This document shows, in pieces, positions 1 through 59,372 of a stretch of 59,372 nt of DNA (position 1 is its first letter; each line of letters starts with the position of its first letter). The stretch is taken from assembly GCA_025350815.1 (NCBI GenBank), contig JANXXE010000134.1, forward strand, positions 1-59,372, written 5' to 3'. The notes beneath the pieces are model-generated. The model had not been told where the DNA came from and made no database searches. It was given only the letters and a program-made list of their open reading frames with translations. The stretch is from Myxococcales bacterium (GTDB taxonomy: Bacteria > Myxococcota_A > Polyangia > Fen-1088). Position numbers and translations under genes: made by a program.

Positions 1-7
1 GTGGGGG

Positions 8-128
8 CGGGGTGTGGGTTTTGGCGGCGTAAGTGCCTGCTCGGCCGGCCGCGGCCGATGCCAAGGGGCGCCCGAGCGCGTGGCCGCGTAGCGGCCGCAT
101 CAGCGCGTCCGCCAAAAGCCACACCCCG
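8..128. repeat. Imperfect inverted repeat at left edge of window
   Basis: The arm at 8-27 is the reverse complement of 109-128 over 20 bases with one mismatch. The similarity continues outward with small gaps to about positions 1 and 138. The 81-base spacer is also GC-rich and holds short palindromes such as GCGGCCGC. No gene could be supported in 1-176, so this is probably an intergenic hairpin-forming element or the end of a repeat family. It may continue beyond the window. Confidence 0.55.
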
Positions 129-176
129 TCCCCTCCACCCGACCGTGATCAACGCGAGCGGAGCCAACCCGAGAGG

Positions 177-578
177 TCAGTCGGTGGCGGCGGCCATCTG
201 GTGCAAACGGATGCGGTGGTGCATCCACACGCCCGAGAACGCGATGAACAGGCTCATGAAGGCCCACGCGGCATCGGGGGCGCCCTGGGCGATCGACACC
301 GCCAGGCCCATGACTGCGGCGGCCGACCAGATGATCTTCAGGTTCAGCATGGCCAAGAAGACCTCGACGCTGGCGTTACGGCCCAGCAGGGACTGCGTGC
401 CGATCCCCAGCAAGGCCGCCGCGACCAGCCGGGCGGATGTGGGATCAATGGTCTTCCAGCCCAGCGTCCCGAGAAACGCCTGCGGCATCAACATCAAGGG
501 AACCGCGAAGATCACATCGACGACGAAGTGGGCGATGAACCAGCGGCGCAACGACGGGGGGACATCCATGGCGGCCAT
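177..578 (-). CDS. Small integral membrane protein, unknown function
   Basis: This is a 133-residue protein with about four hydrophobic segments (roughly residues 15-35, 45-65, 75-95 and 100-120) separated by short loops. A short N-terminal cytoplasmic stretch contains SLRRW, and the C-terminus is His/Arg-containing. The pattern resembles small four-helix inner-membrane proteins, but no family could be named. It is divergent from the lipoprotein gene starting at 624. A plus-strand ORF covers the same DNA but has an arginine/proline-rich, implausible composition, so the minus strand was preferred. Confidence 0.6.
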   Translation of the reverse strand: MAAMDVPPSLRRWFIAHFVVDVIFAVPLMLMPQAFLGTLGWKTIDPTSARLVAAALLGIGTQSLLGRNASVEVFLAMLNLKIIWSAAAVMGLAVSIAQGAPDAAWAFMSLFIAFSGVWMHHRIRLHQMAAATD

Positions 579-623
579 CTTGGGGGGGCCGCCGGCAAAT
601 GCAAAACCGGTTAAAGTAGCGGC

Positions 624-1190
624 GTGGGTGCACTAGAACGGAATGGGCCCGGTGTCAGGTTGATGTTGCTGGTTGCTGTACTGACGGTCGGTTGCAAGGC
701 GGCCGGGCCGGCGCTGAACGGCGGCGGCGCGGTCAACGGCGATGCCGCGTACGAGGCGCCGCCCCGACGGATGGTCGACGACACGGATGCGATTGTGGGA
801 GGCGGCCCCGATTCTGTTACGCCGGTCGCGACAACGCCGCCCACCGACGGGGCGGCCGCAAGTCAGAAGGACGCCCCTTCGCCCGACGTGCGCAGCGTCG
901 ACGTTGCGCAACCTGACGCCGGCAACGGTTCGTGCTCATTGCTCAAGCAGGACTGTCCAGGCCGCGCGGGCTGTTACCGGGTTGCGGGTGGTCGGACCGA
1001 ATGCGCGCCGTCGACTCTGGCAGGTCAGGCCGGGGGCTCGTGCACGAAGGATTCAGACTGCGCGCCCGGGTTGCTGTGTCCGAACTTCCTGTGTCAGGGG
1101 GTCTGCTCGACGGAGACACCCGCATGCGGGGGGCGCCTGATGTGTCGCACCCTGTCCGGCTATACGCCCGCGGGCGTTTGCGATCTGTGA
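624..1190 (+). CDS. Cys-rich lipoprotein
   Basis: The N-terminus has a hydrophobic stretch ending in a lipobox (LTVGC), predicting signal peptidase II cleavage and lipid attachment. An Ala/Asp/Gly-rich low-complexity linker (about residues 25-100) follows. The C-terminal domain carries about a dozen cysteines, including a CTKDSDCAPGLLC motif of the type common in secreted myxobacterial lipoproteins. The GTG at 624 is the upstream start; TTG at 660 and ATG at 663 are alternatives closer to the hydrophobic core. Function is unknown; a disulfide-stabilised surface protein is likely. Confidence 0.65.
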   Translation: MGALERNGPGVRLMLLVAVLTVGCKAAGPALNGGGAVNGDAAYEAPPRRMVDDTDAIVGGGPDSVTPVATTPPTDGAAASQKDAPSPDVRSVDVAQPDAGNGSCSLLKQDCPGRAGCYRVAGGRTECAPSTLAGQAGGSCTKDSDCAPGLLCPNFLCQGVCSTETPACGGRLMCRTLSGYTPAGVCDL

Positions 1191-1220
1191 CGCGTACGGA
1201 TTGATAATTGGGGACACCCC

Positions 1221-2411
1221 CTAGTGTGGCGGCGCGGGTGCTTTTTCCAGGGCGCGCACCAGCGCCACCGCGTTCACGTAGCCCAGGCCCAGCGCCAGGC
1301 CGTGCTCAAGCAGGGGTTCGGCCTCGATGAACTTGCGCGGCAGGTATCCCGTTTTGTCCAGCCGCGGGTGCATCGAAAATATGGCCAGGCAGGCAGAGGC
1401 GTCCGACGCCGGCGATAGATCCCAGCCCATGACAGCGCCCGACCAGTCGCCCGTCGAGCGCGCCCGAAACGGCGGGCCCGGGGACACGGTCCACAGCGCA
1501 TCGAAGTCCACGAATGCCAGGTTTGAATCCACATCCCACGTCAGGGGCAAGGCCGATTTCATTTTCGCGCGCTGCCAGCCGGGCAGGGCGCGCCAGGTGG
1601 TGCTGTCGGTCAGTTGCCTGGCCACGCCGGCGGGTGATCTACGGGCCGTGACTGCCAGCTCGACGTGAGCCAGGCGCCCGTCCGGCTTACTGCGCACCAG
1701 GCCGACCACCAGTCGGTCGCCGAAGACGCCGCGGGTCGCAGTACCGAGTGGCCGCGTATCCAGATCAGCCAGCGTCGGCGGTGTCAGGGCGGCGGTGGAA
1801 CGATGACCGTGTTCGCTGTCCAGCGTGAAGGCGCGCATCAGTACCCAGGTGGCCGCGGCGGTCATCGCGGGTTCCATCGAGGCGTGGCGGGCGACCAGGC
1901 GCCGGGTCAACCAGTTGACATCGCGGACGTTGGCCCGTGCCGCGACCGTCAGCAAGGTATCGTGCGCGCGTTGTCGTACGGTGATGTGAAACAGACCCGG
2001 GGCGAAGTCACCCTCAATCAGTTCAAGATCGACGCCGGCAGCCGTCGGTTTTAGCCACAGCTTGCCCTTGAGGTTCCAAAGCGGGATCTCCAGCTCCCAT
2101 GCGACGAAGCGCGCATCCGGGCTTTGAGGGGATTTCGGCGCCGGCAAGACGTCTGCCTTCACAAACGCAGGTATGGCGCGTCGGTAGGCGGCAGGATCCG
2201 TCAGCAACGCGCGCAGCGCCTGCGCTTGCGCGTTGACCTTGGTGGCCATCGTGACGCTGGTCTGGCGGCCCGGTTGGGGCTCGTCGAACACGACCAGGCT
2301 GGCATCGCCGACGGTGTCGACGACCGTGTCGACGACCGTGTCGGCCAGGTCAGGGGCCGCGCCGGTCTGCAGCAGTCCCGCGGCGAAGAAAGCGGTCGCG
2401 GCTGTGACCAA
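1221..2411 (-). CDS. Secreted tandem SRPBCC/START-like protein
   Basis: This 396-residue protein has an N-terminal signal-like hydrophobic segment followed by a VDTV repeat encoded by 12-base tandem units. Two regions look like diverged copies of an SRPBCC/START-type lipid- or ligand-binding fold. The first begins near residue 50 (LTDPAAYRRAIPAF) and the second near residue 230 (LTDSTTWRALPGW), each with a helix followed by beta-rich sequence. The start is a TTG only 20 bases after the stop of the upstream dehydratase-like gene, so it is probably the third gene of that operon. The family assignment rests on pattern only; the ligand is unknown. Confidence 0.55.
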   Translation of the reverse strand: MVTAATAFFAAGLLQTGAAPDLADTVVDTVVDTVGDASLVVFDEPQPGRQTSVTMATKVNAQAQALRALLTDPAAYRRAIPAFVKADVLPAPKSPQSPDARFVAWELEIPLWNLKGKLWLKPTAAGVDLELIEGDFAPGLFHITVRQRAHDTLLTVAARANVRDVNWLTRRLVARHASMEPAMTAAATWVLMRAFTLDSEHGHRSTAALTPPTLADLDTRPLGTATRGVFGDRLVVGLVRSKPDGRLAHVELAVTARRSPAGVARQLTDSTTWRALPGWQRAKMKSALPLTWDVDSNLAFVDFDALWTVSPGPPFRARSTGDWSGAVMGWDLSPASDASACLAIFSMHPRLDKTGYLPRKFIEAEPLLEHGLALGLGYVNAVALVRALEKAPAPPH

Positions 2412-2431
2412 GGCAATCGCCCAGCACTAAT

Positions 2432-4342
<1,911 letters not shown>

Positions 4343-4353
4343 TGTGTCAGTCC

Positions 4354-8058
<3,705 letters not shown>

Positions 8059-8157
8059 CGAGTCAGTCTCCTCCTCCGACGAGGGCGTGATGTGAGCCCG
8101 TGAAAATAGGTCCCCTGGCCCTGGGTGTCAACGCGGCGGGCGCGTACCAGGTTATCG

Positions 8158-9015
8158 TCACGGCGGACAGTTCAGCGCGGCCGCGCAGATCTCGGCCGGT
8201 GTTCGGACGGTCTTCCAGATGCGCAGATTGTCCATCGCGCCGACCAGGGGATCGGGGCCCATCATGAAGGCGTCGATGCGGTTGCCGGCGATGACCATTC
8301 CGCTTGTGCGGGGCAGGGCCCTGGTCGACTGCGCCGCGGACGCCACAAGCACACCGTCGCGCCACAGGGCAAGGGTGGCGTCGCCGGACACGCACGCAAG
8401 ACTTGCCCAGGTGCCGGCGGGGGTGGCACCGGGTGCCGTTGTCACTATTTGATTGCTGCTGGTGCAAACAACGGACCCGTCGGGCATGAGGAACATGCCG
8501 AAGACGCCCTGGTTGTCGACCAGTCCTGACCGAACACCCGGCGCGGGTAAGGCCGAGGGGCGAAACCACACTTCGATGGTGAATCGCTGAAGAAGCAGGC
8601 TCGTCGATTGGGTAAGGCCGATTCGGGTTTGCTCGGTCGCGTGCAACGCCTGCCCATCTTTGCCAGCTTCAAACGCCAGGTTGCTGACCTGGCAGACCAA
8701 ATCCGACATCGATTCGTCCTTGAGGTTGCCCTCGAAGCGGAAACACGCTGCCAGGTTCGGGTCGGCGGGGCATTTCACGATCGGCGGGACGGCGGCCACG
8801 GGGCCGTCCATGGCGGCGGTGGCGCTGGGCGCATCGGTGGCGCGGTTGTCGGTGCTTGCCGCAGCATCGGTGCGCCCATCAGCTGTGGCACCCGCGTCTG
8901 TGGCACCCGCGTCGACAATGGGATCCATCGCGAGGTGGTATGCGGGATTCGGTGCCCGGCAGGCGGCAAGAGCCACCAGTACGAGCAGCCTCGATTGAAT
9001 CCCGAAGTTACCCAT
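8158..9015 (-). CDS. LamG-domain lipoprotein
   Basis: This 285-residue protein has a signal peptide ending in a lipobox (VALAAC), then an Asp/Ala/Thr-rich linker (about residues 30-75). The concanavalin-A/LamG-like domain from about residue 85 to the end shows typical elements: CFRFEGNL, FTIEVWFRPS, WASLACVSG, LWRDGVLV and MDNLRIW. It is probably a surface lipoprotein that binds glycans or other ligands. It is divergent from the gene at 9105, with an 89-base gap that must hold both promoters. Ligand unknown. Confidence 0.75.
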   Translation of the reverse strand: MGNFGIQSRLLVLVALAACRAPNPAYHLAMDPIVDAGATDAGATADGRTDAAASTDNRATDAPSATAAMDGPVAAVPPIVKCPADPNLAACFRFEGNLKDESMSDLVCQVSNLAFEAGKDGQALHATEQTRIGLTQSTSLLLQRFTIEVWFRPSALPAPGVRSGLVDNQGVFGMFLMPDGSVVCTSSNQIVTTAPGATPAGTWASLACVSGDATLALWRDGVLVASAAQSTRALPRTSGMVIAGNRIDAFMMGPDPLVGAMDNLRIWKTVRTPAEICAAALNCPP

Positions 9016-9104
9016 GGGGCCGTCTGATTGTACCTCTGAAGCGCCTCACTCGATCAAAGTCACGAGACGCTGTACTCTGCCCGGCGGTATCTCAAGGAGG
9101 CCCC

Positions 9105-10154
9105 ATGCAGCGCACGATGTCCCTGATGATTTTGGCCGGAACGCTCGCCTCTGGGTGTATCGCGGGCCTCAACAATCCTGAAGGCTGGAACACGGTCGAG
9201 TCGAAACACTTCAAGCTGTACGCAAGCGACACGCACTTGTACCAGCAGACCCTGGTGTCGTTCGAGTACGCCTACGCGACGCTGTCGTCGTCGTTCATCT
9301 TTCAGAACACCGACCTGGGCAAGGTCGACATCCTGTTTTTGCAGCAGGACGACTTCGGTCAGTTGCTGGGATTCCGCCGCCGTGGCCTGGTGATCCCCAG
9401 CGTGCCGGGCGGTGGCAAGATCGGCCAGAACGGCCTCATCGTGGCCAAGGCGGACACCAGCGGGGGCTCGGGCAGCGGCGGCGCCGACCAGAATGTCGCG
9501 ACGCCCCTGCAGTCCGCCTCCACGCAGCTTCTGGCCCACTTGTTCATTCACAAGGTGTTGCCCAAGGCGCCGCTGTGGTTCCACGAGGGGTTTGCCGCTT
9601 ACGCTGATGGTGCGACCTACAAGGAAGGCGGCGGCAAGCGCTTTGCCTGCTTCGGCGATCCGTCCGGGTCGGGCGATCCCTACCTGCCGGTGGGCGAGCT
9701 GTTGACGGCAAGCTGGGACGACTACGATCAGAAGCACAAAAGCTGGTACCGGCACACCGCCGAGATGATGATCGATTTCACCATCCACGCCGAAAATGGC
9801 CGCTTCCTGCCCGTGATGGGGCCGTTGCTCGACGGGTTCGCGGCGGGCAAGGATTCGACCAGTTTGGTGAGCGGGGCATTCCCGGGCCTTTCCATCGACC
9901 AGCTGAACGCACGCGTCATCGAGCACGGCAACGAGGTCGCGCATCAGACCGGTGGTGGCAAGAAGGCGCGCGGTCTGTGCCCAATCGGGTTCCCGATACC
10001 GCCCGACAAGGCCCCCGACATTGCCGAGCACGAATCCACGCCGACACCAGGGCTCGACATGACGCCGTTGCTGGAGGGCGTGAAGAAGCTGCCCAGTCGG
10101 GACGACGGATTCCCGCCGTGGCTGCCGCCCGAGATCATCGCGCGGGTGAAGTAG
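9105..10154 (+). CDS. Peptidase-MA-like (DUF1570-type) lipoprotein lacking the catalytic Glu
   Basis: The ATG at 9105 is chosen because it follows an AAGGAGG ribosome site and opens directly into a lipoprotein signal (lipobox ending ASGC); the upstream in-frame extension has no signal-like features. The 349-residue protein resembles gluzincin peptidases of the MA-like group: HLFIH at residues 145-149 takes the position of the HExxH motif, and WFHEGFAAY supplies the third ligand Glu161. The catalytic Glu of HExxH is Leu146 here, so the protein may bind zinc without proteolysis. It is probably anchored in the outer membrane. Confidence 0.7.
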   Translation: MQRTMSLMILAGTLASGCIAGLNNPEGWNTVESKHFKLYASDTHLYQQTLVSFEYAYATLSSSFIFQNTDLGKVDILFLQQDDFGQLLGFRRRGLVIPSVPGGGKIGQNGLIVAKADTSGGSGSGGADQNVATPLQSASTQLLAHLFIHKVLPKAPLWFHEGFAAYADGATYKEGGGKRFACFGDPSGSGDPYLPVGELLTASWDDYDQKHKSWYRHTAEMMIDFTIHAENGRFLPVMGPLLDGFAAGKDSTSLVSGAFPGLSIDQLNARVIEHGNEVAHQTGGGKKARGLCPIGFPIPPDKAPDIAEHESTPTPGLDMTPLLEGVKKLPSRDDGFPPWLPPEIIARVK

Positions 10155-10856
10155 CTAGCAGCCGCCGAGCGGGCTGACGGCCCAGCTGCGTAACAGGGCC
10201 GCCACGAAGGCGCGCAGTTCGGCGGCGGGATTCACCTCGGACAAAGTCCGCGCGTCCAGCGTGAAGCTGAGCCCCTCGCCCTTGGCCAATTCGCGCGTCA
10301 CGCCCCCGTCGAAGCTGAAGTAGTGGTAGCCGCGCGTCAGGCGGGGACCGGCCGGGTTGCGGTCGCCCATCTGGCAGTAGGGCGGATTGTCGACGTACAC
10401 CACGAACTGCTGGCTGAGCGCCTTGACCTGGTCGCAGGTTGGTCCGTCGCAGGACCAGTCCAGGCGCCCGTCGCCGTTGCGATCATCGAAATACACGACC
10501 TTGGCCACGGCGATGCGCACGCTGCCGCCCCCTGCCACGGCGCCCTGAAACTTCGCCGCCTCCGAAGGTAACGCCACCCCGATGTCCCAGTCGTTTTGCA
10601 GCCTGGAAGACCGCTGGTACGACACGGGCTGGTCGACCAGCAAATGTGCATCCTGGCCGGCGTCACCGGGCAGCCAGACAAGGGCAAGCTGCGGTCGGGC
10701 CACGTCCTTCGAGATGCCGTCCACGCCCGGCAGCAACGTTCCACTGACGGACGATGCGGGAGGCCCCGCATAGTCTCCCGGCAACACCGGATCGCCGCAG
10801 CCGAGGGCGGCAATCGCCAGTGCGAAACGGCCTCCGGAAAGCAGAAGGTGCTTCAC
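10155..10856 (-). CDS. Lipoprotein of unknown function with EF-hand-like loop
   Basis: The long minus-strand reading frame extends further upstream, but the only sensible start is one of two GTG codons (10859 or 10856) immediately before a signal peptide ending in lipobox IAALGC. The mature protein is about 215 residues. It contains a Ca-binding-like loop DDRNGDGRLDWSCD (about residue 120) and a C-terminal DARTLSEVNPAAELRAFVAAL segment. The gene converges on the preceding lipoprotein with no gap. No family recognised; a secreted calcium-binding surface protein is plausible. Confidence 0.55.
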   Translation of the reverse strand: MKHLLLSGGRFALAIAALGCGDPVLPGDYAGPPASSVSGTLLPGVDGISKDVARPQLALVWLPGDAGQDAHLLVDQPVSYQRSSRLQNDWDIGVALPSEAAKFQGAVAGGGSVRIAVAKVVYFDDRNGDGRLDWSCDGPTCDQVKALSQQFVVYVDNPPYCQMGDRNPAGPRLTRGYHYFSFDGGVTRELAKGEGLSFTLDARTLSEVNPAAELRAFVAALLRSWAVSPLGGC

Positions 10857-10970
10857 CACGACCAAAGACCAGGGTACTCCCCGCCTCGGGGCGCTGGCAA
10901 ACAGGGGCCCACAGGTGCCTTTGGGCCCCGACGCGTGCGCCCGCCCTGTAGGTTGGAACCCTTGGCTTCC

Positions 10971-11795
10971 ATGCGACCGGGCCCGATGACGACGGACAAG
11001 GCGACAAGTCGGGATCAGCGGGCCGTGGTGATTGCATTTGTCGTGGCCTGTCTCTTGGGGCCCGCTGTGGCGGTCGCAACGAACCGGGGAACATTGGTCC
11101 ACAATCCCAAGTCGGGGCTGCGCACGTGGGAGTTCGGTGCGGGCCGGCGTGCGTTCATCCTGCTGCACGGTTATGGCTCGTCAGCAGAGCAATGGGTTCC
11201 GTTCACCGAGACGATCCGCCTTGCGCGAGGGACGCGATTCGTCTTCCCCGAAGCACCGGAGCCCACGATTCCGCCCGATGGACCCATTGGCGGCCACGCC
11301 TGGTGGCGTCTCGACCTGGCGTCGTTCTTGATGCGGGGGGAAACGATGTCCGACCTTTCCGGCGCGCGACCGGTGGGTCTGGGTGTTTCCGCAAATATGG
11401 TGCGCAAATTGGTTGGGGATCTTCAGGGCCGGGGCGCCGCGACGATGGGGCAGACGATACTTGGCGGTTTCTCGCAAGGCGCGATGGTGGCGGCGGATGT
11501 CGCTTTTTCGAGCGATGAGCCGCTAAAGGCCCTGGTGCTGCTGTCAGGCACCTTCGTCGACGAGGCGGGCTGGACCAAAGGCATGTCGAGGCGACGCAAT
11601 CTGCCCATTTTCATGTCTCATGGGCGCCGCGACGACGTCCTCAACTACGACATCGCCCTTCGGCTGCGCGACGTCATGAAACGCGCCGGTCTGCGCGTGA
11701 CGTGGGTGCCTTTCGACGGCGGCCACGAGACTCCCGCGGAGGTCGTGACGGCGCTCAACCGATTTCTGGAGAACGTGGAGAGCACCGCGCGATGA
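10971..11795 (+). CDS. Alpha/beta-hydrolase, phospholipase/carboxylesterase family
   Basis: This 274-residue predicted serine esterase has an N-terminal hydrophobic segment (about residues 15-40) that could be a signal peptide. Family hallmarks follow: FILLHGYGSS for the oxyanion loop, FPEAPEP, the nucleophile elbow GGFSQGAM, then SHGRRDDVL with the acid residue and DGGHETP with the catalytic His. The order and length match carboxylesterases of the phospholipase/carboxylesterase family, so it probably hydrolyses small esters or lysophospholipids. ATG 10986 is an alternative start. It is divergent from the lipoprotein gene at 10856. Confidence 0.8.
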   Translation: MRPGPMTTDKATSRDQRAVVIAFVVACLLGPAVAVATNRGTLVHNPKSGLRTWEFGAGRRAFILLHGYGSSAEQWVPFTETIRLARGTRFVFPEAPEPTIPPDGPIGGHAWWRLDLASFLMRGETMSDLSGARPVGLGVSANMVRKLVGDLQGRGAATMGQTILGGFSQGAMVAADVAFSSDEPLKALVLLSGTFVDEAGWTKGMSRRRNLPIFMSHGRRDDVLNYDIALRLRDVMKRAGLRVTWVPFDGGHETPAEVVTALNRFLENVESTAR

Positions 11796-11863
11796 CACCT
11801 CGGCTGGCCAAGGATGCGGTTTCTCTGTACGTGGGCGTATCGGGCTGCCCAATCCCGTCGCGG

Positions 11864-13495
11864 TCAGTATTTGTAGGCCAGCCCCAGCGTTGACCGGTAG
11901 GTCAGGGTGCCAAGGCGGGGGGCATTCGCTTCAATGCCGTTTCGGCTTTCCTGGTGCCGCAGATAAAAGTTCACCAGCTCGATCGATCCTTCCAGCGTAA
12001 AGCCACGCCCGATGGGCCAAGCGCCCCACGCGCCAAGCGCGGTGACCAGCGCCTGCGGCCGGGTGATCTGGACATCGGGCAGTTCCAGGGTCTGTCGAAA
12101 GACGCTCCACCCGACGGAGGCCATCGGTGCCAGCGACAGCCGCCCGACGTCGAAGATGTACAGGCCGGCGACTTCCAGACCGAGTTCGGACAGGGTGTGT
12201 CGGGTGACGCTGCCGGGAAGGGCATCCGCGCGTCCTGTGCTGAGGCCCAGGCGCGGCACCAGTGTGATCCGCGGCAGGTCGACGGCCCATCCCACTTGCA
12301 CCCCCAGCATGGGCGACAGCCCGGATTGCAGAGGGCCGTGCAACAAAGCGCCCGCCGTCGGACCGTGCGCCCACACGACCTCGGTCTCGCCCTTGCGCAC
12401 CACCTGGGCCAAGGGGATTGGGCGCATGGCTTCCGCGGCCAGGGTCAGGGTCTCGCCGGTGCGCAAGGTCAGGTCAGCCTCGTACACATTTGTCCGGGTG
12501 CGCATGCGGACGCGTACGGGGCCGGGTGGCAACAGCACCGGGCGCCGCGGCGTTTTGACGAACGCCTCCACAATGACGCCGTCGACCGCGCCGACGGCGC
12601 TGGTTCCGACAGACGTCACCAGGTACTCGCCTGGCGTCACCAGCACCAACTGCGCCAGATCGCCCGTGGTGCGTACGTCGGTCAGAATCGGATCCGCGCG
12701 CCCGCGCAGATCGTAGTCGAAGGTCGCGTGTTGCGAGCCGACGATTGTCGCCATGGATGTCTTGAGCGCCTGCTCGGATGCGTATCCGTACGCCTCGCCC
12801 AGGGTCACCAGGCCGTCGCCGTTGGCGTCCCCCGGCCCCCGCAGCGCTGCCAGAAAGTGGTGCGTGAAGATTGACGAGCGCAGGGCGTCTGATTCCTGCG
12901 CGTCCTCGCCCGCGGCTGACGACGTGATGATCGCGTAGCCCTCGTTGCGCAGCTGATCTTGCACGCCAATCTGAAAAGGCGCGATTTGCCGGCCGCCCTT
13001 GACCCGCGTCAAGGTGCCCGTGCGGCAGGCGTCCAGTAGCAAGATTTTCAGCTTGGCGGGCGACAGGCGCACCAGTTTGCTGAATTCTTCGGTCGGCAAT
13101 TCCGTGCCGCCCAGATGCAGCGTTTGCCCATCGGCGTGGCCCGAGTAGTAGACGAACAGCACCGCCTCACCGCCGCCCCGGACGTCCTGTTGGATGGACA
13201 GGTTCAGATCCACCAGGGCGCCGCGCACCTTGCTGGCCGTGGGCGCCGTCAGGCGCACGATGTGGTCGCCGGGAAAGCCACCCAGCTTCAAGAGAGTCTC
13301 GGCCACAGCGTGGACGTCCGACTCGGCGTAGCGCAGCGTCACCTCGTGGGGTTCGCCGCGGTTCGCCCCAATCAGCAGCGCGTAGCGCTTGACGTCGGCG
13401 GTCGCGGGACCCGCCGCCAGAATGACCGCCAGACCGGCGGCGCCCACCGCCCAGCTGGGGCGCCTCTTACGACCGGGCACGCTGGGCATGGTCAT
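11864..13495 (-). CDS. Secreted caspase-like protease with predicted C-terminal beta-barrel
   Basis: The 543-residue protein begins with a signal peptide (about residues 10-33). A peptidase C14/caspase p20-like domain follows, with the catalytic dyad visible: His120 in VYYSGHADG and Cys157 in LLLDACRTG. A middle beta-rich region (about 280-390) is followed by a C-terminal segment (about 400-543) of alternating hydrophobic strands ending in an aromatic residue (LAYKY), which looks like an outer-membrane barrel. It is the last gene of an operon behind an ECF sigma and an anti-sigma gene. An AGGA 9 bases upstream of ATG 13489 makes that a good alternative start. Confidence 0.75.
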   Translation of the reverse strand: MTMPSVPGRKRRPSWAVGAAGLAVILAAGPATADVKRYALLIGANRGEPHEVTLRYAESDVHAVAETLLKLGGFPGDHIVRLTAPTASKVRGALVDLNLSIQQDVRGGGEAVLFVYYSGHADGQTLHLGGTELPTEEFSKLVRLSPAKLKILLLDACRTGTLTRVKGGRQIAPFQIGVQDQLRNEGYAIITSSAAGEDAQESDALRSSIFTHHFLAALRGPGDANGDGLVTLGEAYGYASEQALKTSMATIVGSQHATFDYDLRGRADPILTDVRTTGDLAQLVLVTPGEYLVTSVGTSAVGAVDGVIVEAFVKTPRRPVLLPPGPVRVRMRTRTNVYEADLTLRTGETLTLAAEAMRPIPLAQVVRKGETEVVWAHGPTAGALLHGPLQSGLSPMLGVQVGWAVDLPRITLVPRLGLSTGRADALPGSVTRHTLSELGLEVAGLYIFDVGRLSLAPMASVGWSVFRQTLELPDVQITRPQALVTALGAWGAWPIGRGFTLEGSIELVNFYLRHQESRNGIEANAPRLGTLTYRSTLGLAYKY

Positions 13496-13514
13496 GGATC
13501 CTAGCGCGTTCTGC

Positions 13515-14381
13515 CTAGCGCGTTTTTGGCTGCGCGATCTTCGTAATTTCCTGGCGGGCCTCGACGCAGGGCAGCCCCAGGGGGCCAATGTCGGGCGCTG
13601 GCCGTCCGTTGTTCCCGGCCAAGGACTGGGCCCGGCGTGCGGCAGCGACTACGTCACTGACAGCGATGGGGGCAGCGCAGCGGACCGCGACGATAATCTC
13701 GCGGCCGAGCGTGCCGTCCAGTTCGACCGCGCTCGGCAGGGGCAGATCGCGTCCTGGCTGAATCTTCTGCGCCGTTTCCCCCGGGGGAAAATAGATGGAG
13801 ATCTGCCCGGCACCATCGACGGCCACCACCGTCAGGAAACCAGCGTCGCTGCCGTTATAACGGAACTGCAACCGATCACCCGGGTGTAGCGGTTCGCCCA
13901 GGTGCAAGGTGCCTGCGCTTTCTTGGTCGGGATGTTTCACGTACGTCGACAGGCTAAAGCCGCCCTTTGTGCGCGTGTCGGGCGGGGCCACGCCGGACGA
14001 TGGCATGAGCAGGGCCAGCGCCATCACCACGGCGGCCGCCGAAAGGCCGACGGGCAAGGCGAGGCGGGGCGCCCACCCGAACAGCCAGCGGCGCTGACTT
14101 GTCGTCGCCTGGGCGCGGGACAGGGCATCGGCTGCCAGTGCGGCAAGATTGGCCGTCGAAGCAAAAGTGGCGCGGCTTTCCTGTAGCCGATTGTGTGCCT
14201 GCCCGCAGGCCGCACAAAGGCCGATATGGCCCAGCGTCGCGGCCCGTTCTGCAACGGAAAGCTCGCCCGTGGCCAGCTGATCCAGCGTGAGGTCGGAGGC
14301 GCAGCCCGGCCCCAACCGTCTGCGCGCGGGCGCTCCGGGCAGGGCGATGTCGTTGGGGGGATCTGTCGGTGGCTCGGTCAC
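13515..14381 (-). CDS. Membrane-anchored anti-sigma factor with DUF4384-like periplasmic domain
   Basis: This 288-residue protein starts with a zinc-binding anti-sigma domain carrying HIGLCAAC (His52-x3-Cys56-x2-Cys59), followed by one transmembrane helix (about residues 107-126). The periplasmic part (about 140-240) resembles DUF4384: LHPGDRLQFRYN, GFLTVVAVDGAGQISIYFP and the REIIVAV strand. DUF4384 domains often accompany caspase-like proteins, which fits the gene downstream. Its ATG overlaps the sigma factor stop by four bases, a strong sign of co-translation. Inferred role: hold the sigma factor inactive until an envelope signal arrives. Confidence 0.8.
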   Translation of the reverse strand: MTEPPTDPPNDIALPGAPARRRLGPGCASDLTLDQLATGELSVAERAATLGHIGLCAACGQAHNRLQESRATFASTANLAALAADALSRAQATTSQRRWLFGWAPRLALPVGLSAAAVVMALALLMPSSGVAPPDTRTKGGFSLSTYVKHPDQESAGTLHLGEPLHPGDRLQFRYNGSDAGFLTVVAVDGAGQISIYFPPGETAQKIQPGRDLPLPSAVELDGTLGREIIVAVRCAAPIAVSDVVAAARRAQSLAGNNGRPAPDIGPLGLPCVEARQEITKIAQPKTR

Positions 14382-14938
14382 CCGGATTCTCCTTCAGTCT
14401 TTGGAACCCCAAGGCCCCCTGGCGGGGCAACGCCGGCTTCCGCCAGCAATTGCCGGGCTTGCGCCACGAAACGTTCCAGGCGGTAGCCGATGGTGCGGCG
14501 CGAGACCCCCAGCAGGCGCGCGATCTCGGCTTGGTCCATTTCGTCCACGAAGTAATAGACGGCAATCTCGGCCAGGTCCTGGGGCAATTGCGCCAGCAGG
14601 TTGTGCACGGTCGCCGCGGTCTCGGCAGGGCCCGTGGCGGTGGGTGGTATCGCTTTTGCCGAATCGCCCACCGACGCGAGGCGCGCCCGTCGGCGTCGCG
14701 CATCGCGCACGCGGTTCAGGCACAGATTCGTGGTTATGCGGTACAGCCAGGTCGACGGTTGGCTTTGTCGCCGGAAGTCCGCCACCGATTTGATGACGCG
14801 GACGAAGACCTCCTGAAGGGCATCCTCGGCCTCGCGGTCGTCGTTTAGAATGCTGCGGGCCCGGCGTCGCACCAGCGCCCCGTAGCTGCGGTAGAGGCCC
14901 TCGATCTCCGCACGATCGACCGATGGCGGGCGCCCCAC
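14378..14938 (-). CDS. ECF-family RNA polymerase sigma factor
   Basis: This 186-residue protein has the two sigma70 regions of an ECF factor. Region 2 spans about residues 12-80 (DREAEDALQEVFVRVIKSV then TWLYRITTNLCLNRVRD). Region 4 spans about 115-170, where MDQAEIARLLGVSRRTIGYRL is the DNA-binding helix-turn-helix. The start is a GTG with no clear ribosome site, so the transcript may be leaderless or the start weak. It is the first gene of the sigma/anti-sigma/caspase operon and is divergent from argD. Confidence 0.88.
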   Translation of the reverse strand: MGRPPSVDRAEIEGLYRSYGALVRRRARSILNDDREAEDALQEVFVRVIKSVADFRRQSQPSTWLYRITTNLCLNRVRDARRRRARLASVGDSAKAIPPTATGPAETAATVHNLLAQLPQDLAEIAVYYFVDEMDQAEIARLLGVSRRTIGYRLERFVAQARQLLAEAGVAPPGGLGVPKTEGESG

Positions 14939-15014
14939 CGACCAATTAGACCGGTCGGCCGCAGCATCCGCAAGTTAGACGCCTGGGCGGCAGTTTTTGC
15001 TAATGTGGTCCGTC

Positions 15015-16217
15015 ATGTCGTTGTCCGAAGAACTTCTTGCGACCGGCCGGCGCCTGCTGATCAACAACTACAACCGATCGCCGGTTGTGATGGCTCGCGG
15101 CGAAGGCTGCGTTCTGTGGGACACCGACGGCCGTCGTTACCTTGATATGACCGCCGGCATCGCCGTCTGCGTGCTGGGCCACGGCCACGCGGGGCTTGCG
15201 CGCGCCATCGGCGAGCAAGCGGCCCGCCTGACCCACACATCCAACCTGTATTACATCGAGACGCAGATCCGTCTGGCCGAGGCGCTGTCGAAGCGGGCCT
15301 TCGCGGGCAAGGCGTTTTTCTGCAACTCGGGCGCGGAGGCCAATGAAGCGGCGCTGAAGCTGGCGCGGCGCTACCAGATCGTCGTTCGCAACCAGCCCGA
15401 CCGCACCGAATTCGTCGCCTGCGACAATAGTTTCCATGGCCGTACGTTCGGGGCGCTGTCCGTGACCGGGCAGGCCAAGTACCGGCAGGGCTTCGGGCCG
15501 CTGGTGCCGGGCGTGCGGTTCATGCCGTTCGCCGATCTGCCGGCAGCGGGTGTGGCCATTGGCGATAAGACCTGCGCGGTCATCATCGAGCCGATACAGG
15601 CCGAAGGCGGCATCAACCTACCGCCGCCGGGATATCTGCACGACCTTCGTCGCCTGTGCGCCGAACGGGGCGCGCTGTTGATTCTGGACGAAATTCAGAC
15701 CGGCGTCGGGCGCACCGGCAGTTTTTACGCCTTCGAAAAAGAAGGCACGACGCCCGACATCGTCACGCTGGCCAAGGGGCTGGCCGGCGGGGTGCCGATG
15801 GGCGCCATGCTTGCCACCGACGAGGTGGCGCGGGCGTTCGAGCCCGGGACGCACGCATCGACCTTCGGGGGCAATCCCCTGGCCTCGGCGGCGGCGGTCT
15901 ATCTTCAGAACGCCCTCGACGAGCTGGGCCTTTTGCGCAACTGCGAGGAGATGGGCGCGTATCTGCATGCGGCGCTCGAAGGCGTGGTGGCGCGGCGGCG
16001 GCCGGCGGTCCAGGCAACGCGGGGCCGGGGCCTTTTGCAGGGCCTGGTTCTGCAAGGTGAGGCCGGGCCGGTGATTGCGCGCGCCCGCGAACGCGGCCTG
16101 CTGGTGTCCGCGGCAGGCGGGAACGTCGTGCGATTCGCACCCGCGCTGATCATCGGCAAGTCCGAGATCGACGAGGCCGTGGGCGTGCTCGATACAATCT
16201 TGGCGGAGGTGTCGTGA
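15015..16217 (+). CDS. argD: Acetylornithine aminotransferase (ArgD)
   Basis: This 400-residue class-III PLP aminotransferase converts N-acetylglutamate semialdehyde and glutamate to N-acetylornithine in arginine synthesis, and often serves in lysine synthesis too. Visible motifs: FCNSGAEANEAALKLARRY, FHGRTFGAL, ILDEIQTGVGRTG for the PLP ring Asp, and Lys254 in TLAKGLAGGVPMGA for the Schiff base. ATG 15015 gives the family length; a TTG at 14997 is possible. It overlaps argF by one base, so the pair forms an arginine operon. Confidence 0.93.
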   Translation: MSLSEELLATGRRLLINNYNRSPVVMARGEGCVLWDTDGRRYLDMTAGIAVCVLGHGHAGLARAIGEQAARLTHTSNLYYIETQIRLAEALSKRAFAGKAFFCNSGAEANEAALKLARRYQIVVRNQPDRTEFVACDNSFHGRTFGALSVTGQAKYRQGFGPLVPGVRFMPFADLPAAGVAIGDKTCAVIIEPIQAEGGINLPPPGYLHDLRRLCAERGALLILDEIQTGVGRTGSFYAFEKEGTTPDIVTLAKGLAGGVPMGAMLATDEVARAFEPGTHASTFGGNPLASAAAVYLQNALDELGLLRNCEEMGAYLHAALEGVVARRRPAVQATRGRGLLQGLVLQGEAGPVIARARERGLLVSAAGGNVVRFAPALIIGKSEIDEAVGVLDTILAEVS

Positions 16218-17200
16218 TGGCCCGCAAACGAGATTTTCTTAGCTTCTGGGACCTTCAGGATGGGGAAATAGAGGCGCTGCTGACGCGGGCGGAGGAATTT
16301 CGCTTCTTGCGCGCGGTGCGTGCGCCGCACGCGACGCGGCCGGGTCGCGTGCTGGGGATGATTTTCGAGAAGGCCTCGACCCGCACCCGCGCCAGCTTCG
16401 AGATAGCCATCTACCAGCTTGGCGGTCACGCGGTTGTCCTGGGCAAGGGCGATTCGCAAATTGGACGGGGTGAACCCGTACGCGACACCGCGCGCGTTCT
16501 GGCCGGCTATTGCGACGCTGTCATGGTGCGGACTTTCGGCCAGGACATCGCTGAGGAACTGGCCGCGTACGCCGCGGTGCCGGTGATCAACGGCCTGACG
16601 GATTTGCTGCACCCGTGCCAGGTCTTGGCCGACCTGCAGACCGTCTTTGCGCATTTCAGCGGCGGCCTGTCTGTCCGGGCTGGTGCAGGCGCGCCGGCGT
16701 CGGCAAATTCTGGCAGCGTACTGCCGGTCCTGCGCCAGCAACGTTACGCCTGGGTGGGCGACGGCAACAACATGGCGAACTCGTGGATCGAGGCGGCGGG
16801 CATTCTGGGCCTGGACCTGATGCTGGCCTGCCCCGAGGGCTACGAGCCGGACGCCAAGGTTTTGGCCCGCGCGCGGCAGACCGAGCGGGGGCGCATCACC
16901 CTGAGCCGCGATCCCGGCGAGGCGGTGGCGGGGCGCCAGGTCATCTCGACAGACGTTTTCACGTCGATGGGGCAGGAACAGGAAAGCGAAAAACGCCTGC
17001 GCGCGTTCGCCGGATTTTGCCTGGACGCACCGCTGGTGGCCCGCGCCGATGCGCGCGCGATTGTCCTGCATTGTCTGCCCGCCCACCGCGGCGAGGAGAT
17101 CAGCGACGACGTGATCGAAGGGCCGCAAAGCCTGGTCTGGCAGCAGGCCGAGAACCGCCTGCACGCCCAAAAGGCGTTGCTTGAGTGGGCGCTTGGTTGA
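16217..17200 (+). CDS. argF: Ornithine carbamoyltransferase (ArgF)
   Basis: This enzyme makes citrulline from ornithine and carbamoyl phosphate. The protein is 327 residues, with the carbamoyl-phosphate loop FEKASTRTRASFE, the HPCQ motif in LLHPCQVLADL, and HCLPAHRGEEIS with the active-site Cys. An apparent insertion of about 18 residues, rich in Gly/Ala/Ser, sits between TVFAHF and RYAWVGDGNNMANSW, where the family normally has a short turn. A GGAGGT ribosome site lies 6 bases before ATG 16217, preferred over GTG 16214. Translationally coupled to argD. Confidence 0.93.
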   Translation: MARKRDFLSFWDLQDGEIEALLTRAEEFRFLRAVRAPHATRPGRVLGMIFEKASTRTRASFEIAIYQLGGHAVVLGKGDSQIGRGEPVRDTARVLAGYCDAVMVRTFGQDIAEELAAYAAVPVINGLTDLLHPCQVLADLQTVFAHFSGGLSVRAGAGAPASANSGSVLPVLRQQRYAWVGDGNNMANSWIEAAGILGLDLMLACPEGYEPDAKVLARARQTERGRITLSRDPGEAVAGRQVISTDVFTSMGQEQESEKRLRAFAGFCLDAPLVARADARAIVLHCLPAHRGEEISDDVIEGPQSLVWQQAENRLHAQKALLEWALG

Positions 17201-17796
17201 CCGTCCCCGACCACATTCCCGGCCTTGGGGCGAGGACAGATTGCCCCAGGCCCAATCCGTCTGCTGACTTCGGACGGTTTTCCCTTAGTCCCACCGAGGC
17301 CTTCGTGCTGTCGCGCGTGGACGGCGTGTCCAGCTACGAACAGCTGTGTGTGGTGACGGGCCTCGGGTTTGCGCGGACCTTCGAGGTTTTGCGCAAGCTC
17401 AAGCGGGACGCCTTCATCCTGGGCGCCCGCGACGGCAATCCGGTGCGGCCCCAGGCGGGCGCGTCCCTCCTGGAAAGGCTCGATGATGGCTCGCCGGTCG
17501 ATCCCGCGCTGCTGTCGGGCGGGCCGGATCTCGCGCCCGAGCTCAAGATGCGCCTGGTCCGGGTGCACCGGCGGCTGGCAAATCTGTCCCCGCACGAACT
17601 GCTGGGGGTCTCGCCTGGTACGGCGGGCGGTGCGCTCAAACGCGCGTATTTCGTGGCTTCGAAGGAATGCCACCCGGATCGTTTTTACCGCAAGGACATC
17701 GGCCCCTTTCGCGCGATCCTGGGCGAGATCTTCACGCACCTGTCGCGGGCCTTCAGGCTGCTGCAAACCGATTCCGACGCCGCCCAGAAAAAGTAG
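17185..17796 (+). CDS. J-domain protein with N-terminal winged-helix-like domain
   Basis: This 203-residue protein carries a C-terminal DnaJ-like J domain (about residues 125-195) with the essential HPD tripeptide (ECHPDRF) in the loop between helices. The N-terminal part (LSPTEAFVLSRVDGVSSYEQL, then FEVLRKLKRDAFIL) resembles the small winged-helix-like domain found with DUF4388/PATAN proteins in Myxococcota. The start overlaps argF by 16 bases; TTG 17197 is an alternative. It sits just upstream of a DUF4388 protein and a DnaK paralogue, suggesting it is their dedicated co-chaperone. No zinc-finger or Gly/Phe region is present. Confidence 0.75.
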   Translation: MGAWLTVPDHIPGLGARTDCPRPNPSADFGRFSLSPTEAFVLSRVDGVSSYEQLCVVTGLGFARTFEVLRKLKRDAFILGARDGNPVRPQAGASLLERLDDGSPVDPALLSGGPDLAPELKMRLVRVHRRLANLSPHELLGVSPGTAGGALKRAYFVASKECHPDRFYRKDIGPFRAILGEIFTHLSRAFRLLQTDSDAAQKK

Positions 17797-17841
17797 CCGT
17801 TTTTTTGGCGGTGGCGGCGGCCTGGGCCAGTATGGTCGCAG

Positions 17842-18315
17842 ATGGTCCCCGCGAACCCTGCCCGATCGATCCTGCGTGGGGAACTGGACAGGATCGGTCT
17901 GCCGACGCTGCTGACCATGCTGGACATGGAGCGCCGGTCGGGAATTCTGCTGCTTTCCGAAAGTGGCGGTGCGGGCGGCGGGCGGCTGCTGGGTCGCATG
18001 CATGTCCGGCAGGGGCGGGTGTTGCGGGCGCGCATCGACGGTGGCCGGCGCTGTTCGGGGGCAGAGGCGGTCTACCGGATGGTGGCGTGGCGACGGGGTC
18101 AGTTCGAGCTGTGGCAGGCCGACGTGGACGGCAAGGACGAGGTGCGCGCGTCCACCACGTTTTTGCTGATGGAAGGCATGCGCCGGCAGGACGAGGCCGA
18201 GGAAGCCCGCCGCGAGCGCGGCGAGGCAGACGAGGCAGCCGACGAGGCAGACGCGGCAGCCGACGAGGCAGCCGACGAACAGCTCGAAGTTTATCCACAT
18301 GGCGCCCGCATCTAA
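17842..18315 (+). CDS. DUF4388 (PATAN-like) protein
   Basis: This 157-residue protein has an N-terminal DUF4388-type domain (about residues 8-110): LRGELDRIGLPTLLTMLDMERRSGILLL, then a basic RMHVRQGRVLRARIDGG strand pair, then FELWQADVDG. The domain is common in myxobacterial regulatory proteins and is thought to mediate protein interaction. The C-terminal tail is a highly acidic, repetitive EADEAADEA segment. It lies between the J-domain protein and the DnaK paralogue on the same strand, with a gap of 45 bases from the former. Confidence 0.7.
   Translation: MVPANPARSILRGELDRIGLPTLLTMLDMERRSGILLLSESGGAGGGRLLGRMHVRQGRVLRARIDGGRRCSGAEAVYRMVAWRRGQFELWQADVDGKDEVRASTTFLLMEGMRRQDEAEEARRERGEADEAADEADAAADEAADEQLEVYPHGARI
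18223..18280 (+). repeat. Coding tandem repeat, GAGGCAGACGAGGCAGCC-type units
   Basis: Short direct repeats of GAGGCAGACGAGGCAGCCGA-type sequence encode the Glu/Ala/Asp-rich tail of the DUF4388 protein. The units differ by single substitutions. Repeat number is likely to vary between strains, changing the length of the acidic tail without shifting frame because the periods are multiples of three. Confidence 0.6.
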
Positions 18316-18408
18316 GGCCGCCGCCCCGAGTGGCCGCGTCGCCCGAGAAGTGTTACGGTCAATAGGCTGATACGCGGGAATGACCCGACGGACGGCAGTT
18401 GAACGGCC

Positions 18409-20256
18409 ATGCTAGAGCGAGTTATCGGAATTGATCTTGGCACCACCAATTCCTGCGTGGCACTGGTCGAAGGCACGACGCCCGTGGTTGTCGCCAATCG
18501 TGGCGGATACAAGACGACGCCGTCGGTGGTGGCCATCGCCGAGACGGGGCGCCGCCTGGTCGGCCACATCGCCAAGCGACAGGCGGTTACCAACGCCGAG
18601 AACACCGCCTACGCCTTCAAGCGCCTGATAGGTCGCAACTGGAATTCGCCCGCGGTGCAGACTGTGCGGGATCTGGTGTCGTACCCCCTGGTCGAGGGAC
18701 CCCACCAGGATGTGCGGGTGAAACTGCGCGAGCAGGTCTATTCGGTGCCCGAGATGTCCGCCTTCATCCTGCAAGAGATGAAATACATCGCGCAGGCGCA
18801 CGCGGGCGGCGAGGTGGCCAAGGCCGTCGTGACGGTGCCCGCGCACTTCAACGACAGCCAGCGGCAGGCCACCAAGGACGCGGGCCGCATCGCCGGCCTT
18901 GACGTCATCCGCATCATCAACGAGCCCACTGCCGCGGCCCTGGCCTACGGTTTTGGCAAAAACGTCGACGGGAAGATCGCGGTGTTCGATCTGGGCGGCG
19001 GCACCTTTGACATCTCGTTCCTGGAGATCAGCAACGGCGTTTTCGAGGTTCTATCAACGGCCGGCGACACGTTCCTGGGCGGTGAGGATTTTGACAAGCG
19101 CGTCGTCGATTGGCTGCTGGCGGGTTTCGCCAAGGATCACAAGATGGACCTGCGCCAGGATCCGATGGCGATGCAGCGGATCAAGGACGCGGCCGAACGG
19201 GCCAAATGCGATCTGTCCACGCTGCCCGAGGTTGAGATCAACCTGCCGTTCATCGTTTCGACCGGCAAGAATCAGGCGCTGCATCTGCAGCGTGTGTTGT
19301 CCCGGCGCAAGTTGGAGGAACTGACGCGCGATCTTATCGAGCGCACGGCGGAGATCTGCCGGCTGACCATGGTCGACGCCGGCATCGATCGTGCCGAGCT
19401 GCTGGATGTCGTTCTGGTAGGTGGGATGACCCGCATGCCCAAGGTGCAAACGACGGTGGCGCAGTTTTTTGGGCGTGAGCCGTGCAAGGGTGTTCACCCC
19501 GACGAGGCCGTCGCGATGGGGGCGGCCATACAGGGCACCGCCCTGGTCGACGGTCTGATGGACGTCCTGCTGATGGACGTCACGCCGCATTCGCTGGGAA
19601 TCATGATTGCCGGCGGGTTCTTCCACAAGCTGATCGCCCGCAATACAACGGTGCCCACATCGAAGAGCCACGTCTTCACCACGGTCAGGGACGACCAGAC
19701 GTCGGTGAAGATCTTGGTTTACCAGGGCGAATCCGAGCGCGCCGACCAGAACGAGGCACTGGGCGAATTTGTCCTGTCGGGCTTGCGCAAGGCCCGTCGC
19801 AGCGAGGTGGAGGTAGAGGTCACGTTCGAGATCTCGGCCGATGGCATCGTCAGCGTGTCGGCCAAGGATTTGGAAACCGGGCAGCAGCAGTCGATCACCG
19901 TGGTGTCCAGCAGCGGACTGACCGAGCGCGAAATAGCCGTCATGGCCACCGAAAGCGAAGATCACCTGGTCGCCTTGGCGACCGAGCAAGACACCGAAAG
20001 GGCACGCCAGGCCGTCGAGCATTTGGTCCACGAGGCCGAGTCACTGCTGCCCCAGGTGGAAAAAATTCTGGCCGGAACGCCCTTCGACAAGGAGAGCCTG
20101 GGGGCGGTGCGGTCGCTGCTGGTCGAGGCGCGATCGGCCGTCGAGCGGCGGGATGCGTCGGCCATTGCCGGTGTGTCCGAGTCCCTGTCGCGCACGGTGA
20201 AGATGTTTCAGGGGTTACTGGGCAGCCCGCGGTCGGATCGGTCCGACGGCGCCTAG
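18409..20256 (+). CDS. DnaK-family (Hsp70) chaperone, accessory paralogue
   Basis: This 615-residue Hsp70 protein has the ATPase phosphate-1 motif [17 protein letters not shown], then [31 protein letters not shown], and a substrate-binding half beginning near residue 385 ([21 protein letters not shown]). The nucleotide-binding domain is close to classical DnaK, but the C-terminus lacks the usual EEVD-like end. No grpE is nearby, while a J-domain gene, a DUF4388 gene and a TPR gene flank it. That context suggests a specialised chaperone or regulatory switch rather than the housekeeping DnaK. I therefore leave the symbol blank. Confidence 0.85.
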
Positions 20257-20279
20257 GGGGCGGGGGCGCCGACGCAGTC

Positions 20280-21209
20280 ATGGCCAAATTCAGTGAGGAC
20301 GTCCGGCGCACCATCGAGCGGGGTCTCGAGCACTACCGGTGCGGTGAGCTGCGCGAGGCCATCGCTGAATGGGACAAAGCGCTGGTTCTGGAGCCGCAGA
20401 ATGTCCAGGCGCAAGATCTGTTGGTGCACGCCCAGGAGATGTTGCCGCCCGACGATCCGTCCCGGCGGGCAGACCACCTGAGTATCTGGCCGCTTGACGA
20501 AAAGACCGAGCCCGAATCGCAGATCGAGACGCGCGACCGCGTGTTGCGTGCCGAATCCGAGGCGGCGGCCGTTGTTCGGGCGCAGGCCGAGCTGGCGGAA
20601 GGCGCGCGGCGTGGGCGGATGACCATCGAATCGCCGATATCGGCGTTTCTGGCGCCCCTGACGTCGCCCGACTGGAGCCCCCCTGCAAGCGAGGACGGCG
20701 CGCCCGCCGCGCAGGTGCAGGACGACATCTCGGCGGTTCACAAGCCGCGGGTGAAGATCGCCAGCGGCGTCACGCCGGTCTTTTCCGATACCCTGCGCGA
20801 CGAGCCCAGTCGGGTGGGGCGCCTGCGGGCTTCCGAAATGATTGAACGCTGCCGCACCGAATTCGACAACGGGCAGTGGGAGGAAGCGGCCGGCGCCGCC
20901 GCGGGCGCTGTTGCCGAGGCCGAACGCCTGGGCCCAGGAGCGCTGGCCGAACTTCTGGATCCAGCGCGTCCACTGTTCGAGCAGGCCTTTGCCGCCCAGA
21001 TCGGGCCCCTGCACCGGGTCCCGGTGTCTCTGGTGTCATCTGACGATGCCCAGGTCAGTACGTTGGGCGCCAACGCACAGGGCGTGTGTGGGGCTGTGGA
21101 TGGTGTGGCGAATCTCGGTCAGATTCTCGCGTCATCGTCCCTGCCGCGCTTCGACTGCCTGTGCGCGCTGTCGGTGCTCTTGCACCAAAAACTTATCAAG
21201 CTGATGTAG
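20280..21209 (+). CDS. TPR-like protein with C-terminal winged-helix-like domain
   Basis: This 309-residue protein starts with a tetratricopeptide-like helical pair (ERGLEHYRCGELREAIAEW, then ALVLEPQNVQAQDLL). A low-complexity middle region and a second TPR-like helix pair (about residues 185-215) follow. The C-terminus (GVCGAVDGVANLGQIL, then FDCLCALSVLLHQKLI) matches the same small domain pattern seen at the N-terminus of the J-domain protein upstream. The ATG follows the DnaK gene by 23 bases, so co-transcription is likely. Its last 14 bases overlap the convergent coaE. Confidence 0.65.
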   Translation: MAKFSEDVRRTIERGLEHYRCGELREAIAEWDKALVLEPQNVQAQDLLVHAQEMLPPDDPSRRADHLSIWPLDEKTEPESQIETRDRVLRAESEAAAVVRAQAELAEGARRGRMTIESPISAFLAPLTSPDWSPPASEDGAPAAQVQDDISAVHKPRVKIASGVTPVFSDTLRDEPSRVGRLRASEMIERCRTEFDNGQWEEAAGAAAGAVAEAERLGPGALAELLDPARPLFEQAFAAQIGPLHRVPVSLVSSDDAQVSTLGANAQGVCGAVDGVANLGQILASSSLPRFDCLCALSVLLHQKLIKLM

Positions 21210-21813
21210 GGCCGGTCTTCAGGGCCGCCAGCAAGTGCTCGACCTGCCGCCGGGTCGCGGCTGCGTCGCCCGAGTTGTCGATGACGTGCGTGGCCGTCCG
21301 GCGCTTGTCAGCGACGGGAAGCTGGGCGGCCATGCGGGCCAGGACGGCGTCTCGCGACACGTGATCGCGCGCCATCACCCGAGCCAGCTGCTGATCCAGC
21401 GTGGCTTCGACCAGCACCAGACCATCGAAGTCTTTTTGTCGCCCGGCTTCCACCAGCAGGGCGGCCTCGTAGAACGCCAGACGGTGCCCCCGTTCTTCCA
21501 GGCTGCGCGCCCCGGCCAGCGCCCGGGCGTGGATGCGTGGATGCGTGATGCTTTCGAGGCGCTTGCGTGCGTCGGGATCCGCAAAAACGCGCGCGGCCAG
21601 CTTCTTGCGATCGATGTGGCCGTCCGGCGCAACCACGTCGGGCCAGGCCGCGGCAATGTCGGCGTGCGCAGGCTCGCCCGGCGCCACAACCGCGCGCGCC
21701 AGCTGGTCAGCGTCGAGGACCGGGATCCCGAAGGCGCGGATCATATCCGCCACCAAGGACTTGCCCGAGCCGATGCCGCCCGTCAGACCCACGAATCTGA
21801 GCTGGCCGACCAT
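21196..21813 (-). CDS. coaE: Dephospho-CoA kinase (CoaE)
   Basis: This 205-residue enzyme phosphorylates the ribose 3'-hydroxyl of dephospho-CoA, the last step of coenzyme A synthesis. The P-loop GLTGGIGSGKS is near the N-terminus, followed by PVLDADQLAR, ITHPRIHA, YEAALLVEAG and the lid region around LARVMARDHVSRDAV. Length is as expected. It converges on and overlaps the TPR gene by 14 bases and is divergent from engB, with 59 bases between starts. Confidence 0.93.
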   Translation of the reverse strand: MVGQLRFVGLTGGIGSGKSLVADMIRAFGIPVLDADQLARAVVAPGEPAHADIAAAWPDVVAPDGHIDRKKLAARVFADPDARKRLESITHPRIHARALAGARSLEERGHRLAFYEAALLVEAGRQKDFDGLVLVEATLDQQLARVMARDHVSRDAVLARMAAQLPVADKRRTATHVIDNSGDAAATRRQVEHLLAALKTGPTSA

Positions 21814-21872
21814 GCCGACGAATCCTACACCCGGGCGCCGCCAAAGCCTGGCAGGATGCGGATGGGAATTTC

Positions 21873-22508
21873 GTGAGCGAGCCTCGACTGCCCGACATCA
21901 TAAGCGCCGACTACCTGGCCGAGGTGCGCGTGCAGGCCAGTCTGCCCGCGCTGGGTCCGGCCGAGATCGCGATTTCGGGCCGGTCGAACGTCGGCAAGTC
22001 AACGCTGTTGAACCGTCTGGCCGGCCGCAAGGCGCTGGCCCGCACGTCCAAGACGCCCGGGCGCACCCGCGGCATCATCTTCTACGACCTGGAGGCCCGC
22101 TGGCCTGATCAGACCGAACGCCGCGCGCTGCGCCTGGTCGACCTGCCCGGCTATGGCTATGCGCAGGTGGCACGCACCGAACGCAAAAGCTGGGGGCCGT
22201 TGATCGAGGGCTACGTCGAGGCGCGCCCGACCTTGAAGCTGTTCTTCGTGCTGGTGGATGCGCGCCGCGGGATCGAAGAGGACGAACGGCAGCTGTGCGA
22301 GTGGCTGGGCGGCCTGGGCGTGCCATACCAGATCGTGGTGACCAAGGTCGACAAGCTGTCGGCGACCGAGCGGGGACTGGTAAAGGCGCGTTGCCGGGCC
22401 GCGGTGGCCCCGTCGCTGCCGGTGGTGACCCTGGTGTCGGCGGTCAACGGCGAGGGCATTCCGGGGCTGTGGGCGGCGGTGTTGCGGGCGGTTTCCGCGG
22501 CCGACTGA
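21873..22508 (+). CDS. engB: Ribosome-biogenesis GTPase EngB/YsxC
   Basis: This 211-residue GTPase acts in large-subunit assembly. All G motifs are visible: G1 GRSNVGKST, a conserved Thr in KTPGRTRGI (G2), G3 DLPGYGYA, G4 TKVDKL and G5 SAVNGEG. The start is a GTG at 21873. It is followed after 34 bases by rimI, probably in one transcription unit that continues through the deacetylase and GNAT genes. Confidence 0.93.
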   Translation: MSEPRLPDIISADYLAEVRVQASLPALGPAEIAISGRSNVGKSTLLNRLAGRKALARTSKTPGRTRGIIFYDLEARWPDQTERRALRLVDLPGYGYAQVARTERKSWGPLIEGYVEARPTLKLFFVLVDARRGIEEDERQLCEWLGGLGVPYQIVVTKVDKLSATERGLVKARCRAAVAPSLPVVTLVSAVNGEGIPGLWAAVLRAVSAAD

Positions 22509-22542
22509 GGCGGCGGCGCGTGTTTGCTACTATTATCCCTGC

Positions 22543-23013
22543 GTGGCACTCAACAAGGCGCCCCAGCCTTATTTGATCCAGTCCGCCCAGCCCGCGGATC
22601 TCGACGGCGTCATGGAGATTGAACGCCTGTCGTTTCGGGCACCCTGGTCACCGCAGGTCTTTGTTGAGGAGCTGTCGCGCACCTGGGCGCGCGTCGACGT
22701 GCTGCGGGACGTGGCGGGCGGGGACATCGTCGCGTTTTGCAACTACTGGCTGGTGGCCGACGAACTGCATCTACTGAACGTGGCCACCCATCCGCAACAA
22801 CGCCGCCAGGGCCACGCATCGCGCTTGCTGGCGCACCTGATCGAATTTGGCCGGCGTGCGGCCTGCCGCCTGGTGACGCTGGAGGTGCGCCGCTCGAACG
22901 AGGCGGCCCAGCGCATATACCGCCGCTTCGCCTTCAAGGCCGTGGGTGTCCGACCGAGTTACTACGTCGATGATCAGGAGGACGCGGTGGTCATGCTGCT
23001 TGAGCTGCGATGA
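22543..23013 (+). CDS. rimI: Ribosomal-protein-S18-alanine N-acetyltransferase RimI-like
   Basis: This 156-residue GNAT-fold acetyltransferase begins at a GTG. The acetyl-CoA site is seen in LHLLNVATHPQQRRQGHASRL, and the C-terminal NEAAQRIYRRFAFKAVGVRPSYY segment is typical of RimI. RimI acetylates the N-terminus of S18. Specificity within GNAT cannot be proved from motifs alone, but the position beside engB fits a translation-related role. Confidence 0.82.
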   Translation: MALNKAPQPYLIQSAQPADLDGVMEIERLSFRAPWSPQVFVEELSRTWARVDVLRDVAGGDIVAFCNYWLVADELHLLNVATHPQQRRQGHASRLLAHLIEFGRRAACRLVTLEVRRSNEAAQRIYRRFAFKAVGVRPSYYVDDQEDAVVMLLELR

Positions 23014-23026
23014 GCGGCGAGGCGGC

Positions 23027-23761
23027 ATGATCGGGACGCTGGCGGTGCTGGCCTGGTCCGCCCAGGATCCGATGGTGGCGATCGCGCGCGTCGAAACCGC
23101 CGAGCCGGTCGTCGCGCTGACCTTCGATGCCTGCGCGACGGCCGGACAGGACAACGGCTTTGATCGCCCTGTATTCGACATCCTGAAGGCCGAGCACGTT
23201 CCCGCGACCGTGTTCGTGTCGGGCCGCTGGTTGAAGACCCATCCGGAGGCCGCCCGCGATCTTGCCGCGGCGGAGTTCATAGAGTTTGGTAACCATTCGT
23301 ACGCCCACCCGCGGCTGCCGCGGATGTCGCCGGCGCGTGTCGCCCGCGAAATCGACGACACCGAGCGGCTGATCGAGGCGCTGGGACGACATTCGGTCGC
23401 TCTGCGTCCGCCGTTTGGCGACTGGAACGCAAGACTCGTCAAGATGGCCGCCGACCGAAGCCTGCCGACGGTGTTGTGGGATGTCGTTTCTGGCGATGCC
23501 GGCGGGCACGTGGCGGCCGATACGATGGTTCGCACTGTCGCCGCAGAGGTGCGCCCCGGCTCGATTGTCATCTTCCACATCAACGAGCGTGGGCCTTTCA
23601 CCAAGGACGCGCTGCCCACCATCATCGCGCGGCTGCGCGCCCGCGGCCTGCGTTTTGTCTTCGTGTCGGACTTGCTGCGCTTGCCGGACGCCCGCATCAT
23701 CCCGGCGCGCGCCAGCACCCGCGTGCCCCCGAAAGAGCCGCGTGCGCGTTCTGCAGGCTGA
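23027..23761 (+). CDS. Polysaccharide deacetylase (NodB-like)
   Basis: This 244-residue carbohydrate esterase family-4-like enzyme removes acetyl groups from cell-wall or surface glycans. ATG 23027 follows the rimI stop by 13 bases. NodB motifs are visible: motif 1 VVALTFDAC (the usual second, metal-binding Asp is Ala), motif 2 NHSYAHP, motif 3 LRPPFGDWN, and a C-terminal VIFHINERG with the catalytic His. The short N-terminal hydrophobic stretch may be a weak signal sequence. It overlaps the next GNAT gene by 20 bases. Confidence 0.82.
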   Translation: MIGTLAVLAWSAQDPMVAIARVETAEPVVALTFDACATAGQDNGFDRPVFDILKAEHVPATVFVSGRWLKTHPEAARDLAAAEFIEFGNHSYAHPRLPRMSPARVAREIDDTERLIEALGRHSVALRPPFGDWNARLVKMAADRSLPTVLWDVVSGDAGGHVAADTMVRTVAAEVRPGSIVIFHINERGPFTKDALPTIIARLRARGLRFVFVSDLLRLPDARIIPARASTRVPPKEPRARSAG

Positions 23762-24203
23762 AGCGTCCGCGGCCCGCGCGCAGGCAAGTTGGCTTGTGAC
23801 CATCGATCCCTGGCTGTCGCTTGGCTACGACCCGCGCCGGCTGGGCGCGTGGCTGGCGCGATCGGCGCGGTCGGGTGGCGTCTTCGTCGTGCGTACCGGC
23901 GTGCGCGTCGACGGCATCGTCGTCGTTCAGCCCGATGTGTTGCTGGGCGCCTTCATAGCCCTGGTGGCCGCCCGCCCCGAGGCCGCGGGCAAGGGCGTGG
24001 GCCGGGCGCTGGTGGACTTCGTCGCCGCGCGCACCTTCGTCGGGCGGCGCTGGCTGTATGTCTCGTCCGACACGCGCAACCGCGCGGCGGCGGCTTTCTA
24101 TCGCAAGCTGGGATTCACGCGGGTTGGACGCTTGCCGGATCTGGTTCGCGTGGGACGCACGGAGATCTTGTGGCGGCTGGGGCGGCCGGCCGCAGCGTCC
24201 TAG
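23742..24203 (+). CDS. GNAT-family N-acetyltransferase
   Basis: This 153-residue acetyltransferase begins at a GTG inside the end of the deacetylase gene. Acetyl-CoA binding is marked by ARPEAAGKGVGRALVDF (about residues 75-92), and RNRAAAAFYRKLGFTRVGR follows near the C-terminus. Substrate unknown. It is the last gene of the engB-rimI-deacetylase unit, and its stop overlaps the convergent ferredoxin gene by a few bases. Confidence 0.75.
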   Translation: MRVLQAEASAARAQASWLVTIDPWLSLGYDPRRLGAWLARSARSGGVFVVRTGVRVDGIVVVQPDVLLGAFIALVAARPEAAGKGVGRALVDFVAARTFVGRRWLYVSSDTRNRAAAAFYRKLGFTRVGRLPDLVRVGRTEILWRLGRPAAAS

Positions 24204-24532
24204 TCTTCGTCTTGATCCGGCGTATCGTGGCGCAGCCGTTCGACCGGCCGGCCCCCCAAAAGATGCGATTCCACGATCTCAGCGGCGTCCTCGGGGCGCA
24301 CAGCCCGGTACCAGATTCCCTCGGGATAGATCACCAGCATCGGCCCATCGAAACAGGGACCCAGGCACCCGCAGGGCGTGACCGCGACCTGGCCCCATAA
24401 TTCCTGCCGCCCACCGATGGCCTTCTGCAGGGCGGCGAAGATCTCGGCTGAACCCCGGGCGCTGCACGACGGTCGGCCCTCGACCGGCCGCTCGTTACGG
24501 CATACGAAGAGATGGCGAGTGATCCGCGACAT
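24200..24532 (-). CDS. Thioredoxin-like [2Fe-2S] ferredoxin (paralogue 1)
   Basis: This 110-residue protein has the cysteine pattern of the thioredoxin-like [2Fe-2S] ferredoxin family: Cys11-x11-Cys23 followed by Cys56-x3-Cys60. These are small soluble electron carriers or cluster proteins. Its C-terminus SHLLGGRPVERLR closely matches a second copy at 34331, so the two are paralogues. Redox partner unknown. Divergent from the histidine kinase gene. Confidence 0.82.
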   Translation of the reverse strand: MSRITRHLFVCRNERPVEGRPSCSARGSAEIFAALQKAIGGRQELWGQVAVTPCGCLGPCFDGPMLVIYPEGIWYRAVRPEDAAEIVESHLLGGRPVERLRHDTPDQDED

Positions 24533-24611
24533 GGCGTTATGGTTCCGCAGGCGCCTCGGTCATAATCGGCGACGGCATGGCCAGTGTAGCGCGATCCGCC
24601 CGGCGCCGATC

Positions 24612-26231
24612 ATGAGGCACCCACGCTCGGGCTCGGGTGCGCCGGTGTCGCTGATTCTGGCGTTTGTCTTTCCCGCGATTGTCGGTGCCGCACTGGCCCT
24701 GGCGTACTACGGCTATCAATATGTGGATGACGTGTCTCGCCTGTTCGAGGCGTCGATCCGTGAGGACGCTCGCGGTGATGCAAGTGATCTGTTCCGGGCG
24801 ATTGAGGCGCGCATTGATGATGCCGCGGTCACCCTGTTTCGGCAGTTGGACCTGGCGCAAGAGGACGGCCCCCTCGAAGCCGCCTGCAAGGCGGACCTTG
24901 GGCCCATGATCGAGTCGTACATCGTTCTCAATGCGAAGAAGGCGTCAGTCTGCGTTCTCGACAAGCGCCAGCGGGCCGAGTGGGACACGTACAAGCGAAC
25001 GCTGAACTGGGAATCGCTGCGCCCGTCGGAGTTTCGCCACGAGCACCGCACGTTGGACGCCGGTTCGGTGTTGATTGCCTATTCGACGCGGCAGATGCGC
25101 GACGGCACGAAGTACTACGTGGCGGCCAAGCTGAAGCTGGATGTCATTCAGACCGACTGGCTGGACGAGGAGATTGCCAAGCTTAGCAAGACCCGGCGGG
25201 TTGCCGTCATCGACGAGCACGGCAATACGATTTCGGGATCGCCGCTGGGTCCACATGGGCGCGACGATCGCTTTCTGTATGAGGATCTATTCGGCAAGAC
25301 TTTGTACAAATGGCGCGTCCGCATCGCGCCCAAGGACGTGGACACGTTACAGGCGAAGGCTGAACGCAAGAAGGTGTTCGGGCCATTGCTGATCATCTTG
25401 TCGACGGTGATCATCGCGGTCGGTCTGGGCATCGTGTGGATGGCCGTGCTGTCGGAACGGCGCGCGTCCCGGCTCAAGAGCGACTTCATCGCCAACGTGT
25501 CTCACGAGCTGAAGACGCCGCTGTCGTTGATCCGCATGTTTGGCGAACTGGTGGCGACGGGCAAGCACAAGGGCGAGGGCGTCGCGCGCGAATACGGCGG
25601 CATCATCACCCGCGAATCCGAACGGCTTTCGCACCTCATCGACAACGTCCTCGACTTTGCGCGCCTCGAACGCGGCAAGGCCAGCTACGATTTTTCCCAG
25701 GGGGATATGGCCGACGTGCTTGAACGGGCCCTCGATGTCTGTCGCTATCGGGTCGAAAAGGACAAGATGAAGCTGCGCACCGAGGTTGACCCCGGCCTGC
25801 CGCCGGTGCGGATGGATCACAACGCCATGACCCTGGTGATATTGAATCTCGTGGACAACGCCATCAAATACGCAGCCGACGGGGGCATTGTCGACGTCTC
25901 GCTTGGTCGCACGCCGGGGGGCGTGGTGATTGCGGTGCGCGATCACGGCCCGGGCATCGCCGTGGACGAACAGCTGCGCGTCTTCGAGCGTTTCTATCGG
26001 GCCCGCAGCGCGCGCGACCGCAACGTGCGCGGCAGCGGAATTGGTCTGTCCCTGGTCAAGCACATCGCCGAGGCACACGGCGGTCGTGTCACGGTGGAAA
26101 GCCCTGCACCGGGGGGCACCGCAACCAACCCCGGCTCGGTGTTCCGGGTCTTCCTGCCGGCGCCGGTTCACGACGGGGCCGAGTCCGCCGCGCGCCACGA
26201 TGCGCCCCACCTTGGCCCCACGCAATCATGA
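24612..26231 (+). CDS. Sensor histidine kinase
   Basis: ATG 24612 gives a 539-residue protein with a first transmembrane helix at about 12-33. A periplasmic sensor region (about 35-255) and a second helix (about 256-278) follow. The kinase core comes next: [14 protein letters not shown] with phospho-acceptor His298, an N box in [11 protein letters not shown], and G boxes DHGPGIA and [11 protein letters not shown]. It senses an extracytoplasmic signal and phosphorylates the adjacent response regulator, whose ATG overlaps its stop by four bases. ATG 24531 is a less likely longer start. The signal is unknown. Confidence 0.9.
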
Positions 26232-26926
26232 CAGCCGCACCGTCGTCACGTCGTCGCATTCTGGTCATCGAGGACGAACCCGACATCGCCCGCGGGCTGC
26301 GCGACGCCCTGGAATTCGAGCAGTTCGAAGCCGCGACCACCGGGTTCGGCCGCGAGGGCATCAAGCTTCTGCGCGAGCGCGGCGCTGACCTGGTGATTCT
26401 GGATCTGATGCTGCCCGACATGAACGGCTTTGCCGTGTGCGAGGAGATTCGCAGCACCCACCCGGTGGTGCCCATCATCATGCTGACCGCTCGTTCGCAG
26501 GAGACAGACAAGATTCGCGGTCTGGAGGTCGGGGCCGACGACTACGTCACCAAACCTTTTTCAATAGGCGAACTGGTGGCGCGCATCAACGCCATCTTCC
26601 GGCGTTTGTTTCGCACGAATCAGGATGACGTCGTGCAGGTGGGCGCCGCAACGATTCACCTCAACAAGCACGAGCTGGTCAGGAACAAGAAGACAGTGGC
26701 CCTGTCCTTCTACGAGGTCGAGCTTGTGCGGTTGCTGCACGAACGCGCGGGCCAGCCGGTCACACGGGAAGAGATCCTGGACAAGATCTGGGGCGTGACG
26801 GGGCACGGGTCCAGCCGGTCGGTCGACAACTTCGTGGTCAAGCTGCGCAAGAAAATCGAGGAGAATGCGGCGAAACCCCGGCACATCGTCACCATCTACG
26901 GCACCGGCTACAAGCTGGTTCTGTAG
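26228..26926 (+). CDS. OmpR-family response regulator
   Basis: This 232-residue transcription regulator has a receiver domain with the acidic pair in VIEDEP, phospho-acceptor Asp59 in LVILDLMLPDMNG, the switch Thr in MLTARSQETD, and Lys in VTKPFSI. The C-terminal OmpR winged helix begins near residue 135 (VGAATIHLNKHELVRN) and ends VDNFVVKLRKKIEE, then HIVTIYGTGYKLVL. It is the cognate partner of the histidine kinase (ATGA overlap). Target genes unknown. Confidence 0.92.
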   Translation: MTAAPSSRRRILVIEDEPDIARGLRDALEFEQFEAATTGFGREGIKLLRERGADLVILDLMLPDMNGFAVCEEIRSTHPVVPIIMLTARSQETDKIRGLEVGADDYVTKPFSIGELVARINAIFRRLFRTNQDDVVQVGAATIHLNKHELVRNKKTVALSFYEVELVRLLHERAGQPVTREEILDKIWGVTGHGSSRSVDNFVVKLRKKIEENAAKPRHIVTIYGTGYKLVL

Positions 26927-26968
26927 CTGACGCTCTGAGGCCCGGGCGGTCATGGTATAGCCACCGTC

Positions 26969-28453
26969 ATGTCTTCGGCCATTCCCGTTCGTGTCCGCAT
27001 CGCGCCTTCGCCCACTGGCGATCCCCACGTCGGGACGGCGTACATCGCCTTGTTCAACTATGTGTTCGCCAAGAAGAACGCAGGTCAGTTCATCCTGCGC
27101 ATCGAGGACACGGATCGCACGCGGTCGACGCCCGAATCCGAGACCGCCATCATGGAGTCCCTGCGCTGGGTCGGACTTCAGTGGGACGAAGGGCCCGACA
27201 TTGGTGGCCCCTGCGGCCCCTACCGGCAGTCGGAGCGCGCCGAGATCTACCGACAGCACGTGGCCAAGCTGGTCGAAAGCGGTGCGGCCTATCGCTGCTT
27301 CTGCACGGCTGAGCGGCTCGAAGCCCTGCGGCACGAGCAGCGCCGTCAGGGTCTGTTCGTGGGCTACGACGGGCTGTGCCGCGGGCGCACGCGGACCGAA
27401 TCCGAGACGCGCGCGGGCGCAGGCGAGCCTTTCGTCATTCGCCTGGCGATGCCCCGGACCGGAGAGATCATATTTGTCGACCGCCTGCGCGGCGAGGTGA
27501 AGTTCGACAACGCCCAGATCGACGACCAGATCCTGATGAAAACGGACGGCTTTCCCACTTATCATCTGGCCAATGTGGTCGACGATCACCTGATGGGCAT
27601 CACGCACGTCATCCGCGCCGAGGAGTGGCTGTCGTCGACGCCCAAGCACATGGTGCTGTACCAGGCCTTTGGCTGGCAGCCGCCTGAATGGATTCACATG
27701 CCGCTTCTGCGCAACGCGGACAAGTCGAAGATCTCGAAGCGCAAGAATCCGGTGTCGCTGGGCTACTACCGGGCGTCGGGGTTTCTGCCCGAGGCGTTGC
27801 TGAATTACCTCGGCACCATGGGCTGGTCCATCGCGGGCGACCGTGAACAGTTCACGCTCGACGAGATGATTGCGGTCTTCACCTTCGACCGCATCAGTCT
27901 GGGCGGCCCGGTTTTCGATTTGGTGAAACTGTCGGCCATGAACGGCGATTACCTGCGCGCGCTGGACGACGCGGGGGTTGTCGCGCGCCTGCGCACGTGG
28001 CGGCTGTCCGACGACTACCTGCGGTCGTTGATTCCGCTGGCGCGCGAGCGCATGCAGCGTCTGGATCAGTTCCTGCCGCTGACCGAGTTCTTCTTCTCGG
28101 GCGATCTCGATTACGCGCCCGTGGTGAAAGACATGCTGCCCAAGGGGCGCACCCCCAAGCAGACCGCCGACTGTCTGGTGACCTTTGTCGAGGCGCTGGA
28201 CGTGCAACGAGATTTTTCGCCCGCCGGGCTGGAACCGATGGCGCGCGCCTTTGCCGAAAAATCCGGCTGGGCGACGAAGGAATTCTTCATGCTGGTCCGT
28301 GTCGCCATCAGCGCCCGCAAGGCGACGCCGCCGTTGTTCGAAACCATGACCGGCCTCGGCAAGGACATGGCCCGCCGCCGGCTGCGCCAGGCCGCCGAAT
28401 TCGTCAAGAGACTGCCCGAGCCGCCCCCGCCCACCGACCAAAAAACACACTAG
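26969..28453 (+). CDS. gltX: Glutamyl-tRNA synthetase
   Basis: This 494-residue class-I aminoacyl-tRNA synthetase charges tRNA-Glu. The class-I HIGH-type motif appears as [15 protein letters not shown], the zinc-binding region includes [12 protein letters not shown], and the KMSKS-type motif is [13 protein letters not shown] (about residue 254). The C-terminal half contains the anticodon-binding helical bundle. It is 43 bases downstream of the response regulator. Start ATG 26969. Confidence 0.95.
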
Positions 28454-28492
28454 ATTACAATTCGATGACAATTGCCGCCCTATGTTGGGCGC

Positions 28493-30178
28493 ATGGATTT
28501 TCAGGGACCGCTCATCGCGCTTTATCTGGTGATCTTCCTCGGGCTGGCCGTTTACGGCTTTCACCGCTCGCACCTGGTTTATCTGTTCTACAAGTACCGT
28601 GACCGTCTGCCGCGTCCGGCGGGCACCTTCGCGGACCTGCCCGCAGTCACCGTCCAGCTGCCGCTGTTCAACGAGATGTACGTGGCCGAACGCCTGCTCG
28701 AATCGGTGGTGGGCATTCGCTACCCGCGGGATCGTTTTCAGATCCAGGTGCTCGACGACTCCACGGACGAGACCCAGGACATCTGCCGGCGCAAGGTCGC
28801 CGAGCTGCGCGGGCGCTTTGCCGACCTCGACATCGAATACGTCCATCGCGCCCAGCGCGGCGGTTTCAAGGCGGGCGCCCTCGAGAACGGCCTGCGCACC
28901 GCCAAGGGCGAGCTGATCCTGATCTTCGATGCGGACTTTGTGCCGCAGGTGGACATTCTCGAACGAACTGTCGATCACTTCGTGGATCCGAAGGTGGCGG
29001 TGGTGCAGTGCCGCTGGGAGCATATCAACCGCGATTTCTCATCGTTGACCGAATGCCAGGCCCTGATGCTGGACGGCCACTTCATGATCGAGCACGCCGG
29101 GCGCAACCGGTCGGGACGATTCTTCAATTTCAACGGCACCGCCGGTATCTGGCGGCGTGCCGCCATCGCGGATGCCGGTGGCTGGCAGCACGACACGCTG
29201 ACCGAGGACATCGACCTGTCGTACCGCGCCCAGTTGCGCGGCTGGCGTTTCGTCTACCTGCCCGAGGTCGCCGCGCCGGCCGAATTGCCGGTCGAGATGT
29301 CTGCCTTCAAGGCGCAGCAGTTTCGCTGGGCCAAGGGTTCCTGTCAGGTGGCGCGCAAGTTGCTGATGACCATCCTGCGTTCGAACGCGACCTTCGGTCA
29401 GAAGGTCGAGGCCTTCTTCCACCTGACCAACAATTTTGCGTACCCGCTGCTGGTGCTGCTGGCGCTGTTGCTGTTGCCGAACCTCGTGGTGCGCACGACC
29501 CATGGTATCCGCGAGGTGCTGCTGATCGATCTGCCGCTGTTCTTCGGGACCACCCTTAGCATCGCGTCGTTCTACCTGCTGTCGCAGCGGGAGATCGCGC
29601 GCATCACCGGACCGGGCGGCGCCGTGCGATCGCCCTGGGCGGCTCTGCGGCGCCTGCCGCTGGTGATGTCCGTCGGCATCGGGTTGTCCATCAACCAGAC
29701 CCGCGCCGTCTTCGAGGCGCTGATGGGCCGCGAGACCGAGTTCGTGCGCACACCCAAGCACGGCATCGAGGGTCGCCTGGAAAAATGGAACGCCAAAAAG
29801 TACCGAGCAGCCAAATCCTTGACGCCTGTGATCGAGGTCGCCATGGCGGCCTATTTCGTGGTCGCCATGGTCATCGCTTTTCAGCACGGCCACTACCTGT
29901 CCATGCCGTTCCTGATGCTGTTCCTGTTCGGCTTCGGCTACGTCGGCCTGCTGTCGATGTGGCAGGGCCATGTGGGCTTCTTATTGCGCGGGGCTTTCGC
30001 GGGTCGGGCCGGCCGCCGCACTGTGGTCGTCGCGCCGCGATCCTTCCCGGTGTTGGCCTCCCCGGTGTTGGCCTCGACGCAGTTGTCCAGCGCATCGGGT
30101 GACGCCGGCGCCTTGTTGGCGGGTCGTCCCGGCCGCGCCGCCGTGGGTGGCGAGCGTCACGAAGACGCCGTCGTCTGA
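28493..30178 (+). CDS. Membrane family-2 glycosyltransferase, cellulose-synthase-like
   Basis: This 561-residue processive-type glycosyltransferase has an N-terminal transmembrane helix (about 5-25) and a cytoplasmic GT-A domain. Visible sites: VQLPLFNEMYV, DDSTDETQ, the DxD equivalent FDADF, TEDIDLSYRAQLRGW for the catalytic Asp, and the QxxRW motif QQFRWAKG. Several C-terminal transmembrane helices (about residues 300-500) follow. ATG 28493 follows gltX by 39 bases. It likely polymerises or transfers a sugar to a lipid; product unknown. Confidence 0.85.
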   Translation: MDFQGPLIALYLVIFLGLAVYGFHRSHLVYLFYKYRDRLPRPAGTFADLPAVTVQLPLFNEMYVAERLLESVVGIRYPRDRFQIQVLDDSTDETQDICRRKVAELRGRFADLDIEYVHRAQRGGFKAGALENGLRTAKGELILIFDADFVPQVDILERTVDHFVDPKVAVVQCRWEHINRDFSSLTECQALMLDGHFMIEHAGRNRSGRFFNFNGTAGIWRRAAIADAGGWQHDTLTEDIDLSYRAQLRGWRFVYLPEVAAPAELPVEMSAFKAQQFRWAKGSCQVARKLLMTILRSNATFGQKVEAFFHLTNNFAYPLLVLLALLLLPNLVVRTTHGIREVLLIDLPLFFGTTLSIASFYLLSQREIARITGPGGAVRSPWAALRRLPLVMSVGIGLSINQTRAVFEALMGRETEFVRTPKHGIEGRLEKWNAKKYRAAKSLTPVIEVAMAAYFVVAMVIAFQHGHYLSMPFLMLFLFGFGYVGLLSMWQGHVGFLLRGAFAGRAGRRTVVVAPRSFPVLASPVLASTQLSSASGDAGALLAGRPGRAAVGGERHEDAVV

Positions 30179-30225
30179 GCGGTCCTTGGCGCCGAATCCC
30201 CGGCGCCCCTGCTAGTCTTGATGCC

Positions 30226-31320
30226 ATGCCTCTGTTGCCGGCACGCCGACCCAGGCGTCGCAAGCTTCTTTTCGTGGCCTTTGCCGTGGTGGGCTGCGTG
30301 GATGTCACACGGCCACGCGAGCTGACGCGGGGTTCGACGGACGACGCCTCCGGCATGGCTGCTGATTCACCGTCGCCCCCGGGGCTCGCGCGCGACGCTT
30401 CGCCCAACGCACGGGACGCAGGACCCGCAACGACCGAGCCGGAACGACCGGCAGCCATGGACGCCGGGGTGGATCGGGACGTTGGCGCCGCGGCGCCCGA
30501 TGCGCCATCGCCGATCCCCGATGCGCAGCGGGGCGAAAGCCCGGTTCTGGACGCCGCGGGCGCCGTCGATCAAAAACTTCGGGATGCGGCAGTTGCGGAC
30601 AGGCCACGGGATGCCGCGGAAATCGATCTGGCGCCCGGGGCACAACCGGACGCGCGGCCGACCGGATGTGCCGCGCGCGGCCCGGGCGTGTTGCTGTGTG
30701 AGGATTTCGAGAAAGGCCTCCCACCGCGGGACAGCGTCTATGGTTACGCGACCAGCGCGAACGGGTCGGTGACCAGCGAATCGGTGGTCGTGCACGGCGG
30801 CGCGCGCGCGGCGGAATTTCGGCCCGGCGACAACGCGGGCTTGTCGCGCTATGCGGTGCTGTATCGGACCTTCACACCCCCGCTGACCGAAGGTCCGCTG
30901 CATGTGCGCTTTTACGTGCGGGTCCCGGCTGACTCGACGATGCCGCCGTGGAACGTCTTCTTCGAACTTGTGGAAAGCGACGTGGCCCCGGGCCGGATCA
31001 AGCTTGTGCAAGCGCCGGGCGACAGCATCACCTTCGAGGTCTCGCCCGGCATGCAGAGCGCGACGTCCAGCCCAAATGCCCTGAAACGCGATGTCTGGCA
31101 GTGCGTGCAGGTGATTGTCAATCTGTCCCAGACGTCGACCGGCCGCGCTGAATATCTCGTCGACGGTGAGACGCGACAGATCATTTCCGGGGTGGCCACC
31201 GTTCCGACCGCAGGATGGGCGAAGGTGACCGTCGGTTCTGTCACAGGCCCCGACGCCACCGGGGTGCACCTTTACCTCGACGACATCGTCGTCTCGACAC
31301 AGCCCGTCGGCTGCGACTGA
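30226..31320 (+). CDS. Lipoprotein with C-terminal LamG-like domain
   Basis: This 364-residue protein begins with a positively charged signal peptide ending in lipobox VVGC, then a long Ala/Asp-rich linker to about residue 145. A C-terminal beta-sandwich domain contains GVLLCEDFEKGL, PLHVRFYVRVPA, VWQCVQVIVNL and VHLYLDDIVVS, resembling LamG/polysaccharide-lyase-type folds. The linker and domain organisation echo the LamG lipoprotein at 8158. Surface-exposed ligand or glycan binding is likely; no catalytic residues were identified. Confidence 0.7.
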   Translation: MPLLPARRPRRRKLLFVAFAVVGCVDVTRPRELTRGSTDDASGMAADSPSPPGLARDASPNARDAGPATTEPERPAAMDAGVDRDVGAAAPDAPSPIPDAQRGESPVLDAAGAVDQKLRDAAVADRPRDAAEIDLAPGAQPDARPTGCAARGPGVLLCEDFEKGLPPRDSVYGYATSANGSVTSESVVVHGGARAAEFRPGDNAGLSRYAVLYRTFTPPLTEGPLHVRFYVRVPADSTMPPWNVFFELVESDVAPGRIKLVQAPGDSITFEVSPGMQSATSSPNALKRDVWQCVQVIVNLSQTSTGRAEYLVDGETRQIISGVATVPTAGWAKVTVGSVTGPDATGVHLYLDDIVVSTQPVGCD

Positions 31321-31356
31321 CCCCGGGGCCATCAGCGGACCCGGTCCGACCTCACC

Positions 31357-31830
31357 TCATCTGGCGCCGGGCTGACCCGCGGCAGGCAGCGCGGGTGGGG
31401 TGACGGGTTCCGTCACCAGCGGAAAGCGATCGCCGCGCAGGCGCCGCTGCTTGATCATCGACCAGCGCCCGTCCGTGAATTGCCAGCGCTGCTCGAGGGT
31501 CGTGCTTTTTACGATCTGATCGCGGCGGTAGTACCAGTCCACCTTCACGACGACGACCGCCGTTTCCGACGGCACGCCAAACGTGATGGACACGACGTCG
31601 CTGTCGCCCCAGGTCAGTTCCTCACCAACGGCGTTCACGCGGCCCATGAACAGGGGCGCTTCATCAGGCGGCAACGACCGCACGGCCTGCTCATAACGCG
31701 ACCAGCGCAGATCGTCGTTGAACATGTGCGCCTCGCGCGCCAGCGTCTCCTCGCGTCGCTGCGCGGGTGTTATCACGCAGGCGGCAGTGGCGATCAGCAA
31801 AACGATGGCCAGCTCCAGGCGTCGCTTCAT
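31357..31830 (-). CDS. Small lipoprotein, unknown function
   Basis: This 157-residue protein has a signal peptide (RRLELAIVLLIATAAC) with the lipobox cysteine near residue 18. The mature part contains SLPPDEAPLFM, ITFGVPSETAVVVVKVDWYYRRD and QRWQFTDGRWSMI, suggesting a beta-rich single domain. A Pro/Ala-rich tail ends the protein. It follows prmC by two bases on the same strand, so it is probably co-transcribed. No family recognised. Confidence 0.6.
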   Translation of the reverse strand: MKRRLELAIVLLIATAACVITPAQRREETLAREAHMFNDDLRWSRYEQAVRSLPPDEAPLFMGRVNAVGEELTWGDSDVVSITFGVPSETAVVVVKVDWYYRRDQIVKSTTLEQRWQFTDGRWSMIKQRRLRGDRFPLVTEPVTPPALPAAGQPGAR

Positions 31831-31832
31831 TG

Positions 31833-32708
31833 TCAGATCCCTTTCCGTCGGGCGACGACGACCCGGTCGATGCCCGCCAGATCGCGGCGTGGCTCAACAT
31901 CGGCCAGCCCGGCATCGTTACACAATTGCGCCACGGCAGACGCTTGCCCTGCACCAATCTCCAGGACCAAACTGCCCTGCGTGGTCAACAGGGGGGGCGC
32001 GCTTTTGACCAGGCGGCGGATGAGATCCAGGCCGTCGTTGCCACCGTCCAGGGCCAGGCGCGGCTCGCTGCGGACATCCGCCGACAGTCCCTCGATGTCG
32101 GCCGTCGGGATGTACGGAAGATTGGCCGTGATGACGTCGAAGGGGGCCTGCCCGTCCAGTGGCTCCAGCAGTGTCCCCTGGAAAAAAGTCACCGTCAGGC
32201 CCAGCCGTTCGGCATTCGCACGCGCCACGTCCAGGGCGTCGGCAGAGACGTCGGTCGCCACCACCACGACTTCCGGGCGTGATTTCAGCGTATGCGCGAC
32301 CGCCAGGGCGATCGCCCCCGAACCCGTGGCCACGTCCAGCAGGCGGGTAGGTCCCGTGGCAGGCAGGCGTTCACGGGCCACCTCGACAACCGTCTCGGTT
32401 TCAGGCCGCGGGACCAGGGTGCGGCTGTCCACCAGCAGATCCAGCGACCAGAATTCCTTGCGTCCGGTGATGTACGCGATTGGTTCCCCGCCCTGTCGCC
32501 GCTTGACCAGGCCCCGATAGGTGCCCAGCTCGACGCTGTCCAGGGGGCGATCGAACTGTGTATACAACTGCACGCGCGACAGCCCGAAGGCGTGCGCGGC
32601 CAGCAGTTCGGCGTCAAGCCGGGCACTTGCCATGCCGCGTTCCTCGAAGCGGGTCGTGGTCCAGCGCAGGACCTCGAGAATCGTCCAGACGCCCTGTCGC
32701 GCCGTCAT
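31833..32708 (-). CDS. prmC: Release-factor glutamine methyltransferase PrmC (HemK)
   Basis: This 291-residue SAM-dependent enzyme methylates the Gln of the GGQ loop in release factors. ATG 32708 is chosen because an upstream extension would overlap the ligase gene. Family features: PLQYI-equivalent GEPIAYITGRKEFWSLDLLV, LVPRPETETVV, SAM motif LLDVATGSGAIALA, and the catalytic tetrapeptide as NLPY in ITANLPYIPT, where the family usually has NPPY. The C-terminus runs to VLEIGAGQASAVA and the end. Confidence 0.88.
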   Translation of the reverse strand: MTARQGVWTILEVLRWTTTRFEERGMASARLDAELLAAHAFGLSRVQLYTQFDRPLDSVELGTYRGLVKRRQGGEPIAYITGRKEFWSLDLLVDSRTLVPRPETETVVEVARERLPATGPTRLLDVATGSGAIALAVAHTLKSRPEVVVVATDVSADALDVARANAERLGLTVTFFQGTLLEPLDGQAPFDVITANLPYIPTADIEGLSADVRSEPRLALDGGNDGLDLIRRLVKSAPPLLTTQGSLVLEIGAGQASAVAQLCNDAGLADVEPRRDLAGIDRVVVARRKGI

Positions 32709-32770
32709 CGGGGAAGCAACCGAGGCCAAGCTGGCGCTGATTGTGCCGGAAGGGGGCGCATATAGCGAGA

Positions 32771-34324
32771 TCAGCCGCGCAACAGGCGGCGGACGATCTT
32801 GCCGCGATCGTTGCGGGGCAGTGACTCCCGCGCCTGCCAGGACCGGGGCACCTTGTAGTGGGCCAGGCGCTCGCGCGTCCACGCCGTCAGCTCGCCAAAT
32901 AGGCGTTCATCGGCGATGCATCCCGGCGCGGGCACGACGAAGGCGCGTGGTTTGACCAGGCCAAGTTCGTCCGGCGCGCCAACAACGGCGCATTCGGCGA
33001 CGGCGGGATGGGCGGCGATGGTGTTCTCGACCTCCAGCGGCGACACGTAAATGCCGCCGACCTTCAGCATGTCGTCGCTGCGGCCCTCGTAGTGGTAGCT
33101 GCCGTCGGCCGACCGTCGGAAGAAGTCTCCCGACACCACCCAACCGTCCCGCAAGACAGCAGCCGTTGCGTCGGGATCGGCGTGGTAACCCAGCATGGTC
33201 GAGCCGCCCGTGACCCACAGGGTTCCTGCCTCACCGTCGTCCGCGTCGCTGCCGTCGACGCGCACCACGCGGGCGCGGTATCCGGGCACCACGCGCCCCA
33301 GGGATCCCGGCTGCACGTCACCTGGACGGTTCGAGATGTAGATATGAAACATTTCGGCCGACCCGATGCCGTCCAGCATCTGCACGCCGGTGGCCATCCT
33401 CCAGCGGTGGTACAGGTCGACGGGCAGCGCCTCGCCCGCGGACACCGCCAGCCGCAGCGACGACAGGTCGCCCCCCGGGACGGCCAGCAGTTTGGCGGTC
33501 ATTGTCGGAACGGTGGTCAGAATCGTGGGCCGGTGACGGGCAACCAGCGCGAACAGGCGGTCGGGCGTGGGGTGTTCGGGAAACAAGATCGCGCTGGCGC
33601 CGACCGCGAACGGGAACATCAGGCTCATGCCCGTCGCGTAGGGAAAATGCAGCTTGGGCACCGACAGGACGACGTCGCCGGCGTGCAGGCCCAGCACGCC
33701 CCTGGCGTAGCATTCGATGTGATAGGCGAAGTCGCGGTGCCGGTGAACGGCGGCCTTTGGTCTTCCGGTTGACCCCGATGTGAACAGCCACAGGGCGACG
33801 TCGTCCTGGTGCGTGTCCTCGTTCGTGAAGGTCGCCGGTGCACCGGCACAAGCGCGGTTCAGCGACGGAAATTCGTCGTCGATCTCACTGTCGACCAGGC
33901 AAACGGCCAGGCCCTTGGCTTGTCGGATGGCAGCGCGCGCGCGCCCCGCAACCGCGGCGGATGCCAGCAGGGCCCGCGCGCCGGTGATGGCCAGCAGATA
34001 TTCGTGTTCATCGACGGGTACGTCGGGGTTGGCCATGGCCCCGACGGCGCCCAGCTTCAGCGTCGCAAAGAATGCCGCCACGAACGCGGGCCCATCAGGC
34101 AGGGCCAGCAACACCCGGTCGCCCTTGCGAACGCCGGCGTCGCGTAGCACGTGCGCCAGGCGATTCGCCTGCGCCAGGACGTCGGCGTAACTGTGTGTCA
34201 GTTCGGGCGTGAGCAGGGCGGGGTTGCCGCCGCGGCCCTCAGCGATGCGGGCGTCCAGCAGGTGCTGCGCCAGGTTGAGGCGCTCGGGAAACTGCGGCGC
34301 AAGACTTCCTTCGCCCACGGCCAC
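32771..34324 (-). CDS. Benzoate-CoA-ligase-family acyl-CoA synthetase
   Basis: This 517-residue ANL-superfamily enzyme activates an acid as an acyl-AMP, then an acyl-CoA. The AMP-binding loop LFTSGSTGRPKAAVH is near residue 180, with GSAEMFHIYISNRPGD typical of the benzoate-CoA ligase branch, then SGDFFRRSADGSYHYEGRSD and VGGIYVSPLEVE. The conserved catalytic Lys is in RNDRGKIVRR at the C-terminus. Substrate could be benzoate, a related aromatic acid or a medium-chain acid. No downstream aromatic-reduction genes lie beside it, so the pathway is not assigned. Confidence 0.82.
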   Translation of the reverse strand: MAVGEGSLAPQFPERLNLAQHLLDARIAEGRGGNPALLTPELTHSYADVLAQANRLAHVLRDAGVRKGDRVLLALPDGPAFVAAFFATLKLGAVGAMANPDVPVDEHEYLLAITGARALLASAAVAGRARAAIRQAKGLAVCLVDSEIDDEFPSLNRACAGAPATFTNEDTHQDDVALWLFTSGSTGRPKAAVHRHRDFAYHIECYARGVLGLHAGDVVLSVPKLHFPYATGMSLMFPFAVGASAILFPEHPTPDRLFALVARHRPTILTTVPTMTAKLLAVPGGDLSSLRLAVSAGEALPVDLYHRWRMATGVQMLDGIGSAEMFHIYISNRPGDVQPGSLGRVVPGYRARVVRVDGSDADDGEAGTLWVTGGSTMLGYHADPDATAAVLRDGWVVSGDFFRRSADGSYHYEGRSDDMLKVGGIYVSPLEVENTIAAHPAVAECAVVGAPDELGLVKPRAFVVPAPGCIADERLFGELTAWTRERLAHYKVPRSWQARESLPRNDRGKIVRRLLRG

Positions 34325-34330
34325 GGCCCC

Positions 34331-34648
34331 TTACTTCATGCGCAGGCGTTCAACCGGCACGCCGCCCAGCAGATGCTGGTCGACGATCTCGCCGACGTCC
34401 TGGGCGCAAACGCCGCCGTACCAGGTCTGCTCGGGGTACACGACCACGGCGACCCCGCGCGAACATTGGTCCAGGCAGCCCGCCGCGTTGGCGCGCATGC
34501 GGCCCTTGAGACCACGGTCGTGCAGTGCCTTCTTGAAGGCCTCGCGGACGTCCTCGGCGCCCTTGTCCGCGCAGGATCCTTTCGGGTTGCCGGGCTCGCG
34601 CTGGTTGACGCAAATGAAGACGTGCCGTTCGAAATGCGGTTCGGCCAT
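34331..34648 (-). CDS. Thioredoxin-like [2Fe-2S] ferredoxin (paralogue 2)
   Basis: This 105-residue protein shares the family cysteine pattern Cys13-x12-Cys26 and Cys58-x3-Cys62. It ends in QHLLGGVPVERLR, matching the tail of the copy at 24200. It sits just upstream of the acyl-CoA ligase on the same strand with only six bases between, so the two may be co-expressed. Redox partner unknown; electron supply to an associated enzyme is possible. Confidence 0.82.
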   Translation of the reverse strand: MAEPHFERHVFICVNQREPGNPKGSCADKGAEDVREAFKKALHDRGLKGRMRANAAGCLDQCSRGVAVVVYPEQTWYGGVCAQDVGEIVDQHLLGGVPVERLRMK

Positions 34649-34729
34649 GTCTCTTACGTACTTTGGGCGTGGCCGCGACGCAAATCGGGCGGCCAGGGAT
34701 CCGCCCCGGCCGCCCGGAAGGTGTGCGCC

Positions 34730-35293
34730 TTATCCTGCGTCGGGGGATGTCACCCCGGTGCCCGCGTCCGCGCCAGATTCTGCGGCGCATTGCCCGTGCG
34801 CGCAGGAATGCCCACAACATTCGCTGTTGGTCTGGCAACTGGCCGAAGCCGCGGCGCAGGCCGGCTCGTCAGCGAAGTCGACGCCGACCTTTACGCGGCC
34901 GTTTCGGTGCATCGTCAGGGCGACGCTGGCCTGTCGCCCCAGAACAACCGACGCCGACACCTCGTCGCTTACCCAGCTGCCGTGCGTGGTGCGGGTCAGG
35001 GCGTCGCAACTGGCCGCGAAAGCCTCGCCCGTAAAGACGATGGTGCCCAGCGGAAGGCCGCTCAGCGCCTCCGAGAAGGCCTGGCCGCTTGGTACCTCGA
35101 ATTCGCGCACGGCCGTGCGCCCGGGGCCCACCGCCGTGACGCGCAGGCACTGCACGTCCGCGGGGACGACAGCCAGGCTGAGCATCACCTGCGCTGTGTC
35201 CGGGCTGCGCTGAAGATCGTTTCCGCAACCAGAAAGTGCCAGGGCGATGAGGGCCGCCGTGGCGGCGTGTCGGTGACAAGAAAAGATGGACAT
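34730..35293 (-). CDS. Lipoprotein with C-terminal Cys-rich module
   Basis: This 187-residue protein has a signal peptide with lipobox LALSGC (residue about 23). A single beta-rich domain (about 35-145; VMLSLAVVPADVQCLRVTAV, ASVALTMHRNGRVKVGVDF) and a terminal Cys-rich motif follow (CQTNSECCGHSCAHGQC), then a short Asp/Ala/Gly tail. The motif resembles disulfide knots of secreted proteins. Function unknown. The 191 bases between this gene and the MFS gene hold no supported ORF. Confidence 0.6.
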   Translation of the reverse strand: MSIFSCHRHAATAALIALALSGCGNDLQRSPDTAQVMLSLAVVPADVQCLRVTAVGPGRTAVREFEVPSGQAFSEALSGLPLGTIVFTGEAFAASCDALTRTTHGSWVSDEVSASVVLGRQASVALTMHRNGRVKVGVDFADEPACAAASASCQTNSECCGHSCAHGQCAAESGADAGTGVTSPDAG

Positions 35294-35484
35294 GGAGACC
35301 TCCGTTCAGGGTTGAGAACACGGCCGAAGCCGAGCCCTGTTTCGGTTGGCGGAGGTGACGGTTGCGCACGGCCGGTCAGATCGGAACGCCAATCGCGACT
35401 TCGACCAGCGGTTCACCCCCACTGCTCGCAGCACCCATCGCCAGCGCTTCCAGGGTCCGTAGGCGACGTGCCGAACTTCGTGAT

Positions 35485-36780
35485 CTAGATCCGATGCAGA
35501 ATCCCTTCGTCCGTGGCGCGCGAATTCCGCACCAGCAGAAGCACCGCCGCCATGGCGATAAGCGCGATGGTCCCGGCACCCAGCAAGATGGGCTCGAACG
35601 AGTAGCGGTCCGACACGTAGCCCGTGGCCAGCGTGGCCGCTATGGTTCCGATGCCCGCGCCAGTGCCTCCCATGCCACTGACCGTCGCGACCGAATGCGA
35701 CGGAAACAGATCAGTCGGCAGGTTCAGCAGCACGGTGGAAAAGGCGGCGTAGGTGAATGTGGAAACGGCAAAGCAGGCGATCAGCGCGACGAACGAATGG
35801 ACAAATAGCGCCGCCACCAGCAGGGTCATGCCGAGGCCCCCGATCACGGCGATGACTTTCCTTGCTGCGCCCACCGACCACCCGCGCCGGATGAGGAAGC
35901 TGGAAAATCCCCCGCCAAAAAAGTTACCGAGATCGGCCGCAATGAACGGAACCCAGAAGCCCGCGAGGCTTTCCTCCAGCTTGAAACCCCGCGCCACGAG
36001 GAAGATGGGAAACCAATCGGTCACGAAAAACCACACCGGATCGGTCAGCGAGCGGCCGAGGATGAAGCCCCAGGTTTGCGGCAGGCGCAGCAGGGTGCGA
36101 TAGGGCAGGTGCGCGACAGCCGGGGATTGTGCCGGGCGGGCGCCATCGGCTGCGGTGCCGGCGAGTATCAGGTTCCGTTCCTCGGGCGACAGGCGCGGGT
36201 GGTCGGCCGGCGAGTGGTAAAGCCACCGGAAAAGCAGCAGCCACAAAAATCCCAGGCTGCCCGTCACGATGAACACAGGACGCCAACTGCCGAAGGCCTG
36301 GTAGCAGCCGAACACGATGAACGGCGCGAGCGCGCCCCCGATGGACGAGCCGCTGTCGAACAGCGCCACCGCCCAGCCGCTTTCCTTGCGGGGAAACCAC
36401 TCGGATACCGCCTTGGTGGCACCGGGCCAGTTGGCCGATTCCCCCGCCCCCAGCAAGAAGCGAAAGCCGCAGAAGCTTTTCAGACCGACCGCCATCGACG
36501 TCGCCATGGCGGCCAGCGAGTACCAGATCACTGCCATCGTCAGGCCGGCTCGTGTCCCGACACGATCGAGGATTCGGCCCGACACGGTCTGTCCGATCGA
36601 ATATGCGATGCGGAAGAACACGATGATCCACATGAAGTCGGTGTTGCTCCAGTGGTGCTCGGCCTTCAGCAGCGGACCAAGGACGCTGAGGGTCTGCCGG
36701 TCGATGTAGTTGACGACCGTGGACAGGAATAGCAAACCGCCGATGTACCAGCGCAGGTTCTTGATCGTGCCGTTGGTCAT
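35485..36780 (-). CDS. MFS transporter, sugar-acid (ACS-like) type
   Basis: This 431-residue protein has about twelve transmembrane helices. The N-terminus contains [15 protein letters not shown], then [12 protein letters not shown] between helices 2 and 3, and [24 protein letters not shown], a pattern of anion:cation symporters for hexuronates and related sugar acids. It is divergent from the Gfo/Idh/MocA oxidoreductase, and the two share a 192-base intergenic region. Likely imports the substrate of the neighbouring enzymes. Confidence 0.85.
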
Positions 36781-36817
36781 GGTTGCGCCGGCTGTGTCCT
36801 GTGTTCCGGTTCGAGGA

Positions 36818-36833
36818 GACGTATCCTTACGTC
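36818..36833. promoter_or_regulatory. Candidate operator: GACGTA-TCCT-TACGTC
   Basis: A perfect 6-base inverted repeat with a four-base spacer lies in the shared upstream region of the divergent MFS transporter and oxidoreductase genes. No regulator gene is adjacent. Its position suits control of both genes, but the regulator is unknown and a chance occurrence is possible. Confidence 0.3.
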
Positions 36834-36916
36834 CTGCAGGTCCATCGGGAAACGGAAAGAAGCGCCTGGATCCCGGAACCCGCCTTGCCCTGGTGGTTCG
36901 TCACAAAAGTATGCGA

Positions 36917-36926
36917 ATATCGATAT
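36917..36926. promoter_or_regulatory. Perfect 10-base palindrome in AT-rich promoter region
   Basis: ATATCGATAT is a perfect palindrome within an unusually AT-rich stretch (about 36905-36955) just before the oxidoreductase ribosome site. A related half-site TCGATACAT follows about ten bases later. This could be a regulator-binding site or promoter element for the oxidoreductase. Confidence 0.25.
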
Positions 36927-36972
36927 GATTCCTCGATACATCAATTTGGACGGTATGACCAGGAGGGCCATC

Positions 36973-38265
36973 GTGAAGCACCCAAGCAGACGGCAGTTCG
37001 TGGGCGCGGCCGCGGGGGTGGTGGGAATGACCGCCGCGTCCTACGCGCGTGTGCCCGGCGCCAATGACCGGATCTCGATCGGAATGCTGGGCTGTGGCTC
37101 ACGCAGTGCCGGGCACCGTCGGATGGCGCAAAACTCGAAGACGGACATGAACGTCAACATCACCGCCGTATGCGATCTGTGGACCGGCAACCGCGACAAG
37201 GCCGCCGCTGACGTGCAACGGCGCTTCGGCCAGGCGCCCCGCCCCTTCAAGTACTCGGAGGAAATGCTGGCGTTCAGGGACATCGACGCGGTGATGATTG
37301 CCACCGGCGATTTTCAGCACGCCAAGTTGCTTGTCGAGGTGGTCCGCGCCGGCAAGGATTGCTACTGCGAAAAGCCCATGGCCAACGTTCTCGAAGAGGC
37401 CAAGGCGGCCCGCAAGGCCGTACTTGGGTCGAAGCAGGTCGTCCAGATGGGGTCGCAATGGCTCAGCGATCCCTACCAGATCAAGGTGCGCGACCTCGTC
37501 CGCTCGGGCGATCTGGGGAAGATTAGCCGCATCGAGCAGACCTGGAACGTCAACGAGCCGCGCTGGCGGCAACCCGACGATCCCGACATCAGTTCAATTC
37601 GTGAAAGCGACACCGACTGGAAACGATGGCTTCTGGGCAAGCCTTACCGGCCCTTCGACCCGCGGGTCTACTTCGAGTTCCGTCTGTACAAGGACTTCTC
37701 GGGCGGCCTGGCGGATCAGTGGATGAGTCACGGCAGCGGGCTGGTGCATTTCTACATGGACGAAGACGTGCCCCTTACTGTGACAGCCAACGGCGGCATC
37801 TTTGCCTGGGACGACGGCCGTGAAAATCCAGACACCTTTACCGCCGTGGCGACCTACGCCAAGGGCTTCTGCCACGTATTCCAGGCCCAGTTCGGCAATA
37901 GCTGGGGCAGCCATTCCGCCATCATGGGCAAGAACGGCACTGCGTGGTCCGAGGGCGGAGAGGGCAGCGAGCGGTGGTTGATCACGCCGCGTGGCGGCCG
38001 GGGCCAGAACCTGGGCAGCGACAGACCGATAACGATTCCCGGTCACGACACCATCGGTCCGGCCAACGTCACTGACGACAGCAAGGACCATTTCGACGAT
38101 TGGGTGCGGTCCATGCGCGCGCGCAAACAGCCGAACGGGGACATTCACAGTGGCTTTCGACACTCGGTGGCCGCGATCATGGGGGCCCGCGCATACCGCG
38201 AGGGTCGGAAGATGTACTGGGATCCCAGACGCGAGGAGATCTCCGAGCGGCCTCCAACCGCCTGA
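36973..38265 (+). CDS. Gfo/Idh/MocA-family oxidoreductase with Tat signal
   Basis: The GTG at 36973 is preferred because AGGAGGG lies five bases upstream. The 430-residue protein begins with a twin-arginine signal (SRRQFVGAAAGVVG), so it is exported folded with its NAD(P) cofactor. The Rossmann motif is IGMLGCGSRSAGHRR, the substrate-binding Lys is in CYCEKPMAN (about residue 130), and the second domain has the DQWMSHGSG stretch. It is likely a sugar or sugar-acid dehydrogenase/oxidoreductase acting with the downstream amidohydrolase gene, which starts 7 bases later. Confidence 0.88.
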   Translation: MKHPSRRQFVGAAAGVVGMTAASYARVPGANDRISIGMLGCGSRSAGHRRMAQNSKTDMNVNITAVCDLWTGNRDKAAADVQRRFGQAPRPFKYSEEMLAFRDIDAVMIATGDFQHAKLLVEVVRAGKDCYCEKPMANVLEEAKAARKAVLGSKQVVQMGSQWLSDPYQIKVRDLVRSGDLGKISRIEQTWNVNEPRWRQPDDPDISSIRESDTDWKRWLLGKPYRPFDPRVYFEFRLYKDFSGGLADQWMSHGSGLVHFYMDEDVPLTVTANGGIFAWDDGRENPDTFTAVATYAKGFCHVFQAQFGNSWGSHSAIMGKNGTAWSEGGEGSERWLITPRGGRGQNLGSDRPITIPGHDTIGPANVTDDSKDHFDDWVRSMRARKQPNGDIHSGFRHSVAAIMGARAYREGRKMYWDPRREEISERPPTA

Positions 38266-38272
38266 GTTACCC

Positions 38273-39406
38273 ATGACCAAGCGCGTTTTAGTTATTTCCC
38301 TCGGTGTGAGCGCCCTGGCGACCACCTTTGCCGTTTATTGTGTCGCTGCACCGCCGGCAGCGCCGTTGGCCGGCAAGGGCAGACAGGTAAATCCGGCCGT
38401 CGAGGCCGTTCAATCTGTGACGATCAAAGACTGGAATCCAGAGTCTTCACTGGTCGTTGCCGAAACGAAGATCGACAAGGCCCGCTTTCCGGTCATCGAC
38501 GCGCATTCGCATCACTACGTGAAAACGGCCGTCGAGGTCGCCGAGTGGGTTCGGGTCATGGACGAGGTGGGTGTCGAGACCACGGTGATTTTGACGGGCG
38601 CGGTCGGTGAGAATTTCGATCGTCTGGTCGACCTGTATCTCAAGCCGCATCCGGGGCGATTTCAGCTCTACGCCGGTGTGCTTCACGATCACGTCGATGC
38701 GCCGGACTATCCGCAGCGGGCGGCCGCCGAGCTAGAGCGCTGCTACCGCAAGGGCGCGCGCGGAATCGGCGAACTGTCGGACAAGGGAGCGGGTTTTGGG
38801 GCCAACGACCGGGGGGAGCCCCTTCATCCGGACGATCCGCGCCTCGATCCGTTCTGGAAGAAGGCGGTCGCGCTGAAGATGCCGGCCAACCTCCACATGG
38901 CAGATCATCCCTCCGCGTGGAGGCCCGCGGACAACACCCAGGAGCGATCGCCCTCGTACCAGGTCTACAACCAGTACGGCAAGAAGGGACCCTCGTACGG
39001 CGAGATTCTGCAGATACGAGATAGGCTGCTTGCGCGTCATCCGGCGATGACATTCATCGCCTGCCACCTGAGCAACCAGGGCAACGATCTGGCGGCACTC
39101 TCAAAGGTCCTGGATCGGTTTTCCAATGTCTATATCGACATCTCGGCGCGTGACTACGAACTGGGGCGCCAGCCACGGGCGGCCGCAAAATTCCTGGGCC
39201 GGTACAAAGACAGAATTCTATTTGGGACGGATATGGGCACGCAGAAGGGCATGTACCAGCGCTGGTGGCGCTTTTTAGAGTCGTCCGACGAATACCTCAA
39301 AGGCTCGAACTGGTGGCGCCTCTACGCGCTGGCGCTGCCCGAGCCGGTACTGGAAGCCCTGTACCGTGGCAACGCTCGGCGGTTGCTGAACTGGACCGCG
39401 CCTTAG
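38273..39406 (+). CDS. Secreted amidohydrolase-family protein (COG2159-type)
   Basis: This 377-residue metal-dependent hydrolase has a signal peptide (about residues 5-25). The TIM-barrel motifs are VIDAHSHHY (two metal His), NLHMADHP, FIACHLSNQGND and FGTDMGTQKG (the catalytic Asp). It is translationally close to the oxidoreductase upstream. Its final codon and stop overlap the reversed stop codon of an IS256-type transposase remnant, yet its C-terminus (NARRLLNWTAP) looks intact. Substrate may be a sugar lactone or a similar cyclic compound. Confidence 0.82.
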   Translation: MTKRVLVISLGVSALATTFAVYCVAAPPAAPLAGKGRQVNPAVEAVQSVTIKDWNPESSLVVAETKIDKARFPVIDAHSHHYVKTAVEVAEWVRVMDEVGVETTVILTGAVGENFDRLVDLYLKPHPGRFQLYAGVLHDHVDAPDYPQRAAAELERCYRKGARGIGELSDKGAGFGANDRGEPLHPDDPRLDPFWKKAVALKMPANLHMADHPSAWRPADNTQERSPSYQVYNQYGKKGPSYGEILQIRDRLLARHPAMTFIACHLSNQGNDLAALSKVLDRFSNVYIDISARDYELGRQPRAAAKFLGRYKDRILFGTDMGTQKGMYQRWWRFLESSDEYLKGSNWWRLYALALPEPVLEALYRGNARRLLNWTAP

Positions 39407-39950
39407 CGGGCGGTGATGTTGCGAAAGCGATCGCGCGCCTGCTCGATGCCGGCGGCGGCCCAGCGACGAGCCATCTGGTCCGACCGCCAGCGCTTCACGT
39501 TGCGGGTTCTCGATGGCGTTCGTCGTCGAGAAGAATCGGCGAAGGGCATCGGGGAGGCCGAGCTTGATGACCGTCAGCGTTTCATCCAGCCCTTCCTTGA
39601 GACTCTCGGCCGCGCTGTCCTCGCCGTTGCGCTCGAGCCACGAGATCACCTGCTTCAACCGGTTGCGCGCGGTTTTCGCCGTCTTGCTGGCGTAGGCGTC
39701 TTGGATCTGGCGGTCGATGCTGTTCTGCCGGTGCTTCGGCAGGTGGTCGTGGACGTTCCTGCGCTTGTGAACGGTGCAGCGCTGGACGACGGGCAGGTGG
39801 CCAAGCACATCGCGCAGCGCCTTGCGGATGCCCTTGCCTCCGTCGATCACGCACAGGATCGGGTCCTCGACCTTGAGGCCGCGTTCCAGCAGACAGATCG
39901 CGGTCTTCGTCTTTGTGCGCCAGGGCACACATATCGCCCACACGGGCGGC
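39403..39950 (-). pseudogene. IS256-family transposase remnant, truncated and frameshifted
   Basis: The minus strand encodes the C-terminal half of an IS256-type mutator transposase: CVIDGGKGIRKALRDVLG (a catalytic Asp), RCTVHKRRNVHDHLP, and STTNAIEN (catalytic Glu). At about 39505 the frame shifts, and the rest (RNVKRWRSDQMARRWAAAG to the TAA at 39403) continues in another frame. The N-terminal half with the first Asp is missing at about 39950. It is therefore inactive. A lipoprotein gene starts a few tens of bases beyond the 5' end. No terminal inverted repeats were recognised. Confidence 0.85.
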
Positions 39951-39988
39951 CCCTGCTGTAGTATCCGGCCTTTCCAAGGAGGTCCCCG

Positions 39989-41128
39989 ATGCGTCGATTC
40001 ATTGCATTAGCCCTGGTACTTGGTGCCGTTGGCTCGGCCTGTTCAGGGGGCTCGGGCAAGGCAAAGCCGGGGACAACGGACACGGAGACTGACGACGCAG
40101 CGACGGGGACCGGTGGTGGCAAGGCGGGTGCGGGTGGTGGGGGCAGCGGTGGTGGCACGGCTGGCGCCGGAGGAATGGCTGGCGGGACGGCGGGTGCCGC
40201 TGGTGGTGGGACCGCGGGGGCGCAGGGCGCGCCGGACGCGGGGCGGGCGGATGTCGCGACGGGTGCCGACAGCGCTTCGGGGGATTCGGCGCGGCCTTCG
40301 GGCGACGCCGTCGGGGGAACGATGGGCGCCGTGACCTGCGGCACCACGCCAGCCGCCTTCGCGATGAGCAAGCTCGGGAACCCCGAGGGTCTGGTCGTGG
40401 GCCCCGACGGGACCGTCTATTTTTCGAACTTTCGAGCGTTTGTCGGGCGCTACAAGGCCCCCTACGCCACGGCGGACGCCATGTGGGCCAAGATGCCGGA
40501 CGCGACGGCGCAGGTCCTGGGCGTGATTCTCGATCCGGTGCGCAAGGTCGTGTACGCCGGCGGGCGCGTATCCAACAAGCTGTACCGGATCACCATGACG
40601 GACGTGCCGACCATCGACAAACTGGCCGACGCGGATGGCGACATCAATGGCGTGACCCTGGGCGAGGACGGGGCCGTCTATTACACGGCGCAGACGACAG
40701 GCCACGTCTTCCGCGTCACCCCCGACGGCGTCAAGACACAGGTGACGAAGACACCGGTGGCACAGGCCAACGGCATCGCGTTCGGCCCAGACAAGGACAT
40801 GTACGTGCTGTCGTGGACCAAGCCCGGCGTGGTCACACGCATCAAGCTGGACGCGATGTCGAAGGAAGCCTCGCGCGAAAAATTCGCCGAGGTGCCGCTT
40901 GGCAACGCCGACGGCATCGCCTTCGACAAGATGGGCAACATGTATGTGACCTCGGGCGGGCTTTACAAGATCACGCCGGACAAGGTGGTCAGCATGGTGG
41001 ACCCGACGGGTGGCGCGAACGTCGAGTTCGGGGCCGGCAGCCTGGCCTGCACGGATCTGCTGTGGAGCACCCGCAAGATGACCGTTCCCGTCGCCGGCAT
41101 GGATGTGCCCTGGCACCGACAGCCGTAG
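39989..41128 (+). CDS. Lipoprotein with SMP-30/beta-propeller-like domain
   Basis: An AAGGAGG precedes ATG 39989. The 379-residue protein has a signal peptide with lipobox AVGSAC, a long Gly/Ala-rich linker (about 25-105), and a C-terminal propeller-like region of repeated strands: NPEGLVVGPDGTVYFSN, GVTLGEDGAVYYT, NGIAFGPDKDMYVLS and GIAFDKMGNMYVT. These repeats are typical of SMP-30/gluconolactonase/NHL folds. A surface-exposed binding or lactonase role is possible, but active-site residues were not verified. Confidence 0.72.
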   Translation: MRRFIALALVLGAVGSACSGGSGKAKPGTTDTETDDAATGTGGGKAGAGGGGSGGGTAGAGGMAGGTAGAAGGGTAGAQGAPDAGRADVATGADSASGDSARPSGDAVGGTMGAVTCGTTPAAFAMSKLGNPEGLVVGPDGTVYFSNFRAFVGRYKAPYATADAMWAKMPDATAQVLGVILDPVRKVVYAGGRVSNKLYRITMTDVPTIDKLADADGDINGVTLGEDGAVYYTAQTTGHVFRVTPDGVKTQVTKTPVAQANGIAFGPDKDMYVLSWTKPGVVTRIKLDAMSKEASREKFAEVPLGNADGIAFDKMGNMYVTSGGLYKITPDKVVSMVDPTGGANVEFGAGSLACTDLLWSTRKMTVPVAGMDVPWHRQP

Positions 41129-41197
41129 CCGCGTCGCAGCCGCGGCGTACAAACGGCCGCTGGACATGGGGCCGTTTCGGTTGTTTCGTGGGCGGGC

Positions 41198-42334
41198 ATG
41201 CGTCCCTTCACGGATGATCGCCGCGAGGCCTTGCGTGCCCGGGTGCGCGCCTTCGCGGCGGGTCTGCCCCGTCGGGGCAAGGATCCGGGCCGGCCGCGCG
41301 AAATATTGACGGCGCTTGGCGAGTCCGGTCTTCTGCGCCTGTGCGTCCCCGCAGCCTTCGGGGGCGACGCCGCGCGGGTCGAACCCCTGTCGCTGGTGGT
41401 CGCGCGCGAGGAGCTTTCCTTCGCCTCGGGCCTCGCCGATGCACTGTTCGCCGTTCAGGGTCTGGGCAGTCACTGTCTTGTCGTGGCCGGCTCGCCCGAG
41501 CTGTGCGGGCGCTGGCTGCCGGCCGTGGCACGGGGTGAGGCCATCGCGGCCTTTGCCGTGACAGAGGCCGAGGCCGGCTCGGATCTCGGCGCCGTCACCA
41601 CCCTGGCGCGCCGGGATGGCGACGGCTGGATCCTCGACGGCCACAAGATCTTCATTTCCAACGCTGGAATCGCGGATTTTTACCTGGTGCTGGCGCGTAC
41701 GGCGGCCGGGCAGGGACACAAGGGGGGCTTTTCGATCTTCTTCGTGCCCGCCGCCTATGACGGGGTCGAATGCAGCCCACAGGAACTGCTGGCGTCACAC
41801 CCGGTGGGGTCGGTGCGTTTCCGTGAGGTCCAGTTGCCCCCGTCCGCCCTTATCGGGGCCGAGGGCCAGGGGCTTGCTTTGTGTCTGGGCGCCCTGGAAA
41901 TGTTCAGGCCCACCGTCGGTGCGGCGGCCTGTGGTCTGGCCTTGCGGGCCTTTGACGAAGCCCGCCGCCGGGTCACCATCCGGCGGCAGTTCGGGGCGCC
42001 CCTGGCCGCGAACCAGTCCGTGCGCTTCGCATTGGCCGAGATGTCGACCGACCTTCAGGCTGCGCGTCTGCTGGTGTATCGGGCGGCGTGGTGCCAGGAA
42101 TGCGACGACAGCCCACCGCACGCATTGTCCGCGTCGTCGGCAAAACTCTACGCTACCGAGATGGCACAAAGGGTCGTGGATCAGTCGCTGCAGCTTCACG
42201 GGGCGGCGGGTCTGGTTCGCGGCAGCACGACGGAGGCCCTGTACCGTGAGGTGCGGGCCCTGCGCATCTACGAGGGAACCAGCGAAATCCAGAAGCTGGT
42301 CATCGCCCGCGAGCTCTTGCCCGAGCCCTGCTAG
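41198..42334 (+). CDS. Acyl-CoA dehydrogenase family protein
   Basis: This 378-residue flavoenzyme oxidises acyl-CoA thioesters. Visible features: VTEAEAGSDLGAV for FAD/substrate binding, WILDGHKIFISNAG, RRRVTIRRQFGAPLAANQ, and the C-terminal QLHGAAGLVRGS and RIYEGTSEIQK with candidate catalytic Glu359. Substrate unknown. It starts 69 bases after the propeller lipoprotein and is followed 11 bases later by the rhodanese-fold gene. Confidence 0.88.
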   Translation: MRPFTDDRREALRARVRAFAAGLPRRGKDPGRPREILTALGESGLLRLCVPAAFGGDAARVEPLSLVVAREELSFASGLADALFAVQGLGSHCLVVAGSPELCGRWLPAVARGEAIAAFAVTEAEAGSDLGAVTTLARRDGDGWILDGHKIFISNAGIADFYLVLARTAAGQGHKGGFSIFFVPAAYDGVECSPQELLASHPVGSVRFREVQLPPSALIGAEGQGLALCLGALEMFRPTVGAAACGLALRAFDEARRRVTIRRQFGAPLAANQSVRFALAEMSTDLQAARLLVYRAAWCQECDDSPPHALSASSAKLYATEMAQRVVDQSLQLHGAAGLVRGSTTEALYREVRALRIYEGTSEIQKLVIARELLPEPC

Positions 42335-42345
42335 GATTGCCGTCG

Positions 42346-42855
42346 ATGCGCGCTGTGACCGGGCGGGCGTTCGTGTTGCTGGTGGCGGCCTCGGCCGTCG
42401 GTCTGGCGGGCAACGCCTTGCGATCCGATGGCGTGCGCCTGGCCGGCTTTGCCGCGCCCGCCTCATGCGAAGTGGCCACGGCGACTGCGGGTATCGAGGT
42501 GCTGCCACCGACCCAGGCGGCTGCCGCCTGCGGCGATCCAGGTGTCGTGATTGCGGATGCGCGATCGACGGATCGCTTCACCGAGGGCCATGTCGCGAAC
42601 GCCATCCATCTGCCCTGCGTCGCACCCCGCGTGGTCGCCAATCAGGCCCTGTCGCTTCTTGCCGGCAAGCATACGTTGATCGTGTACGGCGACACCACGG
42701 AAGAGGCGCAACCCGTCGCTGAAGAACTGCGCCGGGGCGCCAGCGGCGCGTTGCGCGTGGTGGTCTTGAAGGGGGGCTTCGACGCCTGGAACCGGGCGGG
42801 ATTCGCCTGCTCGTCCGGCCCCTGTGCTGAATGCAAGGGATCCGCGGGCCGATGA
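42346..42855 (+). CDS. Rhodanese-like domain protein lacking the active-site Cys
   Basis: This 169-residue protein has an N-terminal hydrophobic segment (about residues 5-25) followed by a rhodanese domain: VVIADARSTDRFTEGHVANAIHLP, then KHTLIVYGDTTEEAQPVAEEL where the sulfur-carrying Cys of rhodaneses is Gly here, and VLKGGFDAW. Four cysteines sit near the C-terminus (CSSGPCAEC). It is probably a non-catalytic, membrane-tethered or periplasmic binding protein. ATG 42346 is preferred over TTG 42337. Its stop overlaps the downstream ATG. Confidence 0.75.
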   Translation: MRAVTGRAFVLLVAASAVGLAGNALRSDGVRLAGFAAPASCEVATATAGIEVLPPTQAAAACGDPGVVIADARSTDRFTEGHVANAIHLPCVAPRVVANQALSLLAGKHTLIVYGDTTEEAQPVAEELRRGASGALRVVVLKGGFDAWNRAGFACSSGPCAECKGSAGR

Positions 42856-42885
42856 ATCGCACCGTGCCGATGAATCGCACCGTGA
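42850..42885 (+). repeat. 18-base tandem duplication spanning the stop/start overlap
   Basis: Two copies of an 18-base unit (CGATGAATCGCACCGTG plus one variable base) sit head to tail at 42850-42867 and 42868-42885. The unit contains ATGA, so the duplication repeats the start codon of the membrane protein and yields MNRTV twice. The only difference is the last base of each unit. Confidence 0.85.
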
Positions 42886-43310
42886 CAGCGATTGCCTGGA
42901 TCGTCAGGTTGAGCCTGGGCGCCCTGTTCATCGCGGCAGGCGTCTTGAAGCTGCGCGATCCCAACGGGTTTGCCGTCGAGATAGCCAATTACCAGCTTTT
43001 CCCGCCGCTGGCGCCCTATCTGGCGGCGGCGCTGCCCGTGACGGAAATGGTCCTGGGTGCAGTGGTCGTTGCCGCGCCTGGCCCCTGGCGGCGGGCGGGG
43101 GCGTTGGCGATGGCGGCGCTGCTGGGTCTTTTCACAGTGGCGACCGCGATGGCCCTGTTGCGGGGAATCAACATCGACTGTGGCTGCTTCGGTCGCGCCG
43201 GCGGTCCCATCACCGCGGCCACCATCGTGCGCGATCTGATTCTGCTGGGCGCCACGGCGGTCTGTTTTGTGGAACCATCGGGAAGCGCCGCGCGTCCGAT
43301 TGCGCCTTAG
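42852..43310 (+). CDS. MauE/DoxX-type redox-associated membrane protein
   Basis: This roughly 152-residue protein has about four transmembrane helices (about residues 12-35, 52-72, 80-100 and 120-145) and the CGCFG motif (INIDCGCFG) of MauE-type proteins that take part in periplasmic disulfide chemistry. ATG 42852 overlaps the rhodanese stop (ATGA); 42831 and 42870 are other possible starts, the last created by the tandem duplication. Coupling to a rhodanese-fold protein suggests a thiol or sulfur transfer role. The stop overlaps the convergent flavoprotein gene by four bases. Confidence 0.75.
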   Translation: MNRTVPMNRTVTAIAWIVRLSLGALFIAAGVLKLRDPNGFAVEIANYQLFPPLAPYLAAALPVTEMVLGAVVVAAPGPWRRAGALAMAALLGLFTVATAMALLRGINIDCGCFGRAGGPITAATIVRDLILLGATAVCFVEPSGSAARPIAP

Positions 43311-44530
43311 AAGGCGCGGCTGCCCAGGGCGAAACGCGCGGAGGCCAGCTGGACGATCTCGGCGCCGATGGCCAGTGACGCCGTCGCGGCGGGCGATGGG
43401 GCGTTGAGGACGTGCAGCGCGCGCGGCCGTTCATCGATCAGAAAATCGTCGACCAGGGCACCGCTTCGGGTCAGGGCCTGCGCCCGCACGCCGGCACCGG
43501 CGGGCTTGACATCGGCGGCACGAATGTCCGGAACCAGCTTCGACAGGGCGCTGACGAAGGCTTTCTTTGAATACGAGCGCACCACTTCGTGAAGACCGGT
43601 GCGCCAATACTTGGCCGCCATCTTCCAGAAGCCGGGGTACGTCAGGACCTCGAACGCGTCGCGCACGTTCACCTGCATCTTGCGGTAGCCCTCGCGCTTG
43701 AGGGCGAGTACGGCATTCGGCCCAGCCTCGACGCCGCCGTGGATCATGCGCGTGAAGTGCACGCCTAAAAAGGGAAAGCGCGCGTCGGGCACGGGATATA
43801 TCAACCCGCGCACCAGATCGCAGCGGTCAGGGACCAGTTCGTAGTACTCGCCCCGAAACGGAATGATTTTCGCCTCGGGGTGGCTGCCCTCACGGCGCGC
43901 GACGCGATCCGAATGAAGGCCCGCGCAGCTGATCATGTAGCGCGCCTCGATGGGGCCCTTGCTGGTGCCCAGAACCAGTCCGTCGGCGTCCGCGCGCACC
44001 TTCGTCAGGCGCGTGCCGGGCCGGACATCGGCCCCGGCGGCAGTGACAAGGTCGGCCAGTTTGCGGGCGACCTGGGCGTAATCGATGATTCCCACCTCGG
44101 GCAGGTGCAGCGCGCGGATGCCCGCGGCGTGCGGTTCGACCTCGCGCAGGCGCTCGCCTCCGATCACGGACAGGCTGGGAACACCGTTCGCGACGCCCCT
44201 GCGGTGCAGTTCTTCCAGCGCCGGCAACTCGCCTTCTTGCACGGCAACCACCACCTTGCCGCACAGATTGAAAGGAATATCCGTGTCGCGGCAGAACCGC
44301 TTCATCAGTTCAGAGCCAGTCGTACACAGGCGCGCCTTCGCTGACCCGGGTTTGTAGTACAGGCCCGAATGGATGACGCCGCTGTTGTGCCCGGTCTGGT
44401 GGGCACCGACCTGATTTTCCTTTTCGAGCAGGACCAGGCGGCAGTCCGGATAGGTCCGTGTCAGCTGGTAGGCGGTCGCAAGACCGACGATGCCGCCACC
44501 GACGATGGCGACGTCGAAGCGATCGCTCAC
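43307..44530 (-). CDS. lhgO: FAD-dependent L-2-hydroxyglutarate-oxidase-like protein
   Basis: This 407-residue flavoprotein begins at a GTG overlapping the upstream epimerase stop (GTGA). The FAD motif is VAIVGGGIVGLATAYQL, with HQTGHNSGVIHSGLYYKPGSAKA typical of LhgO. The central region contains EVGIIDYAQVARK and a substrate-binding IHGGVEAGPNA stretch. LhgO oxidises L-2-hydroxyglutarate to 2-oxoglutarate with electron transfer to quinone or oxygen. Its place in a glycan locus is unusual, so another 2-hydroxyacid substrate is possible. Confidence 0.78.
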   Translation of the reverse strand: MSDRFDVAIVGGGIVGLATAYQLTRTYPDCRLVLLEKENQVGAHQTGHNSGVIHSGLYYKPGSAKARLCTTGSELMKRFCRDTDIPFNLCGKVVVAVQEGELPALEELHRRGVANGVPSLSVIGGERLREVEPHAAGIRALHLPEVGIIDYAQVARKLADLVTAAGADVRPGTRLTKVRADADGLVLGTSKGPIEARYMISCAGLHSDRVARREGSHPEAKIIPFRGEYYELVPDRCDLVRGLIYPVPDARFPFLGVHFTRMIHGGVEAGPNAVLALKREGYRKMQVNVRDAFEVLTYPGFWKMAAKYWRTGLHEVVRSYSKKAFVSALSKLVPDIRAADVKPAGAGVRAQALTRSGALVDDFLIDERPRALHVLNAPSPAATASLAIGAEIVQLASARFALGSRAF

Positions 44531-45558
44531 GGATTCGTGGCCAGCTGGAAGTATGCGGGTACCTGATGTTCGGTCAGCTTGCGCTTCAGTGTCTTGAGAC
44601 GAATGAACCGGTCGCCCGTCAGGCAGTCGTTGGGCAGCTTGTAACGGTAAAAGTGATCGTGCAGCTCGCGCGCGCCGGCCGCCAGATCGTAGGACAGCTT
44701 GAAGTCCGGAAAGGCCTTGTTGAGCTTGGCGAAGTCGACCTTGTAGTCGCGCGGATCGGCGGTGGCGCCGTCGGCGAAGCTGAGATTGCAATCGGGCATC
44801 AGGTGCTTGACGGCCTCGGCGACCTGCCGCACCTGGTAGGTCTCGGAAACTGACCCGACGTTGAAGGCCTGATTGTGGATGGCGTCCCGCGGGGCGTTCA
44901 AGAAGTAGACGAAGGCGCGCGCGATGTCGCGGCAGTGGATCAGCGGTCGCCACGGCGTCCCATCGGTCATGATCTTGATGACGCCGGTCGAATACGCCGA
45001 GCCGATCAGGTTGTTGAGTACCAGATCCAGGCGCAGACGCGGCGAGCTGCCGTAGGCCGTGGCGTTGCGCAGGAAGACCGGCGTGAAGTTCGCGTCCGCC
45101 ATCTGACCCAAGGTCTCTTCCGACTTCACCTTGGTCTCGGCGTAGGCGGACAATGGCGCCAGCTTGCCCGATTCGGGGATGGGCTTGTCGTCCGATTTCC
45201 CGTACACGCTGCACGAACTGGATAGCAAGAAGCGCGGCACCCCGGCGCGCTTGGCGCAGTCGGCGACGTGAATCGTGCCCTCGTAGTTCACCTTCCAGGT
45301 CAGTTGCGGATTCAGGATCCCCATCGCGTCGTTCGAGATGGCGGCCAGGTGCATGACGGCGTCGTAGCCGCGCAGATCGTTTGGTGTCAGGTCGAACAGA
45401 TCCATCACGCGGCTGTCGCTGGCGGCCGCGTGCGGGTAGATGACGCTGTCCTCGAACAGATTCAGATCCACCCCGGTGACGAAGTGCCCGTCCTTGAGCA
45501 GAAGTTCGACCAGGTGGGGGCCGATGTAGCCAAGGTGACCGGTCACGAGAACGCGCAT
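44527..45558 (-). CDS. Extended SDR NDP-sugar epimerase/dehydratase
   Basis: This 343-residue Rossmann enzyme has the cofactor motif VTGHLGYIGPHLVE (TGxxGxxG-like), the catalytic region FLLSSSCSVYGKS with Ser, and YAETKVKSE containing Tyr-x3-Lys. It belongs to the family that acts on CDP- or dTDP-hexoses (4,6-dehydratase or epimerase). Adjacent sugar genes (rfbC-like, C-methyltransferase) point to an unusual deoxysugar. Which step it catalyses cannot be decided from motifs; it is a candidate for the missing CDP-glucose 4,6-dehydratase. Confidence 0.85.
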   Translation of the reverse strand: MRVLVTGHLGYIGPHLVELLLKDGHFVTGVDLNLFEDSVIYPHAAASDSRVMDLFDLTPNDLRGYDAVMHLAAISNDAMGILNPQLTWKVNYEGTIHVADCAKRAGVPRFLLSSSCSVYGKSDDKPIPESGKLAPLSAYAETKVKSEETLGQMADANFTPVFLRNATAYGSSPRLRLDLVLNNLIGSAYSTGVIKIMTDGTPWRPLIHCRDIARAFVYFLNAPRDAIHNQAFNVGSVSETYQVRQVAEAVKHLMPDCNLSFADGATADPRDYKVDFAKLNKAFPDFKLSYDLAAGARELHDHFYRYKLPNDCLTGDRFIRLKTLKRKLTEHQVPAYFQLATNP

Positions 45559-45568
45559 GGATTTCCCT

Positions 45569-46807
45569 TTATTCGACGATGCGCGGCACGGGAATCGGGA
45601 TGATGAATTTCCCGCCCCGGTCGCGATAGGTTTGCTGCTGGCGGATGATTTCGTCGGCGAAGTTCCACGCGATGATCAACACGTAGTCGGGCTGGTCCTC
45701 CAGCAGCTTGCCCACGGGATGAACCGGCAGGTGCATCCCCGGCGTCAGCTTGCCTTGCTTGAGCGGGCTTTTGTCGACGGTGTAGTCGACCAGATTCGTC
45801 CCGATCTTGCAGAAGTTAAGCTGGGTGTTGCCCTTGGCGGGCGCGCCGTAGCCGACGATGCGCTTGCCCTCTTTCTTCAGACGCGTGACCAATCCGACGA
45901 TCGCGTCCCGGGTTCGGGCGACGTCCGCGGCAAACCGCCGCTGAAACGCGATGTCGTTGAGGCCCATCGCCTTTTCGTCGTCGAGCGCCTGGCGCAGTCG
46001 TTCAGTCTGGGCCACGCCGCTGGACGCCTTCTTGGCGTGCACCCGGATCGTGCCGCCGTGGATGGGGACGCGTTCGACGTCGTAGACGGTCAGGCCCACG
46101 CGGGCGAACGCCTTCACCAGCACCGCGGCCGAGAAGTACGACAGATGCTCGTGGTAGACGGTGTCGTATTCCTTGTGCTCGATGAAATCGCGCAGGTAGG
46201 GCACCTCGATGGATACGCCGCCTTGCGGTTTCAGCAGCAGGGCGACGCCGCCCAGAAAATCTTTCAGGTCGTTCACGTGCGCCAGCACGTTGTTGCCGCA
46301 GATGACGTCGGCCAGGCCGTACTGCGTCTGCACCTTCTTGGCGGTTTCCAGGCCGAAGAATTCGTTGACCACCTCGAAGCCATCTTTGCGGGCCATGGCG
46401 GCGATGTTGGTGGCGGGTTCGATGCCGATGCCGCGCACGCCGAGGTCACGAAACTTCTTCAGCAGCAGGCCGTCATTGCTGGCGACTTCGATGACCAGCG
46501 ACGACGGCCCCAGCGCATAGCGTTCCTTCAGTGACGCCGCCAATCCCGCGAAATGCTTCTGCAGGGCATCCGACGTCGTCGACACATAGATGTAGTCGCG
46601 AAACAGGATCTGGGGCGACACGATGTGGATTAGTTGCAGCAAACCGCAGTCGGCGCAGGAATACACGTCCAGTGGGAAGGTCAGTTCGGGTTTGTCGGCG
46701 GCGCCCGGGTCGACAAAGCTGTTGGCCAGCGGCTGCATCCCCAGCTCAAGAATTCGTTCCAGGTTGCGGCCTTCGCAGACGCGACAGGCGGTGTTGGTCG
46801 TCAGCAC
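45569..46807 (-). CDS. NDP-sugar C-methyltransferase
   Basis: This SAM-dependent methyltransferase has an N-terminal zinc-like motif (CRVCEGRN, then CADCGLLQL), a SAM motif [16 protein letters not shown], and the C-terminal domain characteristic of NDP-hexose C-3 methyltransferases, including [14 protein letters not shown] and the conserved [14 protein letters not shown]. It likely adds a methyl branch to a keto-deoxyhexose. I chose GTG 46807 with AAGG upstream; TTG 46843 is an alternative that would overlap rfbC-like. Confidence 0.85.
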
Positions 46808-46823
46808 GTTTTTTGAAACCTTA

Positions 46824-47363
46824 TCATGGGCTTTGTGGGTCAAACGACGGATAGCTAGAATCCCTGTCGGAGATCACGGACGGCTGCACGGGCCACGCGA
46901 TGCCGAACGCCGGATCGTTCCAGCGCACGCCGCGGGCCAGGTCAGGCCGGTGGTCGGCCGAGATGTGGTACAGCACGTCTGTGTCGTCGGCCAGGGTGAC
47001 GTACCCGTGGGCGACGCCTTCGGGGATGTACATCATGACCCCGTTTTCCTGCGACAGCTCGGCGCCGAACCAGCGCAGGTGCGTGGGCGAGGCCGGGCGC
47101 AGATCCAGGATGACGTCGAACAGCCGTCCCCGTGTGCAGGCGACCAGCTTGTTTTCAAGTCCAGGGGCGCCCTGCACGTGCATGCCGCGCAGGGTTCCGC
47201 GCTTCTTGTTGTGTGACACGCTGACCTGCCGAAGGCCGGCGTCGAGGCCATGCGCGTCCAGCTCCTCGTGACACCAGACCCTGGCGAAGAATCCCCGCTC
47301 GTCTGCGTGCCGTTCCTGGGTCAGCACATATGCCCCCGGAATGCTGGTCTCGGCGAACCTCAA
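46824..47363 (-). CDS. rfbC: RfbC-like dTDP-4-dehydrorhamnose 3,5-epimerase
   Basis: This 179-residue cupin-fold enzyme carries the family [17 protein letters not shown] start, the base His in [10 protein letters not shown], and a C-terminal Tyr in [10 protein letters not shown]. Beta-rich sequence [16 protein letters not shown] is typical. The donor may be dTDP- or CDP-hexose given the RfbF nearby. It is divergent from the Wzt gene at 47470, with a 106-base promoter region. Confidence 0.88.
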
Positions 47364-47426
47364 GGTGGGCGGTTTTTAGCATGGAAAACGCCAAATCTCG
47401 ACGGGACTCGTGATCGGCGCGCGACC

Positions 47427-47455
47427 TTGTCAAAGGCGGTCCCCTGTTCTACCGT
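47427..47455 (+). promoter_or_regulatory. Candidate promoter for wzt unit
   Basis: TTGTCA at 47427 and TACCGT at 47450 are separated by 17 bases in the divergent gap between rfbC-like and the Wzt gene. The -10 is a weak match to TATAAT, so this is only a candidate sigma70-type promoter. Confidence 0.3.
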
Positions 47456-47469
47456 CGAGCCGCTCGCGC

Positions 47470-48768
47470 ATGACCAACGCCGCCATTCAAGTCGAGGGCA
47501 TCGGCAAACTGTTCCACATCGGTGGGCCGCAGGAGGCCTATCGAACGCTGCGCGACACCATCACCGACGCCGTCCGCGCGCCCTTTCGTCGCCTGTCGAA
47601 CATGGGCCGGCCCGGCAAGAAGAAGGTGGATTCGACAATCTGGGCGTTGGAGGACATTTCCTTCAATATCGAGCGCGGCGAGGTGGTCGGCGTCATCGGG
47701 CGCAACGGCGCCGGCAAGAGCACCTTGCTAAAGATCTTGTCCCGCATCGTCGAGCCGACGCGCGGGCGGGCGCGGATCGAAGGGCGCGTGGGCAGCCTCC
47801 TTGAGGTGGGCACCGGCTTTCATCCCGAGCTCACCGGCCACGAAAACATCTTCTTGAACGGCGCCATCCTGGGCATGCACCGGGCCGAGATCGTACGCAA
47901 GCTGGACGAGATCGTCGCCTTCGCCGAGGTCGAAAAGTTCGTACACACGCCCGTGAAGCACTACTCGAGCGGCATGTACCTGCGCCTGGCCTTTGCCGTG
48001 GCCGCGCACCTCGAACCCGAGGTCTTGCTGGTCGACGAGGTCCTGGCGGTGGGCGACGCGCGCTTTCAAAAGAAGTGTCTGGACCGCATGCGCGCCGTCG
48101 GCAGCGAGGGGCGCACGGTCCTGTTCGTGTCGCACAACATGCCGGCCATCACGCACCTGTGCCCACGCACCATCCTTTTGGACCAGGGCAAGGTCTTGCA
48201 GGACGGCCCGTCGTACAGCGTGGTTAGCACCTACCTGAACACGGGCCTGGGCACGACGGCCTCGCGTCAGTGGGATGACGTTGCCCGCCGCCCCGGCAAC
48301 GAAGTCGTCAAGCTGCACGGTGTGCGGGTCTTGGGTGCCGACGGCGAGCCGTCGTCGACCATCGACATTCGCAAGGAGTTCGCGATCGAGATGGTCTACG
48401 AGATCCACACGCCCGGCGTCGTCATCACGCCTCACTACAAATTCTTCAATGACGAGGGCACGTGCCTGTTCACGTCCTTCGATTTCGCCTCCGACTGGTC
48501 CAGTCGACCCCGGGAGCGGGGCTTGTACCGCAGTGCCGTCGCGGTTCCCGGCAATCTTCTTGCCGAGGGCAACGTGATCGTGTCGCTGGCGCTGGCCACG
48601 ACCAAGCCATTGCGCATTCACGTCGACGAGAAGGATGTGGTCGCCTTCCAGGTGGTGGACACCCTGGCGGGGGATACCGCCCGGGGCGAGCACGCCGGTC
48701 GCATGCCCGGGGTGGTGCGACCCCTGTTGCCATGGAATACATCGTTCACGCCGGCCCGAGCCGATTGA
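47470..48768 (+). CDS. wzt: Polysaccharide ABC transporter ATP-binding protein (Wzt-like)
   Basis: This 432-residue ATPase has Walker A GRNGAGKST, signature HYSSGMYLRLAF, Walker B VLLVDEVLAVGD, and the H-loop HNMPAITHL. The extra C-terminal domain (about residues 275-410) is the Wzt carbohydrate-binding part that recognises the completed glycan. It should pair with the permease at 53843, which lies about 5 kb away and on the opposite strand. Plus-strand direction differs from most of the locus. Confidence 0.9.
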   Translation: MTNAAIQVEGIGKLFHIGGPQEAYRTLRDTITDAVRAPFRRLSNMGRPGKKKVDSTIWALEDISFNIERGEVVGVIGRNGAGKSTLLKILSRIVEPTRGRARIEGRVGSLLEVGTGFHPELTGHENIFLNGAILGMHRAEIVRKLDEIVAFAEVEKFVHTPVKHYSSGMYLRLAFAVAAHLEPEVLLVDEVLAVGDARFQKKCLDRMRAVGSEGRTVLFVSHNMPAITHLCPRTILLDQGKVLQDGPSYSVVSTYLNTGLGTTASRQWDDVARRPGNEVVKLHGVRVLGADGEPSSTIDIRKEFAIEMVYEIHTPGVVITPHYKFFNDEGTCLFTSFDFASDWSSRPRERGLYRSAVAVPGNLLAEGNVIVSLALATTKPLRIHVDEKDVVAFQVVDTLAGDTARGEHAGRMPGVVRPLLPWNTSFTPARAD

Positions 48769-48801
48769 CAGGGCCGTGACCTGGATGGATACCTGGGAGA
48801 A

Positions 48802-49641
48802 ATGAACTTGGCCGCCAAGGACAGCAACGGTAGCTCGACTTCGGGACGCTCGCCCGCCGCGATGATTGCGCGGGCCGATCGGGTGGCACGCAAACTGTTG
48901 TCGCCCGAACTTCGGGATCGCTTTCGCAAGTTGTGGTCGGGCCGCTACGAGCTGTTGCGCGGGCCTGTCACGTACAACCGGGATGGCCTGGCCACGCGGC
49001 ACAACGCGGATTTCATCGACGATCCGCGCTTCGCCCGGGCCTACCGCGCCGGCAAAAGCACCGGCTCGTGGTACGGCTCGGACTTGCAGTGGCGGGCCCA
49101 CGTCCTGTGCTGGGCGGCCGACCGGGGCAGTCGCCTCGAAGGTGACTTTGTCGAATGTGGTGTCGACCGCGGGGGCTTCGCGCTGACCGTGACCGACTAC
49201 GTCGGCCTCAAGGATCTGCCCAAGCGTTTCTATTTGCTGGATACCTTCGCGGGCCTGTCGGAAAAGCACCTCACCGACGAAGAGCGCAGTCACGGCCTGC
49301 GCGCCGGCACCTACGATGACTGCTACGAGCACGTCAAGAAGGTCTTCGCCGGCTACCCGAACATCACCATCATCCGCGGCACAGTTCCCGAGACCCTGTC
49401 GCAGGTACCGACGCAGAAGGTGGCCTACCTGTCCATCGACATGAACTCGCGCGAGCCCGAGATCGCTGCGGCCGAATACTTTTGGCCGAAGCTGGTGACC
49501 GGGGCGGCGATGGTGCTGGATGACTTCGGATTCACCCCGCGGCACATCGTGCAGAAGCGCGCCTTCGACGAATTCGCCGCGCAGAAGGGCGTGCCCCTTT
49601 TGACGCTTCCCACCGGACAGGGTCTGATCATCAAGCCTTGA
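48802..49641 (+). CDS. TylF/MycF-type sugar O-methyltransferase
   Basis: This 279-residue protein resembles macrocin O-methyltransferase-like enzymes: GDFVECGVDRGGFALTVTD (SAM motif I), FYLLDTFAGLSE, VAYLSIDMNS, AMVLDDFGF for metal-binding Asps, and a C-terminal GVPLLTLPTGQGL. It likely methylates a sugar hydroxyl in the glycan. It follows Wzt by 33 bases and overlaps the next SDR start by four bases. Confidence 0.82.
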   Translation: MNLAAKDSNGSSTSGRSPAAMIARADRVARKLLSPELRDRFRKLWSGRYELLRGPVTYNRDGLATRHNADFIDDPRFARAYRAGKSTGSWYGSDLQWRAHVLCWAADRGSRLEGDFVECGVDRGGFALTVTDYVGLKDLPKRFYLLDTFAGLSEKHLTDEERSHGLRAGTYDDCYEHVKKVFAGYPNITIIRGTVPETLSQVPTQKVAYLSIDMNSREPEIAAAEYFWPKLVTGAAMVLDDFGFTPRHIVQKRAFDEFAAQKGVPLLTLPTGQGLIIKP

Positions 49642-50441
49642 TCACGATTTTGGGTTCGCGGGGGTTCGTCGGGGCGGCGCTGGCCGAGCGAGCGCGGGCA
49701 GACGGCCTGCCGGTGCACTGTCCCGGGCGCGATGAAGATCTGACGGGGCGGGATCTGGGCACGGTCATCTACACCATCGGGCTGACCGCCGACTTTCGCA
49801 CCCGCCTGCTCGACACCGTCGAGGCGCACGTGTCGTACCTGGAGCGCTTGGTTCGTCACAGCCGCTGCGACAGCATCGTCTACCTGTCGTCGGCACGCAT
49901 CTATGGCCGTGGCGACGGCGGCACCTCCGAGATCTCCGATATCAAGGTTCAGCCGGCGAACCCGGACCACCTGTACAACATCTCGAAGCTCATGGGCGAA
50001 TCGCTGATCTTGTCGGCTGCGGCCCGCCCGCGGGTGGTCCGGCTGGGCAACGTGTACGGCGCGGATCTGCGCTCGGCCAATTTCCTGACCGACGTGATTG
50101 GCAGCGCACTGCGCACCGGGCGGGTCGCTTTGCGCACGTCGTGGGATTCCGAGAAGGACTACATCAGCATCGACGATGTCACGGATCTCATCTTCCGCAT
50201 CGCTCGGGACGGCCGGGAGACCATCTACAATCTGGCCTCAGGTCTCAATGTGACGAATCGTGAGATCGGCGACTTGTTGGCGAAGCACCTCGGCTGCGAA
50301 GTGGTCGTCGAACCTGGCTCGCCGTCCATCCGCTACGCGCCGCTGGACGCACGGCGAATCACGGCCGAATTTGGATTTTCTGCCCGCAGGCTGGCCGACG
50401 AATTTCCCGGTCTGCTGCGCGCCTACCGCGCGAACCTGTAA
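49638..50441 (+). CDS. NAD-dependent epimerase/dehydratase, extended SDR
   Basis: This 267-residue protein begins at a TTG overlapping the upstream stop (TTGA). It has a GSRGFVGAALAE cofactor motif, SSARIYG with catalytic Ser, and YNISKLMGES with Tyr-x3-Lys. A NYV-like binding segment LGNVYGADLRS follows. It probably works on an NDP-sugar of the glycan. Exact step unknown; the short N-terminus lacks the extended part of RfbG-type enzymes. Confidence 0.8.
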   Translation: MITILGSRGFVGAALAERARADGLPVHCPGRDEDLTGRDLGTVIYTIGLTADFRTRLLDTVEAHVSYLERLVRHSRCDSIVYLSSARIYGRGDGGTSEISDIKVQPANPDHLYNISKLMGESLILSAAARPRVVRLGNVYGADLRSANFLTDVIGSALRTGRVALRTSWDSEKDYISIDDVTDLIFRIARDGRETIYNLASGLNVTNREIGDLLAKHLGCEVVVEPGSPSIRYAPLDARRITAEFGFSARRLADEFPGLLRAYRANL

Positions 50442-50449
50442 CGGTCGAT

Positions 50450-51244
50450 CTAAGCCTTTTCGGCCGATTTTCTGTAGGTTTCACCCAGTTCGACGGCGAA
50501 GGACGAAGCCTGCGTCTTGTACACCGTGAAGTGCGGATCGTTGCTTTCCTCGGCCGCCCGGTGGGTCGTGTAGTAGTACAGGTTCAGCGCGCGTCGGTAG
50601 ACACCGGGCGGGCAGGTCAGCGGGTGGGGATGCCCGTGATTCGAATCTTCACTGGTGTTGAAGACGACCAGACGGTTGAAGATCGGAAAGTACGATTTCA
50701 CCGGGCCGGTCATCGCCTTGTCCCACATCTCCAGGGCCCCGTGCCATTCGTCCTTCCAGCCGGGGTTCAGGTACAACAGCGCGTTGACGCGTCGGTGCGC
50801 CTGCAGTTTGTGGTGCCAGTTGAAATCAGCATGGATGTTGAGGAAGTCCCCGGTGCCGGCAAAATGCGCGCCGCCCCCGATGAAATACGGATCCGCCAGC
50901 AGGTTGTCGATGCCGGTCAGGGTTTCCAAAAACAGCACAAACTGCTTGGAGTTCAGTTCGCGCAGCATCCCGCGCAAGGTCGACGGCAGCTTGGTCTCGT
51001 CGTGCTGATAACGCTTCAGCGTGTTCTTGTGATCCCGCACGACCCAGTCGATGTGTTCGGGTTCCGGGAAAGCTTCGTTGACCGCCGCGCACAACGTGGG
51101 GTCGATGAAGTTGTCGAAGAAGATGTGCGGGAAAGGCCCTGCACTCTGGTATCTCGCGGCGTTTTCCACCGCCAGCTTCGCGTACTTCGGATCGTCGAAG
51201 ACACCCAGGGGTTGCATCGGTGCAGGGGGATTTTTGTCGGCCAT
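50450..51244 (-). CDS. 2-oxoglutarate/Fe(II)-dependent oxygenase
   Basis: This 264-residue oxygenase has the facial-triad motif HxD in LNIHADFNW and a distal His in NHGHPHPL, with an Arg-containing YRRALNLYYY strand for 2-oxoglutarate binding. The DEWHGALEMWDK segment is also visible. It resembles prolyl 4-hydroxylase/Tpa1-type enzymes, which hydroxylate protein or small-molecule substrates. In this locus it may modify a glycan or an associated protein. Start ATG 51244. Confidence 0.8.
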   Translation of the reverse strand: MADKNPPAPMQPLGVFDDPKYAKLAVENAARYQSAGPFPHIFFDNFIDPTLCAAVNEAFPEPEHIDWVVRDHKNTLKRYQHDETKLPSTLRGMLRELNSKQFVLFLETLTGIDNLLADPYFIGGGAHFAGTGDFLNIHADFNWHHKLQAHRRVNALLYLNPGWKDEWHGALEMWDKAMTGPVKSYFPIFNRLVVFNTSEDSNHGHPHPLTCPPGVYRRALNLYYYTTHRAAEESNDPHFTVYKTQASSFAVELGETYRKSAEKA

Positions 51245-51309
51245 CGCAGCGTTATCCTAAGGCAGGCGGTACGACGCAAACAAGCGAAGTGTTTGCGACT
51301 TTCCCGGGT

Positions 51310-52272
51310 TTAGGCGCGTTTTTTGCCGATAAAGAAGAAATGGTTCGGCCGCAAATAGCCGCTGGCGACGGCGTGCCGTTCGTAAAGGGCAATCAGATCG
51401 GCCATCTTGCGCACCAGCGCGTCAGGACCGCGCAGACCGCCCAAAAATCGGTAGATAAAGGACGCGCCGTCGCGGTGTTCCAGTTCTTGTGTCTGGGCCC
51501 GCAGGGCGTCCAGGATCTGCTGGCCGTTGGATGAATTGTCATTGGGCGACTGGCCCCCTTCCGACCTGTCCTGCTCGTTGGCGTATTCGAACATCACCTC
51601 GTCGATGTAAGTCGCCAGTTGCTTGTCGCCCGCCGATACCTCGGCACCGAGATTCGGTTCGTACCAGTGGCCGGTCACCGCCAGCAGCGATCGCAGCAGG
51701 GCCACCTGTGCGGCGTCCTGCGGCCGCCAGCGATCGTGGCAGACCTCATCGCACATCACGACGCCGCTGGGGGCCAGCAGTTCCACGCCCTGCTTGATGA
51801 AGGCGCCAGGATCTTCCAGGTGGTGCAGAACGCCCGAATACAGGATGCAATCGAAGGTTCCCGACACCTGCTCGATGGTGGATACCTCGTAGCGCAACGA
51901 TCCGAAGCCGTCGAGGAAGGGGTTCTCGGCCGCGCATTTCTTGGCAGCCGTGATGCACGAATCCGAGATGTCGATGCCCAGTACGTGGTGGCCGGCGCGC
52001 GCGAATTCCAGCGAGATGTAGCCCGCCCCGCAGCCCACATCCAGCATGCGCAACGACCTGCCGCGGTGCTTGTGCAGCATGTCCTGCAACGCGGCCACCG
52101 TCCGGCCGAGGAACAGATCCACGAAATGCGGATCGCGCCAGAAGCTTTTGTAAAAGTAGTCGCACTTCACCGCCCGACGGATATCCGGGATGTAGCCGGC
52201 CCGCGTCCGGTCCTCGATGCGCTTGTTGAACTCGTCGGCCTCGGCCTTCAGATGGGAGTCGAGCGTGGTCAT
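51310..52272 (-). CDS. Class-I SAM-dependent methyltransferase
   Basis: This 320-residue protein has the classical SAM motif MLDVGCGAGYISLEFARAGH, motif II DISDSCI, and FDCILYSGVLHHLEDPG. A C-terminal extension of about 100 residues includes a Gly/Pro/Asn-rich stretch and a hydrophobic end. ATG 52272 overlaps the next gene's stop by four bases, so it is co-translated with the CmcI-like gene. Substrate likely a sugar. Confidence 0.85.
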   Translation of the reverse strand: MTTLDSHLKAEADEFNKRIEDRTRAGYIPDIRRAVKCDYFYKSFWRDPHFVDLFLGRTVAALQDMLHKHRGRSLRMLDVGCGAGYISLEFARAGHHVLGIDISDSCITAAKKCAAENPFLDGFGSLRYEVSTIEQVSGTFDCILYSGVLHHLEDPGAFIKQGVELLAPSGVVMCDEVCHDRWRPQDAAQVALLRSLLAVTGHWYEPNLGAEVSAGDKQLATYIDEVMFEYANEQDRSEGGQSPNDNSSNGQQILDALRAQTQELEHRDGASFIYRFLGGLRGPDALVRKMADLIALYERHAVASGYLRPNHFFFIGKKRA

Positions 52273-53048
52273 TTCCCCGACCCCGGGGCGCGCACCCTTT
52301 GCAGGTACGCGTCCGGCCAGTAGCTGACCCGCCGCTTGATCTGACCTTCGTTGAAAGGAAAGGGCGGCTCGACCAGCGCGAATTCGGGATTGCGCTGCAG
52401 GAACAACCGTCCGGCCTCGCGCGGGTTGTTCCACGCCCAGTCGTCCTTGCTGCGCGGCGCCCCGACCAGATCGCCCATGATCCCGTCGGAGGCAATGATG
52501 TACGACCCGACCGACACCATCGGCGCGTACGCCTCCAGTTCGGCCAGCACGTGGTCGCGCGTGTGGTTCGAGTCGAGCATCACCAGGACATTTTCCCCGG
52601 GCTTGACCTGCGCGCGCGCGTGCGAGACCACCTTGGCGTCCACCGAGCTGCCCTCGATGAGCGTGATGTACGAAGACAGTTCGTGCGCCTCGATCGCCGC
52701 GCGGTTGTGCGGTCGAATCTCGACGTCGATGCCGACCACCCGCCCGCGCCCCATGGCCCGGAACAGGCTGGCGTAGAAAATCAGCGACCCGCCGTGCGCG
52801 ACGCCGGTCTCGATGACGACGTCGGGCTTCACCGCATACACGATCTCCTGAATGCGGATCATGTCCTCGGGCAGCTGAATGATGGGCCGCCCCAGCCACG
52901 AGAAACTGTAGACGTACTTCGTGTCCCAGCCCGCCCGCAGCCACACGCGGCTCAGAATCTCGAAGGCCTCCGGGCTGCCGATGTCGTGCTCGACCGGGGG
53001 CCCCTTGCCCTCCGAGACGACGACTCGGTTTCCATCGATGGTGATCAT
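52269..53048 (-). CDS. CmcI-like (cephalosporin-hydroxylase-family) methyltransferase-fold protein
   Basis: This 259-residue protein has the CmcI family pattern PDVVIETGVAHGGSLIFYAS, VVGIDVEIRPHN and VLVMLDSNHTRDHVLAEL, with YIIASDGIMGD near the C-terminus. The family shares the SAM-methyltransferase fold and is often found in glycan loci as a sugar methyltransferase. ATG 53048 follows a GGGGGA ribosome site. Overlaps the methyltransferase gene downstream by four bases. Confidence 0.8.
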   Translation of the reverse strand: MITIDGNRVVVSEGKGPPVEHDIGSPEAFEILSRVWLRAGWDTKYVYSFSWLGRPIIQLPEDMIRIQEIVYAVKPDVVIETGVAHGGSLIFYASLFRAMGRGRVVGIDVEIRPHNRAAIEAHELSSYITLIEGSSVDAKVVSHARAQVKPGENVLVMLDSNHTRDHVLAELEAYAPMVSVGSYIIASDGIMGDLVGAPRSKDDWAWNNPREAGRLFLQRNPEFALVEPPFPFNEGQIKRRVSYWPDAYLQRVRAPGSGK

Positions 53049-53058
53049 GAGTTCCCCC

Positions 53059-53829
53059 TTACTTCCAGATCCGCCAGGGCGCGTTGCCGGTTTGCCACAG
53101 GCTTTCGAGGTAGCGCTTGTCCCGGATGGTGTCCATGCACTGCCAGAATCGGTCGTGCTTGAAAACCGCCAGCTGACGGTCGGCGGCCAGGCGCTCCAGC
53201 GCATGAACTTCAAGGACGCTCTTGTCTCCTTCGAGGTAGTCGAAGACCTTGGGTTCGAAGACCAGAAACCCACCGTTGATCCAGCCCTCGCCGACCTGTG
53301 GTTTTTCGTCGAAGGACGTCACAAGATCGCCCTCGATGACCAGGGCGCCAAAACGCGATGGCGGTCGGACCGCGGTGACGGTGGCGATCTTTCCGTGGCT
53401 GCGGTGGAACTTGACCAGTTCGGGCAGGTTCACGTCGGCCACGCCGTCGCCATAGGTGACGATGAAGGTTTCGTCGCCCAGCCACGGCTGCATGCGCTTG
53501 ACCCGGCCGCCGGTCAGCGTGTCGAGGCCGGTCTCGACCAGATGAATGGTCCAGTCCTCGCACGTCCGGTCGTGCATGTTGACCGCGCCCGTCTTCAGGT
53601 CCAGCGACATGCTGCCGGTCAGGCGGGCGTAGTCCATGAAGTAGTGCTTGATGAGATCGCCCTTGTAGCCAAGCGCGATGCAGAACTCTTTGAAGCCGTA
53701 GTGCGCGAAGTGCCGCATGATGTGCCACAGCACCGGCCGGTCGCCGATTTCAACCATCGGTTTGGGGCGCGTTTCGGTCTCCTCCGCGAGCCGCGTTCCC
53801 ATTCCCCCCGCAAGCAGTGTGACCTTCAT
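53059..53829 (-). CDS. rfbF: Glucose-1-phosphate cytidylyltransferase (RfbF)
   Basis: This 256-residue nucleotidyltransferase makes CDP-glucose from CTP and glucose-1-phosphate. The signature loop is LAGGMGTRLAEETETRPKPM, followed by YGDGVADV with a metal Asp and FGALVIEGDLVTSFDEKPQ, then GWINGGFLVFEP. The gene follows the Wzm gene by 13 bases. It commits the locus to a CDP-sugar; the usual CDP-glucose 4,6-dehydratase RfbG is not evident beside it. Confidence 0.93.
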   Translation of the reverse strand: MKVTLLAGGMGTRLAEETETRPKPMVEIGDRPVLWHIMRHFAHYGFKEFCIALGYKGDLIKHYFMDYARLTGSMSLDLKTGAVNMHDRTCEDWTIHLVETGLDTLTGGRVKRMQPWLGDETFIVTYGDGVADVNLPELVKFHRSHGKIATVTAVRPPSRFGALVIEGDLVTSFDEKPQVGEGWINGGFLVFEPKVFDYLEGDKSVLEVHALERLAADRQLAVFKHDRFWQCMDTIRDKRYLESLWQTGNAPWRIWK

Positions 53830-53842
53830 GTGCGGCCCTCCG

Positions 53843-54667
53843 TCAAAGCAGATCCGCGAAATGTTTTTCCGTCCGCCGGAAATAGAACGCCCCGCTGACC
53901 AGAAGCAGCAGGGCCACAACGACGGACAGGGCCGTCATGGGACCCGGCGGCCGCGTGCCGAGCAGCGCCCAACGGAAACCCTCGACGACGCCCACCATCG
54001 GGTTGATGCCGTAAAGCGTGCGCCACGGCTGGCCCAACATGCTGGCGGGGTAGGCAATGGGCGTGGCGAACATCCACAGTTGCGTGAGAAAGGGAACGAT
54101 ATAGCGGACGTCGCGGTACACGACGCTCAACGCCGCCAGCCACAGCCCGGCGCCCAGCGCCGTTACCAGCGACAGCAGGAAGAACAAAGGCAGCAACACG
54201 ATCGCAGGCGTTGGCGCGACCCTGTAGTACAGCATCATCCCCAGCAGCACCACGAAGGACAGGACCAGATCCACGGCGCCCGCCAGGATGGTCGCCGCCG
54301 GCATGATCAGCCGCGGAAAGTAAACCTTCTTCAGCAAATTGGTGCTGCCGATCAGGATGCCCGCCGCCTGCGTCACCCCCTGTGCGAAGAAGGTCCACGG
54401 CACGAGGCCCGCGAAGCTGAACACCGGGTAAGGCAGGTTGTCCGACGGGATCTTGCCCAGCCGACCGAAAAACAGGCTGAACACCACCATCGTGAAGAAC
54501 GGCTGGATGATCGCCCACGAGGCGCCCAGCGCCGTCTGCTTGTAGCGGACCTTGATGTCGCGCCAGGTGAGAAAATAGAACAGTTCGCGGTAGGCCCACA
54601 GCTCCTTGAGGCGAAGGGACACCCAGCCGCGCGACGGTTCTATGAGGACGATGGTGGTTTCAGGCAT
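53843..54667 (-). CDS. wzm: Polysaccharide ABC transporter permease (Wzm-like)
   Basis: This 274-residue permease has six hydrophobic segments (about residues 40-60, 70-90, 120-145, 155-175, 185-200 and 240-262), typical of ABC-2 exporters for O-antigens and teichoic acids. The GASWAIIQPFFTMVVFSLFF and IPSDNLPYPVF stretches match the family. It should form the exporter with the Wzt gene at 47470. The two genes lie on opposite strands, so their co-expression must be set by different promoters. Confidence 0.88.
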   Translation of the reverse strand: MPETTIVLIEPSRGWVSLRLKELWAYRELFYFLTWRDIKVRYKQTALGASWAIIQPFFTMVVFSLFFGRLGKIPSDNLPYPVFSFAGLVPWTFFAQGVTQAAGILIGSTNLLKKVYFPRLIMPAATILAGAVDLVLSFVVLLGMMLYYRVAPTPAIVLLPLFFLLSLVTALGAGLWLAALSVVYRDVRYIVPFLTQLWMFATPIAYPASMLGQPWRTLYGINPMVGVVEGFRWALLGTRPPGPMTALSVVVALLLLVSGAFYFRRTEKHFADLL

Positions 54668-54694
54668 CCGGCGGCGCGGCGACGTTACGGCGCT

Positions 54695-55786
54695 TTATAG
54701 GGGTCTGTCCAGGGGATGGAACAGCGCCGGATCCTTGGCCGGAAGCAGCTTCGGGCTGACGTTGCGCACGACGCTGAGGCCGAGGCGCGCGACCAGGTCG
54801 GGATCCTTGGTCGCCAGCATGTTGAAGCCGTGCTTGGGGCCCTTGAGGTAAACGCTGTCGGCCGGGATGACCTCGATGGCCCAGCCTTCCATCGACCGGT
54901 TGTCGTGGAAGTCGCGAATCGCGAACAGCTGGTATCCGTTAGACATCATCAGCTGAATGATCGACGTGGAGGGCAATCCGTTGGTCCAGTCCATGTAGTG
55001 CGAATTCACCTCGAAGATGACCACCGGGGCCTTGCCGGCCGGCTGCCGCAGAAGGCCCTGGGCGCCCTTGAGCGCGCGTTCCTCGCCGCCTTCCATGTCC
55101 AGCATGATGATGCCGACGTTGTCCAGGCCCAGCGATCTTGCGTAATCGTCCATGGTGGTGGACGTCACCGTGGGCCGTCCGTCCGCGGCGACACCCGGCT
55201 CGCAGAACCCCAGGCCAAGCGGGCCTTCAATAGATAGAACTTCGCCGCTGCTGTCCCAAAGGGCGTTGCGACAGGCGACGACATTCTTGATGCCGTTGAT
55301 CTCCATGTTGTGGACCAGCTGGCCAAACTTTTCCCCGGTGATCTCGAAGGCGTGCACGCGTCCGCCCGGTGGCATGGCATGCGCCATCGGCAAGACCTGA
55401 TCGCCGATGTACGCGCCGCCGACGATGGCGTTGGTCGCGCGCGCCGCCAGCATCGTCAGCAGTCTGGTTGTTTGCGGCTCCCACACGTGGTCCGGCTCGG
55501 CGTCCAGTGTCAACAGCAGCGCCCGTTCCAGGCGGCTTTCAGGCCGCAGGTCGAAGATCAGTCCGTTCTTCAACTTCATCCGGTGGTGGGGAACGTCTTT
55601 CAGCAGCGCGCTGACCAAAACCCAGCGGACGTCATCGCGGAAGGTTTCCGGGTCCGGGGCGCGCAGCTCAGCCTGGCGCAGAAGCTCGAACAGATCTGTG
55701 CGGGTGGCCGGGTCGCGCCCGATGTGTGACAGCGCCTTCAAGACCGCTTCGGGATCGGTATTCGGGAGATCCATCCAACCTGCCAA
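54695..55786 (-). CDS. FkbM-family methyltransferase
   Basis: This 363-residue protein contains a FkbM-type SAM region (AIVGGAYIGDQVLPMAHAM, then VHAFEITGEKFGQLVHNMEING, then NALWDSSGEV) and a metal-binding-like VGIIMLDMEGGEERALKGAQGLL. The C-terminal part runs to a Pro-rich end. The family methylates sugar or polyketide hydroxyls. ATG 55774 is an alternative internal start. Located between Wzm and the glycosyltransferase gene. Confidence 0.82.
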   Translation of the reverse strand: MAGWMDLPNTDPEAVLKALSHIGRDPATRTDLFELLRQAELRAPDPETFRDDVRWVLVSALLKDVPHHRMKLKNGLIFDLRPESRLERALLLTLDAEPDHVWEPQTTRLLTMLAARATNAIVGGAYIGDQVLPMAHAMPPGGRVHAFEITGEKFGQLVHNMEINGIKNVVACRNALWDSSGEVLSIEGPLGLGFCEPGVAADGRPTVTSTTMDDYARSLGLDNVGIIMLDMEGGEERALKGAQGLLRQPAGKAPVVIFEVNSHYMDWTNGLPSTSIIQLMMSNGYQLFAIRDFHDNRSMEGWAIEVIPADSVYLKGPKHGFNMLATKDPDLVARLGLSVVRNVSPKLLPAKDPALFHPLDRPL

Positions 55787-55790
55787 CCTT

Positions 55791-56708
55791 TCAGGGGCTT
55801 CGGGCGGCGCGGCCGATGCCGATCCGCCGTCCCCAGCCCTTCAGTCTTTTCCAGTCGTGCTTGTACGCTCCGAGGGTAAACATCGCCAAAATGAGAGGGA
55901 TCAAGACCTTGCGCTGTGGCGGGATCATCTTGGACTCTCGCAGCATCCTGACGGCGAAGGGCAATGTCCGGCTGCGGTCGTTCCCGTCGTCCAGTTGCAC
56001 TTTGTAGGCCTCGATGATCTTTAGGGCGTACTTGGGGTCAGAGCGCACACCCCGGATGTGCAGCACCTCGGGCACGGTGATCAGGCGCTGCGATAACGCT
56101 ATCTCCGCGATGAACAGCCGATCCGAGCCGCGGAAGTTACCGAAGGTTGTGAAGTGCTGGCGTAAAAACGCGTGCCGGAAAACGCCGTACATGAAGATGG
56201 CGTATTCGCTCGAAAAGTTCAGTGCCACGCGCAGGGCCAGGCCCACCCGTCCCGCGCTGTAGAGATCCGGGTAAATGACGGCTGCGCCCCAGTCCTCACC
56301 CTTATAGGTACGTCGCCGGAAGCCGCTTTGCGCGACGACGGCGTCGCCGTGGGTTCGCAGGGCGTCGACCAAACTGGAGACGAAAGTGGCTTCCCACAGG
56401 TCGTCGCATCCGGCCCACATGAAGAATTCGCCCCGGGCCTTTTCAAGGACGATACGAAAGTTCGGGTACGGACCCAGATTCGTGGCGTTGCTAAAAACTC
56501 GGATGTTGGGGTGCTTGTCGGCATAGTGCCGCGCAATCGCCAGGGTGTCATCCTCGGACGCGTTGTCAGAGATGATGATCTCGGTGGGCGCGTAGGTCTG
56601 GGCCAGCAGCGCATCGAGGGCCCGGGCCAGGAAACGCGTGCCGTTGTAGACCGGCAGCCCGATGCTTACCAGGCCGGGAGTTTCAGAAGGCGGGCTGTCG
56701 GCGACCAC
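55791..56708 (-). CDS. Family-2 glycosyltransferase
   Basis: This 305-residue cytoplasmic glycosyltransferase starts at a GTG. The nucleotide-sugar site is VSIGLPVYNGTRFLARALDA, the metal-binding DxD equivalent is GCDDLWEA, and SDNASEDDT is typical. The C-terminal half has basic residues and hydrophobic helices suggesting membrane association. Only one conventional glycosyltransferase appears in this part of the locus, so others may lie elsewhere. Confidence 0.85.
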   Translation of the reverse strand: MVADSPPSETPGLVSIGLPVYNGTRFLARALDALLAQTYAPTEIIISDNASEDDTLAIARHYADKHPNIRVFSNATNLGPYPNFRIVLEKARGEFFMWAGCDDLWEATFVSSLVDALRTHGDAVVAQSGFRRRTYKGEDWGAAVIYPDLYSAGRVGLALRVALNFSSEYAIFMYGVFRHAFLRQHFTTFGNFRGSDRLFIAEIALSQRLITVPEVLHIRGVRSDPKYALKIIEAYKVQLDDGNDRSRTLPFAVRMLRESKMIPPQRKVLIPLILAMFTLGAYKHDWKRLKGWGRRIGIGRAARSP

Positions 56709-56734
56709 GCGCGCAAATTAACACACATCATTCG

Positions 56735-57535
56735 TCACTTGCCCGTGAAGCGCGGGGGCCGCGCGTCGACGAAGGCCTGGTACGCCTCACGAAAGTCAGC
56801 CGTGCGCATGCACGCCTGCTGGGCATACGCTTCTGCGTGCAGCGCCGACGGCAGGTCGAGGGCCGCCGAGCGATCCAGCATTTGCTTGGTGACGCCGTGG
56901 GCGAAGGTCGGGCCGGCGGCGATACGTTCCGCAAAAGCGATGGCGTCGTCGATCAACCGATCGGACGGCACCACCCAATTGTAAAGGCCCCAGCGCTCGG
57001 CCGTGGTCGCATCGATCACGTCGCCCGTGTACAGAAGTTCTGCTGCGCGTCCCAGACCGACCACCCGCGGCAGAAGCCAGGTGACGCCCATATCCGCCGC
57101 CGATAGTCCGACGCGGGGGAAGACAAAGCCGATGCCAGCGTCCGGCGTGGCGATGCGCAGGTCGGCGGCCAGCGCCAGGGCGGCACCGGCCCCGACGGCG
57201 ATCCCGTTTACGGCTGCAATGATGGGCTTGCCCAGTTGACGCAAGGCCAGCACCGTATCGGAGGTCAGGCGCGCGAACGCCAGTAGTTGGGGCACATCGC
57301 TGTGTACCAGGGCGCCGATGATCTCTTGAACGTTGCCGCCCGAACAGAATCCGCGCCCGCTGCCGGTGAGCACCACCGCCTTGACGGACGCGTCCTGGGC
57401 GAGGGCACCCGCTGCGTCCCGCAGCTCGCGGTATGTCTCGAACGACAGGGCATTCAGGATGTCGGGCCGATCCAGTGTCAGGGTCGCCACGCCGCTGTCG
57501 GCCACGGCGAGCTTGAAGGTGCTCGGCTCGGTCAT
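56735..57535 (-). CDS. Enoyl-CoA hydratase/isomerase family protein
   Basis: This 266-residue crotonase-fold enzyme has the oxyanion-hole motif GSGRGFCSGGNVQEI and the second site VNGIAVGAGAALALAADLRIA, with RVGLSAADMGVTWLLPRVVG in the position of the catalytic acid region. ATG 57535 overlaps the preceding Rid gene by four bases, so the pair is a small operon. It could hydrate or isomerise an acyl-CoA; substrate unknown. Confidence 0.87.
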   Translation of the reverse strand: MTEPSTFKLAVADSGVATLTLDRPDILNALSFETYRELRDAAGALAQDASVKAVVLTGSGRGFCSGGNVQEIIGALVHSDVPQLLAFARLTSDTVLALRQLGKPIIAAVNGIAVGAGAALALAADLRIATPDAGIGFVFPRVGLSAADMGVTWLLPRVVGLGRAAELLYTGDVIDATTAERWGLYNWVVPSDRLIDDAIAFAERIAAGPTFAHGVTKQMLDRSAALDLPSALHAEAYAQQACMRTADFREAYQAFVDARPPRFTGK

Positions 57536-57927
57536 GGCAGAACCGCCAGGGCCTGGACCTCGACCACGGCTTCGGGGTGCAAAAAGGCGCTGACCTCGAC
57601 CAGGCTGATGGCCGGGTAGTGCTGCCCGAAACGTGCCCGCCAAAGCAGACCCAGATCCCGGGTGGCCGCCCGGTAGTCGTCGAGATCGCGTACGAAGATG
57701 GTCATCGAGGTCACGTCGGCGGGGCGACCGCCGGCCGTCTGGACGACGCTTAACACGTTGTCGAGGGCCGCGGCGAACTGCGCCGGCAGGCCGGCCGCCA
57801 GGTCGCCGTCCGGCATGCTGACGCCGATCTGGCCCGCCACCGCCAGCAGGGCGCCCCTGGCCAGGATCCCGTGGCTGTAGCCTCGGGGTCGCGTCCAGCC
57901 GTCGGGGTGGATGATTTTTTGCGCCAA
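57532..57927 (-). CDS. RidA/YjgF-family protein lacking the catalytic Arg
   Basis: This 131-residue protein of the Rid family has the conserved GVSMPDGDLAAGLPAQ and FVRDLDDYRAAT segments. In classical RidA imine deaminases the PARSCVEV segment provides an essential Arg; the matching PAISLVEV here has Ile. It probably belongs to a Rid subgroup without deaminase activity. It is translationally coupled to the enoyl-CoA hydratase. Confidence 0.82.
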   Translation of the reverse strand: MAQKIIHPDGWTRPRGYSHGILARGALLAVAGQIGVSMPDGDLAAGLPAQFAAALDNVLSVVQTAGGRPADVTSMTIFVRDLDDYRAATRDLGLLWRARFGQHYPAISLVEVSAFLHPEAVVEVQALAVLP

Positions 57928-57949
57928 GATTGGCTTTTATAACACGCTG

Positions 57950-57970
57950 TAATAATTGACTAATAATTGT
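57950..57970. repeat. AT-rich direct repeat TAATAATTG (12-base period)
   Basis: The nonamer TAATAATTG occurs twice at a 12-base period in a very AT-rich stretch upstream of the fmdB-groESL promoter. This base composition contrasts strongly with the rest of the window. It may be an UP-element or a regulator site. Confidence 0.4.
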
Positions 57971-57995
57971 TAATTCTGGCAGTCGCCATCGCGGC

Positions 57996-58023
57996 TTGAC
58001 AGGCGCAATGGGGTGCCTATACC
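57996..58023 (+). promoter_or_regulatory. Sigma70-type promoter of fmdB-groES-groEL
   Basis: A perfect -35 (TTGACA, 57996-58001) is followed 16 bases later by a -10-like TATACC (58018-58023), about 27 bases before the fmdB start. AT-rich DNA lies just upstream. This is the best promoter match seen in the window. No CIRCE-type inverted repeat was found beside it. Confidence 0.7.
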
Positions 58024-58050
58024 TATGCACGCCCGAAGGGGTCCCAAACG

Positions 58051-58446
58051 ATGCCTGTCTACGAATACGAGTGCGCCGCCTGCAACCACAGGTTCGAGGA
58101 ATGGCAGAAGATCACGGACAAGCCGGTCAAGGTCTGTCCGTCCTGCAAGGCGCGCAAGGTGGAACGGCTGATAAGCCAGACGTCCTTTCAGCTCAAGGGC
58201 GGCGGCTGGTACGGGGATCTTTACGCCAGCTCCAAGCCGGGGGCGGGCGGCGACAAAGGCGCGAAGGCCGAGTCGAACACCGACAGCAAAGCCAAGCCCG
58301 CGGCCGAGTCGGGCACGAAGTCCGAGACAAGTTCATCGACGTCCAAGGACACCCCCAAGGACAGTGGCAAGGACAGGAGCAAGGACAGCAGCAAGGACAG
58401 CAGCAAAAAGGGCGCCGGGGGCAAGGGCGCCGCGACTTCGAAATAA
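58051..58446 (+). CDS. FmdB-family zinc-ribbon protein
   Basis: This 131-residue protein starts with the FmdB zinc ribbon: [16 protein letters not shown] (Cys8, Cys11) and VCPSC (Cys29, Cys32). The rest is a low-complexity Lys/Ser/Asp/Gly tail with KDSSKDSS repeats, so the zinc ribbon is the only folded part. FmdB proteins are thought to be regulatory. It is the first gene of an operon ahead of groES, separated by 32 bases. Confidence 0.85.
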
Positions 58447-58478
58447 ACGACCGAGACACGAAAGAAGGAGAACGGAAC

Positions 58479-58766
58479 ATGAAAATCAGGCCACTTTACG
58501 ACCGTATTCTGATCAAGCGCGTGGACGAGGAAAGCAAGACCTCGGGCGGGCTTTATATCCCCGATACCGCCAAGGAAAAGCCCCAGGAGGGCCTGGTGGT
58601 GGCCGTCGGCAACGGGAAGGTTCAGGAAGACGGCAAGCTGCGCAAGCTGGACGTCAAGGCCGGCGACAAGATTCTCTTCAGCAAGTATTCGGGCAACGAC
58701 ATCAAGATCGATGGTGTCGAACATCTCATTCTGCGCGAGGACGACATCCTTGCGATTCTCGATTAG
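58479..58766 (+). CDS. groES: Co-chaperonin GroES
   Basis: This 95-residue co-chaperonin has the conserved [22 protein letters not shown] start with the mobile loop, [11 protein letters not shown], and [21 protein letters not shown], ending [15 protein letters not shown]. It caps GroEL to enclose substrate. A GAAGGAG ribosome site precedes the ATG. groEL follows after 21 bases. Confidence 0.96.

Positions 58767-59372
<606 letters not shown>

Follow-up and report, generated by a model that had tools for sequence, protein, structure and literature searches.

Gene content and organization of the locus

The window, by which we mean the whole stretch of 59,372 nt analyzed here (contig JANXXE010000134.1 of a Myxococcales bacterium, assembly GCA_025350815.1), carries three minus-strand genes that, according to the list of open reading frames and profile searches, follow each other in the order sigma factor, anti-sigma factor and caspase-barrel protein:

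14378..14938, minus strand: ECF sigma factor, 186 aa, GTG start (Sigma70_r2, E 1.1e-19; Sigma70_r4_2, E 1.2e-9)
13515..14381, minus strand: membrane anti-sigma factor, 288 aa, with a zinc-binding part predicted to be cytoplasmic, one transmembrane helix and a DUF4384-like, predicted periplasmic domain (open reading frame, DUF4384 score, structure model)
11864..13495, minus strand: protein of 543 aa comprising a signal peptide, a caspase domain, a beta sandwich and a predicted 8-strand outer-membrane barrel (Peptidase_C14 match, structure model, Foldseek)

The sigma and anti-sigma genes share 4 bases (14378-14381), as a preliminary description made from the sequence alone had reported, and its grouping of the three genes into one operon was confirmed by the same trio in the same order at more than 100 loci. 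The frame of the caspase gene is open from 13588, but translation likely begins at the ATG at 13495, which gives the length of 543 aa. Scanning 70 upstream regions for two-box promoters revealed no common sigma-dependent promoter clearly above shuffled sequences, a result with which autoregulation is still compatible.

Next to the operon lie argD and an ornithine carbamoyltransferase gene, which we read as arginine biosynthesis, and this neighborhood is kept in a relative. PADLOC gave 21.4 bits to PDLC02987 with part of the model covered. Such weak matches together with housekeeping neighbors rule out a defense island, and the role in defense or cell death that the preliminary description had considered found no support.

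The anti-sigma factor

The following features were located in the anti-sigma factor:

14205..14228, minus strand: HxxxCxxC zinc motif, H52-C59 (96-97% conserved, n = 70 anti-sigma factors)
14001..14063, minus strand: transmembrane segment, about residues 107-127 (hydropathy; helix 108-125 in the model)
13962..13973, minus strand: motif R137-T-K139-G140 in a disordered linker predicted just outside the membrane, with a proposed cut after K139 (conservation and model)
13683..13886, minus strand: DUF4384-like domain, predicted periplasmic (Pfam PF14326)

DUF4384 was the only Pfam match of this protein when matches up to E 10 were reported. It scored 26.6 bits in the protein scan, just under the cut-off of 27, and 29.5 bits in the genome scan, above the cut-off, so that the earlier reading of this part as DUF4384-like holds. 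An anti-sigma domain of the FecR type was rejected with this sole match, and a zinc anti-sigma factor of the ChrR type was rejected as well, since TIGR02451 reached 14.7 bits against a cut-off of 124.5 even though HxxxCxxC is present; the RseA family gave no match in Pfam or NCBIfam. In the structure model (pLDDT 85) helices at 30-100 are followed by the transmembrane helix 108-125 and a beta domain at 143-281, while the linker between the last two is disordered (pLDDT below 50 at 128-136; mean of 51 for residues 131-140). When 51 anti-sigma factors were aligned (25% identity), K139 and G140 were the only invariant columns besides M1.

The caspase-barrel protein

The third protein contains the following features:

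13397..13495, minus strand: predicted signal peptide, about residues 1-33 (n-region, hydrophobic stretch and ATA/D site, by inspection of the sequence; similar leaders in homologues)
12830..13390, minus strand: caspase (metacaspase-type) domain with His120 and Cys157 (PF00656; invariant residues; metacaspase profile matches)
12995..13006, minus strand: loop motif R164-V-K166-G167, at which self-processing is proposed, 9 residues C-terminal to Cys157 (conservation and model)
12794..12829, minus strand: EF-hand-like loop D223-A-N-G-D227-G-L-V-T-L-G-E234 (conservation in homologues)
11873..12370, minus strand: predicted 8-strand outer-membrane barrel, residues 376-541, C-terminus YKY (model strands; OmpA/OmpX/NspA matches)

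Peptidase_C14 (PF00656) matched with E 7e-12 and 45.9 bits (cut-off 21.4). The residues H120, D155 and C157 occur without exception in all 50 homologues, and the same is true for K166 and G167 and for D60, which aligns with the conserved Asp of the metacaspase 'ND'. Thus the caspase fold with His120 and Cys157, as originally proposed, was borne out, and its numbering is exact from the ATG at 13495. We take D60 and D155 to be acidic residues of an Arg/Lys-binding pocket. The caspase profile found metacaspases-4, -1 and -9 as its best matches in the PDB, and orthocaspases are reported to prefer Arg or Lys (PMC6426788). A metacaspase-type Arg/Lys protease is accordingly the best reading that the sequence suggests. 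An EACC1-associated caspase was ruled out (NF047832, 64.3 bits against a cut-off of 140). Within the EF-hand-like loop D223 and E234 are invariant and D227 is nearly so among the 50 homologues; a related caspase, P0001, shows a weak EF-hand match.

The AlphaFold model has a mean pLDDT of 89.3 and a pTM of 0.84, with disorder in the caspase loop (pLDDT below 50 at 166-168 and 174-178). It contains eight barrel strands (376-386, 396-406, 411-423, 433-445, 453-470, 475-496, 499-512 and 528-541), and Foldseek matched the model to caspase-7 and metacaspases and, for the barrel, to OmpA, OmpX and NspA. The signal peptide, the eight strands and the C-terminal aromatic residue of an OmpA/OmpX-type barrel are all present, so that structural modeling agrees with the outer-membrane barrel suspected at first. 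A TonB-dependent receptor with a signaling domain was rejected, as Peptidase_C14 is the only Pfam match of the protein and the barrel is 8-stranded.

Distribution of the three-gene module

The module is widespread and multi-copy in Myxococcota, with a second copy in the source genome itself. The sigma and anti-sigma genes lie immediately upstream of the caspase gene at 69 of 80 loci in one collection and at 54 of 74 in another, the two collections overlapping in part, and 4-base overlaps between genes occur at most linked loci. Searching in the reverse direction, we found that a caspase follows the anti-sigma gene at all of the 22 top-listed anti-sigma loci (L270-L291, own locus included). The linkage is not without exception, as would be needed for the three genes always to occur together: no sigma gene was found near the caspase at 6 of 74 and 4 of 80 loci. 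For two such caspases the same genome has a separate sigma/anti-sigma pair with a matching motif.

A motif shared by the caspase and the anti-sigma factor

The loop behind the catalytic Cys of the caspase and the linker behind the membrane helix of the anti-sigma factor have a near-invariant motif in common, usually [T]R-x-K-G, and both segments are disordered in the models. KG was observed in 66 of 69 post-transmembrane segments of anti-sigma factors compared to 15 in shuffles, and R.KG in 57 compared to 1.5, which rules out a motif arising by chance. In a second caspase subfamily, which was sampled from 59 relatives only and whose motifs were read by eye, Arg replaces Lys at P1 in both partners. 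The P1 residue was concordant in 66 of 68 caspase/anti-sigma pairs, and none of 20,000 within-genome shuffles reached that value. This covariation reflects largely one old subfamily split and one or two reversals, of which L113, a member of the second subfamily with Lys at P1 in both partners, is clear and L111 is ambiguous. For Arg at P3, presence or absence was also associated between the partners (77/15/15/18, Fisher p 5e-5), and 8 of 11 losses of this Arg in anti-sigma factors fell on branches where the caspase is also without it (p 0.007); within genomes the P3 concordance was marginal, being reached by 853 of 20,000 shuffles.

Individual loci deviate from this pattern. P1 mismatches between the partners were found at L262, L204/L205 and L044, the anti-sigma factor of L167 is without the motif Lys, L274/L275 have K[AS]G instead of KG, and the anti-sigma factor of L217 has an RNKG motif yet no adjacent caspase. 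The caspases L038, L040 and L041, whose neighborhoods are without a sigma gene, retain the motif. It is absent from zinc-type anti-sigma factors without DUF4384 (L218-L220) and from the caspase-less DUF4384 anti-sigma factors L292 and L294; the latter two, together with a CHAT-linked DUF4384 in L213, rule out that KG is a mere feature of DUF4384. Similarly, none of five sigma-less caspases from other phyla (L300-L304) and none of three others (L120, L131 and L132) contain the motif, which rules out KG as a general trait of bacterial caspases.

Proposed mechanism and alternative explanations

Starting from the gene linkage, the domain structure, the conservation of the catalytic residues and a motif that is shared, disordered and covarying, we propose that the caspase-fold protease probably makes the site-1 cut in the anti-sigma factor encoded with it, as part of an envelope-to-DNA signaling pathway. 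The caspase protein would be exported and anchored in the outer membrane by its C-terminal barrel, and the caspase domain would face the periplasm. Candidate triggers are the sensing of a ligand or of damage through the barrel, and an unsuccessful assembly of the barrel, after which the precursor would remain unanchored in the periplasm. On triggering, the caspase would process its own loop after K166 and would also cleave the anti-sigma factor behind K139, in the stretch that separates the transmembrane helix from the DUF4384 domain. An ordinary site-2 protease, a family encoded in the source genome, would then finish off the shortened anti-sigma factor and so release the sigma factor. As a counterpoint, the proposed cut site lies at the inner membrane, to which a domain anchored in the outer membrane would need access. 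That an outer-membrane-anchored caspase controls the sigma/anti-sigma pair had been suggested in the preliminary description; the idea gains from the co-occurrence in both search directions, from the predicted structure and from the shared candidate cleavage motif, which is new evidence beyond its core, but not from a constant linkage.

A common recognition motif could also be produced by tight binding. The anti-sigma linker would then be a pseudosubstrate occupying the caspase active site, which tethers both proteins or silences a caspase with other targets, and loss of this contact would free the sigma factor, as in cell-surface signaling with a barrel that touches the anti-sigma factor. We consider this unlikely, as an invariant Lys-Gly in a flexible linker, combined with the usual self-processing loop, looks like a scissile site and the catalytic residues are strictly conserved. 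The motifs could also be exposed basic sites at which a third, trypsin-like protease cuts both proteins, activating the caspase and degrading the anti-sigma factor, so that the caspase would be an output and not the releaser of the sigma factor. However, the anti-sigma motif tracks the presence of the caspase rather than anti-sigma factors generally, and within one genome the P1 residue, Lys or Arg, covaries pair by pair, a match that cleavage by a common protease would not require; this makes such a protease very unlikely.

Operon linkage alone would fit a caspase that mainly serves as a target of regulation by the sigma factor, namely as an effector of death, predation or defense in a self-regulated operon, with the anti-sigma motif as a structural trait of the DUF4384 subtype; autolysis in Myxococcus development was suggested in an earlier account (PMC3501461). 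Against a regulated effector, which we regard as quite unlikely, stand the position of the motif in a disordered linker, its absence from caspase-less DUF4384 anti-sigma factors, and the weak PADLOC matches without defense neighbors.

Comparison with known systems

In the SigmaE-RseA-DegS system, a periplasmic site-1 cut in the membrane anti-sigma factor by an inner-membrane trypsin-like protease is followed by a site-2 protease. The pathway proposed here would share this site-1/site-2 logic but use a co-encoded, outer-membrane-anchored caspase as site-1 protease. Similar to FecI-FecR-FecA and FoxI-FoxR-FoxA, a sigma factor is combined with a membrane anti-sigma factor and an outer-membrane barrel whose N-terminal domain faces the periplasm (PMC11637429); unlike in those systems, the barrel has 8 strands and is no TonB-dependent transporter, the caspase domain replaces the signaling domain, and DUF4384 is found instead of FecR domains. 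With metacaspases and orthocaspases the protein shares the caspase fold, the His-Cys dyad and conserved Asp residues, whereas it differs in being predicted as exported, in its fusion to a barrel, in a processing loop 9 residues after the Cys and in a dedicated candidate substrate.

The sigma-metacaspase operon as such has been known since 2012. Operons of a sigma-70 family gene and a caspase homologue were described in Myxococcus, Anaeromyxobacter, Haliangium, Sorangium, Ralstonia and Fibrobacter (Asplund-Samuelsson et al. 2012, PMC3501461), and those of Deltaproteobacteria are of the same kind as ours; the portion of that account available to us is without an anti-sigma factor, an outer-membrane barrel, a shared motif or a cleavage mechanism. 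EACC2 caspase systems also place an ECF sigma gene near a caspase protein with variable C-terminal domains, but carry the EACC2 domain and partners with DUF1822 or TRADD-N, and the sections available describe no DUF4384 anti-sigma factor or barrel (PMC8195603). In the ECF54 group a CHAT (caspase-clan) protease is found near the ECF sigma factor, and proteolytic control was proposed there (PMC8999054).

Implications

The natural targets of bacterial caspase homologues, and the reason why complex bacteria keep many of them, are a long-standing question. Our analysis names a candidate substrate bond, K139-G140 in the anti-sigma factor from the same operon, and a candidate processing site, K166-G167, together with clean controls. 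For Myxococcota as a whole, we see an about even chance that sigma factors have their dedicated site-1 proteases in a large family of outer-membrane-anchored caspases. Each member would use the same R-x-K/R-G motif both for processing itself and for cutting the anti-sigma factor that is its partner, and coevolved specificity would help to separate many parallel pathways in one cell. If true, this would assign to a bacterial metacaspase both a physiological substrate and a function outside cell death, the caspases acting here as signal transducers and not as death enzymes, and would add a new, modular and multi-copy signal route from the outer membrane to the DNA in a phylum known for complex behavior.

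Operon structure and genomic context

At positions 14938-11864 on the minus strand we found a tight three-gene unit, and the preliminary description of it as an ECF sigma factor, an anti-sigma factor with a DUF4384-like domain and a caspase-barrel protein, the first two genes overlapping by four bases, was confirmed.

Genes of the operon
First gene, minus strand: ECF sigma factor with Sigma70_r2 and Sigma70_r4_2 domains
Second gene, minus strand: single-pass anti-sigma factor, 4-base overlap with the sigma gene
Third gene, start most likely the ATG at 13495, minus strand: caspase-barrel protein of 543 residues with signal peptide, caspase domain (PF00656) and C-terminal barrel

In the anti-sigma factor, the zinc motif HxxxCxxC (H52, C56, C59) lies in the cytoplasmic part, one helix at about 107-127 crosses the membrane, and the DUF4384-like domain is periplasmic; this domain scored 26.6 bits (just below the cut-off) in one scan and 29.5 bits in another. 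Two genes, argD and one for ornithine carbamoyltransferase (14997-17200), are oriented divergently to the operon, and both also adjoin the closest homologue (L034, 55% identity) in genome G002. Elsewhere in the window we observed a 1234-aa fused protein (4354-8058) of the 2-hydroxyacyl-CoA dehydratase activase type, which combines DUF2229 with two stretches of BcrAD_BadFG ATPase, and a gene (17185-17796) whose small product weakly resembles DnaJ near its C-terminus, shortly followed downstream by a DnaK-like gene (18409-20256).

Predicted structure of the caspase-barrel protein

In the AlphaFold model, built from 50 aligned homologues (mean pLDDT 89.3, pTM 0.84), the caspase domain is accompanied by a small beta domain (about 281-352) and by eight long strands (376-541). 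The barrel suggested earlier is supported by these eight strands and by OmpA, OmpX and NspA (9fzc, 1qj9, 1p4t) among the Foldseek matches in the PDB; the same model also matched caspase-7, caspase-6 and metacaspases (1f1j, 3s70, 8a53, 4f6o). Metacaspases-4, -1 and -9 are nearest to the sequence profile of the family, in which D60 and D155 are invariant and match acidic residues of metacaspases. The catalytic pair proposed before, His120 and Cys157, is correct when the protein is numbered from the ATG at 13495. Because the barrel has eight strands and the N-terminal domain is exported first, we infer that the caspase domain should face the periplasm. Within this domain lies a 12-residue EF-hand-like loop (DANGDGLVTLGE; window 12794-12829) whose first and last acidic residues are invariant, and its sequence suggests that the caspase may be controlled by calcium. 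Four longer homologues (L084, L070, L092 and L097; ~760 aa) differ in their C-terminal part, which contains many repeated G..GLVN units and often ends in an aromatic residue; no Pfam family besides the caspase was detected in the two of them that were scanned. The C-terminal module seems to be exchanged between paralogues.

Distribution of the gene trio

Among 74 strong caspase homologues from 59 genomes related to that of the window, sigma and anti-sigma genes were located directly upstream on the same strand in 54, while at two loci the anti-sigma gene lay at a contig end, at seven the sigma gene was downstream and at six no sigma gene was nearby. A second survey of named genomes, partly overlapping the first in its loci, recovered the trio at 69 of 80 loci, in Polyangium, Minicystis, Sorangium, Myxococcus, Pyxidicoccus, Archangium, Nannocystis, Anaeromyxobacter and many uncultured relatives. 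Most adjoining genes of these loci overlap by 4 bases. In a reverse search with the anti-sigma profile, each of the 22 loci at the top of the list (L270-L291, including that of the window) was followed by a caspase gene. The idea that the three genes always occur together therefore holds as a strong linkage, but not as an absolute one. For two caspases without neighbours (L038, L040), a sigma/anti-sigma pair of matching type is encoded separately in the genome (L215, L216). A variant order with the caspase gene first and the sigma gene downstream was seen at L051, L064, L068, L073, L074 and L105. The window's genome holds a second full trio (L002/L090, contig C172, 80949-82927; 33% identity), in which the caspase motif is TRTKG, the anti-sigma motif is NRLKG, and AMAYEF forms the C-terminus of the protein.

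A motif shared by caspase and anti-sigma factor

In an alignment of 51 anti-sigma factors (mean identity 25%), K139 and G140 are the only invariant columns besides Met1, and R137 is conserved in more than 90%. These residues sit immediately after the membrane helix; in the model, pLDDT is below 50 at 128-136 and averages 51 over 131-140, and the periplasmic domain begins at residue 143 (pLDDT >95). KG was present in 66 of 69 post-membrane segments (shuffled mean 15) and R.KG in 57 (1.5 after shuffling). The caspase carries the same motif, R164-V-K166-G167, nine residues past Cys157; all 50 homologues have both K166 and G167, and the model drops below pLDDT 50 at 166-168 and 174-178. Animal caspases are processed in the loop following the cysteine. 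Orthocaspases are described as cleaving after basic residues (PMC6426788).

The motif is absent from zinc-type anti-sigma factors without DUF4384 (L218-L220), from DUF4384 anti-sigma factors without a caspase (L292, L294), from caspases of other phyla without a sigma gene (L300-L304) and also from the caspases L120, L131 and L132. One exception is L217, an anti-sigma factor with RNKG and no adjacent caspase.

Covariation between the partners

The linkage to sigma and anti-sigma genes extends to a more distant subfamily of caspases (DAC.SY around the cysteine), where, with motifs read by eye, Arg replaces Lys in both partners, as in ERGPGG with FSVRGG (L118) and WPRGPGG with LAARGT (L129); in its member L113, both motifs contain Lys (FDKGAGG, FRAKGG). 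Among 68 pairs from genomes holding several of them, the residue before the proposed cut (P1) agreed in 66, compared to 50.7 expected when partners were shuffled within the genome; 66 was not attained in any of 20 000 shuffles. This signal comes mostly from one old split. In genome G056, at least eight sigma/anti-sigma/caspase pairs occur, their motifs falling into distinct Lys and Arg types, and P1 agrees in all eight listed (five Lys, three Arg). For the Arg two residues earlier (P3), the partners are likewise associated: it is present in both in 77 pairs, in neither in 18 and in only one partner in 15 and 15 (Fisher p 5e-5). On a tree, 8 of 11 losses of the anti-sigma P3 Arg fell on branches whose caspase is without it (p 0.007); within genomes P3 agreement was only marginal, being matched by 853 of 20 000 shuffles.

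Relation to known systems and proposed mechanism

According to Asplund-Samuelsson et al. 2012 (PMC3501461), four of the five metacaspases of M. xanthus are encoded in operons that contain sigma-70 genes, and the arrangement also occurs in Anaeromyxobacter, Haliangium, Sorangium, Ralstonia and Fibrobacter. ECF sigma genes are noted alongside EACC2 caspases in another study (PMC8195603), and for ECF54 with CHAT proteases, control by proteolysis has been put forward (PMC8999054). Our searches of the open-licence literature turned up no description of an anti-sigma partner, a barrel, the shared motif or the cleavage model. Within caspase homologues of cyanobacteria, DUF4384 is an established companion domain (PMC7475262, PMC8283722), consistent with a functional connection between DUF4384 and caspases. 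At L213 (2269-3276, contig C18 of genome G019) a DUF4384 lipoprotein lies directly downstream of a TPR-CHAT-protease-like frame, another caspase-clan protease adjoining DUF4384, with CHAT assigned by eye.

The findings are explained most economically if the caspase cleaves itself as well as its anti-sigma factor at the shared motif. The cut would part the DUF4384 domain from the membrane stub, which would correspond to the step with which regulated intramembrane proteolysis normally begins; the window's genome contains site-2 protease genes. Given the distance between the outer membrane and the cut site, the barrel might either pass on a signal or serve as a tether, so that only unassembled precursor would reach the inner membrane. 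The latter is our own suggestion; other envelope stress systems are known to be triggered when assembly at the outer membrane fails. Of the preliminary interpretation, an outer-membrane-anchored protease controlling the sigma factor stands as the best model, while for a role in defence or cell death we found no evidence. The cleavage model is open to a sharp and cheap experimental test, and G056 would be a suitable genome in which to study pathway insulation.
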